Shown piece by piece: positions 1-64,000 of a stretch of DNA of 64,000 nt. This stretch comes from Gari tellinella. Its lineage: Eukaryota > Mollusca > Bivalvia > Cardiida > Psammobiidae. The stretch lies in NCBI GenBank assembly GCA_922989275.2, contig OV277869.1, forward strand, positions 22,826,189-22,890,188. Direction: 5' to 3'. The notes under the pieces are model-generated. The model was not told the origin of the DNA. It was given only the letters and a program-made list of their open reading frames with translations, and searched no databases. The position numbers and the translations under genes are program-made. Numbering within the stretch: position 1 is the first letter of the stretch; each line of letters starts with the position of its first letter.

Positions 1-538
1 CTCATGATACACCCTTAAGTCATTTTGGATAACAGGCTTGAAATTGTTTAAAGACTTTTCTTCAGTCCTTTGAAAGAGTCCCCCCCCACCATCATTGAAT
101 TTGAGGTGTCAATGTAACTGTCAAAACATGTTCAGCACGTGCAGCCGGTGGGTGTACCAATCTCAGTTTACCTGGTGAGAACCAGATTATACTCACGCTC
201 TAGTGCTTTTCAATGGTTATTTCTAACCAAACTATCAAATATAAAGATAGAGTCTCACAAGAGAGGCTTCATCGGTTCTTTGCTAGCGACATGGCCATAA
301 GATCCATGATTTTTGCAAGGAAATTGTCTGGCAAGGTGTTATGATCGAAAGGTCATCTAGGGATGTCTTTAAAGGGCATTTTCTGAGGTTTATGGGTGGC
401 CCAAAGAAAAAAAATCAAGGGACAGAAAATGAAACTACTCCCGAACGTTATGCACCAGAGACATCAAACATCAATTTCATCGTACCAGATTTACTGATTG
501 TATTTTCCAAGACATGCTAGTCCGACTCTATCACCATT
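1..538. repeat. Dispersed repeat fragment left of the LTR element
   Basis: No coding exon is visible. Parts of 100-300 recur in the same orientation at about 20500-20700 (text around 'ttcaatggttatttctaacc') and more weakly at about 30276-30420, so this is dispersed repeat DNA. A run of eight C lies near position 80. The LTR retrotransposon starts at 543, directly after the 4-bp target copy at 539-542. Confidence 0.45.
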
Positions 539-542
539 GAGC
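539..542. repeat. Target-site duplication (left), GAGC
   Basis: GAGC directly precedes the left LTR and recurs at 13572-13575 directly after the right LTR. A 4-bp duplication is normal for LTR retrotransposon integration. Confidence 0.75.
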
Positions 543-907
543 TGTGGTGATATGGCCTACTAGTGACAACTCAACTCCAGTACTTCAAGTTAGATACTTT
601 AATACATGGCATCACGCCACAATGCGTACCGAGCCTGCCTGGTCTGGTTCTCTAGTCTACTGGACTCCCCATAATGACCATCATCTTAGTTTTTCCAACT
701 TATTTATAATACTCTGTCTTAATTGTCCTAGCACGCATCACCCATCAAATTGACAGTTTGACCTCAATTTGAACGGTAGTGCGTGTCCCATGGACAGTGA
801 TTAATTTACTTGCACCAACCAGGCATCTTGGTCACACAACCGTATATATTTATAATACACAATTACAATTTCATGCGTGTCAAATGATATTTATATTTAT
901 CAATACA
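543..907 (-). repeat. 3' LTR (365 bp)
   Basis: It matches 13207-13571 across 365 bp with few substitutions (for example ctgtctt/ctatctt and ctagcac/ctaacac). Both ends are fixed by divergence of the flanking sequence. On plus it runs TGTGGTGATATGG to ACA. The 69-residue open frame inside is a shadow and is repeated in each LTR. Confidence 0.85.
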
Positions 908-920
908 CCTTCCCTCCTCA
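908..920 (-). other. Polypurine tract of the LTR element
   Basis: Plus reads ccttccctcctca, so minus is a purine run (TGAGGAGGGAAGG) ending exactly at the LTR start. This is the position expected for the plus-strand primer of reverse transcription. Confidence 0.75.
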
Positions 921-1150
921 CAATATAATGATTGAAATTTATTATATTATAACAGCACCTGGTACGGCAATATAGAAAAATTCCAAACTATATTACCATA
1001 CAAAAAAAATTACGATAAACTACAATTACGGCAAAATACAACAATTACTATTTCAAATTTACCAAATACTATTTTACCCCTCCCTATCCATTCCAAAACT
1101 GTTAATCTTTAATATTTGTAATTCACTGTTAAAGTCACTAGATAACTTAG

Positions 1151-1330
1151 GTCCAGGTGTAGGTATCGTCCGCTGAATGTCTGCTAATATCCATAGTTAA
1201 GTTTAAGTCCAGTTGTAGGTATCTTCCGCTGAATGTCTGCTAATATCCATAGTTAAGTTTAAGTCCAGTTGTAGGTATCGTCCGCTGAATGTCTGCTAAT
1301 ATCCATAGTTAAGTTTAAGTCCAGTTGTAA
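1151..1330. repeat. 56-bp minisatellite, three copies
   Basis: The motif gtccagttgtaggtatc starts at 1151, 1207 and 1263, with a partial fourth at 1319, giving an exact 56-bp period. It lies just inside the 3' end of the LTR element. A 74-codon minus-strand frame (1259-1483) crosses it but matches nothing I recognise. Confidence 0.8.
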
Positions 1331-2159
1331 ATCTGATATCTTGTTCCGAAAGTTTTCTCCAACTTCCAAAAATACAGTTGAACCAGCCGATAGTCTCCGT
1401 AAGACGGGTCTGATAGAGTTGTCCACTCCTTTGCGTTGATTGCATATTGTCAGACATTTACTTAGTCTCCGGTATATACACACCTGTGTACATATTAATA
1501 CATCACTAGTTGCACTCTAATGGAATCTCACAGTTAGTCCCCAACTCAATTACAATGAGTACCATAGCCAGAGAGATTATTTCTCCGCTAAATTCCTTCC
1601 ATTTTCCATGTGGTGTCAAGGATAATCAGCCTTTGAATGTCTTATTCAAACACGCCATGTTGCTGGCCACCATCTCGAGGACTGTGTAAACCCACTTTGT
1701 GCATTCCAAACAGATCAATAATAATACAACCTATTCCTAGTAATTACTCTCATTATTAACAAAGATACTCTCATTATTAATAAAGATACTTTCTGTCTTG
1801 AAATATTTGCTATACCACCGAGAACTTCCTATTGTTTCCACAAATTTTAACTAATATTCAGTATAGTTACATGTAACTACACTACTATAGAACAATGACT
1901 TTTTTATTGTTAATTAGCATGGCAATGTTTGTTTGTCACGGTTAATTGGTTAAGCACGTACATGAGTTATTTAAGTGTTTTTATCCTATGTTGACAGTTG
2001 ATTAATGTAGTGTTGTGTATTTGGTACACATTTTACCTGTACTGCCTGTCACTTTTTATGACATATCCCATGTCGTTTCATATACCCCCAGCCAACTTGT
2101 CGAATGTCAGCTATATTGCTTTACATAATTATATGCCATTTCCAGTCCACTACGGAAGT

Positions 2160-2310
2160 CTATTTGACAGGTGCCCTTGCTTTAACCATGGAGGAAGTAT
2201 ACCCTGGAGAAGTATCCGGCCGGCCGGCTCGCGATTTATCTTGTCGTCCAAAATCGGTCAATCAGCGGCGCTCACTGGCCGCTAGAAAACAACGTTTTTC
2301 CGAAAGTTAG
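2160..2310 (+). other. Segment with an inverted relative at 8256-8355 and 11160-11259; short frame MEEVYPGE
   Basis: A GC-rich patch holds an ATG at 2189 and a 40-codon frame beginning MEEVYPGEVS and ending with a stop at 2310. The reverse complement of about 8256-8355 shares the ATG, the next eight codons and a second block (ttggacgacaa). The element interior therefore holds two opposite-facing relatives of one sequence. It could be a captured exon or a leader; function is unknown. Confidence 0.5.
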
Positions 2311-2842
2311 GTGTTAATAGAAATGCTTTTAATGTCATCTTTTCGTTATAAATTTTAATACAGATGTTTTATTAGACAATAATCTTACGCGTAGTACAAA
2401 ATTTGAGGCGATAGCTTATAAATCGTTAGTTTAGTGAGGTTTTGAAAATGAGAGAAAAACGTATTTTTTCGTTTACCTACGAAGTTTGGTGTTTAATAGA
2501 AATGCTTTTAATGTCATATTTTCATTATAAATTTTAATACAGATGTTTTATTAGACAATGATCTTACGCGTAGTACAAAATTTGAGGCGATAGCTTATAA
2601 ATTGTTAGTATAGTGAGGTTTTGAAAATGAAAGAAAAACGTATTTTTTCGTTTACCTACGAAGTTTGGTGTTAATAGAAATGCTTTTAATGTCATCTTTT
2701 CGTTATAAATTTTAATACAGATGTTTTATTAGACCATGATCTTACGCGTAGTACAAAATTTGAGGCGATAGCTTATAAATTGTTAGTATAGTGAGGTTTT
2801 GAAAATGAGAGAAAAACGTATTTTTTCGTTTACCTACGAAGC
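2311..2842. repeat. Tandem repeat, three units of about 178 bp
   Basis: Units begin gtgttaatagaaatgc at 2311, 2489 (one extra t) and 2668, and end with acctacgaag. The units are nearly identical, so the duplication is recent. This is interior sequence of the LTR element. Confidence 0.85.
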
Positions 2843-2849
2843 TTGTGTG

Positions 2850-3003
2850 TGTCTATATTTCTCTGCCACTGTCTGTTTGCCTCTTGTCTGTCTCTCTGTC
2901 TGTCTGTTTTTCTCTTATCTCTGTCTGTCAGTCTCTCGCTTCTTCTATTCTGTCTCCATCTTTCTGTATGAATGTCTGTCTGTCTGTCTGTCTCTCTCTC
3001 TGA
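2850..3003. repeat. TCTG/TC-rich microsatellite
   Basis: Imperfect tctg and tctc runs. Short open frames on both strands here are low-complexity shadows. Confidence 0.7.
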
Positions 3004-3731
3004 TGATCCTCATGCGGAGAAAAGATAAAATGTGTCATAAAGAGCTTAATTTGAAAAAGGGGTAAACTATATTTCAAGAGACATACTCTATGAATCCGAC
3101 ATTTTTGCAGCCTGGTCTGGATTACAACTGTTTGCAATTGCAATAGTCATCATGTTACTGGTATTCAGTAATGAGAGGGTTAATCCAGTCATCAACCAAA
3201 CCAGGTGCATTGATGTTTTGTTTTTTTTTCTTTTCTTTTTTTCAATTCAATTCTATTATCTTTATTTTTTGTGATTTGTATAATATATAAAAATCATGCG
3301 GTTACAGAAGTCAAAAACACATGTTCAAGTTACACGCACGGGTAGCATTGATCTTTTTTATTAAAGAGGAAACCCCCTGGTGTCCAGTTCCCTAACAAGC
3401 ACTTCATAGATAATCGGCATGTTCAAGAAGCATGGACTTCATGCTGGGAGAGTTTTATGACGCTTATAAATGGCCTGCTAATTGTGTACAGTTACGTAAT
3501 GTGTCACATTCCTTTGTGATGTGTAATATGGTAGACATGTAGTTTACAGATGAATAGCCCTAGTTCATTATTTAACCACAATTTCTTGATGATTTTATTC
3601 TTAAATAAACGTCTATTACCTTTGTAGGTCATCATTACTTTTTTCGCTTCAAGAAAACCCCTGGTATTTTTACAACCGAAAGATAAGTGTCACGGCTTTA
3701 TATCAAGACCTTTTTTTAATATATATATATA

Positions 3732-5246
3732 CAGGGCACGACAAATCCTGTGCCCGGAGCCCGGCGGGCAACCAAATGTTCAGCTTGGGCAACCATATTT
3801 TTCAAACTGCTGCCCGGCGGGCAACCCTTTAATTCCATTTTAAGATGCCCGGATTATTTCACTTTTGGAAAATTTCAATATGTCAGAATAATGCCGTGCG
3901 AGTCATCTACTAGTTGCATTTCGTAACAGTAAGACCTTGTGTTTACTACTGTCAAGCGGTACTGCATCTACATGGACTGAAGTATCAGACTAAAGCCATA
4001 AATATTGAAAGTGTGCAACAAATTTGCCGATTAATTAAGACCCCTGTGGACACTTATCTTTGTCTGTAGGGTAGAACGGTTACAAAGGATTCTTGTGGAT
4101 TAGCGATAACACACACCTAGCAGTTCACGCTTGATCAAACACCATGCTGAGCTTGTCATTTTGTGTAAACAATCTCGTGGATACATTCGGCATACTTCTA
4201 AATTTATCGCAGAAGAATTTTATAGACTGGTACACTTAGTTAACTTTTTGTGAACCAGTCATTAAATTCAGCGATAACACCTGGGGAGCTCCGAATGATA
4301 TGAAAGATGAATATAGGATTTCCTATAAAAATGAAAGTACAATGAAACACTGTTAAATAAGATTAAACATTGTGCTGGCAATAAATATGTTTTACCAGCG
4401 ATTTTCAAGTCTTAATAATAACTTTCAAAGGTAGGTGCAGTAATTATGGACTTTAACATAGTTTTGTTCGCAAATGAAATGTTGGACTTGGGTTGTCTTC
4501 CTCGAAGTTTGTAAAGTAAAAAACTTGTTTGGTGAATTTTCGGAAAGCAAATAATAATGATAAAAAAACGGATCCGATCACTCGAGAGTGTAATAATATG
4601 GGCAGAAAAACGTGAACTTTTATTTTGTTTTTTAAGTGTAGTTTCTTCAGTCAAACTGAAAGTCACTTCCAGAAAATGTGGATATGAATAAACCATGAGC
4701 CCCTGCCCCCGTGCGGGATGTAAGAACGCAGAAAACTTACATCTTAGTTCTCCTATGATATCCCCTGATACTGTCAATTAATAAATTTGAAGGGTGAGAC
4801 TGAGATAGATTTTTAAAATTACAATGCTACTGCTACAGCTGTTGAAAGAAAAGGTGTGAGAGATATATAGAGATGTTAAGAAATAGTAACTAAATTTCAA
4901 ATTTAAGAATGAAAAAACATGAATAATATAAACCAAAAAAAATGTGACAGCCTATCAGTATCAGGATATGATGATCTGTATTATCTATGTCTATGTATTA
5001 TCCAATGCTAATAATTTCACCTGCCTGATGAGATCCAGGGAGAGGTGTTGCATATTTCCTTTTGAGTATTCTAAAAGCTGTGAATTAAGGGTTTTAATTA
5101 AAAAGGTTAATCTGGTACATCTATGAAGGGTTTGAATTAAACGGGTTAATTTGGGACATCTTTTGTGTGATAAATTCAGGGCAACCAGAAAATAATTTTG
5201 GTTGCCCTGTGGGCAACCAGCTTTTCATGAAATTTGTCGTGCCCTG
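3732..5246. mobile_element. hAT-like DNA transposon, 1.5 kb, non-autonomous
   Basis: The terminal inverted repeats are CAGGGCACGACAAAT at 3732 and its exact complement ending at 5246. Subterminal GGGCAACC blocks repeat in both orientations just inside the ends (3765-3830 and 5178-5225). It is inserted in an alternating TA tract, so the target duplication length cannot be read. A CAGGG terminus is typical of hAT elements. The longest interior frame (4412-4777, minus, 121 codons) is not recognisable as a transposase. It is nested in the LTR element. Positions 3848-4086 recur at 10501-10740. Confidence 0.7.
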
Positions 5247-5449
5247 ATATATATATGATTTTTCATAACGTCTTTTTCCGATATTTATTTCCAGCATCGA
5301 GTTCCTTCTTCATTTATATATCTGTTTACCGATGCTTGGGGCGTTATATGCACAATGGCCACCCGATTTGGTAACTAAGAAGCCATCTTGGGGACTATTA
5401 ACAACGGCGTTGCGTATATAGCGTCATTAACGTCATGAGAAGTCAGCTG

Positions 5450-5522
5450 GCCGCTGTGGTGTAGTGGTTAGTATGCTGGACCGGCAATCCAGAGACCCGT
5501 GGTTCGATTCCCGGCCGCGGCG
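5450..5522 (+). tRNA. tRNA-like gene, copy 1 (anticodon position GGC)
   Basis: It folds as a cloverleaf: a 7-bp acceptor with one mismatch (GCCGCTG/CCGCGGC), a D arm GTGT/GCAT, an anticodon stem CTGGA/TCCAG with loop CCGGCAA, and a T arm with loop TTCGATT. The A box (TGGTGTAGTGG) and B box (GGTTCGATTCC) fit Pol III consensus, and a T5 terminator follows at 5528-5532. Oddities: C instead of U at position 33, a bulged T in the T stem (CCGTGG against CCCGG), and anticodon GGC, which would be Ala although the body is not a usual eukaryotic tRNA-Ala. This copy has GTATG where the others have GCATG. It is probably a transcribable tRNA-like or pseudo-tRNA rather than a proven decoder. Confidence 0.65.
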
Positions 5523-5718
5523 GCTGATTTTTCATAACGTCTTTTTCCGATATTTATTTCCAGCATCGAGTTCCTTCTTCATTTATATATCTGTTTACCG
5601 ATGCTTGGGGCGTTATATGCACAATGGCCACCCGATTTGGTAACTAAGAAGCCATCTTGGGGACTATTAACAACGGCGTTGCGTATATAGCGTCATTAAC
5701 GTCATGAGAAGTCAGCTG

Positions 5719-5791
5719 GCCGCTGTGGTGTAGTGGTTAGCATGCTGGACCGGCAATCCAGAGACCCGTGGTTCGATTCCCGGCCGCGGCG
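5719..5791 (+). tRNA. tRNA-like gene, copy 2
   Basis: It has the array consensus, with intact A and B boxes and a T5 run downstream. The same atypical C33 and T-stem bulge are present as in copy 1. Confidence 0.65.
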
Positions 5792-5987
5792 GCTGATTTT
5801 TCATAACGTCTTTTTCCGATATTTATTTCCAGCATCGAGTTCCTTCTTCATTTATATATCTGTTTACCGATGCTTGGGGCGTTATATGCACAATGGCCAC
5901 CCGATTTGGTAACTAAGAAGCCATCTTGGGGACTATTAACAACGGCGTTGCGTATATAGCGTCATTAACGTCATGAGAAGTCAGCTG

Positions 5988-6060
5988 GCCGCTGTGGTGT
6001 AGTGGTTAGCATGCTGGACCGGCAATCCAGAGACCCGTGGTTCGATTCCCGGCCGCGGCG
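5988..6060 (+). tRNA. tRNA-like gene, copy 3
   Basis: Identical to the consensus copy 2 over the cloverleaf, with the T5 terminator downstream. Confidence 0.65.
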
Positions 6061-6256
6061 GCTGATTTTTCATAACGTCTTTTTCCGATATTTATTTCCA
6101 GCATCGAGTTCCTTCTTCATTTATATATCTGTTTACCGATGCTTGGGGCGTTATATGCACAATGGCCACCCGATTTGGTAACTAAGAAGCCATCTTGGGG
6201 ACTATTAACAACGGCGTTGCGTATATAGCGTCATTAACGTCATGAGAAGTCAGCTG

Positions 6257-6329
6257 GCCGCTGTGGTGTAGTGGTTAGCATGCTGGACCGGCAATCCAGA
6301 GACCCGTGGTTCGATTCCCGGCCGCGGCG
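6257..6329 (+). tRNA. tRNA-like gene, copy 4
   Basis: Consensus cloverleaf. The trailer is variant (cggatttttta), giving a T6 terminator instead of T5. Confidence 0.65.
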
Positions 6330-6525
6330 GCGGATTTTTTATAACGTCTTTTTCCGATATTTATTTCCAGCATCGAGTTCCTTCTTCATTTATATATCTG
6401 TTTACCGATGCTTGGGGCGTTATATGCACAATGGCCACCCGATTTGGTAACTAAGAAGCCATCTTGGGGACTATTAACAACGGCGTTGCGTATATAGCGT
6501 CATTAACGTCATGAGAAGTCAGCTG

Positions 6526-6598
6526 GCCGCTGTGGTGTAGTGGTTAGCATGCTGGACCGGCAATCCAGAGACCCGTGGTTCGATTCCCGGCCGCGGCG
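6526..6598 (+). tRNA. tRNA-like gene, copy 5
   Basis: Consensus cloverleaf and T5 trailer. Confidence 0.65.
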
Positions 6599-6794
6599 GC
6601 TGATTTTTCATAACGTCTTTTTCCGATATTTATTTCCAGCATCGAGTTCCTTCTTCATTTATATATCTGTTTACCGATGCTTGGGGCGTTATATGCACAA
6701 TGGCCACCCGATTTGGTAACTAAGAAGCCATCTTGGGGACTATTAACAGTGGCGTTGCGTATATAGCGTCATTAACGTCATGAGAAGTCAGCTG

Positions 6795-6867
6795 GCTGCT
6801 GTGGTGTAGTGGTTAGCATGCTGGACCGGCAATCCAGAGACCTGTGGTTCGATTCCCGGCCGCGGCG
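6795..6867 (+). tRNA. tRNA-like gene, copy 6 (most diverged)
   Basis: It carries GCTGCTG in place of GCCGCTG in the acceptor and CCTGTGG in place of CCCGTGG before the T loop, weakening both stems. The spacer upstream is also variant (acagtggcg for acaacggcg). The trailer is the T6 variant. The decay suggests that single copies are not under strong constraint. Confidence 0.6.
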
Positions 6868-7063
6868 GCGGATTTTTTATAACGTCTTTTTCCGATATTT
6901 ATTTCCAGCATCGAGTTCCTTCTTCATTTATATATCTGTTTACCGATGCTTGGGGCGTTATATGCACAATGGCCACCCGATTTGGTAACTAAGAAGCCAT
7001 CTTGGGGACTATTAACAACGGCGTTGCGTATATAGCGTCATTAACGTCATGAGAAGTCAGCTG

Positions 7064-7136
7064 GCCGCTGTGGTGTAGTGGTTAGCATGCTGGACCGGCA
7101 ATCCAGAGACCCGTGGTTCGATTCCCGGCCGCGGCG
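7064..7136 (+). tRNA. tRNA-like gene, copy 7
   Basis: Consensus cloverleaf and T5 trailer. Confidence 0.65.
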
Positions 7137-7332
7137 GCTGATTTTTCATAACGTCTTTTTCCGATATTTATTTCCAGCATCGAGTTCCTTCTTCATTTAT
7201 ATATCTGTTTACCGATGCTTGGGGCGTTATATGCACAATGGCCACCCGATTTGGTAACTAAGAAGCCATCTTGGGGACTATTAACAACGGCGTTGCATAT
7301 ATAGCGTCATTAACGTCATGAGAAGTCAGCTG

Positions 7333-7405
7333 GCCGCTGTGGTGTAGTGGTTAGCATGCTGGACCGGCAATCCAGAGACCCGTGGTTCGATTCCCGGCCG
7401 CGGCG
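7333..7405 (+). tRNA. tRNA-like gene, copy 8
   Basis: Consensus cloverleaf. The upstream spacer has gcatata for gcgtata. Confidence 0.65.
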
Positions 7406-7601
7406 GCTGATTTTTCATAACGTCTTTTTCCGATATTTATTTCCAGCATCGAGTTCCTTCTTCATTTATATATCTGTTTACCGATGCTTGGGGCGTTATA
7501 TGCACAATGGCCACCCGATTTGGTAACTAAGAAGCCATCTTGGGGACTATTAACAACGGCGTTGCGTATATAGCGTCATTAACGTCATGAGAAGTCAGCT
7601 G

Positions 7602-7674
7602 GCCGCTGTGGTGTAGTGGTTAGCATGCTGGACCGGCAATCCAGAGACCCGTGGTTCGATTCCCGGCCGCGGCG
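7602..7674 (+). tRNA. tRNA-like gene, copy 9 (last)
   Basis: Consensus cloverleaf. The repeat unit breaks off about 28 bp downstream, where sequence passes into a TA tract of about 26 bp (7703-7727). Confidence 0.65.
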
Positions 7675-7730
7675 GCTGATTTTTCATAACGTCTTTTTCC
7701 GATATATATATATATATATATATATATCGG

Positions 7731-8170
7731 ACGAAAATTATGGATTAAATTCAAGTTTTTGAAACGGGACGTTGTATTTATTTCGCGATCGCCTGCTCTC
7801 GTTTATCGACTATTTCATTTGGCAATCGCTCTTTAACTCGCCATAAAATTTGTTGATTTCAAAAATAAACACTGGCATTTTCTACAACTGAAAGAAAAAT
7901 ATCTTAGCTGTCCTTTAAGACCATTGTTATGGAAATCGGCCTAAAATTGAGGATTTTATGAAAGGTTTTGTAACAGGGCGTGATATATTTTTGCGCGAGC
8001 GCTTGCTCCCTTTTATCGGCAAATTCATTTGGTAACCGCTCTTTAACTCGCCATAAAAATGATCAATGTAAAAATTAGATTATGTTATTTTCACAAGTGA
8101 AAGATAAATATCTTAGCCTTCTTTTAAGATCATTATAATGAAAATCGGGTAAAAATTAAGGATTTTATGT
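7731..8170. repeat. Diverged 210-bp internal repeat of the LTR element
   Basis: The string cgctctttaactcgccataaaa occurs near 7827 and again at 8037, with similar surroundings (gaaagaaaaatatcttag / gaaagataaatatcttag). A third relative lies at about 3640-3720, left of the hAT-like element. The hAT-like element and tRNA array therefore interrupt what was one repeat block. Confidence 0.65.
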
Positions 8171-10302
8171 AACTTAAACTAACAGTAGGTAACCATTCAA
8201 CACGATAAAAAACGCGATAGCCCGCTATCGGCGTACCGGTGCAGTTGAATTAAGCGTTATCGCGCTTACAGGTATTGGACGACAACATTTTCGGGAAAAT
8301 GCAGATTTGTGTATATGATTCTTCTCCAGGGTATACTTCCTCCATGCTTTAACTATATTTTGTCTATGAAGTACATAACTTATGCAATTTTTACCTGTAA
8401 CCTACTTACTATAACGTTTTTACCAGTATTTTCGTTTGCGCCCTTTTTATAGATTGCTTGTCATATTTTATTGATTTACTTTATAATCACACTCAATGTT
8501 TAACAGTTACAGAGGAATACACATGAAAAGCCAATGACGACACGCATAAAAGGTCACTTGCCGTATGAGCGAAAGTCTGAATATCAGCCCCCAGGCCCAA
8601 GCAAAGGTTATTTCTCTGCTTTTTCTAAGGCCTATAATATATAAAATGCGTATGTTGCTTTTACTGTTAACCACAGGTTAGCATATCTCCCCACCTACAC
8701 GGTACCTAGTCACTGTTGTGACAGGAAATTGCTAAAAACGAACTTGTTAGTTACTTCTTCTCGAAGCGTCTAGTGTAAATGGTGAACCATAGTATTCGTG
8801 TGTGAAACACCATATTAACTACTTTTTAGTACTGTCCATCCCGGACGTTTGTTACAAACCAGACATAATTACTCCCGGCCATATATGCGTGTAGTCATTA
8901 CCTAACATGGCAAGACCTACTTTAAACTATATTAAATTTCCTATTGCATGTGCCTTACCTCTGCAGAACAGTCAAACTATTGACAGTCTATCAGTATTTG
9001 CTAGATTACCTCAGTTGACAAGTACTTCCTGCATTTATTTATAAGCAATTGCATGTTTCACCTGTCAATTCAATTACAGGTAACCGTGATTATTTGACTT
9101 TTCTCCTTAACCTTTACCGATCTATCTGACAGATTTTCCCTATTTATAGCTGACTGCATTTTGACTCTGAAAATGTTTGCTGTTCTTATTGTGTACATGT
9201 TTCTGACGGCATTCCGTCTCAACCCCTGTTTTAACCCCATTATTTTACCATCTCGGTATTTCATAGATTTCCATATTCATGATCCTACCTTTTTGTACAT
9301 GTATATGTTTTCTTCATCTTAAACAGATTAATGTTCTTAAATCTTATTCTACAGTAACCTACCATATGCAAAATTACTTTAATTTGAGTACAATAAGTCG
9401 AAATTGTCTAACCCGACCTGTTTTTCTCCTTTTCAGTTCTCTTTCTGATCAAACTACAGTTGTGCTGTATGCATGTGTCTTTAGCTTAACTTCTAACAGT
9501 TTGCCAGTTGGCCGCAAAAATGACCGCATTTTTATAATTTTCTGATTTATTTTTCATAGCTTTATTTAGTTAAACAATCACGCTGTAAACTTCTTTTTAT
9601 TATAACGCGTTTCACAATTAATAATTATTCTTTAAAATTTGGTTCTTTTGCTAACTTCATAAACTCTTTCCTGCCGATAACTTGACATTTTTCTAATTAC
9701 ATGTATCTGCCTATTTTTACTAAATAGCCTACCCAAGCTCTGTTATTTAGACCTGTAGCCGCAAAAGGTGATCGTAATTTCATATCTCTCTGATACATTT
9801 TTTATTTCCGCTTTAAACTTCATTCAGCAAAACGCTTCGATAAAATGTCTGCTATAGTTCTACACATTTAAACGCTTTGCTAATCTCCATTTAATTTCTG
9901 TTTTGAGTTTATCTATCTCTCTAACCTTTTGACTGAGTTCAACACAATATGTTCCCGTTGTTTTCGCGTTCATTCTTAAAACTTTTTACTTAAGTATGTA
10001 GATTCGCATAATCGCTAATAATTTCTTTTGTTTGAAAATCTCTTAATTTGAGCTGTTTCCAATTTATTCCAAAACAGTGCCATACTTTCAATTTGCTAAC
10101 CTAGCCTTTTAACAATTTTTACATTCCGGTGAAAACTAATATGCTCTCTGTAATACTGCAAGCATTTGAAGACTTAAACATTTTGCAACAATTTTGAAAT
10201 ATTCTGATCTGTCATTTCTAAACACAAAGAGTTTCAACAGTACTCACGTTTTCCTCTGGCCTTGTGATCGTATAATCCTGGTCACGGCACCAAATTCGTA
10301 GG
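7843..10302. repeat. LTR-element interior, copy A (2.46 kb)
   Basis: It is repeated at 10747-13206 with a constant offset of 2904 bp and almost no differences (for example gattatg/gaatatg near 8083). It contains no credible gene; the frames at 9070-9264 and 9279-9545 are repeated unchanged in copy B and resemble no known protein. Confidence 0.9.
10275..10292 (-). other. Primer-binding site, tRNA-His type (copy A)
   Basis: Plus reads ATCCTGGTCACGGCACCA, which is the 3' end of cytosolic tRNA-His plus CCA as I know it. On minus it lies 10 nt inside the LTR, where minus-strand cDNA priming would start. Confidence 0.75.
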
Positions 10303-10503
10303 TGTGGTGATATGGCCTACTAGTGACAACTCAACTCCAGTACTTCAAGTTAGATACTTTAATACATGGCATCACGCCACAATGCGTACCGAGCCTGCCT
10401 GGTCTGGTTCTCTAGTCTACTGGACTCCCCATAATGACCATCATCTTAGTTTTTCCAACTTATTTATAATACTCTATCTTAATTGTCCTAACACGCATCA
10501 CCC
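10303..10503 (-). repeat. Truncated middle LTR
   Basis: It matches 543-743 and 13207-13407, then stops at CCC and jumps to sequence from inside the hAT-like element. It is the shared LTR of a tandem element pair, cut after 201 of 365 bp. Confidence 0.85.
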
Positions 10504-10740
10504 GGATTATTTCACTTTTGGAAAATTTCAATATGTCAGAATAATGCCGTGCGAGTCATCTACTAGTTGCATTTCGTAACAGTAAGACCTTGTGTTTACT
10601 ACTGTCAAGCGGTACTGCATCTACATGGACTGAAGTATCAGACTAAAGCCATAAATATTGAAAGTGTGCAACAAATTTGCCGATTAATTAAGACCCCATG
10701 TGGACACTTATCTTTGTCTGTAGGGTAGAACGGTTACAAA
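10501..10740. repeat. hAT-like interior fragment in the second element copy
   Basis: It matches 3848-4086 with one single-base length difference (cccctgtgg/ccccatgtgg). The left join lies in a CCC shared by both parents. On the right, six bases (acggtt, 10741-10746) precede the jump to interior position 7843. It marks two deletions in a once-complete second element copy. Confidence 0.85.
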
Positions 10741-10746
10741 ACGGTT

Positions 10747-13206
10747 ATAAAATTTGTTGATTTCAAAAATAAACACTGGCATTTTCTACAACTGAAAGAA
10801 AAATATCTTAGCTGTCCTTTAAGACCATTGTTATGGAAATCGGCCTAAAATTGAGGATTTTATGAAAGGTTTTGTAACAGGGCGTGATATATTTTTGCGC
10901 GAGCGCTTGCTCCCTTTTATCGGCAAATTCATTTGGTAACCGCTCTTTAACTCGCCATAAAAATGATCAATGTAAAAATTAGAATATGTTATTTTCACAA
11001 GTGAAAGATAAATATCTTAGCCTTCTTTTAAGATCATTATAATGAAAATCGGGTAAAAATTAAGGATTTTATGTAACTTAAACTAACAGTAGGTAACCAT
11101 TCAACACGATAAAAAACGCGATAGCCCGCTATCGGCGTACCGGTGCAGTTGAATTAAGCGTTATCGCGCTTACAGGTATTGGACGACAACATTTTCGGGA
11201 AAATGCAGATTTGTGTATATGATTCTTCTCCAGGGTATACTTCCTCCATGCTTTAACTATATTTTGTCTATGAAGTACATAACTTATGCAATTTTTACCT
11301 GTAACCTACTTACTATAACGTTTTTACCAGTATTTTCGTTTGCGCCCTTTTTATAGATTGCTTGTCATATTTTATTGATTTACTTTATAATCACACTCAA
11401 TGTTTAACAGTTACAGAGGAATACACATGAAAAGCCAATGACGACACGCATAAAAGGTCACTTGCCGTATGAGCGAAAGTCTGAATATCAGCCCCCAGGC
11501 CCAAGCAAAGGTTATTTCTCTGCTTTTTCTAAGGCCTATAATATATAAAATGCGTATGTTGCTTTTACTGTTAACCACAGGTTAGCATATCTCCCCACCT
11601 ACACGGTACCTAGTCACTGTTGTGACAGGAAATTGCTAAAAACGAACTTGTTAGTTACTTCTTCTCGAAGCGTCTAGTGTAAATGGTGAACCATAGTATT
11701 CGTGTGTGAAACACCATATTAACTACTTTTTAGTACTGTCCATCCCGGACGTTTGTTACAAACCAGACATAATTACTCCCGGCCATATATGCGTGTAGTC
11801 ATTACCTAACATGGCAAGACCTACTTTAAACTATATTAAATTTCCTATTGCATGTGCCTTACCTCTGCAGAACAGTCAAACTATTGACAGTCTATCAGTA
11901 TTTGCTAGATTACCTCAGTTGACAAGTACTTCCTGCATTTATTTATAAGCAATTGCATGTTTCACCTGTCAATTCAATTACAGGTAACCGTGATTATTTG
12001 ACTTTTCTCCTTAACCTTTACCGATCTATCTGACAGATTTTCCCTATTTATAGCTGACTGCATTTTGACTCTGAAAATGTTTGCTGTTCTTATTGTGTAC
12101 ATGTTTCTGACGGCATTCCGTCTCAACCCCTGTTTTAACCCCATTATTTTACCATCTCGGTATTTCATAGATTTCCATATTCATGATCCTACCTTTTTGT
12201 ACATGTATATGTTTTCTTCATCTTAAACAGATTAATGTTCTTAAATCTTATTCTACAGTAACCTACCATATGCAAAATTACTTTAATTTGAGTACAATAA
12301 GTCGAAATTGTCTAACCCGACCTGTTTTTCTCCTTTTCAGTTCTCTTTCTGATCAAACTACAGTTGTGCTGTATGCATGTGTCTTTAGCTTAACTTCTAA
12401 CAGTTTGCCAGTTGGCCGCAAAAATGACCGCATTTTTATAATTTTCTGATTTATTTTTCATAGCTTTATTTAGTTAAACAATCACGCTGTAAACTTCTTT
12501 TTATTATAACGCGTTTCACAATTAATAATTATTCTTTAAAATTTGGTTCTTTTGCTAACTTCATAAACTCTTTCCTGCCGATAACTTGACATTTTTCTAA
12601 TTACATGTATCTGCCTATTTTTACTAAATAGCCTACCCAAGCTCTGTTATTTAGACCTGTAGCCGCAAAAGGTGATCGTAATTTCATATCTCTCTGATAC
12701 ATTTTTTATTTCCGCTTTAAACTTCATTCAGCAAAACGCTTCGATAAAATGTCTGCTATAGTTCTACACATTTAAACGCTTTGCTAATCTCCATTTAATT
12801 TCTGTTTTGAGTTTATCTATCTCTCTAACCTTTTGACTGAGTTCAACACAATATGTTCCCGTTGTTTTCGCGTTCATTCTTAAAACTTTTTACTTAAGTA
12901 TGTAGATTCGCATAATCGCTAATAATTTCTTTTGTTTGAAAATCTCTTAATTTGAGCTGTTTCCAATTTATTCCAAAACAGTGCCATACTTTCAATTTGC
13001 TAACCTAGCCTTTTAACAATTTTTACATTCCGGTGAAAACTAATATGCTCTCTGTAATACTGCAAGCATTTGAAGACTTAAACATTTTGCAACAATTTTG
13101 AAATATTCTGATCTGTCATTTCTAAACACAAAGAGTTTCAACAGTACTCACGTTTTCCTCTGGCCTTGTGATCGTATAATCCTGGTCACGGCACCAAATT
13201 CGTAGG
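10747..13206. repeat. LTR-element interior, copy B
   Basis: Near-identical duplicate of 7843-10302 in the same orientation, ending at the 10-nt spacer before the right LTR. Confidence 0.9.
13179..13196 (-). other. Primer-binding site, tRNA-His type (copy B)
   Basis: Same 18 bases as 10275-10292. The spacer aattcgtagg (13197-13206) separates it from the 5' LTR. This is the site belonging to the outer, TSD-flanked element. Confidence 0.8.
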
Positions 13207-13571
13207 TGTGGTGATATGGCCTACTAGTGACAACTCAACTCCAGTACTTCAAGTTAGATACTTTAATACATGGCATCACGCCACAATGCGTACCGAGCCT
13301 GCCTGGTCTGGTTCTCTAGTCTACTGGACTCCCCATAATGACCATCATCTTAGTTTTTCCAACTTATTTATAATACTCTATCTTAATTGTCCTAACACGC
13401 ATCACCCATCAAATTGACAGTTTGACCTCAATTTGAACGGTAGTGCGTGTCCCATGGACAGTGATTAATTTACTTGCACCGACCAGGCATCTTGGTCACA
13501 CAACCGTATATATTTATAATACACAATTACAATTTCATGCGTGTCAAATGATATTTATATATATCATTACA
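13207..13571 (-). repeat. 5' LTR (365 bp)
   Basis: Partner of 543-907, ending ACA followed by the target copy GAGC. Differences from the left LTR include cgaccagg for caaccagg and tatatatcatt for tatttatcaat. Confidence 0.85.
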
Positions 13572-13575
13572 GAGC
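13572..13575. repeat. Target-site duplication (right), GAGC
   Basis: Matches 539-542. Confidence 0.75.
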
Positions 13576-14810
13576 CACGGCGACTTCATTGAAATTCGGT
13601 TTGTTAGTTAGTTATATAATTGTGAAACTAATTATAATGTACTTACATGTACGCTAGTTTTGGTACCTACATGTAAAGTGATCATGTATATCTCAAATAT
13701 AGATTTTGAATAGATATCAATGTTTTCCACGTTTTTGCGATGAAGACCGTAGGTAATAATGTCTTAAACAGTACCCTCAGTCGTTTGTAGTGACGTTACC
13801 CCACCCCGAAGTTGACCCAATTTCACGAAGCAACTTATACACAAACGTCGGCTCAAAAGCCTCAGCTAAACGTATTTTCCTAGAGGAAAGGTTAGATACT
13901 AATTTTACTTAGCGAAAATACGTAGAATGTTTCAGAATATGGGTCCAGGTCTAATTTTCGATCCATTTCGTTCAGATTTCCAAGATGCAGTACAGTAGAA
14001 ATGCAAGATGCGGTACAGTTAACTGTCACTTGCTTGCAAGACGCGGTACAGTGATGGTAGAATGAAATGGCCAAATTTACAAAACGTGCAACTGTTTCGC
14101 TAACACGAGGAGAAAATCCTAATACAAAGAGTTACTATCTATCTGTAGAGGGAAAACAATTACACTTTACATGTATATAATGCACATATTCGACCAATTT
14201 GTGTAAAGTCGTCACACATTGTTAGTGATAGGGCAGACTAAACTCTCATAATTCACGGACCATTCGACGTTTGTAACAGAAGAGGCTTGTTTGTGACAGG
14301 CAGAAATTAGTTCTGATTCGGTACGATTTAACGTTTAATACTTATGTGTTGCAATAAGTGTGTAATAGACGTATTTCTTACCTGGCCTGACATTGTTTAA
14401 GTCAATTCACCATGGATTCCGTATCACTTTGGAGCAACATCCGCTGTACGATGTATACCAGTGATACTGATTCAAATGTTATAGACACTTGGAGATTTTT
14501 ACAAAAGTAGGTCAAGGGCCCCAAGGCACAATGGCAAACATGTTGGCATGGTTGGAAAGGTCTTGACTCTTGACATGTAGGTAAGACACATGTCAAGTAT
14601 AAAAGGCCCATGTGCAATAATTATAATGAAAGCGTTATAGCAAAGGTTAAGGTTTGTGACACAGACAGACAGACAAACAGGCAGGGCAAAAACTAAATAC
14701 CCACGATCACAGAATTTTGGGGCATAAAAATTGAGAAACTGGTATCAGTATCCCTCAAAATGACAACAGCCCAAATTCCAGGTCACTTGAACAACTTCAC
14801 ATACAGTAAA
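13576..14810. other. No gene seen; repeat-like spacer
   Basis: AT-rich sequence with no exon I can support. Positions 14400-14690 look like the tail of a dispersed repeat, ending in an acagacagacag run at 14661. I searched by eye for the next ABCG exon (rest of Walker A) on minus and did not find it. Confidence 0.4.
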
Positions 14811-14813
14811 ACC

Positions 14814-15030
14814 CCTCTATGACAACCACTCAATTATTAGGTGTTAAAGGCAGATGGCTGCTTAGAAGCCTTAGAATATAAAGCAAGGTCAAAGTGAAAC
14901 AGAATGCTCGTTTAGTAGCATTCTGTTTCACTTTCACCTTGCTTTAAGCTGTCACCTGCCTTATACATGTATGTAATCAATTTGTCTTGTTGCAAGTGGT
15001 TGGTCCCATTTTAACAGAGTGGTTTTAATA
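14814..15030. mobile_element. Hairpin MITE, TA-flanked CAGTARAACC family
   Basis: The left end is TA followed by CAGTAAAACCCCTCTATGAC. The centre is a long palindrome around 14910 (arms with aaagcaaggtcaaagtgaaacag). The right end is degraded (gtggttttaatatg). It is the same family as 31200-31408 and 49129-49330. Confidence 0.65.
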
Positions 15031-15466
15031 TGTATAAGTACTGTTTTTCCTTAATAAGCAGTAAGTCTGTTAAAATTTGAAGCCAATCCCTGCAACAGTG
15101 TAAGAGAAGTCAGCTGCACTCGATTTTCCCCTATATATTCTATGTACTATATAGGGGAAGACAGTAACTTTCAGCATGTTAGGGTCTTAATCTTCATTGT
15201 CAATTTAACCTTAAGATTATTCAATAGCCTATTTCTAGTTTGGAAGACAGGTGATCACTTAAAGCAGGTTGAAAGTAGAGCAGAATGTGCCTATCTGCTA
15301 GAATATAGAAAAAACATTTCTTATGGTACAGTCATCATCATGAAGGTATAAAGTGGAACTCAGCTGTCTTCAGTGGAGGAATAAATTAAATGAGTTAAAA
15401 TGTGTATCTATTGAGTAAAGGGTTATTTTAACAGGAAATAATGACATTTTAGCAACCGTCACTGAC

Positions 15467-15515
15467 CTTGCACCTACTATTGCCAGCAAAGTTCCAGGTC
15501 CCACATGCCCATACA
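15467..15515 (-). CDS. ABCG exon leading into Walker A
   Basis: Minus strand: acceptor tatgtttttcag, 49 coding bases, donor AAG|gtcagt. It encodes YGHVGPGTLLAIVGA plus a split codon (AG), expected to be completed to Ser or Arg by the next exon. PGTLLAIVGA matches the PGELLAIMGA block typical of ABCG proteins. Confidence 0.75.
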
Positions 15516-18376
15516 CTGAAAAACATAACACAGAGTAAGGAACGACAATATTCTTCCCAGGAGCTTGCTGCTTTACTTTCAGCCTGGTTTAGGCAGCAAC
15601 CATCTTTCCTAACCCATTACCAACAAGCACCTTAGAGCTGATATCCCTTGCCGCAGCGATTGTCCAGAAGAAAGTGGCAAACTTTATTGTGGGAGGAAGG
15701 GGCAAATGGTGATCACCTGTCTTTAAAGATCAACATTCAATTATTTAAGCTTTTTACAAAGTTTTATAAAATCCAATCAATTTTGTACATTTTAAAGCCT
15801 AAACAATACAAAAAATAAAGCCGTTTGTAGCATTATAAATCTAAGTATGACAGGGGCAGGTAACTCTTGATTCAAATTCAACAGTAATTAAACACTTTCA
15901 AGAACTTATAATTGTGTGCAAGTATTATTAAAAAAAATCAGAACTGTAGAATTTACTAGAGTGTAAACACATTTTCAACTCATCAAGGGCAGAGTATTCT
16001 TGACTAATTTGCACATTTTCGATAATAATTGAACTCATTCTATAAATAATAGCCATATATGATTTTTTTTTTTTTCAAAATCCATTCACATTTGTACACA
16101 ATAGCATGTAAACAATAAAGCCATGTTGAGCATTACTAAGTACATAAAGGGCAGATAACTCTTGCCACAAAGTATCCTATTTTGACAATAATTGCTACCC
16201 TTATATTTAGATACATCATGTGTAAGTTAAATCAAAATCCATTAAAGACTGTAGTTTCTAGATGGTAAAAACTGTTAAATATGGGTTTTTTTACTCATCA
16301 AGGGCAGATAACTGTTGACTAGTTTCTCCGTTTTTCAAAAATGATAACAATTATTTGAAAACTAATAGCCATACATAGTTTAAGAGTTTGTTTTATCAAA
16401 ATTCATGCATATTTATAGATACTAGGATGTAAACAATTCTAAAATAAAGCATTTTCTATCATTTCAAAGTACATCAAGGGCAGATAACTATTGCCACAAG
16501 TATCCTTTTTTGACAATAATTGCACACCTTCAAGAACTTTTACTGATAGACATCGTGTGCAAGTATCATTTAAATCCATTCATAATTGTAGTTGCCAGAG
16601 AGTAAAAACAGTTAAATATGGCTTTTTTTACTTATCAAGGGCAGATAACTCATGACTAATTTCTCCGTTTTCAACAATAATCAAATTAATTTGAAAACTA
16701 ATAGCCATACATAATTCAAGAAAGTTTTTTCAAAAATCCATGCATATTTATAGGCTCTAGTATGTAAACAATACCAAAATAAAGCATTTTCTAGCATTTC
16801 TAAGTACATCAAGGGCAGATAACTCTTGTCAGAAGTATCCTTTTTTTACAATAACTGCACACATGCAAGAACGTGTACTTATAGACAATGTGTGCAAGTA
16901 TAAACAAAATATGTTGAATACTGTAGTTGCTAGAGTGTAAAAACTGTTAAATATGGCATTTTTAACACAAAAAGGGCAGATAACTCATAAATTCCTAAAA
17001 TTTTCTGAAAAAAATTTGATTTCCCACGGTGCTCCTATGATGACAAATAAGTATACCAAGTTTAATCCAAATCTTTTTATAGGTTTCGGAGATACAGTTG
17101 CGGACGGAAAACGTGACGGACGCACGGACGGCATTTTTAACACAAAAAGGGCAGATAACTCATAAATTCCTAAAATTTTCTGAAAAAAATTTGATTTCCC
17201 ACGGTGCTCCTATGATGACAAATAAGTATACCAAGTTTAATCCAAATCTGTTCATAGGTTTCGGAGATACAGTTGCGGACGGAAAACGCACGCACGCACA
17301 GCCGGACGGACAGACCTAAAACAGTATCCCTCTGCCTTTCGGCAGGGGATAATAAATATGTCTTTTGATGCATTCAATTTATTACTACACTGTAGAAAAT
17401 AGTTCCACTTGAAAGTTATGAATATGCACCTTTTTTTAGCAAATGGCAGCAGCTCTTAAAGCAGACTGAAGATAAAGCAGAATGCACCTCAACCCATTAC
17501 CCCATAAATACACCTTTTTACGCCACTAAATTATAAGATGGTACTACATTATTTAGTAGGTGTGCTGTGATATATATCTTAGACTTATTATTTAAGGATT
17601 CTGTGATAAGCAATTTTATTTGTTACTAATTTTTTACAGCTACGGCTGATAAACCTACAATGTCTTAGTGTTTCATAATCGGCTGATTTTCATAATCAAT
17701 CATCAAATATAATTGGACAAACCATTTGGATTAAACATCTATTATACAATTGAAATGAGATATTCAAATTTTGTGTATAAATTTAGTAATGGAAATTGAA
17801 AAAATTGACCCAAAAATAAGCAGATTTTTTTTTATTATTTTAATTGCACACCTGTAGATTAATAGATATAATCTACATACATTAAAAATGTATTAAAGGT
17901 TTTTTTACATTTTACATGAAATAATATAGCTATTTTACTTACAATATAATAAAAAAAAATTATTTTGATCAATGGATTATTTGATTTAATAATTATCTAT
18001 CGAATGAGCACTTTTGAATAATCGATCATGGTTTAAACACTACAATGTCTTATATCCATTATAATGATTGAATTAACAAATTTTATTAGACTAATTGGGG
18101 ATCTGGTTCTGTACTGTTTACATAACACAAGCATTCTGTTTACTGATACTACACTAATTGTAAATGACTAGTTTACTTTTTGCTTGGGTTCAAAGGGGTT
18201 AAATAGACAATGTCATCAAAGGTACAGTTTAGTCCTTACCATCCTTCAGCACATGTTTGGGTGGGGTCAGAGAGTCTGGTCTGTGACAAGGCGAGTCGTT
18301 TGGTGGGTCTATGTACACATTAATGTTCTCCCAAGACAGTGAAACGGTCTCAACCGAGTCCACTAAAGAGATGCAT
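15467..18376 (-). CDS. ABCG-type (white-like) ABC transporter, two exons of a partial gene
   Basis: Exons 18376-18240 (137 nt) and 15515-15467 (49 nt) join in frame (GAT G + TG TAT) to give the start of an ABCG nucleotide-binding domain. The first exon carries VSLSWENINVY, the usual beta-strand opening of ABCG half-transporters, and ends in KHVLKD. The second continues VYGHVGPGTLLAIVGA and stops two bases into the next codon, just before the GKT of Walker A. ABCG proteins are membrane half-transporters that dimerise to move pigments precursors, sterols or xenobiotics. The substrate cannot be told from 61 residues. The 5' exons and all exons after Walker A were not found; the LTR element lies on the 3' side and may sit in the next intron. 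Confidence 0.75.
15840..16955. repeat. Diverged tandem copies around 'gggcagataactc'
   Basis: The string agggcagataactcttg recurs at roughly 160-180-bp intervals (about 15853, 15990, 16148, 16300, 16478, 16640, 16812), with companions such as 'atagccatacata' and 'gtaaacaataccaaaataaagc'. It reads as an old tandem block inside a dispersed repeat. Confidence 0.6.
16956..17330. repeat. 175-bp direct duplication ending in a GACGG tract
   Basis: gcatttttaacacaaaaagg starts at 16956 and at 17131. Each copy ends in gttgcggacggaaaacg followed by a cgcacggacgg-type run. The frames at 16953 and 17098 are products of the duplication. Confidence 0.8.
17331..18239. other. AT-rich spacer with a MITE fragment
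   Basis: 17455-17530 carries a broken copy of the CCCATTACCCC MITE (cttaaagcagactgaag and aacccattaccccataaata). The rest is AT-rich with no exon seen. Confidence 0.45.
18240..18376 (-). CDS. ABCG exon with SWENINVY block
   Basis: Minus strand: acceptor ttcttacctttcag, 137 nt, donor GGATG|gtaagg. After one base completing the previous codon the frame reads CISLVDSVETVSLSWENINV and ends KHVLKD. A short insert rich in Pro, Asp and Cys (about DPPNDSPCHRPDSLTPP) lies between the two conserved blocks, where ABCG proteins vary. The open frame runs 5' into the intron (to 18591) but that part does not look coding. Confidence 0.75.
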
Positions 18377-18429
18377 CTGAAAGGTAAGAATTGAATAAGA
18401 GTGCCTCTGTAACAGGACTGCTGAAAAAT

Positions 18430-18560
18430 CACAGCCCCTACCAGCCTCAGCATCAGGACTTGAAACCCAGGGTACTCTGTACTACTCTCTGTCATACCTT
18501 GCCAGGCCTCTGAGCTACCAAGCCAGGCCTTTTTCTGGTGCACTTCTCTGGTTCCGTTCC
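18430..18560 (-). repeat. tRNA-derived SINE fragment
   Basis: On minus the stretch reads cttggtagctcagaggcctg followed about 45 nt later by ctgggtttcaagtcc. These resemble Pol III A and B boxes of a tRNA head, with an enlarged middle. It lies directly upstream of the ABCG exon in the intron. Confidence 0.45.
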
Positions 18561-19266
18561 AGTGAACTGAGTTCAACTGACCCATTGCCAATGAGTAATT
18601 TTAAAATAATTTCGTAAAAAAAATCCCAATTGAAACAAAAATTAAACTTGTTTTTCTAGTTGTTCCATATTCTATATCTAAGGCGCTCACCAAAGTACAA
18701 AGTTCCAAGATTTAAGTAGACTTTATCACTAAAGGTTTTTAATACACCCATTAGCACCTTGTTACAAGAAGCAAATGTGTCAGGATAATGTTGATGTGTG
18801 TACTCCATAATAACTCCATATGAACTATAGAGGCAGAGTAAATGTACAGTCACTAAGATAAGCAGAGTATCCGAGTACTTTACCCAATTGAAATTGGTGA
18901 AATACCCAATTACTTGAAAACTAATGGGTGACAGTACCCAACAAAAGCAAAAGGAAAGCCAAACATTTAAAAATGAAACGAGTACTCAATTGCTTTTTAA
19001 TTTCATCGGGTTATCAACTGAATTTTTACTTTAGTCAAACGTGTGTAAACAAAAGTTGCATATAGAAATATGTAAACACTGAAAATCATTTTAGACAGTT
19101 AACGACAATACCCAGAAAGCACTGTGGAAAGGACAAGGATAGGAAATCCAAGTTTATTTTCCTACTGATATCCAATTATATTACAAATCATGGGGTTCTG
19201 GACTGTGGATACCCAAATGAAATAGAAACCACGGGGTTGTGTCAATGCAATACCAAATGCATTTTC

Positions 19267-19980
19267 CAACAAGAGCACCGCAGTGCGGCAAAATACGCCC
19301 GTCATGGCCGGCGGGTGTCAAAGTCGTCCGGACTCAGGCCGACTGGAAAAAGTCGCCCGGAGTGTAGGCCCGACTATCGATCTCAAACAGGAACCAAATA
19401 TCAAATTTGAAATCAATTGAATAAAAAAGAAAAAAGTTCTGGGTTTTTTAAAAAATGCCCATTTTTGACAATAAAGGGGGCATAACTCTGCTAAAAATAG
19501 TCGCCAATGTCTGAAATTTAACAGGAACCAATATTCACAGGTGCCTTCCCTGTATGATGAGAAAGCTAAATATGAAATTCGATTACAATAGACAAAATGT
19601 AAGTAAAATTATTATCAGGAAACAATATATTGTTAAAAAAATTGTGTGAAGGGGCATAACTCTGAAAATACGGAGTCAAACCAAAACACGTAATATATAT
19701 TAAGTCACTTCATATACTGTATCACCATATCAAATTTGAAATCAATTGAATAAAAAATAAAAAAGTTCTGTTTTTTTTTTTAAAAATGCCCATTTTCGCC
19801 AATAAAGGGGCATAACTCTGCTAAAAATAGTTGCCAACGTCTGAAACGCGAACTCGTCTGAACTATTGTGGTATGGAATATTTGTAGGAAGTTTAATCAA
19901 AATCGGTAAATAAATGAAGGTGAGAGAGCGCTAACAAGAAAAGTTAACGGACGGACGGACGGTCTCACAGTTGGACATTT
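19267..19980. repeat. GACGG-type dispersed repeat (bivalve-like)
   Basis: It starts caagagcaccgcagtgcgg with a hairpin. It has an internal direct repeat ('catatcaaatttgaaatcaa' near 19400 and 19728, 'ggggcataactctgctaaaa' near 19478 and 19806), and ends in gttaacggacggacggacgg. Confidence 0.6.
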
Positions 19981-20099
19981 GTTGGGTATTTTTTTTGTTT
20001 AAAAATACCCAACAGTACACTAAAATACCCAACAATAACAATAGGGCAATCACGGAATGAATGGAATCTATTGTTCTCCCTACCCAACAAAGGACCTTT

Positions 20100-20385
20100 C
20101 GTGCGCTCGGACGGACGTACGGACGTTCTTAGGAGACGGTTGTTGTGGTTTTTTTTGCTATATAAACACTAACCCTAAAACTAACCCCACATGCGTGATT
20201 TTGAACCCCACATGCGTGATTTTGAACCCCACAATACTCTCTTTCAACCCCACAATCACTAACTGGCCAGATTAATGACCGAAACGGACCCCATAAGGTA
20301 GCTCCTGTAAGCCCGGACGGACGGACGGACAGACGGGCGATCACAACAGCTCACCTTGAGCCTTCGGCTCAGGTGAGCTAAAAAG
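20100..20385. repeat. GACGG / GCTCACC repeat 3' end
   Basis: Contains 'gaaccccacatgcgtgattt' in tandem (20185-20250), a gacggacggacggacag run, then the hairpin agctcaccttgagccttcgg closing on aggtgagcta. This 3' module is shared with 40760-40820, 52060-52127 and 61190-61275. Confidence 0.65.
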
Positions 20386-20469
20386 GGACATTTCAAGTCA
20401 GAAAAATAGGTAGCCTATCGGACTACCCAACCAGTAATTTCAAGTAGCCCCTGACAATTTCAAGTAACC

Positions 20470-21130
20470 TCGGGCTACCGGTTAGATCGAGGCCTGCAAA
20501 GCATGGGTCTTGTGCATATTGAACCATTGAAGCGTCTTGTGTGAGACTCTACCTTTATATTTGATAGTTTGGTTAGAAATAACCATTGAAAATCACTAGA
20601 GCATGAGTATAATCCAGGTAAACTGCATGTGATTTGACAGTTACATTGACACCTCCAGAACAATATGCTGGTGGTCCTTCAGTGGACTGAGGAAAAGTCT
20701 TTAAGAGGGCTACAGTTGTAAACTGTACTCTGAAACTTAGTTTCAGACTTTAGGGCATTTCAGCATCAGGATAAACCTGTAACTTTCCGGACGTCAGTCT
20801 GGGCAACACAACGGGTGAAATCCTGCTCTGCGGAAATAAATAACATGTAACTCGGGATTCTATTGTTGTAAATAGTTGGTTAATATGTTGCAATAAAAGC
20901 AATAACGTGGCATCTGAGTTTTAGTTGTATTCCCCGTCCCACGGCACCAGGCTATACCCAGAGTACGGACTTGAGGAGTGTAGCGCTCCTGGGTGGGATC
21001 CAGACCTGCTGGGTCCCCTCGTCCTGCTACACAGAGAAGAAGTGGTTGGCAATTGTTGATGGACAGACGGACGGACGCCGGTATCACAATAGCACACCTT
21101 GAGCACTTTTGATGAGCTAATAAAAACAAA
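20470..21130. repeat. Dispersed repeat fragments
   Basis: 20500-20700 is related to 100-300. 20940-21120 ends with ggacagacggacggacgcc and a shortened GCTCACC-like end. No coding sequence is recognised. Confidence 0.45.
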
Positions 21131-21415
21131 TCAGGAAAACTAGTTAACAGGTCTTTTCCTGACAATTTTGCCTAAATAAGTGAAACCAATTCCAAAAATT
21201 CTTCTCAAAATACTGTACGTAGGCCTATTCGGTTTTTCTCGCAAAAAAATCCAAAATCAGACCAGGAACGTAGATTATCTATAATATACGTTCCTGATCA
21301 GACATTGCATTTTTCCACTTGTATAGTTCAGTGGTAGAGGGTCCGCCTGCACCTTATTCGTACTAAGTTAATGCAAGAAAACGCTTTTCAACCGAATTTT
21401 ACGCAAAGTGACAAC

Positions 21416-21560
21416 CAAACCCCCCCCCCCATGAAGAGTGGCCAATGTAAGATGAAGAGTGTGCCACACTCCCCCCCCCCCCCCCCCCCCCCCCATGAAG
21501 AGTGGCCAATGTAAGATGAAGAGTGTGCCACACTCACCCCCCACCCCCCCCTTTCCCCAA
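21416..21560. repeat. Poly-C and 'atgaagagtggccaatg' minisatellite
   Basis: Two near-identical 60-bp segments are separated by C runs of 12 and 24 bases and followed by another C-rich stretch. Poly-C/poly-G DNA can form quadruplexes and is prone to assembly error. Confidence 0.75.
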
Positions 21561-22878
21561 ATATCATTTTACTTCCTATGGACCTGTTTCCATAGGCATA
21601 TCTACCTTTTCAACTCAACTTCAATGATATCAGTTGACTTCGATCTGTTCGGACGTCCGAACATTCTCTAAATTAGTCTAATGGCGGAGCAACTGATTTT
21701 GTCATGACGTCATTGCAACTTAAGTGACGTAAGAAGTAATGGCGGTCGGCTTACTTTTTTTTATCAGCTCTTTCATTCAATTGTATTTTAATTTCAAACA
21801 ATAACAGAATTTACACGAGACTATCAAGTTAATTTTTATACGTACACACTTATAAAGTTGTAGATTCTACCTCTTATGAGTCTCAGCCTTTTTAAAAAAA
21901 GTTCTAAGAACGCCTGCGATCGGACTAGTCTGGTTCCCTGCCTAATATAACTCGATTATCACGTAGTGCGATTCTAACCACGTAGTGCTAGGGACAGGTG
22001 AACCAGTCTACGATCGGACCACCTCGTCTATTTCCGGTACGGTGTTATTTACTGACGCCTACGCTCACAATTATAATTTTAATTAAGGTGGTTCGCGGGT
22101 CTACCTTTTCCATGTTAAACTTCATTGAAACCTTGATAAATTATGAAATAAACCATATGGAGAGTGAAATAAAAAAAATAAAAAAAACACCGTTTTTTTT
22201 TTATAGCTAGGACCTTTTGTCGAGAAAAGTTCCATTTTTAATTAAACAGGAATATTTTCGTAATAAAATAGATCTAGATCTTTATAACATGTAAACTATA
22301 CAGACAATATAAGATATTGTCCAAAGGTCACTAGATCTAAATTTCAAATTACAAAATATCCAGCTGTTTAACAAACACCAATTTAGACTTAGTAGATATT
22401 TATTACATCTACTTAATTCTAATAGTCACAAACATTTAATGGCAATCTATAGCAGACTTTACTTTTTAAACATGATTCCCAGAAATTCAGACAAATTGTT
22501 AACACAAACCTAGTTACCTCCCTCATGGAGAAATCACAAATGTCTCCATGCCTCCCTTGAATTCAACTTTAAAATGCCATCAGCTCTAAATAATAACATA
22601 AGTCAAACCTGTTATAATGGACCATTGAATATGGTAGCCTCACTCACTCACGGTCAGAGACTCACGGTCTCTGCTCACGGTAGATCTTTGAAGACAGGTG
22701 ACTACTTAATGAATGACAACCTTTTTGAAAGGTAATGCATAAAAGTACGGAGTAAATACAGATCTGTATTTAGTCCGTGATAAAAGCTGCTTTAGGATCT
22801 ATCTGTCATGTGTTAAGCTCCAATCTTTCATATAGGCTATAAATCCTCACATGAATGTGTTGTTGTCACTTGACTATA

Positions 22879-23236
22879 CAGCGCTCCCTCTCTACAACGG
22901 CCCTCCAAACAACGATTCCCTCCTTACAACGACTTTTGCCGCTGTTCCCGAAACTGGACAATTATGTCTAACGCTTTTATTGCTGCAATATCGTCTGCTT
23001 AAAATTGTCGACTGCTGTTTTTCTAAAAGTTACATATTTGACCATTTCAGAGTAAAACACTTAATTACGAGTGACAAACAGCTTGAATCCAGATCAGACG
23101 CCGCGTTAAGCGGCGCCTGATCTGGATTCAAGCTGTTTGCAAATGTAAGCCAAATTCCCTCCCTGTAAGGACTCCCTCCGAACAACGAACATACTTTGTG
23201 TCTCCCATTGGATGTCGTTGTAGAGAGGGAACGCTG
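22879..23236. mobile_element. MITE, TA-flanked CAGCGCTCCCTCTCTACAAC family
   Basis: TIRs are CAGCGCTCCCTCTCTACAAC and its complement (cgttgtagagagggaacgctg), flanked by TA on both sides. The central palindrome (about 23080-23140) has arms reading agcttgaatccagatcagac. The CAG terminus and TA target suggest a Tc1/mariner-type transposase in trans. The open frames at 22851-23120 and 23030-23308 are shadows. Confidence 0.8.
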
Positions 23237-23342
23237 TACTTGCATCTGGTAGTATTCAATATAGTATTTATGACTGTACATAATCTGTCCTTTGGACTGA
23301 CAAGTCAATAAAATCGGACAATTTATTTTAAAAGAAAGTTTT

Positions 23343-23408
23343 TAATCGAATGGTACTGGAACCTTTGGATTGCTAGTCAATCACTCTACCGACTGAGCTA
23401 TCAAGGAA
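23343..23408 (-). repeat. tRNA-derived sequence (Ala-AGC-like head)
   Basis: Minus reads cttgatagctcagtcggtag followed by a loop region gactagcaatc and a broken T arm (ggttccagtaccattcgatt). A box is good, B box is split by an insertion. It is a tRNA pseudogene or SINE head, not a working tRNA. Confidence 0.45.
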
Positions 23409-23739
23409 GACAATGGAGCTTAACAATTTTAACCTTTATATATGTTAATTTTCTTCTATAAGCACGTGTCGAAAAAAATCATGTGATTCAAGTCATCAGC
23501 ATTTCCGAAATTCGAGATGCGGGCTGCCCGCTGTCGACCCACCTTAAGATTATCTAGCGATTTTGACTGACGCTTTGTTAATGTATTGCAAACTGACCGA
23601 CTACATTACATATGAATAACACTTGTAGGTCATTTTACAGGAGTAAATCTATAATTTATGGTATATTTGTCAGTTATTGTTCTTTACAATTAGTGATCAT
23701 GTCTGGGCCCATTTCTTTTATTGTGTAGAAGTTTATTAA

Positions 23740-23979
23740 CTCATTCACCCCTGAAACTTTTAATGGACATTTCCAATTTCAAAATAAGTCTAGTCTATTT
23801 TGACTATTTAGGGTTGATTTTAACAATATTTTTTCAAAATGACATAGTGTAAACCTTGATCAGAGGGGTCCTTTAGGAGCCCTCTGATCAGGGTATACAC
23901 TGTTAATATATGACACGTGTAATCCTCACAGGTACACTGTTTGTAAATAACGAGTCGTCGCTAGGGTGGAATCAAGTTG
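23740..23979. mobile_element. MITE, TTAA-type 'CTGAAACTT' family, decayed right end
   Basis: Begins after TTAA (23736-23739) with ctcattcacccctgaaac and has the core palindrome around 23880 (gatcagaggggtcc / ggagccctctgatcagg). The expected right TTAA has become ttga. It is related to 47832-48066 and 63404-63636. Confidence 0.55.
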
Positions 23980-23994
23980 AATGTGTTCAGTAAA

Positions 23995-24868
23995 ATCAGG
24001 AACGCAGATTAGATATGCAACCATAAAATAAATGATTATAGATCTACATGATTGCAGACAAAATTTGTAATTATCTCAATAGCAACATCAATTTAACACG
24101 AAATAAGCTACTCTTCGTGTATAATAACAAATTACCGATAAGGCGGACCGGGAAATGCCGCCATTTTGTAAACACTGAATCAGCATGATTATGGGCATTT
24201 TGCAAAGACAACAACGTCTTTTAAACACAGTACACGATGAATGCAAGTAGTTCATGCCACCCTTTATTCTTTTATATATCAGTACACTATGTGATCTTTT
24301 CAATCGAGCCTGCAGTTTGGTCACCACAACTAGAATAAAAGTACCTATAACTACTAAATCGAACAAAAACGAGGGATTTTTAGCAAATATGACCAACTTC
24401 GCAGGGACAAAAATGTACTTCAAACATATTAAAAAATAAAAATATATACCTCACGCCACCATTTTATGTTTTATCTGTAAATGCTGCGTGTAATAAACCC
24501 CCAATTTAGATCGAGTTAGAAGTTTATACTGTTATAAAATACAACCCAAAAGCTTAACCGCTTAGAGCGGCTACACACGTACGAGGGATTTTTAGCAAAT
24601 ATGACCAACTTCGCAGGGACAAAAATGTACTTCAAACATATTAAAAAATAAAAATATATACCTCACGCCACCATTTTATGTTTTATTTGTAAATGCTGCG
24701 TGTAATAAACCCGCAATTTAGCTCGAGTTAAAAGTTTATACTGTTATAAAATACAACCCAAAAGCTTAACCGCTTATAGCGGCTACACGCGTACGAGTAA
24801 GATATCGGGTAACACGTTATTTTGCGGGATTCCGCGAGACTCCAATCCCTATAATCTACGTTCCTGGT
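23995..24868. mobile_element. Possible inverted-repeat element with a 222-bp internal duplication
   Basis: The ends read caggaacgcagatta (about 23997) and taatctacgttcctg (about 24854-24868), which are complementary apart from one base. Inside, 24371-24592 is repeated at 24593-24800. The ends also occur as a tight palindrome at 21263-21300. The frame at 24088-24423 has no recognised domain. Confidence 0.45.
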
Positions 24869-24899
24869 AAAATACAGAATGTATATTATATAAACATTG

Positions 24900-26238
24900 A
24901 TAGAAACGGGATATATTGCATATCTGTCCCCGGGTTATAGTTTTTTGACACCCTGTACAGCTGACGGGATATGGGAAAAGTGGATTGAGTAAGTGAGCTT
25001 TTTAACTACATATTTATCTGAAGTGTCATGCTGTTAATGACAGGTACTATCAATAGATACAACAGGCACGTAGGAAGGAAAATGGCATTAGGATGGGTAT
25101 TCAAATAGTTTTAATACTAGATCAATAACTTCATAATATCATTTTAAGAGCAATTCTTCGCTTACACGATGGTATAAGGCACGATAAGATCACATAACTC
25201 GATAAGTCACAACATGCACCTAAATGACCCCTACTCGAGGACACTGGAACAAAGCACTTTTCAGACATTATCTTTTGACGTAATAATTTCTTAAAGAGTA
25301 TAATTTGCAGATTTTGTTTTAAAATACATCAGTTTATGTCTAAATTTTAATGTAAATAAAATGTTATTTCTATTAAAAGGGTTAACTGTCTTTAATCTCA
25401 ATTTTTCAAAAGCGAGATTTCTTATTTTGGTAATAACGAAAGTGGACATGTTTTTTCGAACGCTATGAAAATGTTCTAGATCAATAAAATAAAATTATCT
25501 ACATTTTGATTTTAAAACATGAAACCCTACTTCAATGGCTTCAATTATAGCCTGGTTTAATATAAGAAATGAGTTTGTGATTTAAAGCACTACGTACGTT
25601 TATGCATAACAGTAGATAAACATTTTTATTTAATTTTCAGTACGTGTTTAGTATTAGCTCTAGTTTTGATATTTAATATGATCATACTATTTAAAACTGT
25701 GTTGTGTTTGCATAATTGTCTGAATTTATTTGACAGAAATTTCATAAACTTCTGTAATTGCTCCATGATATTGGTCCGATTTCAACTATAATTGTTTTCA
25801 GTAATTCGAAGCCTTACAGCTATTCATTGTTTGACCAAGTTTAATCAAATTCCTTGAACTATAGACTGTACCAGGTTCAATATGTGTGGGCATAAACGTT
25901 GGTATAGAGAATTTTACAGGAATTGAAAGTGCATTGTTTTTTCGTAAGTCAGAAAAGGGGGATAATTTGAATGAAGTGCATGCCAGAATTATGGTCCTTT
26001 TTCAGAATGGAGCTCTTGTGATGATTCAAGGAAGTCTGTAAATATTTTTTTAATAGACCTAGATCTATCTGTCAAGTACCTGTGGTCATGACAGGCCTCC
26101 CAATCAAATTTTACAACTGTAGGTTGAAGGAAGGGCAAGTTGTTGATCAGAAACCATTTGGCATACGGATAGACTTACCTGTACATAGCACTGTATCTCC
26201 ACTTCTTTCAGAAGGTAGAGTGACATAACAAATATATA
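24900..26238. other. AT-rich spacer, nothing recognised
   Basis: No exon, RNA gene or clear element ends seen. Around 25830 the text 'tttgaccaagtttaatcaaa' resembles the common core of the GACGG-type repeats. Confidence 0.4.
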
Positions 26239-29200
26239 CAGTAAAAACCTCGCTATTACGACAACTAAAATGAAGGCTAATTGGCTATATAAAAGAGAGG
26301 TGATAGGAGCTTTCTGTTTCACTGTTACCTTGCTTTAAGCTGTCACCTCGCTATTATACAGCCTAAAGAAGCTTTCTGTTTCACTGTAACCTTGTTTTAA
26401 GCTGTCAACTTTCTATTATACAGCCTAAAGGAGCTTTCTGTTTCATTGTAACCTTGCTCTAAGCTGTCACCTCTCTATTATACAGCCTAAAGGAGATTTG
26501 TTTCATTGTAACCTTGCTTTAAGCTGTCACCTCTCTATTATACAGCCTCAAGGAGCTTTATGTTTCATTGTAACCTTGTTCTAAGCTCCTCTCTATTATA
26601 CAGCCTAAAGGAGATTTGTTTCATTGTAACCTTGCTTGAAGCGGTCACCTCTCTATTATACAGTCTAAAGGAGCTTTGTTTAATTGTAACCTTGCTTTTA
26701 GTGGTCATCTCTCTATTATACAGCCTAAAGGAGCTTTCTGTTTCACTGTAACATTGCTTTAAGCTGTCACCTCTCTATTATACAGCCTAAAGGAGCGTCC
26801 TTTTTTCATTGTAGCCTGGCTTTAAGCTGTCACTGTTTCACTGTAACATTGCTTTAAGCTGTCACTTCTCTATTATACAGCCTAAAGGAGCTTTCTGTTT
26901 CATTGTAACCTTGCTTTCAGCTGTCACCTCTCTATTATACAGCCTAAAGGAGCTTTCTGTTTCATTGTAACCTTGCTTTAAGCTGTCACCTCTCTTATAC
27001 AGCCTAAAGTAGCTTTCTGTTTCATTGTAACCTTGCTTTAAGCTGTCACCTCTCTATTACACAGACTAAAGGAGCTTTCTGTTTCACAGTAACCTTGCTT
27101 TAAGCTGTCATCTCTCTATTATACAGACTAAAGGAGCTTTCTATTTCATTGTAACCTTGCTTTAAGCAGTCACCTCTCTATTAAACAGCCTAAAGGAGCT
27201 TTCTGTTTCATTGTAACCTTGCTTTAAGCTGTCACCTCTCTATTATACAGCCTAAAGGAGCTTTCTTTTTCATTGTAACCTTGCTTTTAGTGGTCACCTC
27301 TCTATTATACAGCCTAAAGGAGCTTTCTGTTTCACAGTAACCTTGCTTTAAGCTGTCACCTCTCTATTATACAGCCTAAAGGAGCTTTCTGTTTCATTGT
27401 AACCTTGCTTTAAGCTGTCACCTCTCTATTACACAGCCTAAAGGAGCTTTCTGTTTCATTGTAACCTTGCTTTAAGCTGTCACCTCTCTATTATACAGCC
27501 TAAAGGAGCTTTCTGTTTCACTGTAACATGACTTTCAGCTGTCACCTCTCTATTATACAGCCTAAAGGAGCTTTCTGTTTCATTGTAACCTTGCTTTTAA
27601 GCTGTCACCTCTCTATTATACAGCCTAAAGTAGCTTTCTGTTTCATTGTAACCTTGCTTTAAGCTGTCACCTCTCTATTATACAGCCTAAAGGAGCTTTC
27701 TGTTTCACAGTAACCTTGCTTTAAGCTGTCACCTTTCTATTATACAGCCTAAAGGAACTTTCTGTTTCATTGTAACCTTCCTTTAGCTGTCACCTCTCTA
27801 ATATACAGCCTAAAGGAGTTTTCTTTTTCATTGTAACCTTGCTTTTAGTGGTCACCTCTCTATTATACAGCCTAAAGGAGCTTTCTGTTTCACAGTAACC
27901 TTGCTTTAAGCTGTCACCTCTCTATTATACAGCCTAAAGGAGCTTTCTGTTTCACTGTAACCTTGCTTTAAGCTGTCACCTCTCTATTATACAGCCTAAA
28001 GTAGCTTTCTGTTTCATTGTAACCTTGCTTTAAGCTGTCACCTCTCTATTACACAGCCTAAAGGAGCTTTCTGTTTCACAGTAACCTTGCTTTAAGCTGT
28101 CACCTCTCTATTATACAGCCTAAAGGAGCTTTCTGTTTCATTGTAACCTTGCTTTAAGCAGTCACCTCTCTATTATATAGCCTAAAGGAGCTTTCTGTTT
28201 CATTGTAACCTTGCTTTAAGCTATCACCTTTCTATTATACAGCCTAAAGGAGCTTTCTTTTTTATTGTAACCTTGCTTTTAGTGGTCACCTCTCTATTAT
28301 ACAGCCTAAAGGAGCTTTCTGTTTCATTGTAACCTTGCTTTAAGCTGTCACATCTCTATTATACAGCCTAAAGTAGCTTTCTGTTTCATTGTAATCTTGC
28401 TTTAAGCTGTCACCTCTCTATTACACAGCCTAAATGAGCTTTATGTTTCACAGTAACCTTGCTTTAAGCTGTCACCTTTCTATTATACAGCCTAAAGGAG
28501 CTTTCTTTTTCATTGTAACCTTGCTTTTAGTGGTCACCTCTCTATTATACAGCCTAAAGGAGCTTTCTGTTTCACAGTAACCTTGCTTTAAGCTGTCACC
28601 TTTCTATTATACAGCCTAAAGGAGCTTTCTTTTTCATTGTAACCTTGCTTTTAGTGGTCACCTCTCTATTATACAGCCTAAAGGAGCTTTCTTTTTTATT
28701 GTAACCTTGCTTTTAGTGGTCACCTCTCTATTATACAGCCTAAAGGAGCTTTCTGTTTCACAGTAACCTTGCTTTAAGCTGTCACCTCTCTATTATACAG
28801 CCTAAAGGAGCTTTCTGTTTCACTGTAACATGGCTTTCAGCTGTCACCTCTCTATTATACAGCCTAAAGGAGCTTTCTGTTTCATTGTAACCTTGCTTTC
28901 AGCTGTCACCTCTCTATTATACAGCCTAAAGGAGCTTTCTGTTTCATTGTAACCTTGCTTTAAGCTGTCACCTCTCTATTACACAGCCTAAAGGAGATTT
29001 ATGTTTCACAGTAACCTTGCATTAAGCTGTCACCTCTCTATTATACAGACTAAAGGAGCTTTCTGTTTCACAGTAACCTTGCTTTAAGCTGTCACCTCTC
29101 TATTATACAGCCTAAAGTAGCTTTCTGTTTCATTGTAACCTTGCTTTAAGCTGTCACCTCTCTATTATACAGCCTAAAGGAGCTTTCTGTTTTACAGTAA

Positions 29201-29960
29201 CCTTGCTTTAAGCTGTCACCTCTCTATTATACAGCCTAAAGGAGCTTTCTGTTTCACTGTAACATGGCTTTCAGCTGTCACCTCTCTATTATACAGCCTA
29301 AAGGAGCTTTCTGTTTCATTGTAACCTTGCTTTCAGCTGTCACCTCTCTATTATACAGCCTAAAGGAGCTTTCTGTTTCACAGTAACCTTGCTTTAAGCT
29401 GTCACCTCTCTATTATACAGCCTAAAGGAGCTTTCTGTTTCATTGTAACCTTGTTTTAAGCAGTCACCTCTCTATTTTACAGCCTAAAGGAGTTTCTGTT
29501 TCATTGTAACCTTGCTTTAAGCTGTCACCTTTCTATTATACAGCCTAAAGGAGCTTTCTTTTTCATTATAACATTGCTTTTAGTTGTCACCTCTCTATGA
29601 TACAGCCTAAAGGAGCTTTCTGTTTCACTGTAACATGGCTTTCAGCTGTCACCTCTCTATGATACAGCCTAAAGGAGCTTTCTGTTTCACTGTAACCTTG
29701 CTTTAAGCTGTCACCTCTCTATTATACAGCCTAAAGGAGCTTTCTGTTTCATTGTAACCTTGCTTTAAGCTGTCACCTCTCTATTACACAGCCTAAAGGA
29801 GCTTTCTGTTTCACTGTAACCTTGCTTTTAGCTGTCACATCTCTATTATACAGCCTTAAGGGGCTTTGTGTTTCACTGCAACCTTGCTTTAAGCGATCGC
29901 CTATCGTAAACACTCTAATAATTGAGATAATTTTGTAGTCGAATTAAATAGGTTTTACTG
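26239..29960. mobile_element. TA-flanked MITE enlarged by an internal satellite
   Basis: The left end is TA + CAGTAAAAACCTCGCTATTA (26239) and the right end is aggttttactg + TA (29960). These are the ends of the CAGTARAACC MITE family, normally about 200 bp long. Here the hairpin core has expanded to a 3.6-kb array, making one 3.7-kb element with intact termini. Confidence 0.7.
26306..29893. repeat. 62-bp satellite array, about 58 copies
   Basis: The unit reads ggagctttctgtttcattg, taaccttgctttaagctgtc, acctctctattatacagcc, taaa (62 bp). Units vary in length (about 50-63 bp) at the left edge and are more uniform in the middle. Subtypes alternate, such as 'tttagtggtcacc' against 'ttaagctgtcacc' and 'cacagtaacc' against 'cattgtaacc', showing duplication of multi-unit blocks. 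The unit derives from one MITE hairpin arm plus part of the TIR. Confidence 0.9.
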
Positions 29961-30062
29961 TACAGTCAAACCTACACAACCTGAACTCACATTACTCTTC
30001 TTCCTTTGTATGACTCCCTCCCTCCTACCCCACCCCCTTTGTTCTCAATAGACCTGAAAGTA

Positions 30063-30261
30063 CAGTCGAACTTCGATATCTCGAACTCACTTAAATCAAA
30101 CTATCTGATAATTTGACACATGAACAGCGTTATTTCATGCTAGGTTAAGTCAAACATACCCATATTTCAAAGTTAAAAAGTAGCTGAGTCACGTTTTAAC
30201 TTTGAAATACGGGTATATTCGATTTAACCGAGTTCGAGATATCGAAGTTTGACTTTAACTG
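30063..30261. mobile_element. Hairpin MITE, CAGTCGAAC family
   Basis: TA-flanked. Left end CAGTCGAACTTCGATATCTC, right end the complement in decayed form (gagatatcgaagtttgactttaactg). The central arms pair atttcaaagttaaaa with ttttaactttgaaat. Confidence 0.75.
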
Positions 30262-30693
30262 TAAAATCATGAGACATGTGGAAAACCCATCTCATTCTGC
30301 ATAGAGAGGCTTTGGTATACTCAAACTCAATGGCTTTTTCAAACCAAACAATCAAATACAAGAGATGGGCCTTCACCGATTCTTTGCATGGACAATATTA
30401 CAGGCGAGGATGGTCTTCAAAACTAAGAAACAGGTTGTGGGGTCAAGGCATGTTATATATCATCTCGACAAGGACAGAACAAGAACAGTAACAGCATAGC
30501 AAGGATTGATTCTCCCTTTATTTCTAAATACATTAATACCAACATACATTTAGTTCATCGAAGGCTGGATGGCAACATTGTAAAACGTGCAAAAATACAA
30601 GGGGAGTAAATCAAAGATTCTACATAGGTGAAGATCAAAAGTACAGTACCACATGACGCCCATACAATGGGAATTCATTTGTATCCAATTTAA

Positions 30694-30919
30694 ACTATTA
30701 CCCCATAAATACGCCTTTTTACGCCTTTAAGTTATTCCACTTCTGAAGAAAATAGACCCACTTTATACACTTATAAAGCATTCTATATCCTAATAGATAA
30801 AAGCTAAAACAGGCTGAAAGTAAAGCAGAATGCGCCTCAAGGCGCATTCTGCTTTACTTTCAACCTGCTTTAAGTGGTCTCCTGTCTTCAAAACTAGAAA
30901 CAGGCTATGAGGTAATGGG
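30694..30919. mobile_element. Hairpin MITE, TTAA-CCCATTACCCC family
   Basis: Flanked by TTAA (30690 and 30920). Ends are ctattaccccataaatacgc and aggctatgaggtaatggg. The central palindrome is ctgaaagtaaagcagaatgc / gcattctgctttactttcaa. TTAA target and CCC/GGG ends suggest mobilisation by a piggyBac-type transposase. Confidence 0.75.
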
Positions 30920-30939
30920 TTAATATACAATGTATCACA

Positions 30940-31140
30940 CCATTGAAGAAAATGGTTCCACTATATACATTAATAAATATATGTACTATAAGAAATCATT
31001 TCTATATCCCATCAGATGGTAATTTAAAGAAGGCTGAAAGTAAAGCAGAATGCACATAAAGGCACTACTTTACTTCAAACCTGCTTTAAGAACTCACCTG
31101 TCTTCTTAACTAGAGCCCGTCTATCTGGTATAATGGGTTA
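30940..31140. mobile_element. Decayed copy, TTAA-CCCATTACCCC family
   Basis: Carries the family interior (tgaagaaaatggttccacta, gaaagtaaagcagaatgc) and the right end ggtataatgggttaa. The left end is lost or merged with the previous copy. Confidence 0.6.
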
Positions 31141-31199
31141 AAAACGTAGATAAATGATAACGTAATGCATTGAAATGTAGAAATAAGTGTTTGGATGTA

Positions 31200-31408
31200 C
31201 AGTAGAACCTCTCTATTACAACCAATCTCTACTATTACGACCACTTAGGTTAATTGATTGTATGAAAAACAGGTGACAGCTTAAAATAAGGCGACAGTAA
31301 AACAATAAACTCCTAATGTTTTACTGTCACCTTACTTTAAGCACTTACATGTCTTAAACACATTAATATGTAACATAAGTTGGTGGTCGTAATAGAGGGG
31401 TTTTACTC
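31200..31408. mobile_element. Hairpin MITE, CAGTARAACC family
   Basis: TA-flanked. Left end CAGTAGAACCTCTCTATTAC, right end gtggtcgtaatagagggg followed by ttttactc. The centre is a palindrome of gcgacagtaaaacaataaac type. Confidence 0.7.
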
Positions 31409-31844
31409 TACAGTAAATCATGTAATAAAGCAACGACTGAAAAGAAGATCAATTGGTAGTCTAAGATAGGTGGTTGCTTAATGCAATTTGTAATGACAGA
31501 ATAGAACTACTGTCAGATAGAAAGTATATTGTCTACAGGTACCTTGGGATTGAAAGATTTAAAGCCACATTCTGCTTTACTTTCAACCTGCTTTCAGTGA
31601 TCACCTGTCTTTAACACTAGAAACGGGCTGTGTGGTTAAGGGTTAATTAGTTATCATATAGAAGAGGAGGAAAAAAGTATTAAAAACTACACTGTATGCA
31701 AGATAATAAATGATACTGCTGAAAATGGTGGGCAACAAACAGTGCATACCCTCATCAAAGTCTTAACGGTTTCTAATGTCTGGGCATGCACGGCTAATAC
31801 TTCATAATTATCACATACAAAAATCTGGATTGGAATCATAATTA

Positions 31845-32037
31845 CAGTCGAACTTTGATATCTCGAACTCGCTTACCTCGAACTATCCAATATCTCGATA
31901 CATGAAATACACTACTTCATGCTCAGTTAAGTCAAACATACCCGTATTTCAAAGTTAAAACGTGGCTTAGCCACGTTTTAACTTTGAAATACAGGTATGT
32001 TTGACATAACCGAGTTCGAGATATCGAAATTCGTCTG
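31845..32037. mobile_element. Hairpin MITE, CAGTCGAAC family
   Basis: TA-flanked at both sides. Ends CAGTCGAACTTTGATATCTC and gagatatcgaaattcgtctg. The central arms meet at gtggcttagccac near 31970. Confidence 0.8.
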
Positions 32038-32745
32038 TAAATACCTGGAAGGGACTTGCATTGACCATGCCTGTTGTCCAATCCATGAACAACTAAAAAA
32101 ATTACAATAATTATTAGGACACATAATGTTGGAATGTAGGCTAAATAATGTAACTTGGCATTAAAATAATTACATGTACACAAATCTATAGAATCTATTA
32201 CATGTATTAAGCTAAATAATATTGGATACATTACAATTATCACAAAGTATTCTGGATTTCTAAAACTCGGAATGGATTTTTAATAGAACGTCATCAAACA
32301 CACAAAAATTACTGAGAAATGGACTACCCACACAAGGAAATCTCTATCTCTATGGCTATTATTTTAAAAACTTCAAATGGCTGTTATTTTTTTAAAAATT
32401 AAAGCAGATTAAAATTCTGTTCACATGAACATCTTTGGTATGGTCTGTATATGTGGGACGTATGGACGAACTCACAGACAGGGGTAAAACGGTATGCCCC
32501 CCGATTGAACATCGCGGTGGCATAACTATGCAGACCCTGATCACACAACTCCTGAATTGGATGTCTGAACTTGGTCTACCTCGTTTTGGAAAAAATCCAC
32601 TTTAATATATACATATACACATATATGTATAAAGCAGGAGAATTAATCAACTTAACTAAATACAATCACTTTCATGTACAGTCAATCTTGTATTAGGCGA
32701 CCACATACTGAAGAAGTATAGCAATATTTACAGAAAGTTAAGTGC
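32038..32745. other. Spacer; no supported gene
   Basis: AT-rich, with a weak exon-like stretch on minus (32092-32045; see rejected items). No other features. Confidence 0.4.
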
Positions 32746-32749
32746 TTAA

Positions 32750-33010
32750 CCCATTCCCCCATAAATATTTCATTCCCCCATAAATACGCATTTTTTCGCA
32801 TTTAATATTGCTCCACTGAAGAAAATAGTTCCAATTTAATCAGTCAGGTGTATGTTTTATAAGAAATATTTTCCATAGTCTAGCAGATGGAAGATTAAAG
32901 CAGCCTAAAAGTAAAGCAGAATGTGCCTTAAGGCACATTTTGCTTTACTTTCAACCTGCTTTAAGTGATCCCCTATCTTCAATACTAGAAACAGGATATG
33001 GGGTAAAGGG
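32750..33010. mobile_element. Hairpin MITE, TTAA-CCCATTACCCC family
   Basis: TTAA on both sides (32746 and 33011). It has a small internal duplication at the left end ('cattcccccataaata' twice). The central palindrome includes gaatgtgccttaaggcacatt. Confidence 0.75.
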
Positions 33011-33014
33011 TTAA

Positions 33015-33242
33015 CCTATTACCCCATAGCCTGGTTTTAATTTTGAAGACAGGTGACCACTTAAAGCAGGTTGAAAGTAAAGCAGAATGCGCCTGCTTAA
33101 AGCTACCATCTACTTGGATATAGAATTTTTTCTATGAAATATATATTTTTGACTGTATAAAGAGGAACTATTTTCTTCAGTTAGGGAATATATTAAAGGC
33201 ATAAAAAGGTGTATTTTGGGGGGGGGGGGGGGGGGAAATGGG
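33015..33242. mobile_element. Hairpin MITE, opposite orientation, sharing a TTAA with its neighbour
   Basis: It starts directly at the TTAA that ends the previous element and runs the other way, ending aaatggg + TTAA (33243). The expected tatggggtaatggg end carries an expanded run of about 20 G (33217-33235). Confidence 0.75.
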
Positions 33243-34049
33243 TTAATACAGCACAAAAGTAATGTACATGTACAAACTCCTACAGGAACTTTCTACATAA
33301 CTATTATCCTGCACCAAACAGTCACCTGTACAAAATATTACAAAACAACACCTCTTTTTTTTTCAATGGTCAAATAAATCAAGTTAGATTGAAAATAAGT
33401 ATTCAAAACAATAATTCCAAAATCATGCATTGTTAGTGATAATCATTCAACAACAAAATCAATAAAAGTCATAAACATGCAATGCAAACTTTGTCTAAAA
33501 AATTACCTGTAAAAATTCTAAAATTGGGACACCCTAAGTAACGTCTGTTAATTATCCTAAAATGTGAACAAATTGCTTTTATCACACATTAATATGTCCA
33601 AAAGGTGCTCACTGAATGGCAAAGAGCTATTTAATCAGGGTCCGGTCTGTTTTCATATAAGATCTGCCTGATATGATTCTGAGCTCTTTCATGGATAATG
33701 TTTTTCCTTATTTCATTGGACATTGCAATAGTTCAGATGATAGAATTTATAGTAGGGAGAGGTTTACATATTCAACCCTAGTGACTAGTATCAGGTCTTT
33801 TTCTGGTGTATCCTATGGGTCCAATGGGAAATGGTAAAAAATATTCCCAATTTCCAAAAAAAATCCCCCCGCAAAAAAATATTTTTTTATATTTTTTTTT
33901 ATTATACAAGTAAGTCTTAATGATAACTTAAATTCAAATAAAAACAAATAAAACAAGTTAAAATAACTACTACATGTCATTTTTCTGGCCATTTAGCTTC
34001 AAAATATATGAAATCAAATCTAAAATTTCCCAAAATAGTCAGAAAAAAT

Positions 34050-34245
34050 ATACTGTATACTCAACATTTATAAACAGTGTATGCAACATAAGAAATTTTT
34101 CCAATATCCTAGCAGATGGGAGCTTAAATCCGACTAGAGTAAAGCAGAATGCGCCTTAGTAAGGCACTTTCAGTCTTACTTTCAACCTGCCTTAAGTGGT
34201 CACCTATCTCTAAATCTAGAAACAGGCTATGGGGCAAGTAAATTG
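34050..34245. mobile_element. Partial MITE, TTAA-CCCATTACCCC family
   Basis: Interior strings agcagatgggagcttaaatc, gtaaagcagaatgcgcctta and aaacaggctatggggcaag are recognisable. The termini are lost. Confidence 0.6.
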
Positions 34246-35280
34246 TTCTTTGTGTCATGCAAAAAATGTAAATATAAAAAGCTTGGAGATTCCAAAAGGA
34301 CAGATTACTGTAAGTCATGTAAATAAACAATAAATGGAAATGTATTGATTCAACTGGACCATTTCTGAATAAGTCGTGTAAAAATAATTATACAGTGGAA
34401 AAGACACTATTCTTGCCCATTTAAATAAAAATAAACGCAGACACTGAATGCAATCAAATGCAGATTTTTTTCTTCAAACATTTACTATTCATATCTAGAT
34501 AAGTGGCATAAACAGTTTGGAGCCTACAATGGAACATGTTGATTTCCGTGCTCTAGACGATTCAATTTGATTGATTTTCATGATTCAGAGCAAAAATTTA
34601 CCTTTTTTAAAAATTACAAAAGAGGAAAAGATTTGCTCCGAGCCATAAAAATCAATCAAAGAGTAAACCAGCATCTGATCTGGTTTAAACTGTTTGCAAT
34701 GGAAATGTTTCTTTTAGCACAAACGTGTATAATGGGAAGAATAATGTCTTTTCCACGGTAAGATATGTAAAGATTCAAATGGACAGTTGCTGAATGTCAG
34801 TCAAGGCAAAAGAAGGCAGAAAAAACTTTTTAAACTTTCAACAATGAAAGGGTCAATAATTTCTTCAATGGTAATGCAGTGTTTTGTTATAGATAGTAAA
34901 AAATAAAAATAACTTTGCATTTTCATTTGCATAATACAAAATGATAAACTATCAACATAACAAATGCAATCAAAAGTGTCTTAATTAGTTAATTAACCTT
35001 TTCCACCCTGAAACTTCAAATAGACAATTCCAGTTTTCAATTTAGCCTGCTCTACACCAATTAGGGATGTTTTTGTCACTGTATTGCAATATGTTTGTAA
35101 ATTACAAATAATATTATACTCGAGACTGGTGTTGACTGTAGATTTGAAGTTTTAGGGGTCAATGAGCCACTGAAAATCAAAAGTAGTCCAGAGAGTCCCT
35201 ACGGCTGGCCCTTAATTCATCTGATTTCCACGGACCAGCTCCATAACCCTTTCATGATCAAATTTATCATGAGGTTTTAA

Positions 35281-35484
35281 CCCATTCACAGCCATATTGT
35301 TGTCTGCTTCAATATTGTTTCTGCAATATCGTTTCAAAGGTAGATTTGCAAGGCCGTATAACTGACGTAATTTCAAAACAAGTGGCAAACAGTTTTGATG
35401 CTGATCAGACGCCGCTTTGCGGCGTCTTATCAGGATAAAAACTGTTTGCTAATGCATTTTATGACGTCATTAAGAGTGAAAGGG
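35281..35484. mobile_element. Hairpin MITE, TTAA-CCCATTCAC family
   Basis: Flanked by TTAA (35277 and 35485). The ends are cccattcacagcc and agagtgaaaggg. The central palindrome is gatcagacgccgctttgcgg closing on cgtcttatcagg. Confidence 0.75.
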
Positions 35485-35520
35485 TTAACACACATTTTAC
35501 TTTACTGTCATTTGCATGTC

Positions 35521-35748
35521 CAGTAAAAGCTCTCTAATATGACCAATAAAATGAAGGCTTTCAGATGGAATTTAAAACAGGTGGCAGCTTAAAACAAGAT
35601 GGCAGAAAGCTCCTGTAGGAGCTTTCCTGTAGGAGCTTTCCTGTAGGAGCTTTCTGCTTTACTGTGATCGTGCATTATGTAGCCACCTGCTTTAAACTTA
35701 AACTTGGAGTTTTTCTCATGTAGTATTCACGATAGAGAGCTTTTACTG
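35521..35748. mobile_element. Hairpin MITE, CAGTARAACC family
   Basis: Left end CAGTAAAAGCTCTCTAATAT, right end gatagagagcttttactg + TA. The hairpin loop shows 'cctgtaggagctttc' repeated in tandem three times (35607-35655), an early stage of the core expansion seen at 26.2-30 kb. Confidence 0.75.
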
Positions 35749-35763
35749 TAGTTACTTCATTAA

Positions 35764-36024
35764 CCCTTTCGCTCTCAATGACGCCTTTACCCCATAGAAG
35801 CGCCTTTTAGAACATAAGATTCTTTCCTCCGCTGAAGAAAATAGTTTCAAATAAATCAGTCATGAATATATAGTATAGGGAATATTTTCTATATTCTATC
35901 ACATGGAAGCTTAAAGCAGGCTGAAAGTAAAGCAGAATGCGCCTTAAGGCGCATTCTGCTTTACTTCCAACCTGTTTTAAGTAGTCACCTATCTTCAATT
36001 CTAGAATAGGCTATCAGGTAATGG
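35764..36024. mobile_element. Hairpin MITE, TTAA-CCCATTACCCC family
   Basis: TTAA at 35760 and 36025. The left end is altered (ccctttcgctctcaatgacg). The central palindrome is gaatgcgccttaaggcgcatt. Followed at 36030-36240 by part of a CCCATTCAC-type element. Confidence 0.7.
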
Positions 36025-36254
36025 GTTAAAGCGCGTTTGCAAACAGTTTGGATCCTGATCAGACACCCTGCAACGGGGCGTCTGATCAGGACCCATACTC
36101 TTTGACACTCTTATCGATATTTATTAAGTCATACAACCTTAAATCTAACTTTGAAACGTGTCTTGCAGACAGCAATACTAAAACAAATGACAATAAAGCA
36201 GTGAAGGGATAAAACTCTCCCGAATAATTTGATCATGAAAGGGTTATCACATAC

Positions 36255-36455
36255 TGTCAAAACTCCATAATAGTAACTTGCTTTAGTTCAAACAAACACA
36301 TACCTCATAGTTAAAACATGGCTTTATCCATGCTTTAACTTTGAAATAAGGGTCGTTTGACATAACCACGATCAATTTATCAAAACCAAACATATGGAAT
36401 ACTGATAAGGTAGATTTAAGCGAGTTTGAAGTATCAAGTTTCGACTGTATTTCTG
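36255..36455. mobile_element. Diverged CAGTCGAAC-family MITE
   Basis: The recognisable core is tagttaaaacatggctttat and the right end is gtttcgactgta. The left end is weak. Confidence 0.5.
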
Positions 36456-36531
36456 TACAGAATCAGTTGTTAAGATCCTGCTATATTACTGTACAACAAT
36501 GTATGCACTTCATACAACTTACAGTCGAACC

Positions 36532-36714
36532 TTGATATCTGGAACTCGTTTAACTCAAACTATCCAATAGTTCAACATATGAACTGCATTTTTTCATGCT
36601 CTGTTAAGTCGAACATACCCATATTTCAAAGTTAAAACGTGGCTTAGCCACGTTTTAACTTTGAAATACGGGTATGTTCGACAAAACCGACTTCGAGATA
36701 TCAAAGTTCGACTG
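36532..36714. mobile_element. Hairpin MITE, CAGTCGAAC family
   Basis: TA-flanked, with ends CAGTCGAACCTTGATATCTG and cgagatatcaaagttcgactg, and the same gtggcttagccac centre as 31845-32037. Confidence 0.8.
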
Positions 36715-36959
36715 TATTTCTGTACAGAGTCAGTTGTTTTCGATACTGCTATAGTACTGTACAACTATGTATGCACTTCATACAACTTATATGGTACCAT
36801 CAGGCCCCACATTAGTTTACACATTCATCAGTGTATACATCATATGAGAAATACCAGAAAGGGGACATTTACTAGAAAAAATATGGTACTCTCTCTTTTA
36901 ACAAAAAAAATAAATACATACATGTATATAGTTTATATAGAGGATAACTGTAATTTTCA

Positions 36960-37320
36960 GTGTAAGATCGAAATTTAATTCATCCAGTGAACATCAGATA
37001 TTATATTCCACGAGTGGTGAAGCCACAAGTGAAAATATCACAGTCTGATGTTCATGAATGAATTAAATTTTGATCTTTCACTGAAAAATACAGTTATTCT
37101 ATTTATTTCATGCTTTTAAACCAGGTACTTTTTAAACTAAATAGTTTTTCAATTTTAAAGCCCAATGGGGAAACTCATCATAGAAGCAACAGTTGGTTAA
37201 ATCTTGTGGCTATAACCCCACTGCTTGAAACAGTGAGATTATCAAGTGATAATCTACTATTATATCCCAGTAAATCACTGGAAAGCATGAAATAAATGAT
37301 GTTTACATTTGATCATTCAT
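36960..37320. repeat. Inverted repeat around 'attcatccagtgaacatc'
   Basis: 36925-37010 (ataactgtaattttcagtg, aaatttaattcatccagtg) pairs with 37035-37105 (gatgttcatgaatgaattaa, cactgaaaaatacagttat). This is a foldback of about 80-bp arms without recognisable transposon ends. The rest to 37583 is AT-rich with no gene seen. Confidence 0.55.
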
Positions 37321-37587
37321 CATATTTGATATGGTATGTAATATACATGTAGAGATTTCAATAAATTGGGAGCATGGAAATACTATTGTAGAATTATAAA
37401 TATTTTCATTGATTTGTTATGTGTATAAACTACCTTATTCCTGATAAGTAAAACAAAAAAATATTTTTCTTTGGTAAAAAAATACACCATACAATGTAAA
37501 TTAAAAATAATATATGTTAGTAACAATCTTCACGCAATACATGTACATACTATACAATAACTTTTACTCCATAAATATGCCTTTTAA

Positions 37588-37796
37588 CCCATTACCCATA
37601 GCCAGTTTCTAGTTTTATAGATATGTGACCACTTAATATAAAGGTGCATTCTGCTTTACTTTCAGCCTGCTTTAAGCTATTATCTGCTAGAATATAGAAA
37701 ATATTTTTTATGATTTTTATTTATAAATCGGAACTGTTTTTTGAGTAGAGAAATTAATTATAAAGACGTAAAAAGGCGTGTTTATGGGGTAATGGG
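37588..37796. mobile_element. MITE, TTAA-CCCATTACCCC family, one arm shortened
   Basis: Left TTAA at 37584, right end tatggggtaatgggtta. The core palindrome is reduced to one side (gcattctgctttactttcag). Confidence 0.65.
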
Positions 37797-38544
37797 TTAG
37801 TGCCTCTCATTATTTCTATACTAACTAAAGTTATGGGAGGATAAATCATGGGTGGGATTTAAAAAGTTTTTATGGACTCAACGTACCAATGCACAAACAT
37901 ACAAGTCGGAACATACCTTTTTTCTAGATTCAACATCCCACTATTTAAATATATAGGAAAAAGGTCACATTATACTTTTTTTTGTATAATTTATTGATTT
38001 GTGATTATTCACAATATAATCTGATTGATTTAGGATATCTGTAGTTAAAAACGAGAGCATCCCATGAGGGTGCATAGGCTAGTCTGCAATTATGGTCAAT
38101 ATTAAACCCACTCTATCTAATCTCTTAATGACCTTGACCTTTGTTGGACATGACTCAAATTTTACTGAGCTTAAGATTCCAAATTAAGTCTCATCATATT
38201 TTGACTAGTGATTGTTTTTACAATATACTGCAAAATGACAAACCCTGCAGACCCTGATCAGAGTCTACACTGTTTGCATAAAACAAGTTTACTTTGGACA
38301 TGTACATTGTTGGTAAATAATGAGTATACTTGTTTCTACGAGTTTAAGCAGTCTGAATGTATAAATGCATTCCGCTTTACTTTCAACCTGCTTTAAGTGA
38401 TAACCTGTCTTCAAATCTGGAAACAGGCCATAGGGTAAAGGGTGGTAGAGTGACTACTCTAAGACATAGACAACATCCGCAACATAAAACACTAACAGCA
38501 CTACTGATATGACAAACAGTCAAACTATGAGAACTCAAACTCCA

Positions 38545-38795
38545 TTGACCCATTACCCCATAAATACGCCTTTTTATGCCTCTAATGTACCCCTCCACTG
38601 AAGAAAATAGTGCAACTTTATACAGTCATGAGTATGTTTCATAAGAAATATTTGTTATATCCTAGCAGATGACAGCTTAAAGCAGACTGAAAGTAAAGCA
38701 GAATGTGCCTTATGGGGCATTCTGCTTTACTTTCAACCTGCTTTAAGTGATCATCTATCTTTAAAACTAGAAACAGGCTATGGGCTAATGGGTAA
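38545..38795. mobile_element. Hairpin MITE, TTAA-CCCATTACCCC family
   Basis: Both ends are recognisable (cccattaccccataaatacg and aggctatgggctaatggg), though the flanking TTAA is lost. Central palindrome around 38705. A half copy precedes it at 38340-38440. Confidence 0.65.
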
Positions 38796-38939
38796 AGTTG
38801 AACCCGTATTTCTACAACTGAAATACTACAACTCTAGTTCCCTTAACCCATTACTCCATAAATATGGTTTTACTTTATTCTTCCCTTGAAGAAAAATAGT
38901 TAAATTGGATTGGGTAGGCTATGATTTTAAGTTGCTGTA

Positions 38940-39192
38940 ACAATATTTCAGTCATATGGCGACATCCAGCTAATAACGGGTGTAGTAAGACCCCTAGATT
39001 GAGTCCTTTATGCACTGTTTCAGGCACAAATCAGCAACTCCGTAGAACCATAGATCTTCTGCAAGCCAGCTTGAAGGCTTCCCAACATGAAAAAATTTAC
39101 TAGTGTTCAGGCTGGCTTTCAAACCTACAGAAGTGAGGAACTTAGTGAGTATCAGTCACATTGACTATAACCACTAGGCCATGGAGACCCCC
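38940..39192 (-). repeat. tRNA-headed SINE
   Basis: On minus it begins ggtctccatggcctagtggt, an A-box-bearing tRNA head (tggcctagtgg). It runs through a conserved body (tgttgggaagccttcaagct, tgcagaagatctatggttct) and ends near ggatgtcgccatatgactg. This body resembles a SINE common in bivalve sequences as I remember them. The 60-codon plus frame here is a shadow. Confidence 0.6.
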
Positions 39193-39214
39193 CTCTTTAT
39201 ACAGTCATGAATAT

Positions 39215-39376
39215 GCATCATAAGTAATATTTACTATATCCTAGCAGATGGTTGATTAAAGCAGGTTGAAAGTAAAGCAGAATGCTTCTTAAGGCACATT
39301 CTGCTTTACTTTCAATCTGTTTTAAGTGGTCACTTGTCCGCAAAACAAAACCCAGGCTATGAGGTTAAAGGGTTAA
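39215..39376. mobile_element. Partial MITE, TTAA-CCCATTACCCC family
   Basis: Core palindrome (ggttgaaagtaaagcagaat / attctgctttactttcaat) and the right end caggctatgaggttaaaggg + TTAA. The left half is truncated. Confidence 0.6.
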
Positions 39377-39432
39377 CCCATATAGAAGAACATACAAGTT
39401 TTTTAACATACCGTCTGAAATATGAGCAAGTT

Positions 39433-39560
39433 TAACCCATTACCCCATAGGTTGTTTTCAATTTTGAAGACAGGTGACCTCTTAAAGCAGGTTGAAAGTA
39501 AAGCAGAATGTGCCTTAAGGAGCATTCTGCTTTACTTTCAACCTGCTTTAAGCCATAGGT
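39433..39560. mobile_element. Partial MITE, TTAA-CCCATTACCCC family, opposite orientation
   Basis: Starts TTAA-cccattaccccatagg, then aagacaggtgacctcttaaa and the full core palindrome, and breaks off after aacctgctttaagcc. Confidence 0.6.
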
Positions 39561-39709
39561 GGTTCTCTCGAAAAAAAAAAATTGTACCCTTACTCTATTT
39601 ATATACAAGGTATACAACTCTAAAAATGGCATTGCCAGAAAATTGGAAAAAACATATTTAAACCTAACTAAAACAGGTTTTATTGTTCGTAAAATACACC
39701 ATATTCATA

Positions 39710-40820
39710 AACAAGGGCCACCATGGCCCTAAATCGCTCACCTGGAACACCATGTAAAACTTGACCTATAGTGACCTAGATTATGACCCACAATCAACCT
39801 CTAGAGTGTAAACAAGATTTTTCTATGAAGTGACCTAGTGACCTAATTTTTAACCAGACACAATACACATTTGATTTTGACCTAGATTTGATGTAGGCAA
39901 ACATTCTGACAATATTTCATTCAGATCTAATGAGATTTGTAGCCTCTAGAGTGGTAACGCACTACCCCTGTGTGAAAAGAGCGCTATAAAAATCTGGTAT
40001 AATAATAATAACAAGATTTTCCAATGATTTGACCTAGTGACCTAGTTTTTGACCTGACATGACTCATATTCGAATTTGACCTAGATATTAATTAGGCAAA
40101 CATTCTGACCAAATTGCATTACAATCAAATGAGATTTGTTGCCTCTAGAGTGTTCACAAGGTTTTTCTATGATTTGACCTAGTGACCTAGTTTTTGACCA
40201 GACATGACCCACATTCAAACTTGACCTAGATTTCATCATGACAAACATTGTCAACAAGTTTCATGAAGATCAGATGAAATTTGTAGCCACTAGAGTGTTC
40301 ACAAGGTTTTTCTATAATTTGACCTAGAGACCTAGTTTTTGACCGGACATGACCCACATTCAAACTTGACCTAGATTTTACCAAGACAAACATTGTTATG
40401 AAGTTTCATAAAGATCGGATGAAATTTGTAGCCGCTAGAGTGTTCACAAGGTTTTTCTATAATTTGACCTAGTGACCTAGTTTTTGACCGGACATGACCC
40501 ACATTCGAACTTGACCTAGATTTTATCAAGACAAACATTGTTATGAAGTTTCATAAAGATCAGATGAAATTTGTAGCCGCTAGAGTGTTCACAAGGGTTT
40601 TCTTTAATTTGACCTATTGACCTAGTTTTTGACCGGACATGACCCACATTCGAACTTGACCTAGATTTTATCAAGACTAACATTGTTATGAAGTTTCATG
40701 AAGATCAGATGAAATTTGTAGCCGCAAGAGTGTTCGCAACCAATTGTGAACGGACAGACAGACGACGGACATCCAGTGATCCTAAAAGCTCACCTTGGCA
40801 CTTCGTGCCAGGTGAGCTAA
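39710..40820. repeat. GCTCACC-ended modular repeat
   Basis: It starts acaagggccaccatggccct (hairpin) then cgctcacctgg, and ends gctcaccttggcacttcgtg followed by ccaggtgagctaaaa. The 5' block cacctgg is complementary to the 3' ccaggtg. The middle is about eight diverged units of about 110-140 bp built on tgacctagtgacctagtttt. A gacagacagacgacgg tract precedes the 3' hairpin. Confidence 0.7.
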
Positions 40821-41350
40821 AAAGGTACTAAGGTATAGGTCGTTCAACTTAGAAAGACGAAATTTCAAAAAAACCTTCCTCTTGCTCAAAGAAGCCATAT
40901 TATTTAAACAGCATACATCCTGATGCAGGACAAAAGTAATACAGGAAGCTCATTTGGGAGATTTCTGCATTAAATTTGCCATGTATTTCCTGTAAGATCT
41001 CAAGTCCTTCTAACAGGTTGATTGCTTAAAACAGGTTTTACAGTAAACGCAGAATTAAACAACAATAAAACATGTTATTATGACAATTCAAAGAAAAGCT
41101 CCATTTCGGTGTTTTTAAAGCACATGGCTCAACCCATTTCTTTATAGACATGCCTTTAATTTGTTCCTCCACTGAAGAAAAAGTTCCACTATATACAATG
41201 ATGTATGTATATGCACTATTACAAATATTTTCCATATCCTAGCAGCTGGCTAAAAGTAAAGCATAATGTTCCTTAAGACTTATTCTGTCTTACTTTCAAA
41301 CCACTTTAAGTGGTAATCAGTCTTCAAAACTAGAAACAGACTATGAAGTA

Positions 41351-41541
41351 CAGTCAAACTTCGATATCTCTAACTCGGTTAAATCGAACACTCGTATTTT
41401 AAAGTTAAAATGAAGCTTAGCCACAATTTAACATTGAAATAAGGGTATGTTCGACCTAACCGAGCATGAAATAATGCAGCTCATGTGTCGAACTATCGGA
41501 TAGTTTGAGTTAAGCGAGTTCAAGATATCAAAGTTCGACTG
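41351..41541. mobile_element. Hairpin MITE, CAGTCGAAC family
   Basis: TA-flanked; ends CAGTCAAACTTCGATATCTC and gatatcaaagttcgactg. It is preceded at 41150-41345 by a partial CCCATTACCCC-family copy. Confidence 0.75.
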
Positions 41542-41593
41542 TAAGTGGTTAAGCCTACGACAATCTGGTTCTAAGGATGAACTGTCTTTTTAA

Positions 41594-41802
41594 CTCTTTG
41601 CATGCTAGCGGTGGATACATGTGCCACAGTGATTACCTTTGCAAACAGTTTGGATCCTGACTCTGCATTACAATGTGTCTAATCAGGATCCATCATGTTA
41701 CAATCTCACCCTGTTTGGAAAAGAAATTTCGAATATTCTATTTAAAGAACAGTAGCAGACAACAATTGTTGCAGATGGAAAAAATACCCAGCATGCAAAG
41801 AG
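41594..41802. mobile_element. Hairpin MITE, TTAA-CTCTTTGCATGC family
   Basis: TTAA flanks at 41590 and 41803, with perfect ends ctctttgcatgct / agcatgcaaagag. The core carries gcaaacagtttggatcctga, shared with the CCCATTCAC family. Confidence 0.75.
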
Positions 41803-42312
41803 TTAATGTTTAAAGTAGGTGGAGAATTTCTGCATATTCACCAGCATGTTGGAAAATAGCTTATTATGTCGGACAATAGCTTATAGCTAGTGTTTCTATG
41901 TTGACAAAAACCCTGACTATAAAAGAAAATAAAAATTATCTTATCTTAATAACTATTTCACTAAAGTCAATGCTGTGCTGACTGAACAAGGACTGTGAGA
42001 AACATGGGAGATATTTTATCTTTGAAATTTACCCCTTTCCCCCTGAGTGATCAGTGCAAGAGACCTATACCCACATGGGATGCATATACAGCTGATCTTG
42101 TATTAACTCATTATCTTCCATTCTCATACAACGGACCCTTCCTACATGTCCGGAAGCCTCACAAAAACGCTTGATACAGCGCGTGCGGTTTGCTTACGTC
42201 ATCGCAAAAAGTGGTTCCGGTTAGGTATTAGATGCGGGCAGCTAATAGCTGAAAAAAAATGCTAAAAAAAACTTGGAATTTTAGTGAAACTTTGAAGAAA
42301 ATTAATTATTCA

Positions 42313-43342
42313 AACAAGAGCTGTCGGAGAACAGCAAAGCTCGCCTAATGAAACCTTTCTTAAATAGGTAACTATCGAAAGAAAAGTGTATCAGTAGATT
42401 CATATTCAAGCCACAGGAAACCTCCATTCAAAATATCAACTTCCTAATGCAAATATATCATGTAGTATTAGTGCATCCCAACACTTACTCCATAACTAAC
42501 TTTGAAATTTCAGTCCAAAAACTCTTAAGTCCTGAACAGGTGAAATTTTGACTAAATTTAAACTTTTTTTTAAATTTTAACTACGCAACATCAATGTTCA
42601 ACCCACAGGGCACCTCCAATCCAAATATCAGCTTCTTAATACAAATATTTCATGTAGTATTAGTGCATCACAACACTTACCCCAAAACTTTAACCATGAG
42701 AAATCAGCCGAAAAACCTAAGTCCACAAAAGGTGTAATTTTGACTAAATTTAAACTTTTTTTCAAATTTAAACTACGCAACATCAATGTTCAACCCACAG
42801 GGCACCTCCATTCCAAATATCAGCTTCCTATTATAAATATTTCATGTAGTATTAGTGCATCACAACACTAACCCCAAAACTTTAACCATGAGAAATCAGC
42901 CGAAAAACCTAAGTCCACAAAAGGTGTAATTTTGACTAAATTTAAACTTTTTTTCAAATTTAAACTACGCAGCATCAATGTTCAACCCACAGGGCACCTC
43001 ATATCCAAATATCAGCTTCCTATTATAAATATTTCATGTAGTATTAGTGCATTACAACACTTACCCCAAAACTTTAACCATGATAAATCAGCCAAAAAAC
43101 CTAAGTCCACAAAAGGTGTAATTTTGACTAAATTTAAACTTTTTTTAAAATTTTAACTACATAACATCAATGTTCAACCCACTGGGCACCTCCAATCCAA
43201 ATATCAGCTTCCTAATGCAAATATTTTATGATGTATTAGTGCATTACAACACTTACCCCAAAACTTTAACCATGAAAAACCAACGCCGACGCCGGGGTGA
43301 TTCCATAAGCCCCCCCCCCATTCTCCGAATAGGCGAGCTAAA
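42313..43342. repeat. GCTCACC-like modular repeat, variant ends
   Basis: It starts aacaagagctgtcggagaac then agctcgcctaatg, and ends ccgaataggcgagctaaaa. The ends are complementary (ctcgcct / aggcgag) but differ from the cacc/ggtg of other copies. The core is four to five units of about 190 bp (gttcaacccacagggcacct). The frames at 42932 and 43170 are repeat products. Confidence 0.7.
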
Positions 43343-44034
43343 AATGAATACCAAAATTGACCACGTACCTTATTTTTTTAATGTCCCTTTGTAAAATGAT
43401 TCCGAATAACACATTTTCCAATATAACTCTAAATGTTTATTACGTGTAGCGAGTGTCTGGAAATTAAACTTTCATATGCAGTATAAATTTGACTCGGTTG
43501 TGTACAAGCGCCTTTGCTACCTGGATGAGGACGTCAAACTTCCGGCCTAGTAAGAATTCGTGGCGCTGCATTTACAGCCGAAAGTTAGTTTGAATAACTG
43601 GTATTTGTTTAAACAATGAAGTTGTTTGATTACTTTAAATGTTATTTTCAGTTAGAAAACTATTTTTTCTCCATATTCGTTCAATGTATCTCCCAGTTTC
43701 CATTTAAATTGATTACCTTTTTAATCCTTTTTCGCTAAGGGTTCCGGAGAACCGAGTGAAGAGGATACTCCACAGATATGCCTTTTAATGCCTTTAATTT
43801 ATTCCTCCACTTAAAGTCCCATTGTGTTTTCAGACCTTTTCTTAATGTCTGAAATACAACAACGGTTAATAATAATGTTTGAACATTCTTATGGGCCAAA
43901 CTGATCTATGAAATGATGAAGACGGACCTAAATCACCAAAAAGGCCGATTTAAAATCATAACAAACCGAAAATAGAATGTCTTTCATAAACATTACCACA
44001 CGGCTTAGTATCACGTGATACAGCCAAATTCAAT
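43343..44034. other. Spacer, nothing recognised
   Basis: No exon or complete element seen. 43775-43815 holds a scrap of the CCCATTACCCC family ('tgccttttaatgcctttaat'). Confidence 0.4.
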
Positions 44035-45118
44035 TTCACTGGGGGCAACTGTATCTACCTCCGCCCGTCCATCCATCAGTCAGTTAGACTATCACACTTT
44101 TTTGTCCGCTCTCTAACTCAACTATTTTTTATCCGATCTTCCACAAACTTGCTGAAAATGTTCATTGATATAAAATCAAGGTTTAGTTTGATTACTACTA
44201 AACTCGCATAAGGACTTCTTGAGTTATTGCCTGTTTATTAATAAAAATGACTGTTTCAGTCATTTTTGCACTCTAAAACAAACAGTTTTTATCGGATATT
44301 CACCAAACATGCTGAAAATATTTATTCATATAAAATTTAGGTATAGTTTGATTATTACTAAAATCGCATGTGGCATATCTGAGTTTTTCCCCTTTATGTA
44401 TTAATAAATGACTGTTTTCAGCAAGTTTTGCTCTCTAACACAAATACGTTTTATTGGATCTTCGCCAAACTTGCTGAAAATGTTTATTGATATAAAATCA
44501 AGGTTAAGTTTAATTACTACTAAAATCGCATAAGGTATATCTGAGTTATTGCCTTTTTATTAATAAAAAATGACTGTTTCAGTCATTTTTGCACCCTAAC
44601 ACATACAGTTTTTATCGGATATTCACAAAACTTGCTGAAAATATTTAATTATATAAGATTTAGGTCTAGTTTGATTATTACAAAAATCGCATGTGGCATG
44701 TCTGAGTTTTGGCCCTTTAAGTATTAAAAATGAATGTTTCAGCATTTTTTGCTTTCTAACACATACAGTTTATATCAGATATTCACCAAACTTGTTGAAA
44801 ATGTTTATTAATATAAAATCTAGGTCAGTCATCTTAACTACCAAAATCACACAAGGCATGTTGGAGTTATTGCCCTTGAATGACTAAAAATTTCATTTTT
44901 TAATTATTCAAGGGCAATAACTCAGACATGCCTCATGCGATTTTGCTAGTTATTGAAAATGACCTAGATTCTATACTAATAAACATTTGTAGCAAGTTTG
45001 GTGAAGATCCCAAAAGAAGTGTTTGAGTTAGAGAGCGGACAAGGCTGAAACAGTCATTTTCAGCAAGCTCAAGGTATATATTCTCCGTAAAAAAAATTAA
45101 TCGCCTACCCCCAGTGAA
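44035..45118. mobile_element. Inverted-repeat element with 161-bp internal tandem units
   Basis: The ends are ttcactgggggcaac and gcctacccccagtgaa. Five units of about 161 bp (around ttttatcggatattcacc) occupy 44090-44890. The last 180 bp carry the unit in opposite orientation (agcaagtttggtgaagatcc), making a foldback. The terminal CACTGGGGG/CCCCCAGTG pair defines it; the target duplication is unclear. Confidence 0.6.
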
Positions 45119-45158
45119 TAATAATACACACGTTTTGACTGAACCTCATAGTGTTTAA

Positions 45159-45362
45159 CCCTGTGCCTACTGTTCGTAATTTTAAGGCGTTTACAAACTG
45201 TTTGAATCTAGAAAGACGCCGCGTAATGCGGCGTCTTATCTGGATCCAAACTGTTTGACACTCGTCTTAAGGTTTGTTTAATTAAAACAATGCATAAATC
45301 TAAACTGAACAAAATTTGCAGACGACAATGTCAAAGCAGACGTCTGTGAAGCAGAATAAGGG
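45159..45362. mobile_element. Hairpin MITE, TTAA-CCC family
   Basis: TTAA at 45155 and 45363. Ends ccctgtgcctact and agcagaataaggg. The core palindrome is aagacgccgcgtaatgcggc. Same length (204 bp) as 35281-35484. Confidence 0.75.
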
Positions 45363-45774
45363 TTAACCAGATGCTCCAGTACACATGTTTAAGCGGGAGT
45401 AATCTGAACTTATCTAACATTTTCTCACTCATTTCAGCACCGAATGCTATGGTGTTACTACTGATTAAACCGTCTCTTCGAGACATTTTTAAATGAGTAT
45501 GACACCATTGGGTTTAAAAGCAGAAATAAAGAATTTTAGTTTTCGAAATACTTCCGTTATCTGGAGCCCTGTATTTACAGAGTTGTCCTTCTTTTCATTC
45601 ACAAGGAAGGCTTTTTAATTTGTGCTGCACCAAAATATTATAAATAAAATTTAAAAAGCGAATTTCTTAGATAAAGCCGGTTTTTGTGAAAGAATCACGT
45701 CCCACGTAGTTCAAATGGGACCCCAAACAACCGTTTTATGCAGGTTTCTCAAAAACACAATGCGGCTTTAAGAA

Positions 45775-45955
45775 TTTAGTTTCCCATTATAGTAATGAAT
45801 ATGTAACATAAGAAGTATTTTCTATATCCTAGCAGATGGTAGCTTAAATCAGGCTGAAAGTAAAACAGAATTCGCCTTAATGCGCATTCTGGTTTACTTC
45901 CACCCTGTTTTAAGTGGCCACCTGTCTTAACTAGAAACAGGCTATGGGGTATAGC
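45775..45955. mobile_element. Partial MITE, TTAA-CCCATTACCCC family
   Basis: Core (ctgaaagtaaaacagaattc / gcattctggtttacttccac) and the right part aaacaggctatggggt are clear. Both termini are missing. Confidence 0.6.
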
Positions 45956-46182
45956 AACCACTCACAAGAACGCCCCTGGGTTACTTTAAATGTAAGTTTG
46001 TTGCTTAATGTAAAGGTAACAATCTGGGAACTTTCTGATCTGGGTCTACACTATTTGTCATTTTTGCAATATATTGTATACCCTAAATAGTCAAGTGTCA
46101 ATTTAAAAATTCAAAGGTTGATGAGCTAAATCATCCTAATGCACTTTTGTCTTGAGGAATAGGGCAAAAGGTATATTAATAT

Positions 46183-47550
46183 TAGGGATGTCAACGAATA
46201 CCAAAATCACTATTCGGATATCCGTATGAGGTATCCGGATATATCCGGATATTCGCATTGAGTCGAACCCACGGCAATTTGTTAAGAATGCAACACTGTT
46301 GATTGTTCTAAAGCATCAACTATTTTGTTTCCACTTATAAGTGCGGTGGAAAAATCGTATCCGGCAGACAATGTTTATTTGGGTTTTTTATTGTGACGAA
46401 GTTTTTTTTCTCCATTGAATTGCCGTTATCTATTTAACAGCGTAGCTTTCATAACGCTTTAATAAGCGGGCCTGTAAATTAATTATAGACAGAATAGATT
46501 TCAAGATTCTCCCCGTGTTCAATAGACTTAACATACTTGCAACAACTATTGAAACATTTATTTACTTGCAATCGTTAATGGATCGTCCATTGTTTCTGTG
46601 TGTACTTTATTACTTTTACTACGTCGCATTATTCAAAGAAGAAGTTTTGAACAACGTTATCAAAATATATAAATAGTCTACTAACTCGTCTTTATTTAAA
46701 ATTCATGTAGATCTAGTGTTTAAATATTAGTAACACGTTTTGGAATATCAATCAGTACGATATAATCGGGCAGGTTTCCAAATATTTCAAACACAACAAA
46801 AGTTTTAACTGTGCAAATCGAGCGCCGATATCTTGGTATTCTCAGAAGGCTACACGCAATGAGTGCATGTCAATCAAAATAAACCCCGCCTTCATTTGTT
46901 CAGACGCTTGAAAAGCAGACAGAAGGTTCTACAAAAGAATATCCCAATGGTATAACCTAATTACGCAGTTTTCTAGACTGCACATAAAAATGTACACGCA
47001 TTTACTATAAACATATTACTGATTTATTTACTTCTTTCTGTTTTGAAAATGTCTAATTAACCTTTAAGTTAGTGAAATATAATTCTTGATGTTCTTATTA
47101 AAGAGGTGTTATGTAAACTTTGATACTTGTCCGAAACAATGCAGCCCATGCTACCCTGTTGATCCAGGCAAACTGTGACAGCCGTAATCAAAACAAAGAC
47201 CTTTAATCGGCGACAAAAGACACCACAGCAATTACACGCATGTTGTTTTAACTGGTGTCATAGGCACTCCACCCACGCATTTATCGCTGTGTTACGAAAT
47301 TTGATGGGGACCATGGGTATTAACGGTAATTATGTAACAGTTTGACCGCTACCTGTATCTTCATGCAGATGATGAAATAATCATTTAGGTTCTGCGCTAG
47401 TATTGAAATTTTAGTGACTTTGGTATATTTATTTAAGTCAAATAATGCGAAATACCAAACTCACAAGTTCGTTTAGAGATATTCGGATACTAAATTAATA
47501 TCCGGATATTCGGTGCTATACGGATATCCGGATATTCGTTGACATCCCTA
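46183..47550. mobile_element. hAT-family DNA transposon, non-autonomous, intact ends
   Basis: The TIR TAGGGATGTCAACGAATA at 46183 is matched by tattcgttgacatcccta ending at 47550. A perfect 8-bp target duplication ATTAATAT lies at 46175-46182 and 47551-47558. Subterminal copies of atatccggatattcg lie at both ends, a usual arrangement of transposase-binding motifs. 8-bp duplications are diagnostic for hAT. No transposase frame of useful length is present, so it depends on a relative. Confidence 0.88.
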
Positions 47551-47562
47551 ATTAATATGCTT

Positions 47563-47831
47563 ACTGGATGAATAGGAAAAGGCAGCCTAATACGCTCATA
47601 TAGAGGAATAGGTAAAGGCATCCTAATATGTTCATGTATAAAAATAGGTAAAGGCAAACTAAATGCTTATGAGGATGAATAGGTAAAGGCATTTTAAAGC
47701 TCTCATGTAGAGGAAAGGGTAAAGGCAACCTAAAGTGATTGTGTGAATGAATATGTAAACATATCCTAGAAAGTTCATGTAGAGGAATAGGTTAAGGCAT
47801 TCTAAAGCCTTCATGCAGAGGAATAGGTTAA
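47563..47831. repeat. Minisatellite of about 45 bp, 'gaataggtaaaggcat'
   Basis: About six diverged units of the type gaataggtaaaggcatccta. It continues at 48090-48160 on the other side of a MITE that inserted into it. Confidence 0.65.
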
Positions 47832-48066
47832 CTCATTATCCCCTGAAACTTCCAATGGACAATTCCAGTTTACAGCAAAGTTTGGTCCATTTTTGACTAC
47901 ATGTATTTAGGGTTTGTTTTTTTATCAAATATTGCAAAAGGACAAACAGTGAAGTCCTTGATTAGAGGGCTAATCAGGGACTTTACTGTTTGCATTAGAC
48001 AAGTGTAATCTTCACAGGTTCACTTTTGGTAAAGGATGCATATACGCGTCACTAGGACTCAATGAG
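47832..48066. mobile_element. MITE, TTAA 'CTGAAACTT' family
   Basis: TTAA at 47828 and 48067. Ends ctcattatcccctgaaactt and tcactaggactcaatgag. The core reads gatta-gagggctaatca. It splits the minisatellite and lies just 3' of the ceramide synthase stop codon. Confidence 0.75.
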
Positions 48067-48176
48067 TTAAGGTAAGTGCTCAGCAGATAGGTAAAGGTAT
48101 TCCAACCACTCATGTGGAGGAATAGCTAATTGCATTTCAATGTTCTTCTGTGGAGGAAAGGATTTTGCTGCAAGTC

Positions 48177-48212
48177 TCATTCACTCTCAGAGTCGCTCCT
48201 TATATCTGTCAC
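48177..48212 (-). CDS. Ceramide synthase terminal coding exon
   Basis: Minus: acceptor tcttattttattgcag, then codons VTDIRSDSESE and stop TGA. A short Ser/Asp/Glu tail is usual for animal ceramide synthases and is a known place for casein kinase 2 phosphorylation. The 3' UTR and poly(A) site were not located. Confidence 0.85.
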   Translation of the reverse strand: MTDIRSDSESE

Positions 48213-51200
48213 CTGCAATAAAATAAGAACACAAAATCACATTCTAAGTCTTGCTTTAACTTCTTTATTGCAGGGAAACAAATATTATTTGATTATTTGT
48301 TTTAATAGTAGGAAGTACTGTACAATAAATTTTGACCAATTACTACATGAATAAGCATTTTTATGCATTGAATTTATTCCTCCACTGAAGGAAATAGTTC
48401 CAAATTATACAGTAATGTTTATGCATGGATGAGTGAGGGATCCCGATTTATTTTTCTCACAATGCTACATGTATCATAAGAAATCTTTTCTGTAATCTAG
48501 CAGATGGTAGCTTAAAACAAGATGAAAGTGAAGTACAATGTGCCATATGGTGCATTCTGCTTTACTTTCAGCCTGCTTGAAGTTACCATCTGCTACGATA
48601 TAGAAAACATTTCTTCAAGTACTTATTCATGATTGCTTTAGGTGTAACTATTTTCTCAGGAGGAGTAAATTAAAGGAGTAAAAAGGTGTATGAAGGAAAG
48701 GGTTAAGACATAAGGACTCTAGAATTTGAAATACTCTCTAAATCGAAAGTTCTAATTGACTTATCACTAAGACTACCATATCTATGCCTTGTAGGTGTCG
48801 GTGGTAGGACGTTCGACTAGGAAGTTAGAGGTTCCTGGTTTGAGCCCTGTCAGGATCACCGAAATTTTTCTGAGCAAAAAATTAACCCTACATTGCTCCA
48901 CTTCACCCAGGTGAATGGAATGGGTACCTGTGCGGGAAAGAAGTCAATGTGCCATGGCTGCAACTTGCGCCGTATGTAAATTGCCTACTTGTGACTCGAT
49001 GATCAGGGAGGTAAATGTAAAAGTCGGCAGAATACGATACCCGTAAATTAAGACTTTATAAACTTACACCTTTACCTTTATGCCTTTGTCCGAAGTTTTA
49101 CCATGAACAAAAATATTATAGTAGAACCTCTCTATTACAACAACTAAAATGAAGGCTAATTGATTGTATAAATGGGAGGTGACAGCTTATTACAAGGCGA
49201 CAGTAAAACAGAAAGCTCCTAAAGGAGATATCTGTTAAACTGTCACATTGCTTTAAGCAGTCACCTGTCTTTAACTTTATGCACTAATAATTGAGACCTT
49301 TTAGTGGTGGTAATAGAGAGATTTTTACTGTAGTAAAACCTATGTCAGGTGGTCACATGGAAATATTTATAGACATGTGGATACTTCATCAAGGACAAAA
49401 AAAAAAGCAGAATATCCCCCGTCTTGTAAAAGCCTTAATAGGATTCTACGACGTATTGATACAAACCCCCAAAGGGAGTGTTCTGCAATACTTTTGTCTT
49501 GCATTAAGTAGTCAGCTGTCTTGCAGTCTGCCCATGACTTGTGTTTTGACTGCTGATCAGACTATAATCTCAAATATACACGTGTCTTGCATTTCAAATG
49601 AATGTACACTTGTTTGCCAAAGGTTTTGAGGCATTTTTCTTTTACTGGATTACACCTGGGCTCCAGATAAGAGGGAGTAAACTGAACAACCCCAACATTT
49701 TCTTATTCATTTCAGCATCAAATCCTATGGTGTTACTAATCATTAGAATCACCTCGAAGCGACGATTCTAATGAGTGGTGACACCATAGGGTTAATGGCA
49801 AATACGCAAATTTTAGCTTTTGAAATACTCCCCTTATCTGGAGCTCTGATTACACAAGATTGATTGACACTTGGTGATAGGTGAATTGTGGGTGAATATA
49901 CATACCTCCCCAGACGAGGCATGGGACATTGCAATTCGGGCAATCATGTACGTCCATATAAGGTGAAGGATCTGAAGGACTATGAGTAGACCCTGGAAAA
50001 ACCTGTGGCCAGGCGACACTTCCATCACTGTGTATATCTCAATTATGCTGCTGCTGATCACTCTGGATACAAAAAACACAAGCATGTGATTGACAAGACT
50101 AAAGCCTCATAGTTCTACTACAGTAGAACCTCTCTATTACGACCACTAAATTATACCAAATATAAGTTGTTTAAGACAGGTGACTGCTTAAGGCAATGTG
50201 AAAGTGAAACAGAAAGCTCCTACAGGAGCTTTTTGTTTCACTTTCAAATTGCTTTAAGCTGTAATACAGACAATTAACCTTCTTTTAACCCATTACCCCA
50301 TAAATACACATTTTTACACCTCTAATTTATTCCTCTACGGAAGAAAATAGTTCCAAATTATTAAGTTATGATTGTGTATTTTTAGAAAAAAATATCTTTA
50401 TCCTAGTAGATGATAGCTTAAAGCAGACTGAAAGTAAAGCAGAATGTGCCTTAAGGCACATTCTGCTTTACCTTCAATGTGCTTTAAGTGGTCATCCATC
50501 TTCAAAACTAGAAACAGGCTATGGGGTAATGGGTTAAGTGGTCGTAATAGAGTGGTTCTACTGTACATGTATATCAGTTTTGGTGCTCATTTAAACCTTA
50601 ACTCTGGTCTGTTTCTAGTATTGAAGACAAGAGCCGCATGCGGCCCTAAATCGCTCACCTGAGGAACTATTGTGTTATACTCGATGCATAATGAAGTTTG
50701 TCATTGCATGTTTGTGGCCTGTTGCATGAAACTGAAATAACTCAGAATTAGGTTTTCCTGTAGAAACTAGTCTGTTAAACTGATAAGCCCCGGGGCGGGT
50801 CCATTTTTTACCCTGGGGTCAAGATTTGAACTATCTTGGTAGAGGACAATAAGGCAAAATTAGATGCCAACTATAAAAGGTCTGGGCCTTACGGCTTCAG
50901 AGAAGAAGATTTTTAAAGGTTTTCCTATATAAGTCTATGTAAAACTGATAAGCCCGGGGCGGGGCCATTTTTGGCCCTGGGGTCATGATTTGAACAATCT
51001 TGGTAGAGGACCATAAGGCAAAGCTAGATGCCAAATATAAAAGGTCTGGGTCTTACGGCTTCAGAGAAGAAGATTTTTAAAGGTTTTTCTATATAAGTCT
51101 ATGCAAAACTGATAAGCCCCGGGGCGGGGCCATTTTTGACCCAAGGGTCATGATTTGAACAATCTTGGTAGAGGACCATAAGGCAAAATTAGATGCCAAA

Positions 51201-54200
51201 TATACGGCTTCAGAGAAAAAGAATTTTAAAGGTTTTCCTATATAAATCTATGTAAAACTGATAAGCCCTGGGCGGGGCCATTATTGACCCTGGGGTCATG
51301 ATTTGTACAATCTTAGTAGAGGACCATAAGGCGAAGCTAGATGCCAAATATAACAAGTCTGGGCCTTATGGCTTCAGAAAAGAAGATTTTTAAAGGTTTT
51401 CCTATATAAGTCTATGTAAAACTGATAAGCCCCGGGGTGGGGCTATTTTTTACCCTGGGGTCATGATTTGACCAATCTTAGTAGAGGTCCATAAGGCAAA
51501 GCTACATGCCAAATATAAAAGGTCTAGGCCATACAGTTTTAGAGAAGAAGAGTTTTAAAGGTTTTCCTATGAAAAACTGATAAGCCCCGGGGCGGGGCCA
51601 TTTTTGACCCGGGGGTCATTATTTGAACAATCTTGCTAAAGGTTCACAACATGATGTTACATGTGAAATTTGGCTGTCCTAGGACTTATAGTTATTGACA
51701 AGAAGATGTTTAAAGTTTTGACTTTATTTGTCAATATTACGTAAATACGGAAAATGACCACGCCCTCTGGCGGCCATGTTTTTTGACGGATCAAAATTCT
51801 TTGAACAATTTTCAAAGTATATTAATTGAGAAACATTTTGGTGAAAACCAACTTGAAATCGGACGAGTCGTTTTTGAGAAGAAGATTTTGTTTTAGATAT
51901 TGTGCATGGTTGCCATGGCAACAAGACCGATTGCCCCACCCACTTTTTTTTAACAATTTTTGAAGCTCACAACTACAGTATGTATCTGACAAAGTTTGGT
52001 TGAAATTGGGCCATTGGTTTTAGAGAAGAAGTTATTTGAAACAAATTGTGAACAGACGACACGGACACCGACGTATGACGGACGGCAACCGATCACAATA
52101 GCTCACCTTTGTGCTCAGGTGAGCTAATAAATCCCCGCTTAAAGCAGGTTGAAAGTAAAACAGAATGGTGCATTCTGCTTTACTTTCAGCCTGCTTTAAA
52201 CTACCATCTGGTAGGAAATAGAAAATACAAGTCTAGTCCTTTATTGAATATTTTATTTGTTTTTACAATAAATTGCAAAAATTACAAACAGTGCAGACCG
52301 GATCAGAGGGGTCCTAAAGCTCTGGGTCTACACATTTTGCATAGGACACGTGTACTCTTCACCAGAACACTGTTTATAAATGACCAGTATACTCATTGCC
52401 AGGGTTCAACTTCAACATGTTAAAACCTAAAATGCCTGGCATCTTATAATGATCCAAACTGCTTGACTCTGCTGTAAATTTTGTAACTTTATAACTGTAG
52501 TATATCAAAACTATTGGAGATAACAATTCCACCTAGCGTTCAAATTCATTGGGCCTAAAAGATCTAATCCAGTTCCTAATTAAGTCTAGTTCATATGTCA
52601 AAGTGTGTAGGTTTATCATCACTTGTACGGCCTTGCTGTACGAGCACGCTTTTATGGCGATGTGGTAGAGAGTATGACTGAGAACCTGGCGCCCGAGTTT
52701 GATCCGGGTCGGAGCGGGTGTTTCTTTATATTAAAGAGGACCCTGTTACATTTGGCGCCTAATGTGGTTTCTCTTACTGTATTTGCTCCGAGTTCGACCC
52801 CTAGTCGTTCTCATACCCATATAGAAAGTGTGTAGGTTTATCATCACTTGTACGGCCTTGCTGTACAAGCACGCTTTGATGGCGATGTGGTAGAGTGCAT
52901 GACTGCGAACCTGGCGACCTGGGTCGGGGGGTTTCTTTATAAGAGTACCTGGCTACACATAGTTTACAAATAAGAATTCTTTTCTATTTTATATATTGCA
53001 AAATGACAACCAGTGCAGATCCAGATCAGAGGGCTCCTTGAGGAGCCCTCTGATTTGGGTCTACACTTTTTGCATAGGATAAGTGTATTCTCAACATGTT
53101 CCTAAATGATGCACATACACTGCATACTTACACAAACGGAAAGTAGAGAAGCCGGGACAAGATCCACACTGCGACAAATATCCACAGCAAAAACCCACTC
53201 ACATTTTTATATCCACTATATTTCAACATCTTGGCTGCCTAGCAAAACACAAACAAAACGTTATCATTTCTACAGAGCATCTAGCAATGGTGTCAAACCT
53301 ATTTTAACCCAAGTCTTCCCTTTGAAACCTTTACCTGCTAGGATCAATAAAGCTTACATAAGCAAATGGTTTGGTTCCAGGTCATACGCCACTAAACCCA
53401 TAGTCTGTTTCTAGTTTTGAAAACGGGTGACCACTTAAAGCAGGTTAAAAATAAAGCAGAATGTGCCTTAAGGCACATTCTGCTTTACTTTCAGCCTTCT
53501 TTAAGCTACCATCTCTAAGAATAAAGGAATTTTTTCTAATAATACACAATTATAACTTAATAAAATCGAAACTATTTTATTCCGTAGAGGAATAAATTAG
53601 AGGCGTAAAAAGGTGTATGTATGGGGTAACGGGTTAATGTGACGTCTGATCAGGATCCAAACTGTTTGACACTTATATAAACCCTTTAAGTCAAACTGCC
53701 TTAAATTCTAAACTTTAGAAATAAATGCAGACGATAAGTTTGTAAGCAGATGATATTATGGCAGTGACTGTGTAAGATGGGTTTGGATGTGATAATGGCA
53801 GTGAAAGGGTTAACCTTAGTCTCCATAGAAACATCATTCCACTTCCTTGCCTTTTCCTCATACAGATATGTTTCATGCTTGCTACTTCAATATTCTTTAT
53901 CCTTATATACATGATATTTATATACAGTGCTCCCTTCCTTCAACGGCCCTCCAAACAACGATTCCCTCTTTACAAAAACTCTTACCACTGCTGTTCCCAA
54001 AACAAGACAATTATGTCCAGCCTTTTCATGGCTGCAATATCGTCTGCTTATAATTGTCGTCTGCTATTTTTCTCAAAGTCACATATTGGACATTTTGACA
54101 GAAAAGAATATAATGACGAACGAAAAACAGCTTGAAATTAGATCAGACGCCGTGGAATGTGGCGTCTGGTCTGGATTCAAGCTGTTTGCAAATGTCAGCC

Positions 54201-57200
54201 AATTTCCATCCCTATAACGACTCCCTTCGGACAACGAACACAATTTTTGTCTCCCTTTGGGTGTCGTTGTAGAGAGGGGACGCTGTACATCTACTACATC
54301 CTGATTAATGAGCCATAGGAATCTTTTCCTATATCTGGACTGCTTAACCAATTCCCACATAGCCTGTTTCCAGTTTTGAAAACAAGTAGCCATTTAAAGC
54401 ACGTTGAAAGTAAAGCAGAATGCACCTTAAGGCGCATTATGCTTTACTTTCAGCCTGCTTTAACCTATTACGCCATGGATACACCTTTTACACCTTTGAT
54501 TTATTCCTACACTGAAGAAAAATGATCCACATTAATGATTATGCATTCATGAAATGAATATGTATCATCAGAAATATGTTCTTAATTCTAGTAGATGATA
54601 GCTTAAAGCAGTTTGAAAGTAAAGCAGAATGCGCCTAACGGCGCATTCTGCTTTAGTTTCAACCTGCTTTAAGTGGTCACCTCTCTTCCATACTAGAAAT
54701 AAGCTATGGGGTAATGGGTTAAGGTACAAGCTGCTAGAATATAGATTGTTTTAATAGAATGTATAATGATTGTATAGAGGTAGAACTATTTTCTTCAGTT
54801 GAGGAATTAATCAAAGCTATTACAAGACCGTGTTTAATAAATGCTTATACCCCAGGTAGCATCTGTCAATATAAATTATTCTGAATTTTGCCTAAGCCCT
54901 AATTAGGTCAAGGTCAAGGTCAAAATCAATATTAGGTAATACAGGTTTATTGGCAGTGGTCAAAGAAAGTTCTGTATAAGTATCAAAGCATCGTAGTCAC
55001 TTCTGTTGATGCTAGACAAAACTGTAAAATCTAGTTAACCAAGAAAGAGCTCTTTTTAAATAAGAAAGAGCTCTTTTTAAATATTCTAAGTTCAAATTGG
55101 GTCAAGGTCGTGGTCAATCAAGGTCCGGTAACAGGGATGGATTGGTAGTGGTCCAAGGCAACAACTGTATAAGTATCAAAGCCTTGTAGTCAGTTTTGTT
55201 AAGGCTAGACATAACAGTAAAATCTAGTTAAACAAGAAATAACCCATTTACAATATGCTAAATTTAAATTAGGTCAAAGTCAAGGTTTGGTGATATTGGT
55301 GGATTGGGAATGGCCGAAGGCAACAACTGTATAAGTATCTGAGTATTTTTGAGTCAGTGGTGTTGATAATAGATAAAACGGTACAATCTAGTTAACCTTT
55401 TTACAGACACAGCCATGCACAGGACTATCAGTATATTATCTATAGGTGCTGGGGGCATAAAAAGGCAAATTTATAGGGTAATGGGTAAACTCAGGCTCAA
55501 AGGAATAAAACAGAACTCGCCCCAGGAAGATTTCAGAAATCTTTTCTGCTTAACTTTAAGCCTGCTTTAAACAGTCATCTGTCTTTATACATTGAAAACA
55601 AACTATCAGAGAAAGGTTTGACCCCCCCCCCCCATTTGTTTGTTTTGGATATTGGAGACATCAATGGTTACTAAGCAGGCTGAAAGTAAAGTGGAGCATT
55701 CTGTTTTACATCAACCTGAGTTCATGTTATCAAGGTTGAACAGTACAAATATAAGAGCAAGTGGTTTTGTTCCCAGAGTTGTTTTTGCGTTGTTAGTGAG
55801 CAAGTACAACAAGCACATTGGGACCAAAAATCTTATTCGGTTTTCAAAGACTTCCGGTATTAGGAAGTTCAGTTCACCCTTTACTATGCTGCATATGCAT
55901 TTGATTTATTCTTCTACAGAAAAAATTATGGAATATTTCCTATATCTTAGTAGATGGAAGCTAAAACAGGATAAAAGTAAAGCAGAATGTGCCTTAAGGC
56001 ACATTCTGCTTTACTTTCAACCTGCTATTAAGTGGTCACCTGTCTTCAGAAACAGGCTATGGGGTAATGGGTAAACCCGGTTTAAGTGGTCATCTGCCTT
56101 CAAAAAGAGAACCAGGCCATGGGGCAAAGGGTAATCATTATACTTACTGCCATTGGAACGTCAGCCACATCATGGCACAATAACACTAGGGTTCCTATCC
56201 TGACATAGTTGACACCCCAGGAGAAAAATATGAGAAGCATTGTGACTACATGATGAACTATCATCTGAGAGAAGTCCTGAAATACAAACAGCATGGTGAC
56301 TACATGATGAACTATCATCTGAGAGAAGTCCTGAAAGATAAACAGCATGGTGACTACATGATGAACTATCATCTGGGAGAGGTCCTGAAATATAAACAGC
56401 ATGGTGACTAAAAATCATCTGGGAGAAGTCCTGAAATATAAACAGCATGGGGACTACATGATGAACTATCATCTGAGAGAAGTCCTGAAATGTAAACAGC
56501 ATGGGGACTACATGATGAACTATCATCTGGGAGAAGTCCTGAAATATAAACAGCATGGTGACTACATGATGAACTATCATCTGGGAGAAGTCCTGAAATA
56601 TAAACAGCATGGTGACTACATGATGAACTATCATCTGAGAGAAGTCCTGAAATATAAACAGTATGGTGACTACATGATGTAATATCATCTGAGAGAAGTC
56701 CTGAAATATAAACAACATGGGGACTACATGATGAACTATCATCTGGGAGAAGTCCTGGAATATGAGATACATGGTGACTACATGGTGAACTATCATCTGG
56801 GAGAAGTCCTGAAATATAAACAGCATGGTGACTACATGATGAACTATCATCTGAGAGAAGTCCTGAAATATAAAAAGCATGGTGATTACATGATGAACTA
56901 TCATCTGGGAGAAGTACTGAAATATAAACAGTATGGTGACTACATGATGTAATATCATCTGAGAGAAGTCCTGAAATATAAACAACATGGGGACTACATG
57001 ATGAACTATCATCTGGGAGAAGTCCTGGAATATGAGATACATGGTGACTACATGGTGAACTATCATCTGGGAGAAGTCCTGAAATATAAACAGCATGGTG
57101 ACTACATGATGAACTATCATCTGAGAGAAGTCCTGAAATATAAAAAGCATGGTGATTACATGATGAACAATCATCTGGGAGAAGTCCTGAAATATAAACA

Positions 57201-60200
57201 GCATGGGGACGACATGATGAACTATCATCTGAGAGAAGTCCTGAAATATAAACAGCATGGGTGACTACATGATGAACTATCATCTGGGAGAAGTCCTGGA
57301 ATATGAGATACATGGTGACTACATGATGAACTATCATCTAGGACTATCATCTAGGAGAAGTCCTGAAATATAAAAAGCATGGTGACTACATGATGAACTA
57401 TCATCTGGGAGAAGTCCTGAAATAAAAACAGCATGGGGACTACATGATGAACTATCATCTGGGAGAAGTCCTGAAATATAAACAGCATGGGTGACTACAT
57501 GATGAACTATCATCTGGGAGAGGTCCTGAAATATAAACAGTATGGTGACTACATGATGAACTATCATCTGGGAGAAGTCCTGGAATATGAGATACATGGT
57601 GACTACATGGTGAACTATCATCTAGGAGAAGTCCTGAAATATAAACAGCATGGTGACTACATGATGAACTATCATCTAGGAGAAGTCCTGAAATATAAAC
57701 AGTATGGTGACTACATGATGAACTATCATCTGGGAGAGGTCCTGAAATATAAACAGCATGGTGACTACATGATGAACTATCATCTGGGAGAGGTCCTGAA
57801 ATATAAACAGCATGGTGACTACATGATGAACTATCATCTGGGAGAGGTCCTGAAATATAAACAGTATGGTGACTACATGATGATCTATCATCTGGGAGAG
57901 GTCCTGAAATATAAACAGCATGGGGGCTACATGATGAACTATCATCTGAGAGAAGTCCTGAAATATAAACAGCATGGGTGACTACATGATGAACTATCAT
58001 CTGGGAGAAGTCCTGGAATATGAGATACATGGTGACTACATGATGAACTATCATCTAGGACTATCATCTAGGAGAAGTCCTGAAATATAAAAAGCATGGT
58101 GACTACATGATGAACTATCATCTGGGAGAAGTCCTGAAATAAAAACAGCATGGGGACTACATGATGAACTATCATCTGGGAGAAGTCCTGAAATATAAAC
58201 AGCATGGGTGACTACATGATGAACTATCATCTGGGAGAGGTCCTGAAATATAAACAGTATGGTGACTACATGATGAACTATCATCTGGGAGAAGTCCTGG
58301 AATATGAGATACATGGTGACTACATGGTGAACTATCATCTAGGAGAAGTCCTGAAATATAAACAGCATGGTGACTACATGATGAACTATCATCTAGGAGA
58401 AGTCCTGAAATATAAACAGTATGGTGACTACATGATGAACTATCATCTGGGAGAGGTCCTGAAATATAAACAGCATGGTGACTACATGATGAACTATCAT
58501 CTGGGAGAGGTCCTGAAATATAAACAGCATGGTGACTACATGATGAACTATCATCTGGGAGAGGTCCTGAAATATAAACAGTATGGTGACTACATGATGA
58601 TCTATCATCTGGGAGAGGTCCTGAAATATAAACAGCATGGGGGCTACATGATGAACTATCATCTGAGAGAAGTCCTGAAATATAAAAAGCATGGTGATTA
58701 CATGATGAACTATCATCTAGGAGAAGTCCTGAAATATAAACAGCATGGTGACTACATGATGAACTATCATCTAGGAGAAGTCCTGAAATATAAACAGTAT
58801 GGTGACTACATGATGAACTATCATCTAGGAGAAGTCCTGAAATATAAACAGTATGGTGACTACATGATGATCTATCATCTAGGAGAAGTCCTGAAATATA
58901 AACAGTATGGTGACTACATGATGATCTATCATCTGGGAGAAGTCCTGGAATATAAAGAGCATGGGGGCTACATGATGAACTATCATCTGGGAGAAGTCCT
59001 GAAATATAAACAGCATGGTGACTACATGATGAACTATCATCTAGGAGAAGTCCTGAAATATAAACAGCATGGTGACTACATGATGAACTATCATCTAGGA
59101 GAAGTCCTGAAATATAAACAGTATGGTGACTACATGATGAACTATCATCTAGGAGAAGTCCTGAAATATAAACAGCATGGTGACTACATGATGAACTATC
59201 ATCTGGGAGAGGTCCTGAAATATAAACAGCATGGTGACTACATGATGAACTATCATCTAGGAGAAGTCCTGAAATATAAACAGTATGGCGACTACATGAT
59301 GATCTATCATCTGGGAGAAGTCCTGAAATATAAAGAGCATGGGGGCTACATGATGAACTATCATCTGGGAGAAGTCCTGAAATATGAGAAGCATTGTGAC
59401 TACATGATGAACTATCAGAAGTTGAATAAAGTAAGAGTGAATGAAGTTGTCAGGCGGTAGATAGTTGTACTGGTATATGATTTCCATGTCTCTATTAATC
59501 TAATAAAAATTTAATCCAAGACACTAAGGACAGATTAAACTACTTGTACATTTTTATTAATAAAGCTGTAATACATTTCCCTTTTGATACTGAACAAGTA
59601 TTCCAAGTTTGGATACCTTTTATAGTTATTGAGAAATGTTTTTTCTTACAAAAACCTTAACCAAACAAGAGCCCAATGGGCTCTAAGGTGCTCACCAGAG
59701 TACAACGTTCCAAGATTTAACTAAGACTTAATCACTAAAGGTTAATAATACCCCCACAAGCACCTTGTCACAAGAAGCAAACATGTCAAAATAATGTAGA
59801 TGTGTGTACTCCTTATGAACTAGAGGGTTCATAAGACTTTTCTATGATTTGACCTAACGACCTACTTTTTGATCTGTCATAACTCATATTCATACATTAT
59901 CTAGATTTTGTCTAGGTGATTCTTTTAAGCAATTCTCATGATTTGGGGTAAAATGTGGTCCCTAAAGTGTCCAAAAGTTTTTTTTTATGATTTGACCAAC
60001 TGACCTACTTTTTATTCAGACATAACCTATATTCATAAATGACCTAGATTTTGTCAAGGTGGTCTACTTGAAGTAGTTTCATTAATGTAGGGCAAAAGAT
60101 GTGGGCCCTAGAGTACTTTGAAGCTTTTCCTATGATTTGACCTACTGGCCCACTTTTTGCCTCCCAGTAATCCATATTACTACATAGCCTAGTTTTTGTT

Positions 60201-61532
60201 AAGGTGATAATTCTGAGCAAGTTTTATGAAATTATAGCTAAAATTATGACTCCTGTAGTGTTTGAAAGCTTTTTCTATATTTTGACCTACTTTTAAACCT
60301 TAACGTAACCCATATTCACTTATGTATAGTGGTAAATATGCTATTCCTACCCATTTACGCGTTAATCTATGCGTAAGAAACTCATAGTGAACGGTTAACG
60401 AACGGTTAACGCCTAACGATTTTAACCCGTTTAAACGCGTAATAAACGATTATACAAATACAGTCTCGGCTTAGGGGTCCATCGGCTAAGTGATGACCCT
60501 TTCATCCGGGCTCTTTTAAACGTGTAAAGAAACGGCTAGGAAACGCGTTTAACGAAATGGATAATAAACACGTAAGAAACGCTTAAGAAACGGATAAAAT
60601 GGGTAGGAATAGCGTATTTATCACTGTAACCCATATCCACACAAAGCTTAGCTTTTTTCAAGATAACCATTCAAAGCAAGTTTTAAGAAGACTGGGCAAA
60701 AAATATGACCTCTGGAGTACGGTAGCAAAATGCTGTTTCTGTGATTTGACCTACTGACCTACTTTATGACCCCACATAACCTATATTCCAGTATGACCTA
60801 AACTTTATCAAGTACATGATACTGAAAAAAACTCATAAATATATAGCAACAAATATGACTTATAGAAGGTTTTTAACTTTTAATTTGATATTTCCGAACA
60901 ACAAAAATGACCACGCCCTCTGGCGACCATGTTTTTTGACACATCAAATTACTTTTAACAACTATTGAAGTCTATCCATTGAGAAACATTTCAGTAAAAA
61001 CCAAATTGAAATCAGACCGTTGGTTTTGGGGTAGAAGATTTTTCTAGATATTGTGCATGGTTGCCATGGCAACAAGACCATTTTATCCACCCACTTTATT
61101 TTTAAAACTTATAGAGCTCAAACTAATAGCATGTATCTGACCAAGTTTGGTTACACTGGAGCAATTGGTTTAAGAGTAGAAGTTGTTTGCAACTGTTGAC
61201 GGACAGACAGCCGGAAGCCGGACAGAGCGGTATCATAAAAGCTCACCTTGAGCACTTTGTGCTCTGGTGAGCTAAACACTTAACCAATGCAGACGCAGAC
61301 AACAGGGTGATGACAATAGCTCGGCTTTTCCAAAAAGTCGAGCTAAAAAAGATATTAGGACTTTAGAGTTTGAAATACTCTCCTTATCTGGAGCTTAATA
61401 TACCAGAGAAGTCATTACCATTTCCTGATGATCACTCACCTTTCTCTTATGATCTGACAATGTGGTAAACACGAGAGACCAGTAAAAACTCAGCTCCACC
61501 AGGTAATAAATATAGATGTCATATGAGATATG
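48177..61532 (-). CDS. Ceramide synthase (CERS/LASS family), 3' half, five exons
   Basis: Exons on minus: 61532-61440, 56276-56148, 53238-53132, 50062-49906, 48212-48177. All introns are GT-AG and the joins keep one frame of 173 residues to a stop. The product is the C-terminal part of a multi-spanning ER enzyme that N-acylates sphingoid bases with fatty acyl-CoA to make (dihydro)ceramide. Visible family marks, in order: VELSFYWSL, DHKRKDF, HHVVT, SWGVNYVRIGT, HDVAD, AAKM, TM helices, and an acidic C-tail DIRSDSESE typical of casein kinase 2 sites. The His-His pair and HD..D residues of the Lag1p motif are kept, but the usual Leu-Glu that follows is Met-Ala. The 5' exons (Hox-like region, first TM helices) must lie beyond 64000 or were missed. 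Paralogue is undecided. Confidence 0.9.
48345..48705. mobile_element. Degraded CCCATTACCCC-family MITE in the last ceramide synthase intron
   Basis: Contains tgaagaaaatagttcc-like, agcagatggtagcttaaaac and gcattctgctttactttcag strings, with an insertion (gagtgagggatcccgattta) in the left half. Confidence 0.5.
48790..49085 (+). repeat. tRNA-headed SINE
   Basis: The head gccttgtaggtgtcggtggt ... gaggttcctggtttgagccc has A- and B-box-like parts. The body has cacccaggtgaatggaatgg and gtacctgtgcgggaaagaag, and the tail is atacgatacccgtaaattaa with tacacctttacctttatgcc. The 'cccaggtgaatgg...gggtacc' body resembles a conserved domain found in several invertebrate SINEs. Confidence 0.6.
49129..49330. 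mobile_element. Hairpin MITE, CAGTARAACC family
   Basis: Ends tagtagaacctctctattac and tggtaatagagagatttttactg; TA on both sides. The core palindrome runs ggcgacagtaaaacagaaag, ctcctaaaggag. Confidence 0.7.
49680..49860. repeat. Foldback repeat around 'cctatggtgttactaatcat'
   Basis: atcctatggtgttactaatc (49725) pairs with atgagtggtgacaccatagg (49770). A relative occurs at 45420-45580 ('gaatgctatggtgttactac', 'gagtatgacaccattggg'). Ends read gctccagataagagggagta and tccccttatctggagctc, so it is another MITE family with TIR around ctccagataag. Confidence 0.6.
49906..50062 (-). CDS. Ceramide synthase exon, last TM helix
   Basis: 157 nt between acceptor ttttgtatccag and donor GGGGAG|gtatgt. It encodes the loop EIYTVMEVSPGHRFFQG and the last membrane helix LLIVLQILHLIWTYMIARIA. 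LQILHLIW matches the LQ(L/V)LH.FW block near the C-terminus of the family. The loop before this helix is the part reported to set acyl-CoA chain-length preference; here it is not close to any one vertebrate paralogue that I can name. Confidence 0.9.
50121..50562. mobile_element. CAGTARAACC MITE with a nested TTAA MITE
   Basis: Outer ends are TA + CAGTAGAACCTCTCTATTAC and gtggtcgtaatagagtgg + ttctactg + TA. Between its hairpin (50190-50270) and right end lies a complete TTAA-flanked element at 50289-50533. Confidence 0.8.
50289..50533. mobile_element. Hairpin MITE, TTAA-CCCATTACCCC family (nested)
   Basis: TTAA at 50285 and 50534. Perfect ends cccattaccccata / tatggggtaatggg. Central palindrome gaatgtgccttaaggcacatt. 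This is the clearest copy of the family and is clean evidence for TTAA duplication. Confidence 0.85.
50627..52127. repeat. GCTCACC-ended modular repeat with 165-bp units
   Basis: Start acaagagccgcatgcggccc (hairpin), cgctcacctgagg; end tagctcacctttgtgctcag, gtgagcta. The core has six units of about 150-166 bp opening ctgataagccccggggcggg and ending tataagtctatgtaaa. The 3' part (51650-52080) is shared with 60880-61220: 'gaccacgccctctggcg' and 'gttgccatggcaacaagacc'. Confidence 0.75.
52135..52215. mobile_element. MITE core fragment
   Basis: aaagcaggttgaaagtaaaa / ttctgctttactttcagcct palindrome of the CCCATTACCCC family without ends. Confidence 0.55.
52600..52945 (+). repeat. Two partial tRNA-derived repeats in tandem
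   Basis: gtgtgtaggtttatcatcac, tgtacggccttgctgtac and gcgatgtggtagag occur at 52602-52720 and again at 52828-52930. The part tgtggtagagagtatgactg ... gagtttgatccgggtcgg looks like a tRNA head. The second copy has lost several bases. Confidence 0.55.
52985..53100. mobile_element. Core fragment of the 'gatcagaggg' MITE family
   Basis: aaccagtgcagatccagatc, agagggctccttgaggagcc and ctctgatttgggtctacac form a hairpin like those at 23880 and 63530. Ends are not visible. A related piece lies at 52250-52430. Confidence 0.55.
53132..53238 (-). CDS. Ceramide synthase exon with AAKM and a TM helix
   Basis: 107 nt between acceptor gtttgtgttttgctag and donor TTTGT|gtaagt. It encodes AAKMLKYSGYKN, the end of the Lag1p motif and following loop, then the membrane helix GFLLWIFVAVWILSRLL ending YFPF. 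The final GT plus A of the next exon make Val. It follows the 129-nt exon in phase 0. Confidence 0.92.
53396..53633. mobile_element. MITE, TTAA-CCCATTACCCC family, reverse orientation
   Basis: Left end aacccatagtctgtttctag is decayed; right end tatggggtaacggg + TTAA (53634). Central palindrome gaatgtgccttaaggcacatt. A half element of the 'gatcaggatcc' family follows to 53815. Confidence 0.7.
53935..54285. mobile_element. MITE, CAGCGCTCCC family
   Basis: TA-flanked; ends cagtgctcccttccttcaac and cgttgtagagaggggacgctg. The core carries aacagcttgaaattagatca / tctggattcaagctgtttgc. Same plan and size as 22879-23236. All frames here are shadows. Confidence 0.8.
54464..54718. mobile_element. Hairpin MITE, TTAA-CCCATTACCCC family
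   Basis: TTAA at 54460 and 54719. Ends cctattacgccatggataca and taagctatggggtaatggg. It is abutted on the left by a second, partial copy in opposite orientation (54350-54460), again sharing the TTAA. Confidence 0.75.
54890..55415. repeat. Tandem repeat, about three units of 175-190 bp
   Basis: Units open with aattaggtcaaggtcaagg-type text (54900, 55093, 55266) and share caacaactgtataagtatca and taaaatctagttaacc. A 22-bp piece (aagaaagagctctttttaaa) is doubled at 55043-55080. Confidence 0.7.
55870..56076. mobile_element. Partial MITE, TTAA-CCCATTACCCC family
   Basis: Core gataaaagtaaagcagaatg / cattctgctttactttcaac and right end aggctatggggtaatggg. It lies just 3' of the array-linked ceramide synthase exon. 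The 144-codon plus frame (55640-56074) is a chance frame across this and flanking DNA. Confidence 0.6.
56148..56276 (-). CDS. Ceramide synthase catalytic exon (His-His, Lag1p motif)
   Basis: 129 nt, phase 0 at both ends: acceptor ctgtttgtatttcag at 56277, donor GGCA|gtaagt. It encodes 43 residues: DFSQMIVHHVVTMLL, IFFSWGVNYVRIGT, LVLLCHDVADVPMA. The family pattern HH..T......S...N..R.G......HD..D is complete; these His and Asp residues are required for activity in characterised ceramide synthases. The Leu-Glu normally following HD..D is Met-Ala. The exon forms the last, full-length member of the 54-bp array that extends upstream to 59420. Its acceptor tract is therefore made of repeat sequence. 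Confidence 0.93.
56223..56276 (-). promoter_or_regulatory. Proximal 3' splice acceptor inside the array
   Basis: The intron ends ccatgctgtttgtatttcag at 56277. Equivalent in-frame acceptors lie one unit (exon start 56330) and two units (56384) upstream. The next (56430) is only 46 bp further because of an 8-bp deletion, so it is out of frame. Confidence 0.6.
57271..58704. repeat. 717-bp higher-order duplication within the 54-bp array
   Basis: The same order of variant units, including the irregular atcatctaggactatcatct and the aaataaaaacagc variant, recurs with offset 717 (13 full units plus 15 bp). This shows recent block duplication. Confidence 0.85.
59664..61275. repeat. GCTCACC-ended modular repeat with an inserted foldback
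   Basis: Start aacaagagcccaatgggctc (hairpin), ggtgctcaccagag; end aagctcaccttgagcacttt, gtgctctggtgagcta. The 5' ctcaccagag and 3' ctctggtgag are complementary. The core has diverged units with tgacctactgacctactttt. It lies in the ceramide synthase intron upstream of the 54-bp array. Confidence 0.7.
60327..60625. mobile_element. Foldback element, TIR of about 26 bp
   Basis: The ends are agtggtaaatatgctattcc + taccca and tgggtaggaatagcg + tatttatcact. The interior is rich in taaacg and gttaacg motifs in both orientations. Flanks carry similar gtaacccatattcac (60305) and gtaacccatatccac (60626), possibly a long target duplication or a pre-existing repeat. Confidence 0.65.
61440..61532 (-). 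CDS. Ceramide synthase exon with ELSFYWSL
   Basis: 93 nt, phase 0: acceptor ttttatttcttttcag at 61533, donor AGAAAG|gtgagt. It encodes HISYDIYIYYLVELSFYWSL, VFTTLSDHKRK. ELSFYWSL and the DHKRK that joins to DF of the next exon are hallmarks of the TLC domain of ceramide synthases. The intron after it is 5.16 kb and holds both the GCTCACC element and the 54-bp array. Confidence 0.92.
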
Positions 61533-61794
61533 CTGAAAAGAAATAAAACATATACTAATTCACTATAAATCTGCAAATGGGCAATAAAACTCATTCACCA
61601 TAAAACTTCAAATGGGCAATTTCAATCTAAATTAGAAAACTGACACAGTCAGAGAGGGCCCTGTAGATTATACTTTTTGTTGAAGGTAATAATACTTAAC
61701 ACATTCACTACCCTTATACTCTAATGTATTAACATTGTAAAACAGTTTGAAATCAGACAAGAGGTTTTGTAAATCAAAGTTTCATCTGGATCCA

Positions 61795-62070
61795 AGCCAA
61801 ATTCTTCCATGTTAGAGTTTGACCTGCATATTGTTGATATTAAAAGACAAAAATCATTGAAAATTGTCAACAATACAGACTCTACAATGGATCAACCATC
61901 AGCCAATCAGAAACCAGGTCACTTTATTAATATTTGCATATTTCCTCCATGTTAGATTGGAACTTGACTTAGTTAATAAGCCCAAGTAACAAATATCATC
62001 GAAATTGGTCAAGAAATACAGTCTCTAGAGAGGATATACCATCAGCTAATCAGAGTCCAGGGTCCATAAT
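61795..62070. repeat. Two diverged units of about 135 bp
   Basis: 'ttcttccatgttagagtttg ... aatggatcaaccatcagcca' is echoed at 61945-62060 ('ttcctccatgttagattgga ... gaggatataccatcagctaa'). Confidence 0.55.
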
Positions 62071-62295
62071 TATATAGTGTTTGAGTTGAGTCTGAAATCA
62101 TTCTCAAGCACTTGATTGTTCAGATTTCAGCCTAGGCACATATCTGACCAATCAAATGATTAAGAACGAACTCACACTCAACTCAAAAGCTTTATAAGCG
62201 CTTGGTCAGATCACCTATTAATTATTATGTGCATATTTCCTTCATATTCAAAGTTGACCTGCGACATATTATCTAAACCCAGATAATGAGAGGAA

Positions 62296-62608
62296 CAGCG
62301 CTCCCTCTCTACAACAACATCCAATGGGAGACAACAATTATGTGCATTGTTCCGAGGGAGTCGTTAGAGGGAGGGAAATCCGCTTACATTTGCAAACAGC
62401 TTGAATCAAGATCAGACGATCAGAAGTTTTTTCCTTTCAAAATGTCCAATATGTAACTTTGAGAACAACAGCAGACAACAACTTTTAGCAGACAATATTA
62501 AAGCAGTAAAAGCATAAGACACATTTTGTCTTGTTTAGGAAACTGCGACAAGAGTCGTTGTAAGGAGGGAGTCATTGTTTGGAGGGCCGTTGTAGGGAGG
62601 GAACACTG
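62296..62608. mobile_element. MITE, CAGCGCTCCC family, reverse orientation
   Basis: Ends cagcgctccctctctacaac and gttgtagggagggaacactg + TA. The core palindrome is half lost (aaacagcttgaatcaagatc). It lies 5' of the 61532 exon within the ceramide synthase gene. Confidence 0.75.
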
Positions 62609-62619
62609 TAGTGTCAACG

Positions 62620-63370
62620 TAAGTACCAAATTGGGGTAAATCTGCAAGACAGATCAACTACAGGCTGAAGTTAAACTATGCAATATCATCATCAGGTATC
62701 ATAAAATTTTGTTAACATAGGTCAGTTTAGCTAAAAGAGGTTGTGACAGTGTAAAAAGGCCAAATATAGTATTTTAGATAAATTTAGTCCAATTTGAACC
62801 ATTATCGAACTTGATCAATTTATTAATATTGGTCCACATTCTCTCATGATATGCTTAGGATTGGTGAACAAATGGCCATTTTCATAATTCAAAGGCAGAC
62901 GACTCTGGACATAATGATCAGATTCTACCCCAAAAAACATAGGTGTCTTCCTCTTATGATATTTAGCATATGTTATTAATATTAAACCAATATGTGAAGA
63001 ACATTTTGAATTATCGCGGTACATCAAAAGTGTTGACAGACAATAAATGTGATTCCTATAGGGCTCTTGCCTTTCTAATGCAGGGCCGTAATTAAGTCTA
63101 GTCAATTTTTCACTATTTTGGAGTTGGGTTTTTTCACAATTTCTTGCAAAATGACGAACAGTGCAGATCCTGATCAGAAAGCTCCTGCAAGACCCCTCTG
63201 GTCTGGGTCTACATGTGTACACTGTTTGCATAGGATAAGTGTACTCTTCACAAGTACACTGTTTGCTTTAAGATGAGTATTATCCTCACTACAGTTAAAA
63301 GCAGCTGCATTCCAAGAAGATAAGATTGTCTGCCACAACAAAGCGTTGAAAGTGACTCTCAGGTATGGCA
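62620..63370. other. Spacer with MITE core; upstream ceramide synthase exon not found
   Basis: 63150-63265 has the 'cagtgcagatcctgatcaga' MITE core. The minus frames at 62815-63231 and 63174-63371 do not match the family's expected WRF..Y and DKP blocks, so I do not call them exons. Confidence 0.4.
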
Positions 63371-63403
63371 ATGAGAGGTTAGTAAGCTCTATCTAAAGGT
63401 TAA

Positions 63404-63636
63404 CCCTTTCTTCCCTGGAACCTCAAATGGACAATTCTAGCTTTCAATTTAGTCTAGTCCATTTTTTTTTTTAGGGTTGAACTTTACAATATATGTCAAA
63501 ATGACAAACAGTGTAGACCCTGATCCGAGGGCTCCTTAAGGAGCCCTGGGATCAGGGTATACACTGTTTGCATTGGACAAATGTACTCAACACAGGTTCA
63601 CTGTTTGCAAATGACGTGTGACTAGGGTTCAAAGAG
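63404..63636. mobile_element. MITE, TTAA 'CCCTTTCTTCCCTGGAAC' family
   Basis: TTAA at 63400 and 63637. Ends ccctttcttccctggaacct and gactagggttcaaagag. The core hairpin is gatccgagggctccttaagg / agccctgggatcagg. A second degraded copy (63778-63925) follows as part of a duplication of about 280 bp whose flank 'tacgctgca' recurs at 63647 and 63931. Confidence 0.7.
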
Positions 63637-64000
63637 TTAATTATTATACGCTGCAGGAGGAAAAGCACAACCTACATGTACAATGTAGCTTTTGCTCTTT
63701 TGATGCAGTGAGACAGATGTTATATTATGTATTAGGCAATGAGAGGTAATATATGTACCTAAGCTCAATCTTAAGGTAAACCCTTAATGGACATTTCTAG
63801 TTTTTAATTTAGTCTAGTCCATTTTTTACCTTTTAGGTTTGAATTTTACAATATAATTATGTCAAAATGACAAATAGTGTAGACCCTGATCCAAGGGCTC
63901 CTGACTAGAGTTCAAAGAGTTTATTAATATACGCTGCAAGATGAAAAGCAAACCTACATGAAAAGTGTACAGTAGATTCGGTTCTTTTTATGCAGTGAGA

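Follow-up and report, generated by a model that had tools for sequence, protein, structure and literature searches.

A tandem array of intron/exon boundaries, resembling a mirage minisatellite, in a ceramide synthase gene of the bivalve Gari tellinella

What becomes of a gene whose intron repeats the start of the next exon, acceptor included, dozens of times before the exon itself is reached? The question arises from a ceramide synthase (CerS) gene on the minus strand of the 64-kb stretch of Gari tellinella DNA analysed here (the window). The CerS exons identified are free of stops and, joined in phase, encode a TLC-domain protein (PF03798, E 2.3e-41), and the solved structure nearest to the predicted protein is that of ceramide synthase 6 (8qz6, E 2.9e-19); domain and structure together confirm the identity that an earlier, sequence-only reading had given the gene. 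The nearest of the first protein matches listed are CerS of Mya and Mactra, to which a wider listing adds Mercenaria and Ruditapes. The best of them are 60% and 62% identical, and G. tellinella's own protein is not among the matches listed. Further upstream CerS exons lie beyond the window. The features that concern us are these:

61440 to 61532, minus strand: upstream CerS exon (HISYDIY...DHKRK), ending in phase 0 before GTGAGT, a donor that fits 9 of 9 consensus positions (sequence, tblastn)
56277 to 61439, minus strand: the intron that holds the array, 5163 bp (sequence)
59377 to 59428, minus strand: degenerate copy at the 5' edge of the array, with the exon's own states ACA ATG CTT CTC and, at its acceptor position, TTTATTCAACTTC without AG (sequence, decomposition)
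56277 to 59376, minus strand: 57 complete tandem units (51 nt of exon start plus CAG); counting the CAG at the end of the 5'-edge copy, the series offers 58 YAG acceptors, of which the last is authentic (TRF, decomposition, acceptor count)
57929 to 58686, minus strand: stretch of 758 nt whose exact repeat lies 717 bp further along, a recent higher-order duplication within the array
56385 to 56430, minus strand: 46-bp unit with an 8-nt deletion, upstream of which the listed acceptors run out of frame into the exon (decomposition, frame reading)
56148 to 56276, minus strand: the authentic exon of 129 nt, DFSQMIVHHVVTMLLIFFSWGVNYVRIGTLVLLCHDVADVPMA, which closes the array and has donor GTAAGT (sequence)
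53132 to 53238, minus strand: next CerS exon (AAKMLKYSGYKN...YFPFV; tblastn)
49906 to 50062, minus strand: next CerS exon (VISSSIIEIY...MIARIAMSHASSGE; tblastn)

The unit of the array is CAG followed by the first 51 nt of the 129-nt exon that encodes the HH motif (the HH exon); because TTT is present at both ends, this is equivalent to TTTCAG plus 48 nt. TRF reports the array at 56236-59417 with a period of 54, 58.5 copies and a score of 4951. Wrap-around decomposition resolves the complete intronic units into 50 of 54 bp, four of 55, two of 67 and one of 46, and the array accounts for 3148 bp of the intron. It starts with the single degenerate copy from 59428 and ends with the authentic exon start at 56276. 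Among the acceptors, 51 read TTTCAG and 7 read TTCCAG. The decomposition thus upholds the earlier description of the unit as acceptor plus exon start and of the real exon as the last member of the series. Its estimate of about 59 copies, each with an acceptor, is corrected to 57 complete units and 58 acceptors, the 5'-edge copy having no AG at its own acceptor position.

No copy of the unit was found at unrelated loci of the 1.6-Gb assembly: all 11 exact 18-mer matches and all 25 DNA matches, in a DNA search that scores best candidates only, fall at the array locus. A dispersed satellite was rejected for this reason, and the proposed link between the 54-bp repeat and the exon survives the check that was meant to break it. 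A coding tandem repeat was rejected as well, on stops and lengths. Fourteen of the 57 units read DFS*, with TAG replacing the Gln codon CAG (a column count gives 12, and two 67-bp units have TAG within their insertion), and seven of the 57 measure 55, 67 or 46 bp, none of them divisible by three.

A branch-point-like YTNAY motif lies 31-32 nt upstream of 50 of the 58 acceptors, within the Val-His codons, and between positions -15 and +9 the authentic acceptor is not distinct, three of the 57 copies differing from it at one position and 30 at two. The CAG columns are invariant in all 57 units, yet this is not significant (P 0.10), because 26 of the 54 columns never vary; selection on the acceptor core was rejected on these grounds. 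On the donor side, neither GTRAG nor AGGT occurs in the array, while the exon itself has GTAAGT. The best GT sites within the array, at nine places, fit 6 of 9 consensus positions, and by this simple count the exon's real donor also scores 6 of 9, so the statement that the copies have no donor rests on the absent GTRAG core. Since that core is missing from the array and complete at the exon, a copy would not easily be spliced in as a separate exon; extension of the real exon would be easier.

Such extensions could in principle lengthen the protein. An open, in-frame route to the exon's donor exists only for the last three of the 58 acceptors, namely the authentic acceptor and its two nearest upstream neighbours; use of these neighbours would add 54 and 108 nt, or 18 and 36 amino acids. 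Just upstream of these two, the 46-bp unit at 56430 shifts the frame, and 55 of the 57 upstream acceptors meet a stop before the donor. The suggestion of protein-length variants therefore holds for the two nearest copies and fails for the other 55. That G. tellinella makes longer CerS proteins with one or two extra 18-residue HH segments nevertheless seems to us extremely unlikely, even though those two acceptors are open and early duplicates would have been in frame. Additional membrane-embedded catalytic segments would probably disrupt the fold. Among 123 relatives (120 listed of 288 matches, plus 6 from a smaller listing), none has a doubled HH segment; the motif occurs once in 111, once in a variant spelling in 11, and in one the exon is absent. 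Moreover, in a second CerS gene with such an array, on C14, each of the six nearest upstream acceptors reaches a stop after 23 residues.

The variants among the units record how the array has evolved. At columns 36, 42, 43 and 45 the inner units mostly have C, G, T and T, whereas the 5'-edge copy and the exon share A, T, C and C. Inside the array, a 758-nt stretch is repeated exactly at a lag of 717, which points to recent exchange or growth there. Concerted evolution inside, edge units left out of it, a unit that spans the intron/exon boundary and an authentic boundary (exon 56148-56276) as the last member are together the marks of the mirage minisatellites known from amphioxus. Synonymous changes make up 12 of the 25 variant types in the units against 5.5 expected (simulated P 0.001), and 9 of 22 against 4.4 (P 0.011) once states shared with the exon are left out. 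This test was post hoc; the excess speaks against drift free of all constraint, and part of the copies may once have been coding or may have exchanged sequence with the exon.

Could the copies, or their number, be a product of assembly? Assemblies are least reliable in the copy number of long arrays of near-identical units, and a single assembly was available. However, the units differ by private variants in a definite order, a higher-order repeat of 717 bp is present, the gene carries on at both sides of the array, and similar arrays built of other units occur in other genes. An artefact is thus very unlikely.

One of these other genes is itself a ceramide synthase. A search for the TLC family returned 13 places in the genome, seven of which hold an HH exon with the same boundary. 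In the paralogue at C14:7624781, this exon is preceded by 46 acceptors TTTTACAG at an exact spacing of 56 bp (7622261-7624781), the last being its own, and 27 of the 45 upstream copies match the authentic acceptor at every position from -56 to +48. The unit here comprises 8 intronic and 48 exonic nucleotides, its exon-side end falling within a few bases of the unit end of the window's array, and the 5' edge retains a plain intron end, CATTGTTTTACAG. The HH exon is then followed by decayed 37-bp repeats (76% matches) that start at the donor. Of 23 DNA matches to the C14 unit, 22 lie at that locus and one is the homologous exon of a paralogue on C3 (L022). The latter gene is the closest paralogue of the C14 gene, with 93% amino acid identity in the HH exon, and has no acceptor array at that exon; instead, 12 units of 45 or 50 bp span the donor of an earlier exon (CGAAACAG/GTAA), and GT is kept in 11 of the 12. 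Altogether, five of the seven CerS HH exons have no such array.

We considered whether both CerS arrays descend from a single ancestral one and rejected this. The units match their own exons at 0.90 and 1.00 and the other gene's at 0.61 and 0.67; the differing unit lengths and the array-free state of the C14 gene's close paralogue L022 also speak against a shared origin. Because a tree of the HH exons (15 rows, 43 columns) starred none of its 12 forks, the independence of the two arrays rests on unit match, unit length and L022. The 56-bp spacing maintained over 46 acceptors, together with a 28-bp unit in a kinase gene described next, weakens the proposal that the CerS array is tolerated because its unit is divisible by three.

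How common are such arrays at exon edges? We surveyed 80 exons of two unrelated families, 60 of 138 listed kinase places (taken in order of listing, with matches no longer than 300 bp) and 20 of 79 listed mitochondrial-carrier places (short matches chosen by hand, some skipped). Match edges served as a proxy for exon edges, some matches contain stops, and some places belong to one gene. A single exon of the 80 has an expanded acceptor array, in a kinase gene (L072), with about 15 copies of a 28-bp unit over 429 bp (C1:73396991-73397419). Of the remainder, L053 carries one 66-bp duplicate on the acceptor side, with its acceptor altered, and L094, L108 and L122 have short boundary copies. A 40-bp array at L038 stops short of the acceptor and was left out of the count. 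At six more carrier loci, no array extended over the match. Arrays occupy 0.4% of the sequence in exon matches and 3.0% of that in the flanks. Of 160 windows at exon edges, 6 contained local same-strand repeats (five of these were inspected, the sixth being L084, a 20-nt match), as against 19, 27 and 27 of 160 windows placed 100, 150 and 200 bp further out; the exon-edge windows are half coding, which in itself lowers their count. These numbers led us to reject targeting of splice sites. Boundary arrays look like one expression of local duplication that is frequent in general, thinned at exons and not aimed at splice sites.

We propose that the CerS array is a mirage minisatellite that arose as a by-product of frequent local tandem duplication and is largely neutral, splicing being tied to the last copy; we put the probability of this reading at roughly 80%. 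The founding event would have been a short tandem duplication that ran from the pyrimidine tract of the acceptor to the T-rich exon codons 16-18, which belong to a transmembrane helix. The two T-rich stretches lie about 54 bp apart, and the product of such an event would be an acceptor plus an exon start. Unequal exchange may then have enlarged the array and homogenised its units, the older state surviving at both edges. Under exon definition, the spliceosome would pair the donor at 61440 with the last acceptor (56277), the one nearest to the exon's own donor, and the other copies would remain intronic because the last copy alone adjoins the rest of the exon and its donor. A low-level risk would persist that mis-splicing occurs, mostly with nonsense as its result, or that TAG-bearing copies convert the exon. 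The recurrence of boundary arrays would follow from the frequency of local tandem duplication in this bivalve genome.

A different outcome is conceivable, in which upstream acceptors are used at times, the resulting transcripts decay, and the dose of CerS is set by this unproductive splicing with array length as the tuning knob. The 58 YAG cores, most with their branch-point-like motif, would provide for such use, and stops from 55 of 57 upstream acceptors would provide for decay. The same exon has been struck in two CerS paralogues, and an intronic minisatellite of C. elegans is described, as far as that source goes, as enriched beside multiply spliced regions (PMC4039745). A CerS protein record of Mya (P0005) is without exactly the HH exon, but it is a database record and perhaps prediction only. 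Against a regulatory array also stand the non-significant invariance of CAG, the scarcity of local repeats at exon edges relative to introns, and the five HH exons without an array, and we regard it as unlikely. That one exon boundary bears arrays in two paralogues might point to something specific; by our own post hoc arithmetic, starting from 1 in 80 exons, the chance that at least one of the other six CerS exons has an acceptor array is about 7%. A combined version, with boundary arrays as a standing mutational class in this genome and the two CerS arrays kept as decoy acceptors for dosage through unproductive splicing, strikes us as decidedly improbable. If it were true, array length would be a fast-evolving knob on ceramide synthesis.

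Boundary arrays are of wider use. They are natural experiments, ready-made test cases for the choice of 3' splice sites: with decoys as close to the authentic acceptor as the identical ones of the C14 paralogue, the array end predicted by exon definition is the opposite of that predicted by linear scanning from a branch point upstream. They supply intermediates on the way to intron growth and gain, and they warn gene predictors of decoy exons. That such arrays occur repeatedly in a single genome suggests that boundary duplication is no oddity of amphioxus.

Several known systems share part of this architecture. NAGNAG and other tandem acceptors also present competing 3' splice sites before one exon; the CerS array differs in its 54-bp spacing and its 58 putative sites. 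The minisatellite of human IFI6 (6-16), reportedly built of a 12-bp unit, resembles it in that the units bear splice sites, on the donor side in that case. There, the minisatellite is reported to supply multiple splice donors, repeat units being used as such (Turri et al. 1995). Internal tandem repeats in human segmental duplications are likewise variable and placed at exon-intron boundaries, where, by that account, cryptic splice sites were activated and new introns formed (PMC2812944); those units average 30 bp in four copies, and in G. tellinella an existing intron was lengthened, its position unchanged. Intron gain by internal tandem duplication (Rogers; Gao and Lynch 2009; the potato RdRp case), as cited in PMC3087553, similarly involves tandem duplication including splice signals inside a gene; the difference is that a new intron was created.

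The closest parallel is provided by the amphioxus mirages, tandem repeats of an intron/exon boundary in Adh3, globin and TnC, and imperfect ones in PGBD5, which as described leave splicing undisturbed (PMC3087553, PMC3902484). As in the CerS array, the unit spans the boundary, the authentic boundary stands at the end, many copies have splice signals, and edge units escape homogenisation (PMC3087553). With this architecture on record in amphioxus, boundary repeats in human and a donor-side case in IFI6, the earlier statement that no such case had been described was wrong. A literature search aimed at mollusc or bivalve boundary arrays found none, which is weak evidence, subscription papers being mostly uncovered. 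The differences lie in host, scale and kind of evidence. The globin mirages (BflGb6/BflGb9) belong to a cephalochordate, and two BflGb6 haplotypes have 6 and 3 repeat units (PMC3087553, PMC3902484), compared with 57 full copies in a mollusc; splicing and length instability are reported for amphioxus, whereas the CerS array is known from the sequence of one assembly; and the striking of two paralogues at the same exon is, as far as these accounts go, peculiar to G. tellinella. What is new relative to the known mirages is the mollusc host, a copy number far above that of the globin mirages, and recurrence in one genome.

Boundary arrays were found at three further exons of the Gari tellinella assembly (G000), two of them in ceramide synthase (CerS) paralogues:

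G000:C14:7622261-7624909 (loci L032, L033), acceptor array and exon with the His-His catalytic motif (HH exon), second CerS paralogue
L034:1346-1906 (G000:C3), donor-boundary array, third CerS paralogue
G000:C1:73396991-73397419 (loci L072, L113), acceptor array, protein kinase exon

Upstream of the HH exon in the second paralogue stand 46 acceptors, spaced 56 bp apart. In the third, an exon end and its donor are tandemly repeated (12 copies, units of 45/50 bp); the first member is the authentic donor, and GT is kept in 11 of the 12 copies. Ahead of the kinase exon, the acceptor TTTCTGCAG and about 10 nt of the exon make up a 28-bp unit, a length not divisible by three, which is present in about 15 copies.

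Among the units of the window array (56277-59376, minus strand), synonymous variant types are in excess despite TAG codons and frameshifts. A CERS2-like database protein of Mya arenaria (P0005) lacks exactly the 43-residue HH exon; either exon skipping or an erroneous prediction would account for this.

The window also carries a large tandem array with a 62-bp unit at 26305-29894 (two TRF rows, 8.7 and 49.4 copies). Judged by eye, similar words occur near 50240, and the array may perhaps derive from a mobile element.

At four surveyed kinase and mitochondrial-carrier exons (L053, L094, L108, L122), the exon boundary is copied once or a few times, as short copies in intron sequence close by. 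These could be young or decayed mirages, the minisatellites spanning intron/exon boundaries named from amphioxus genes.
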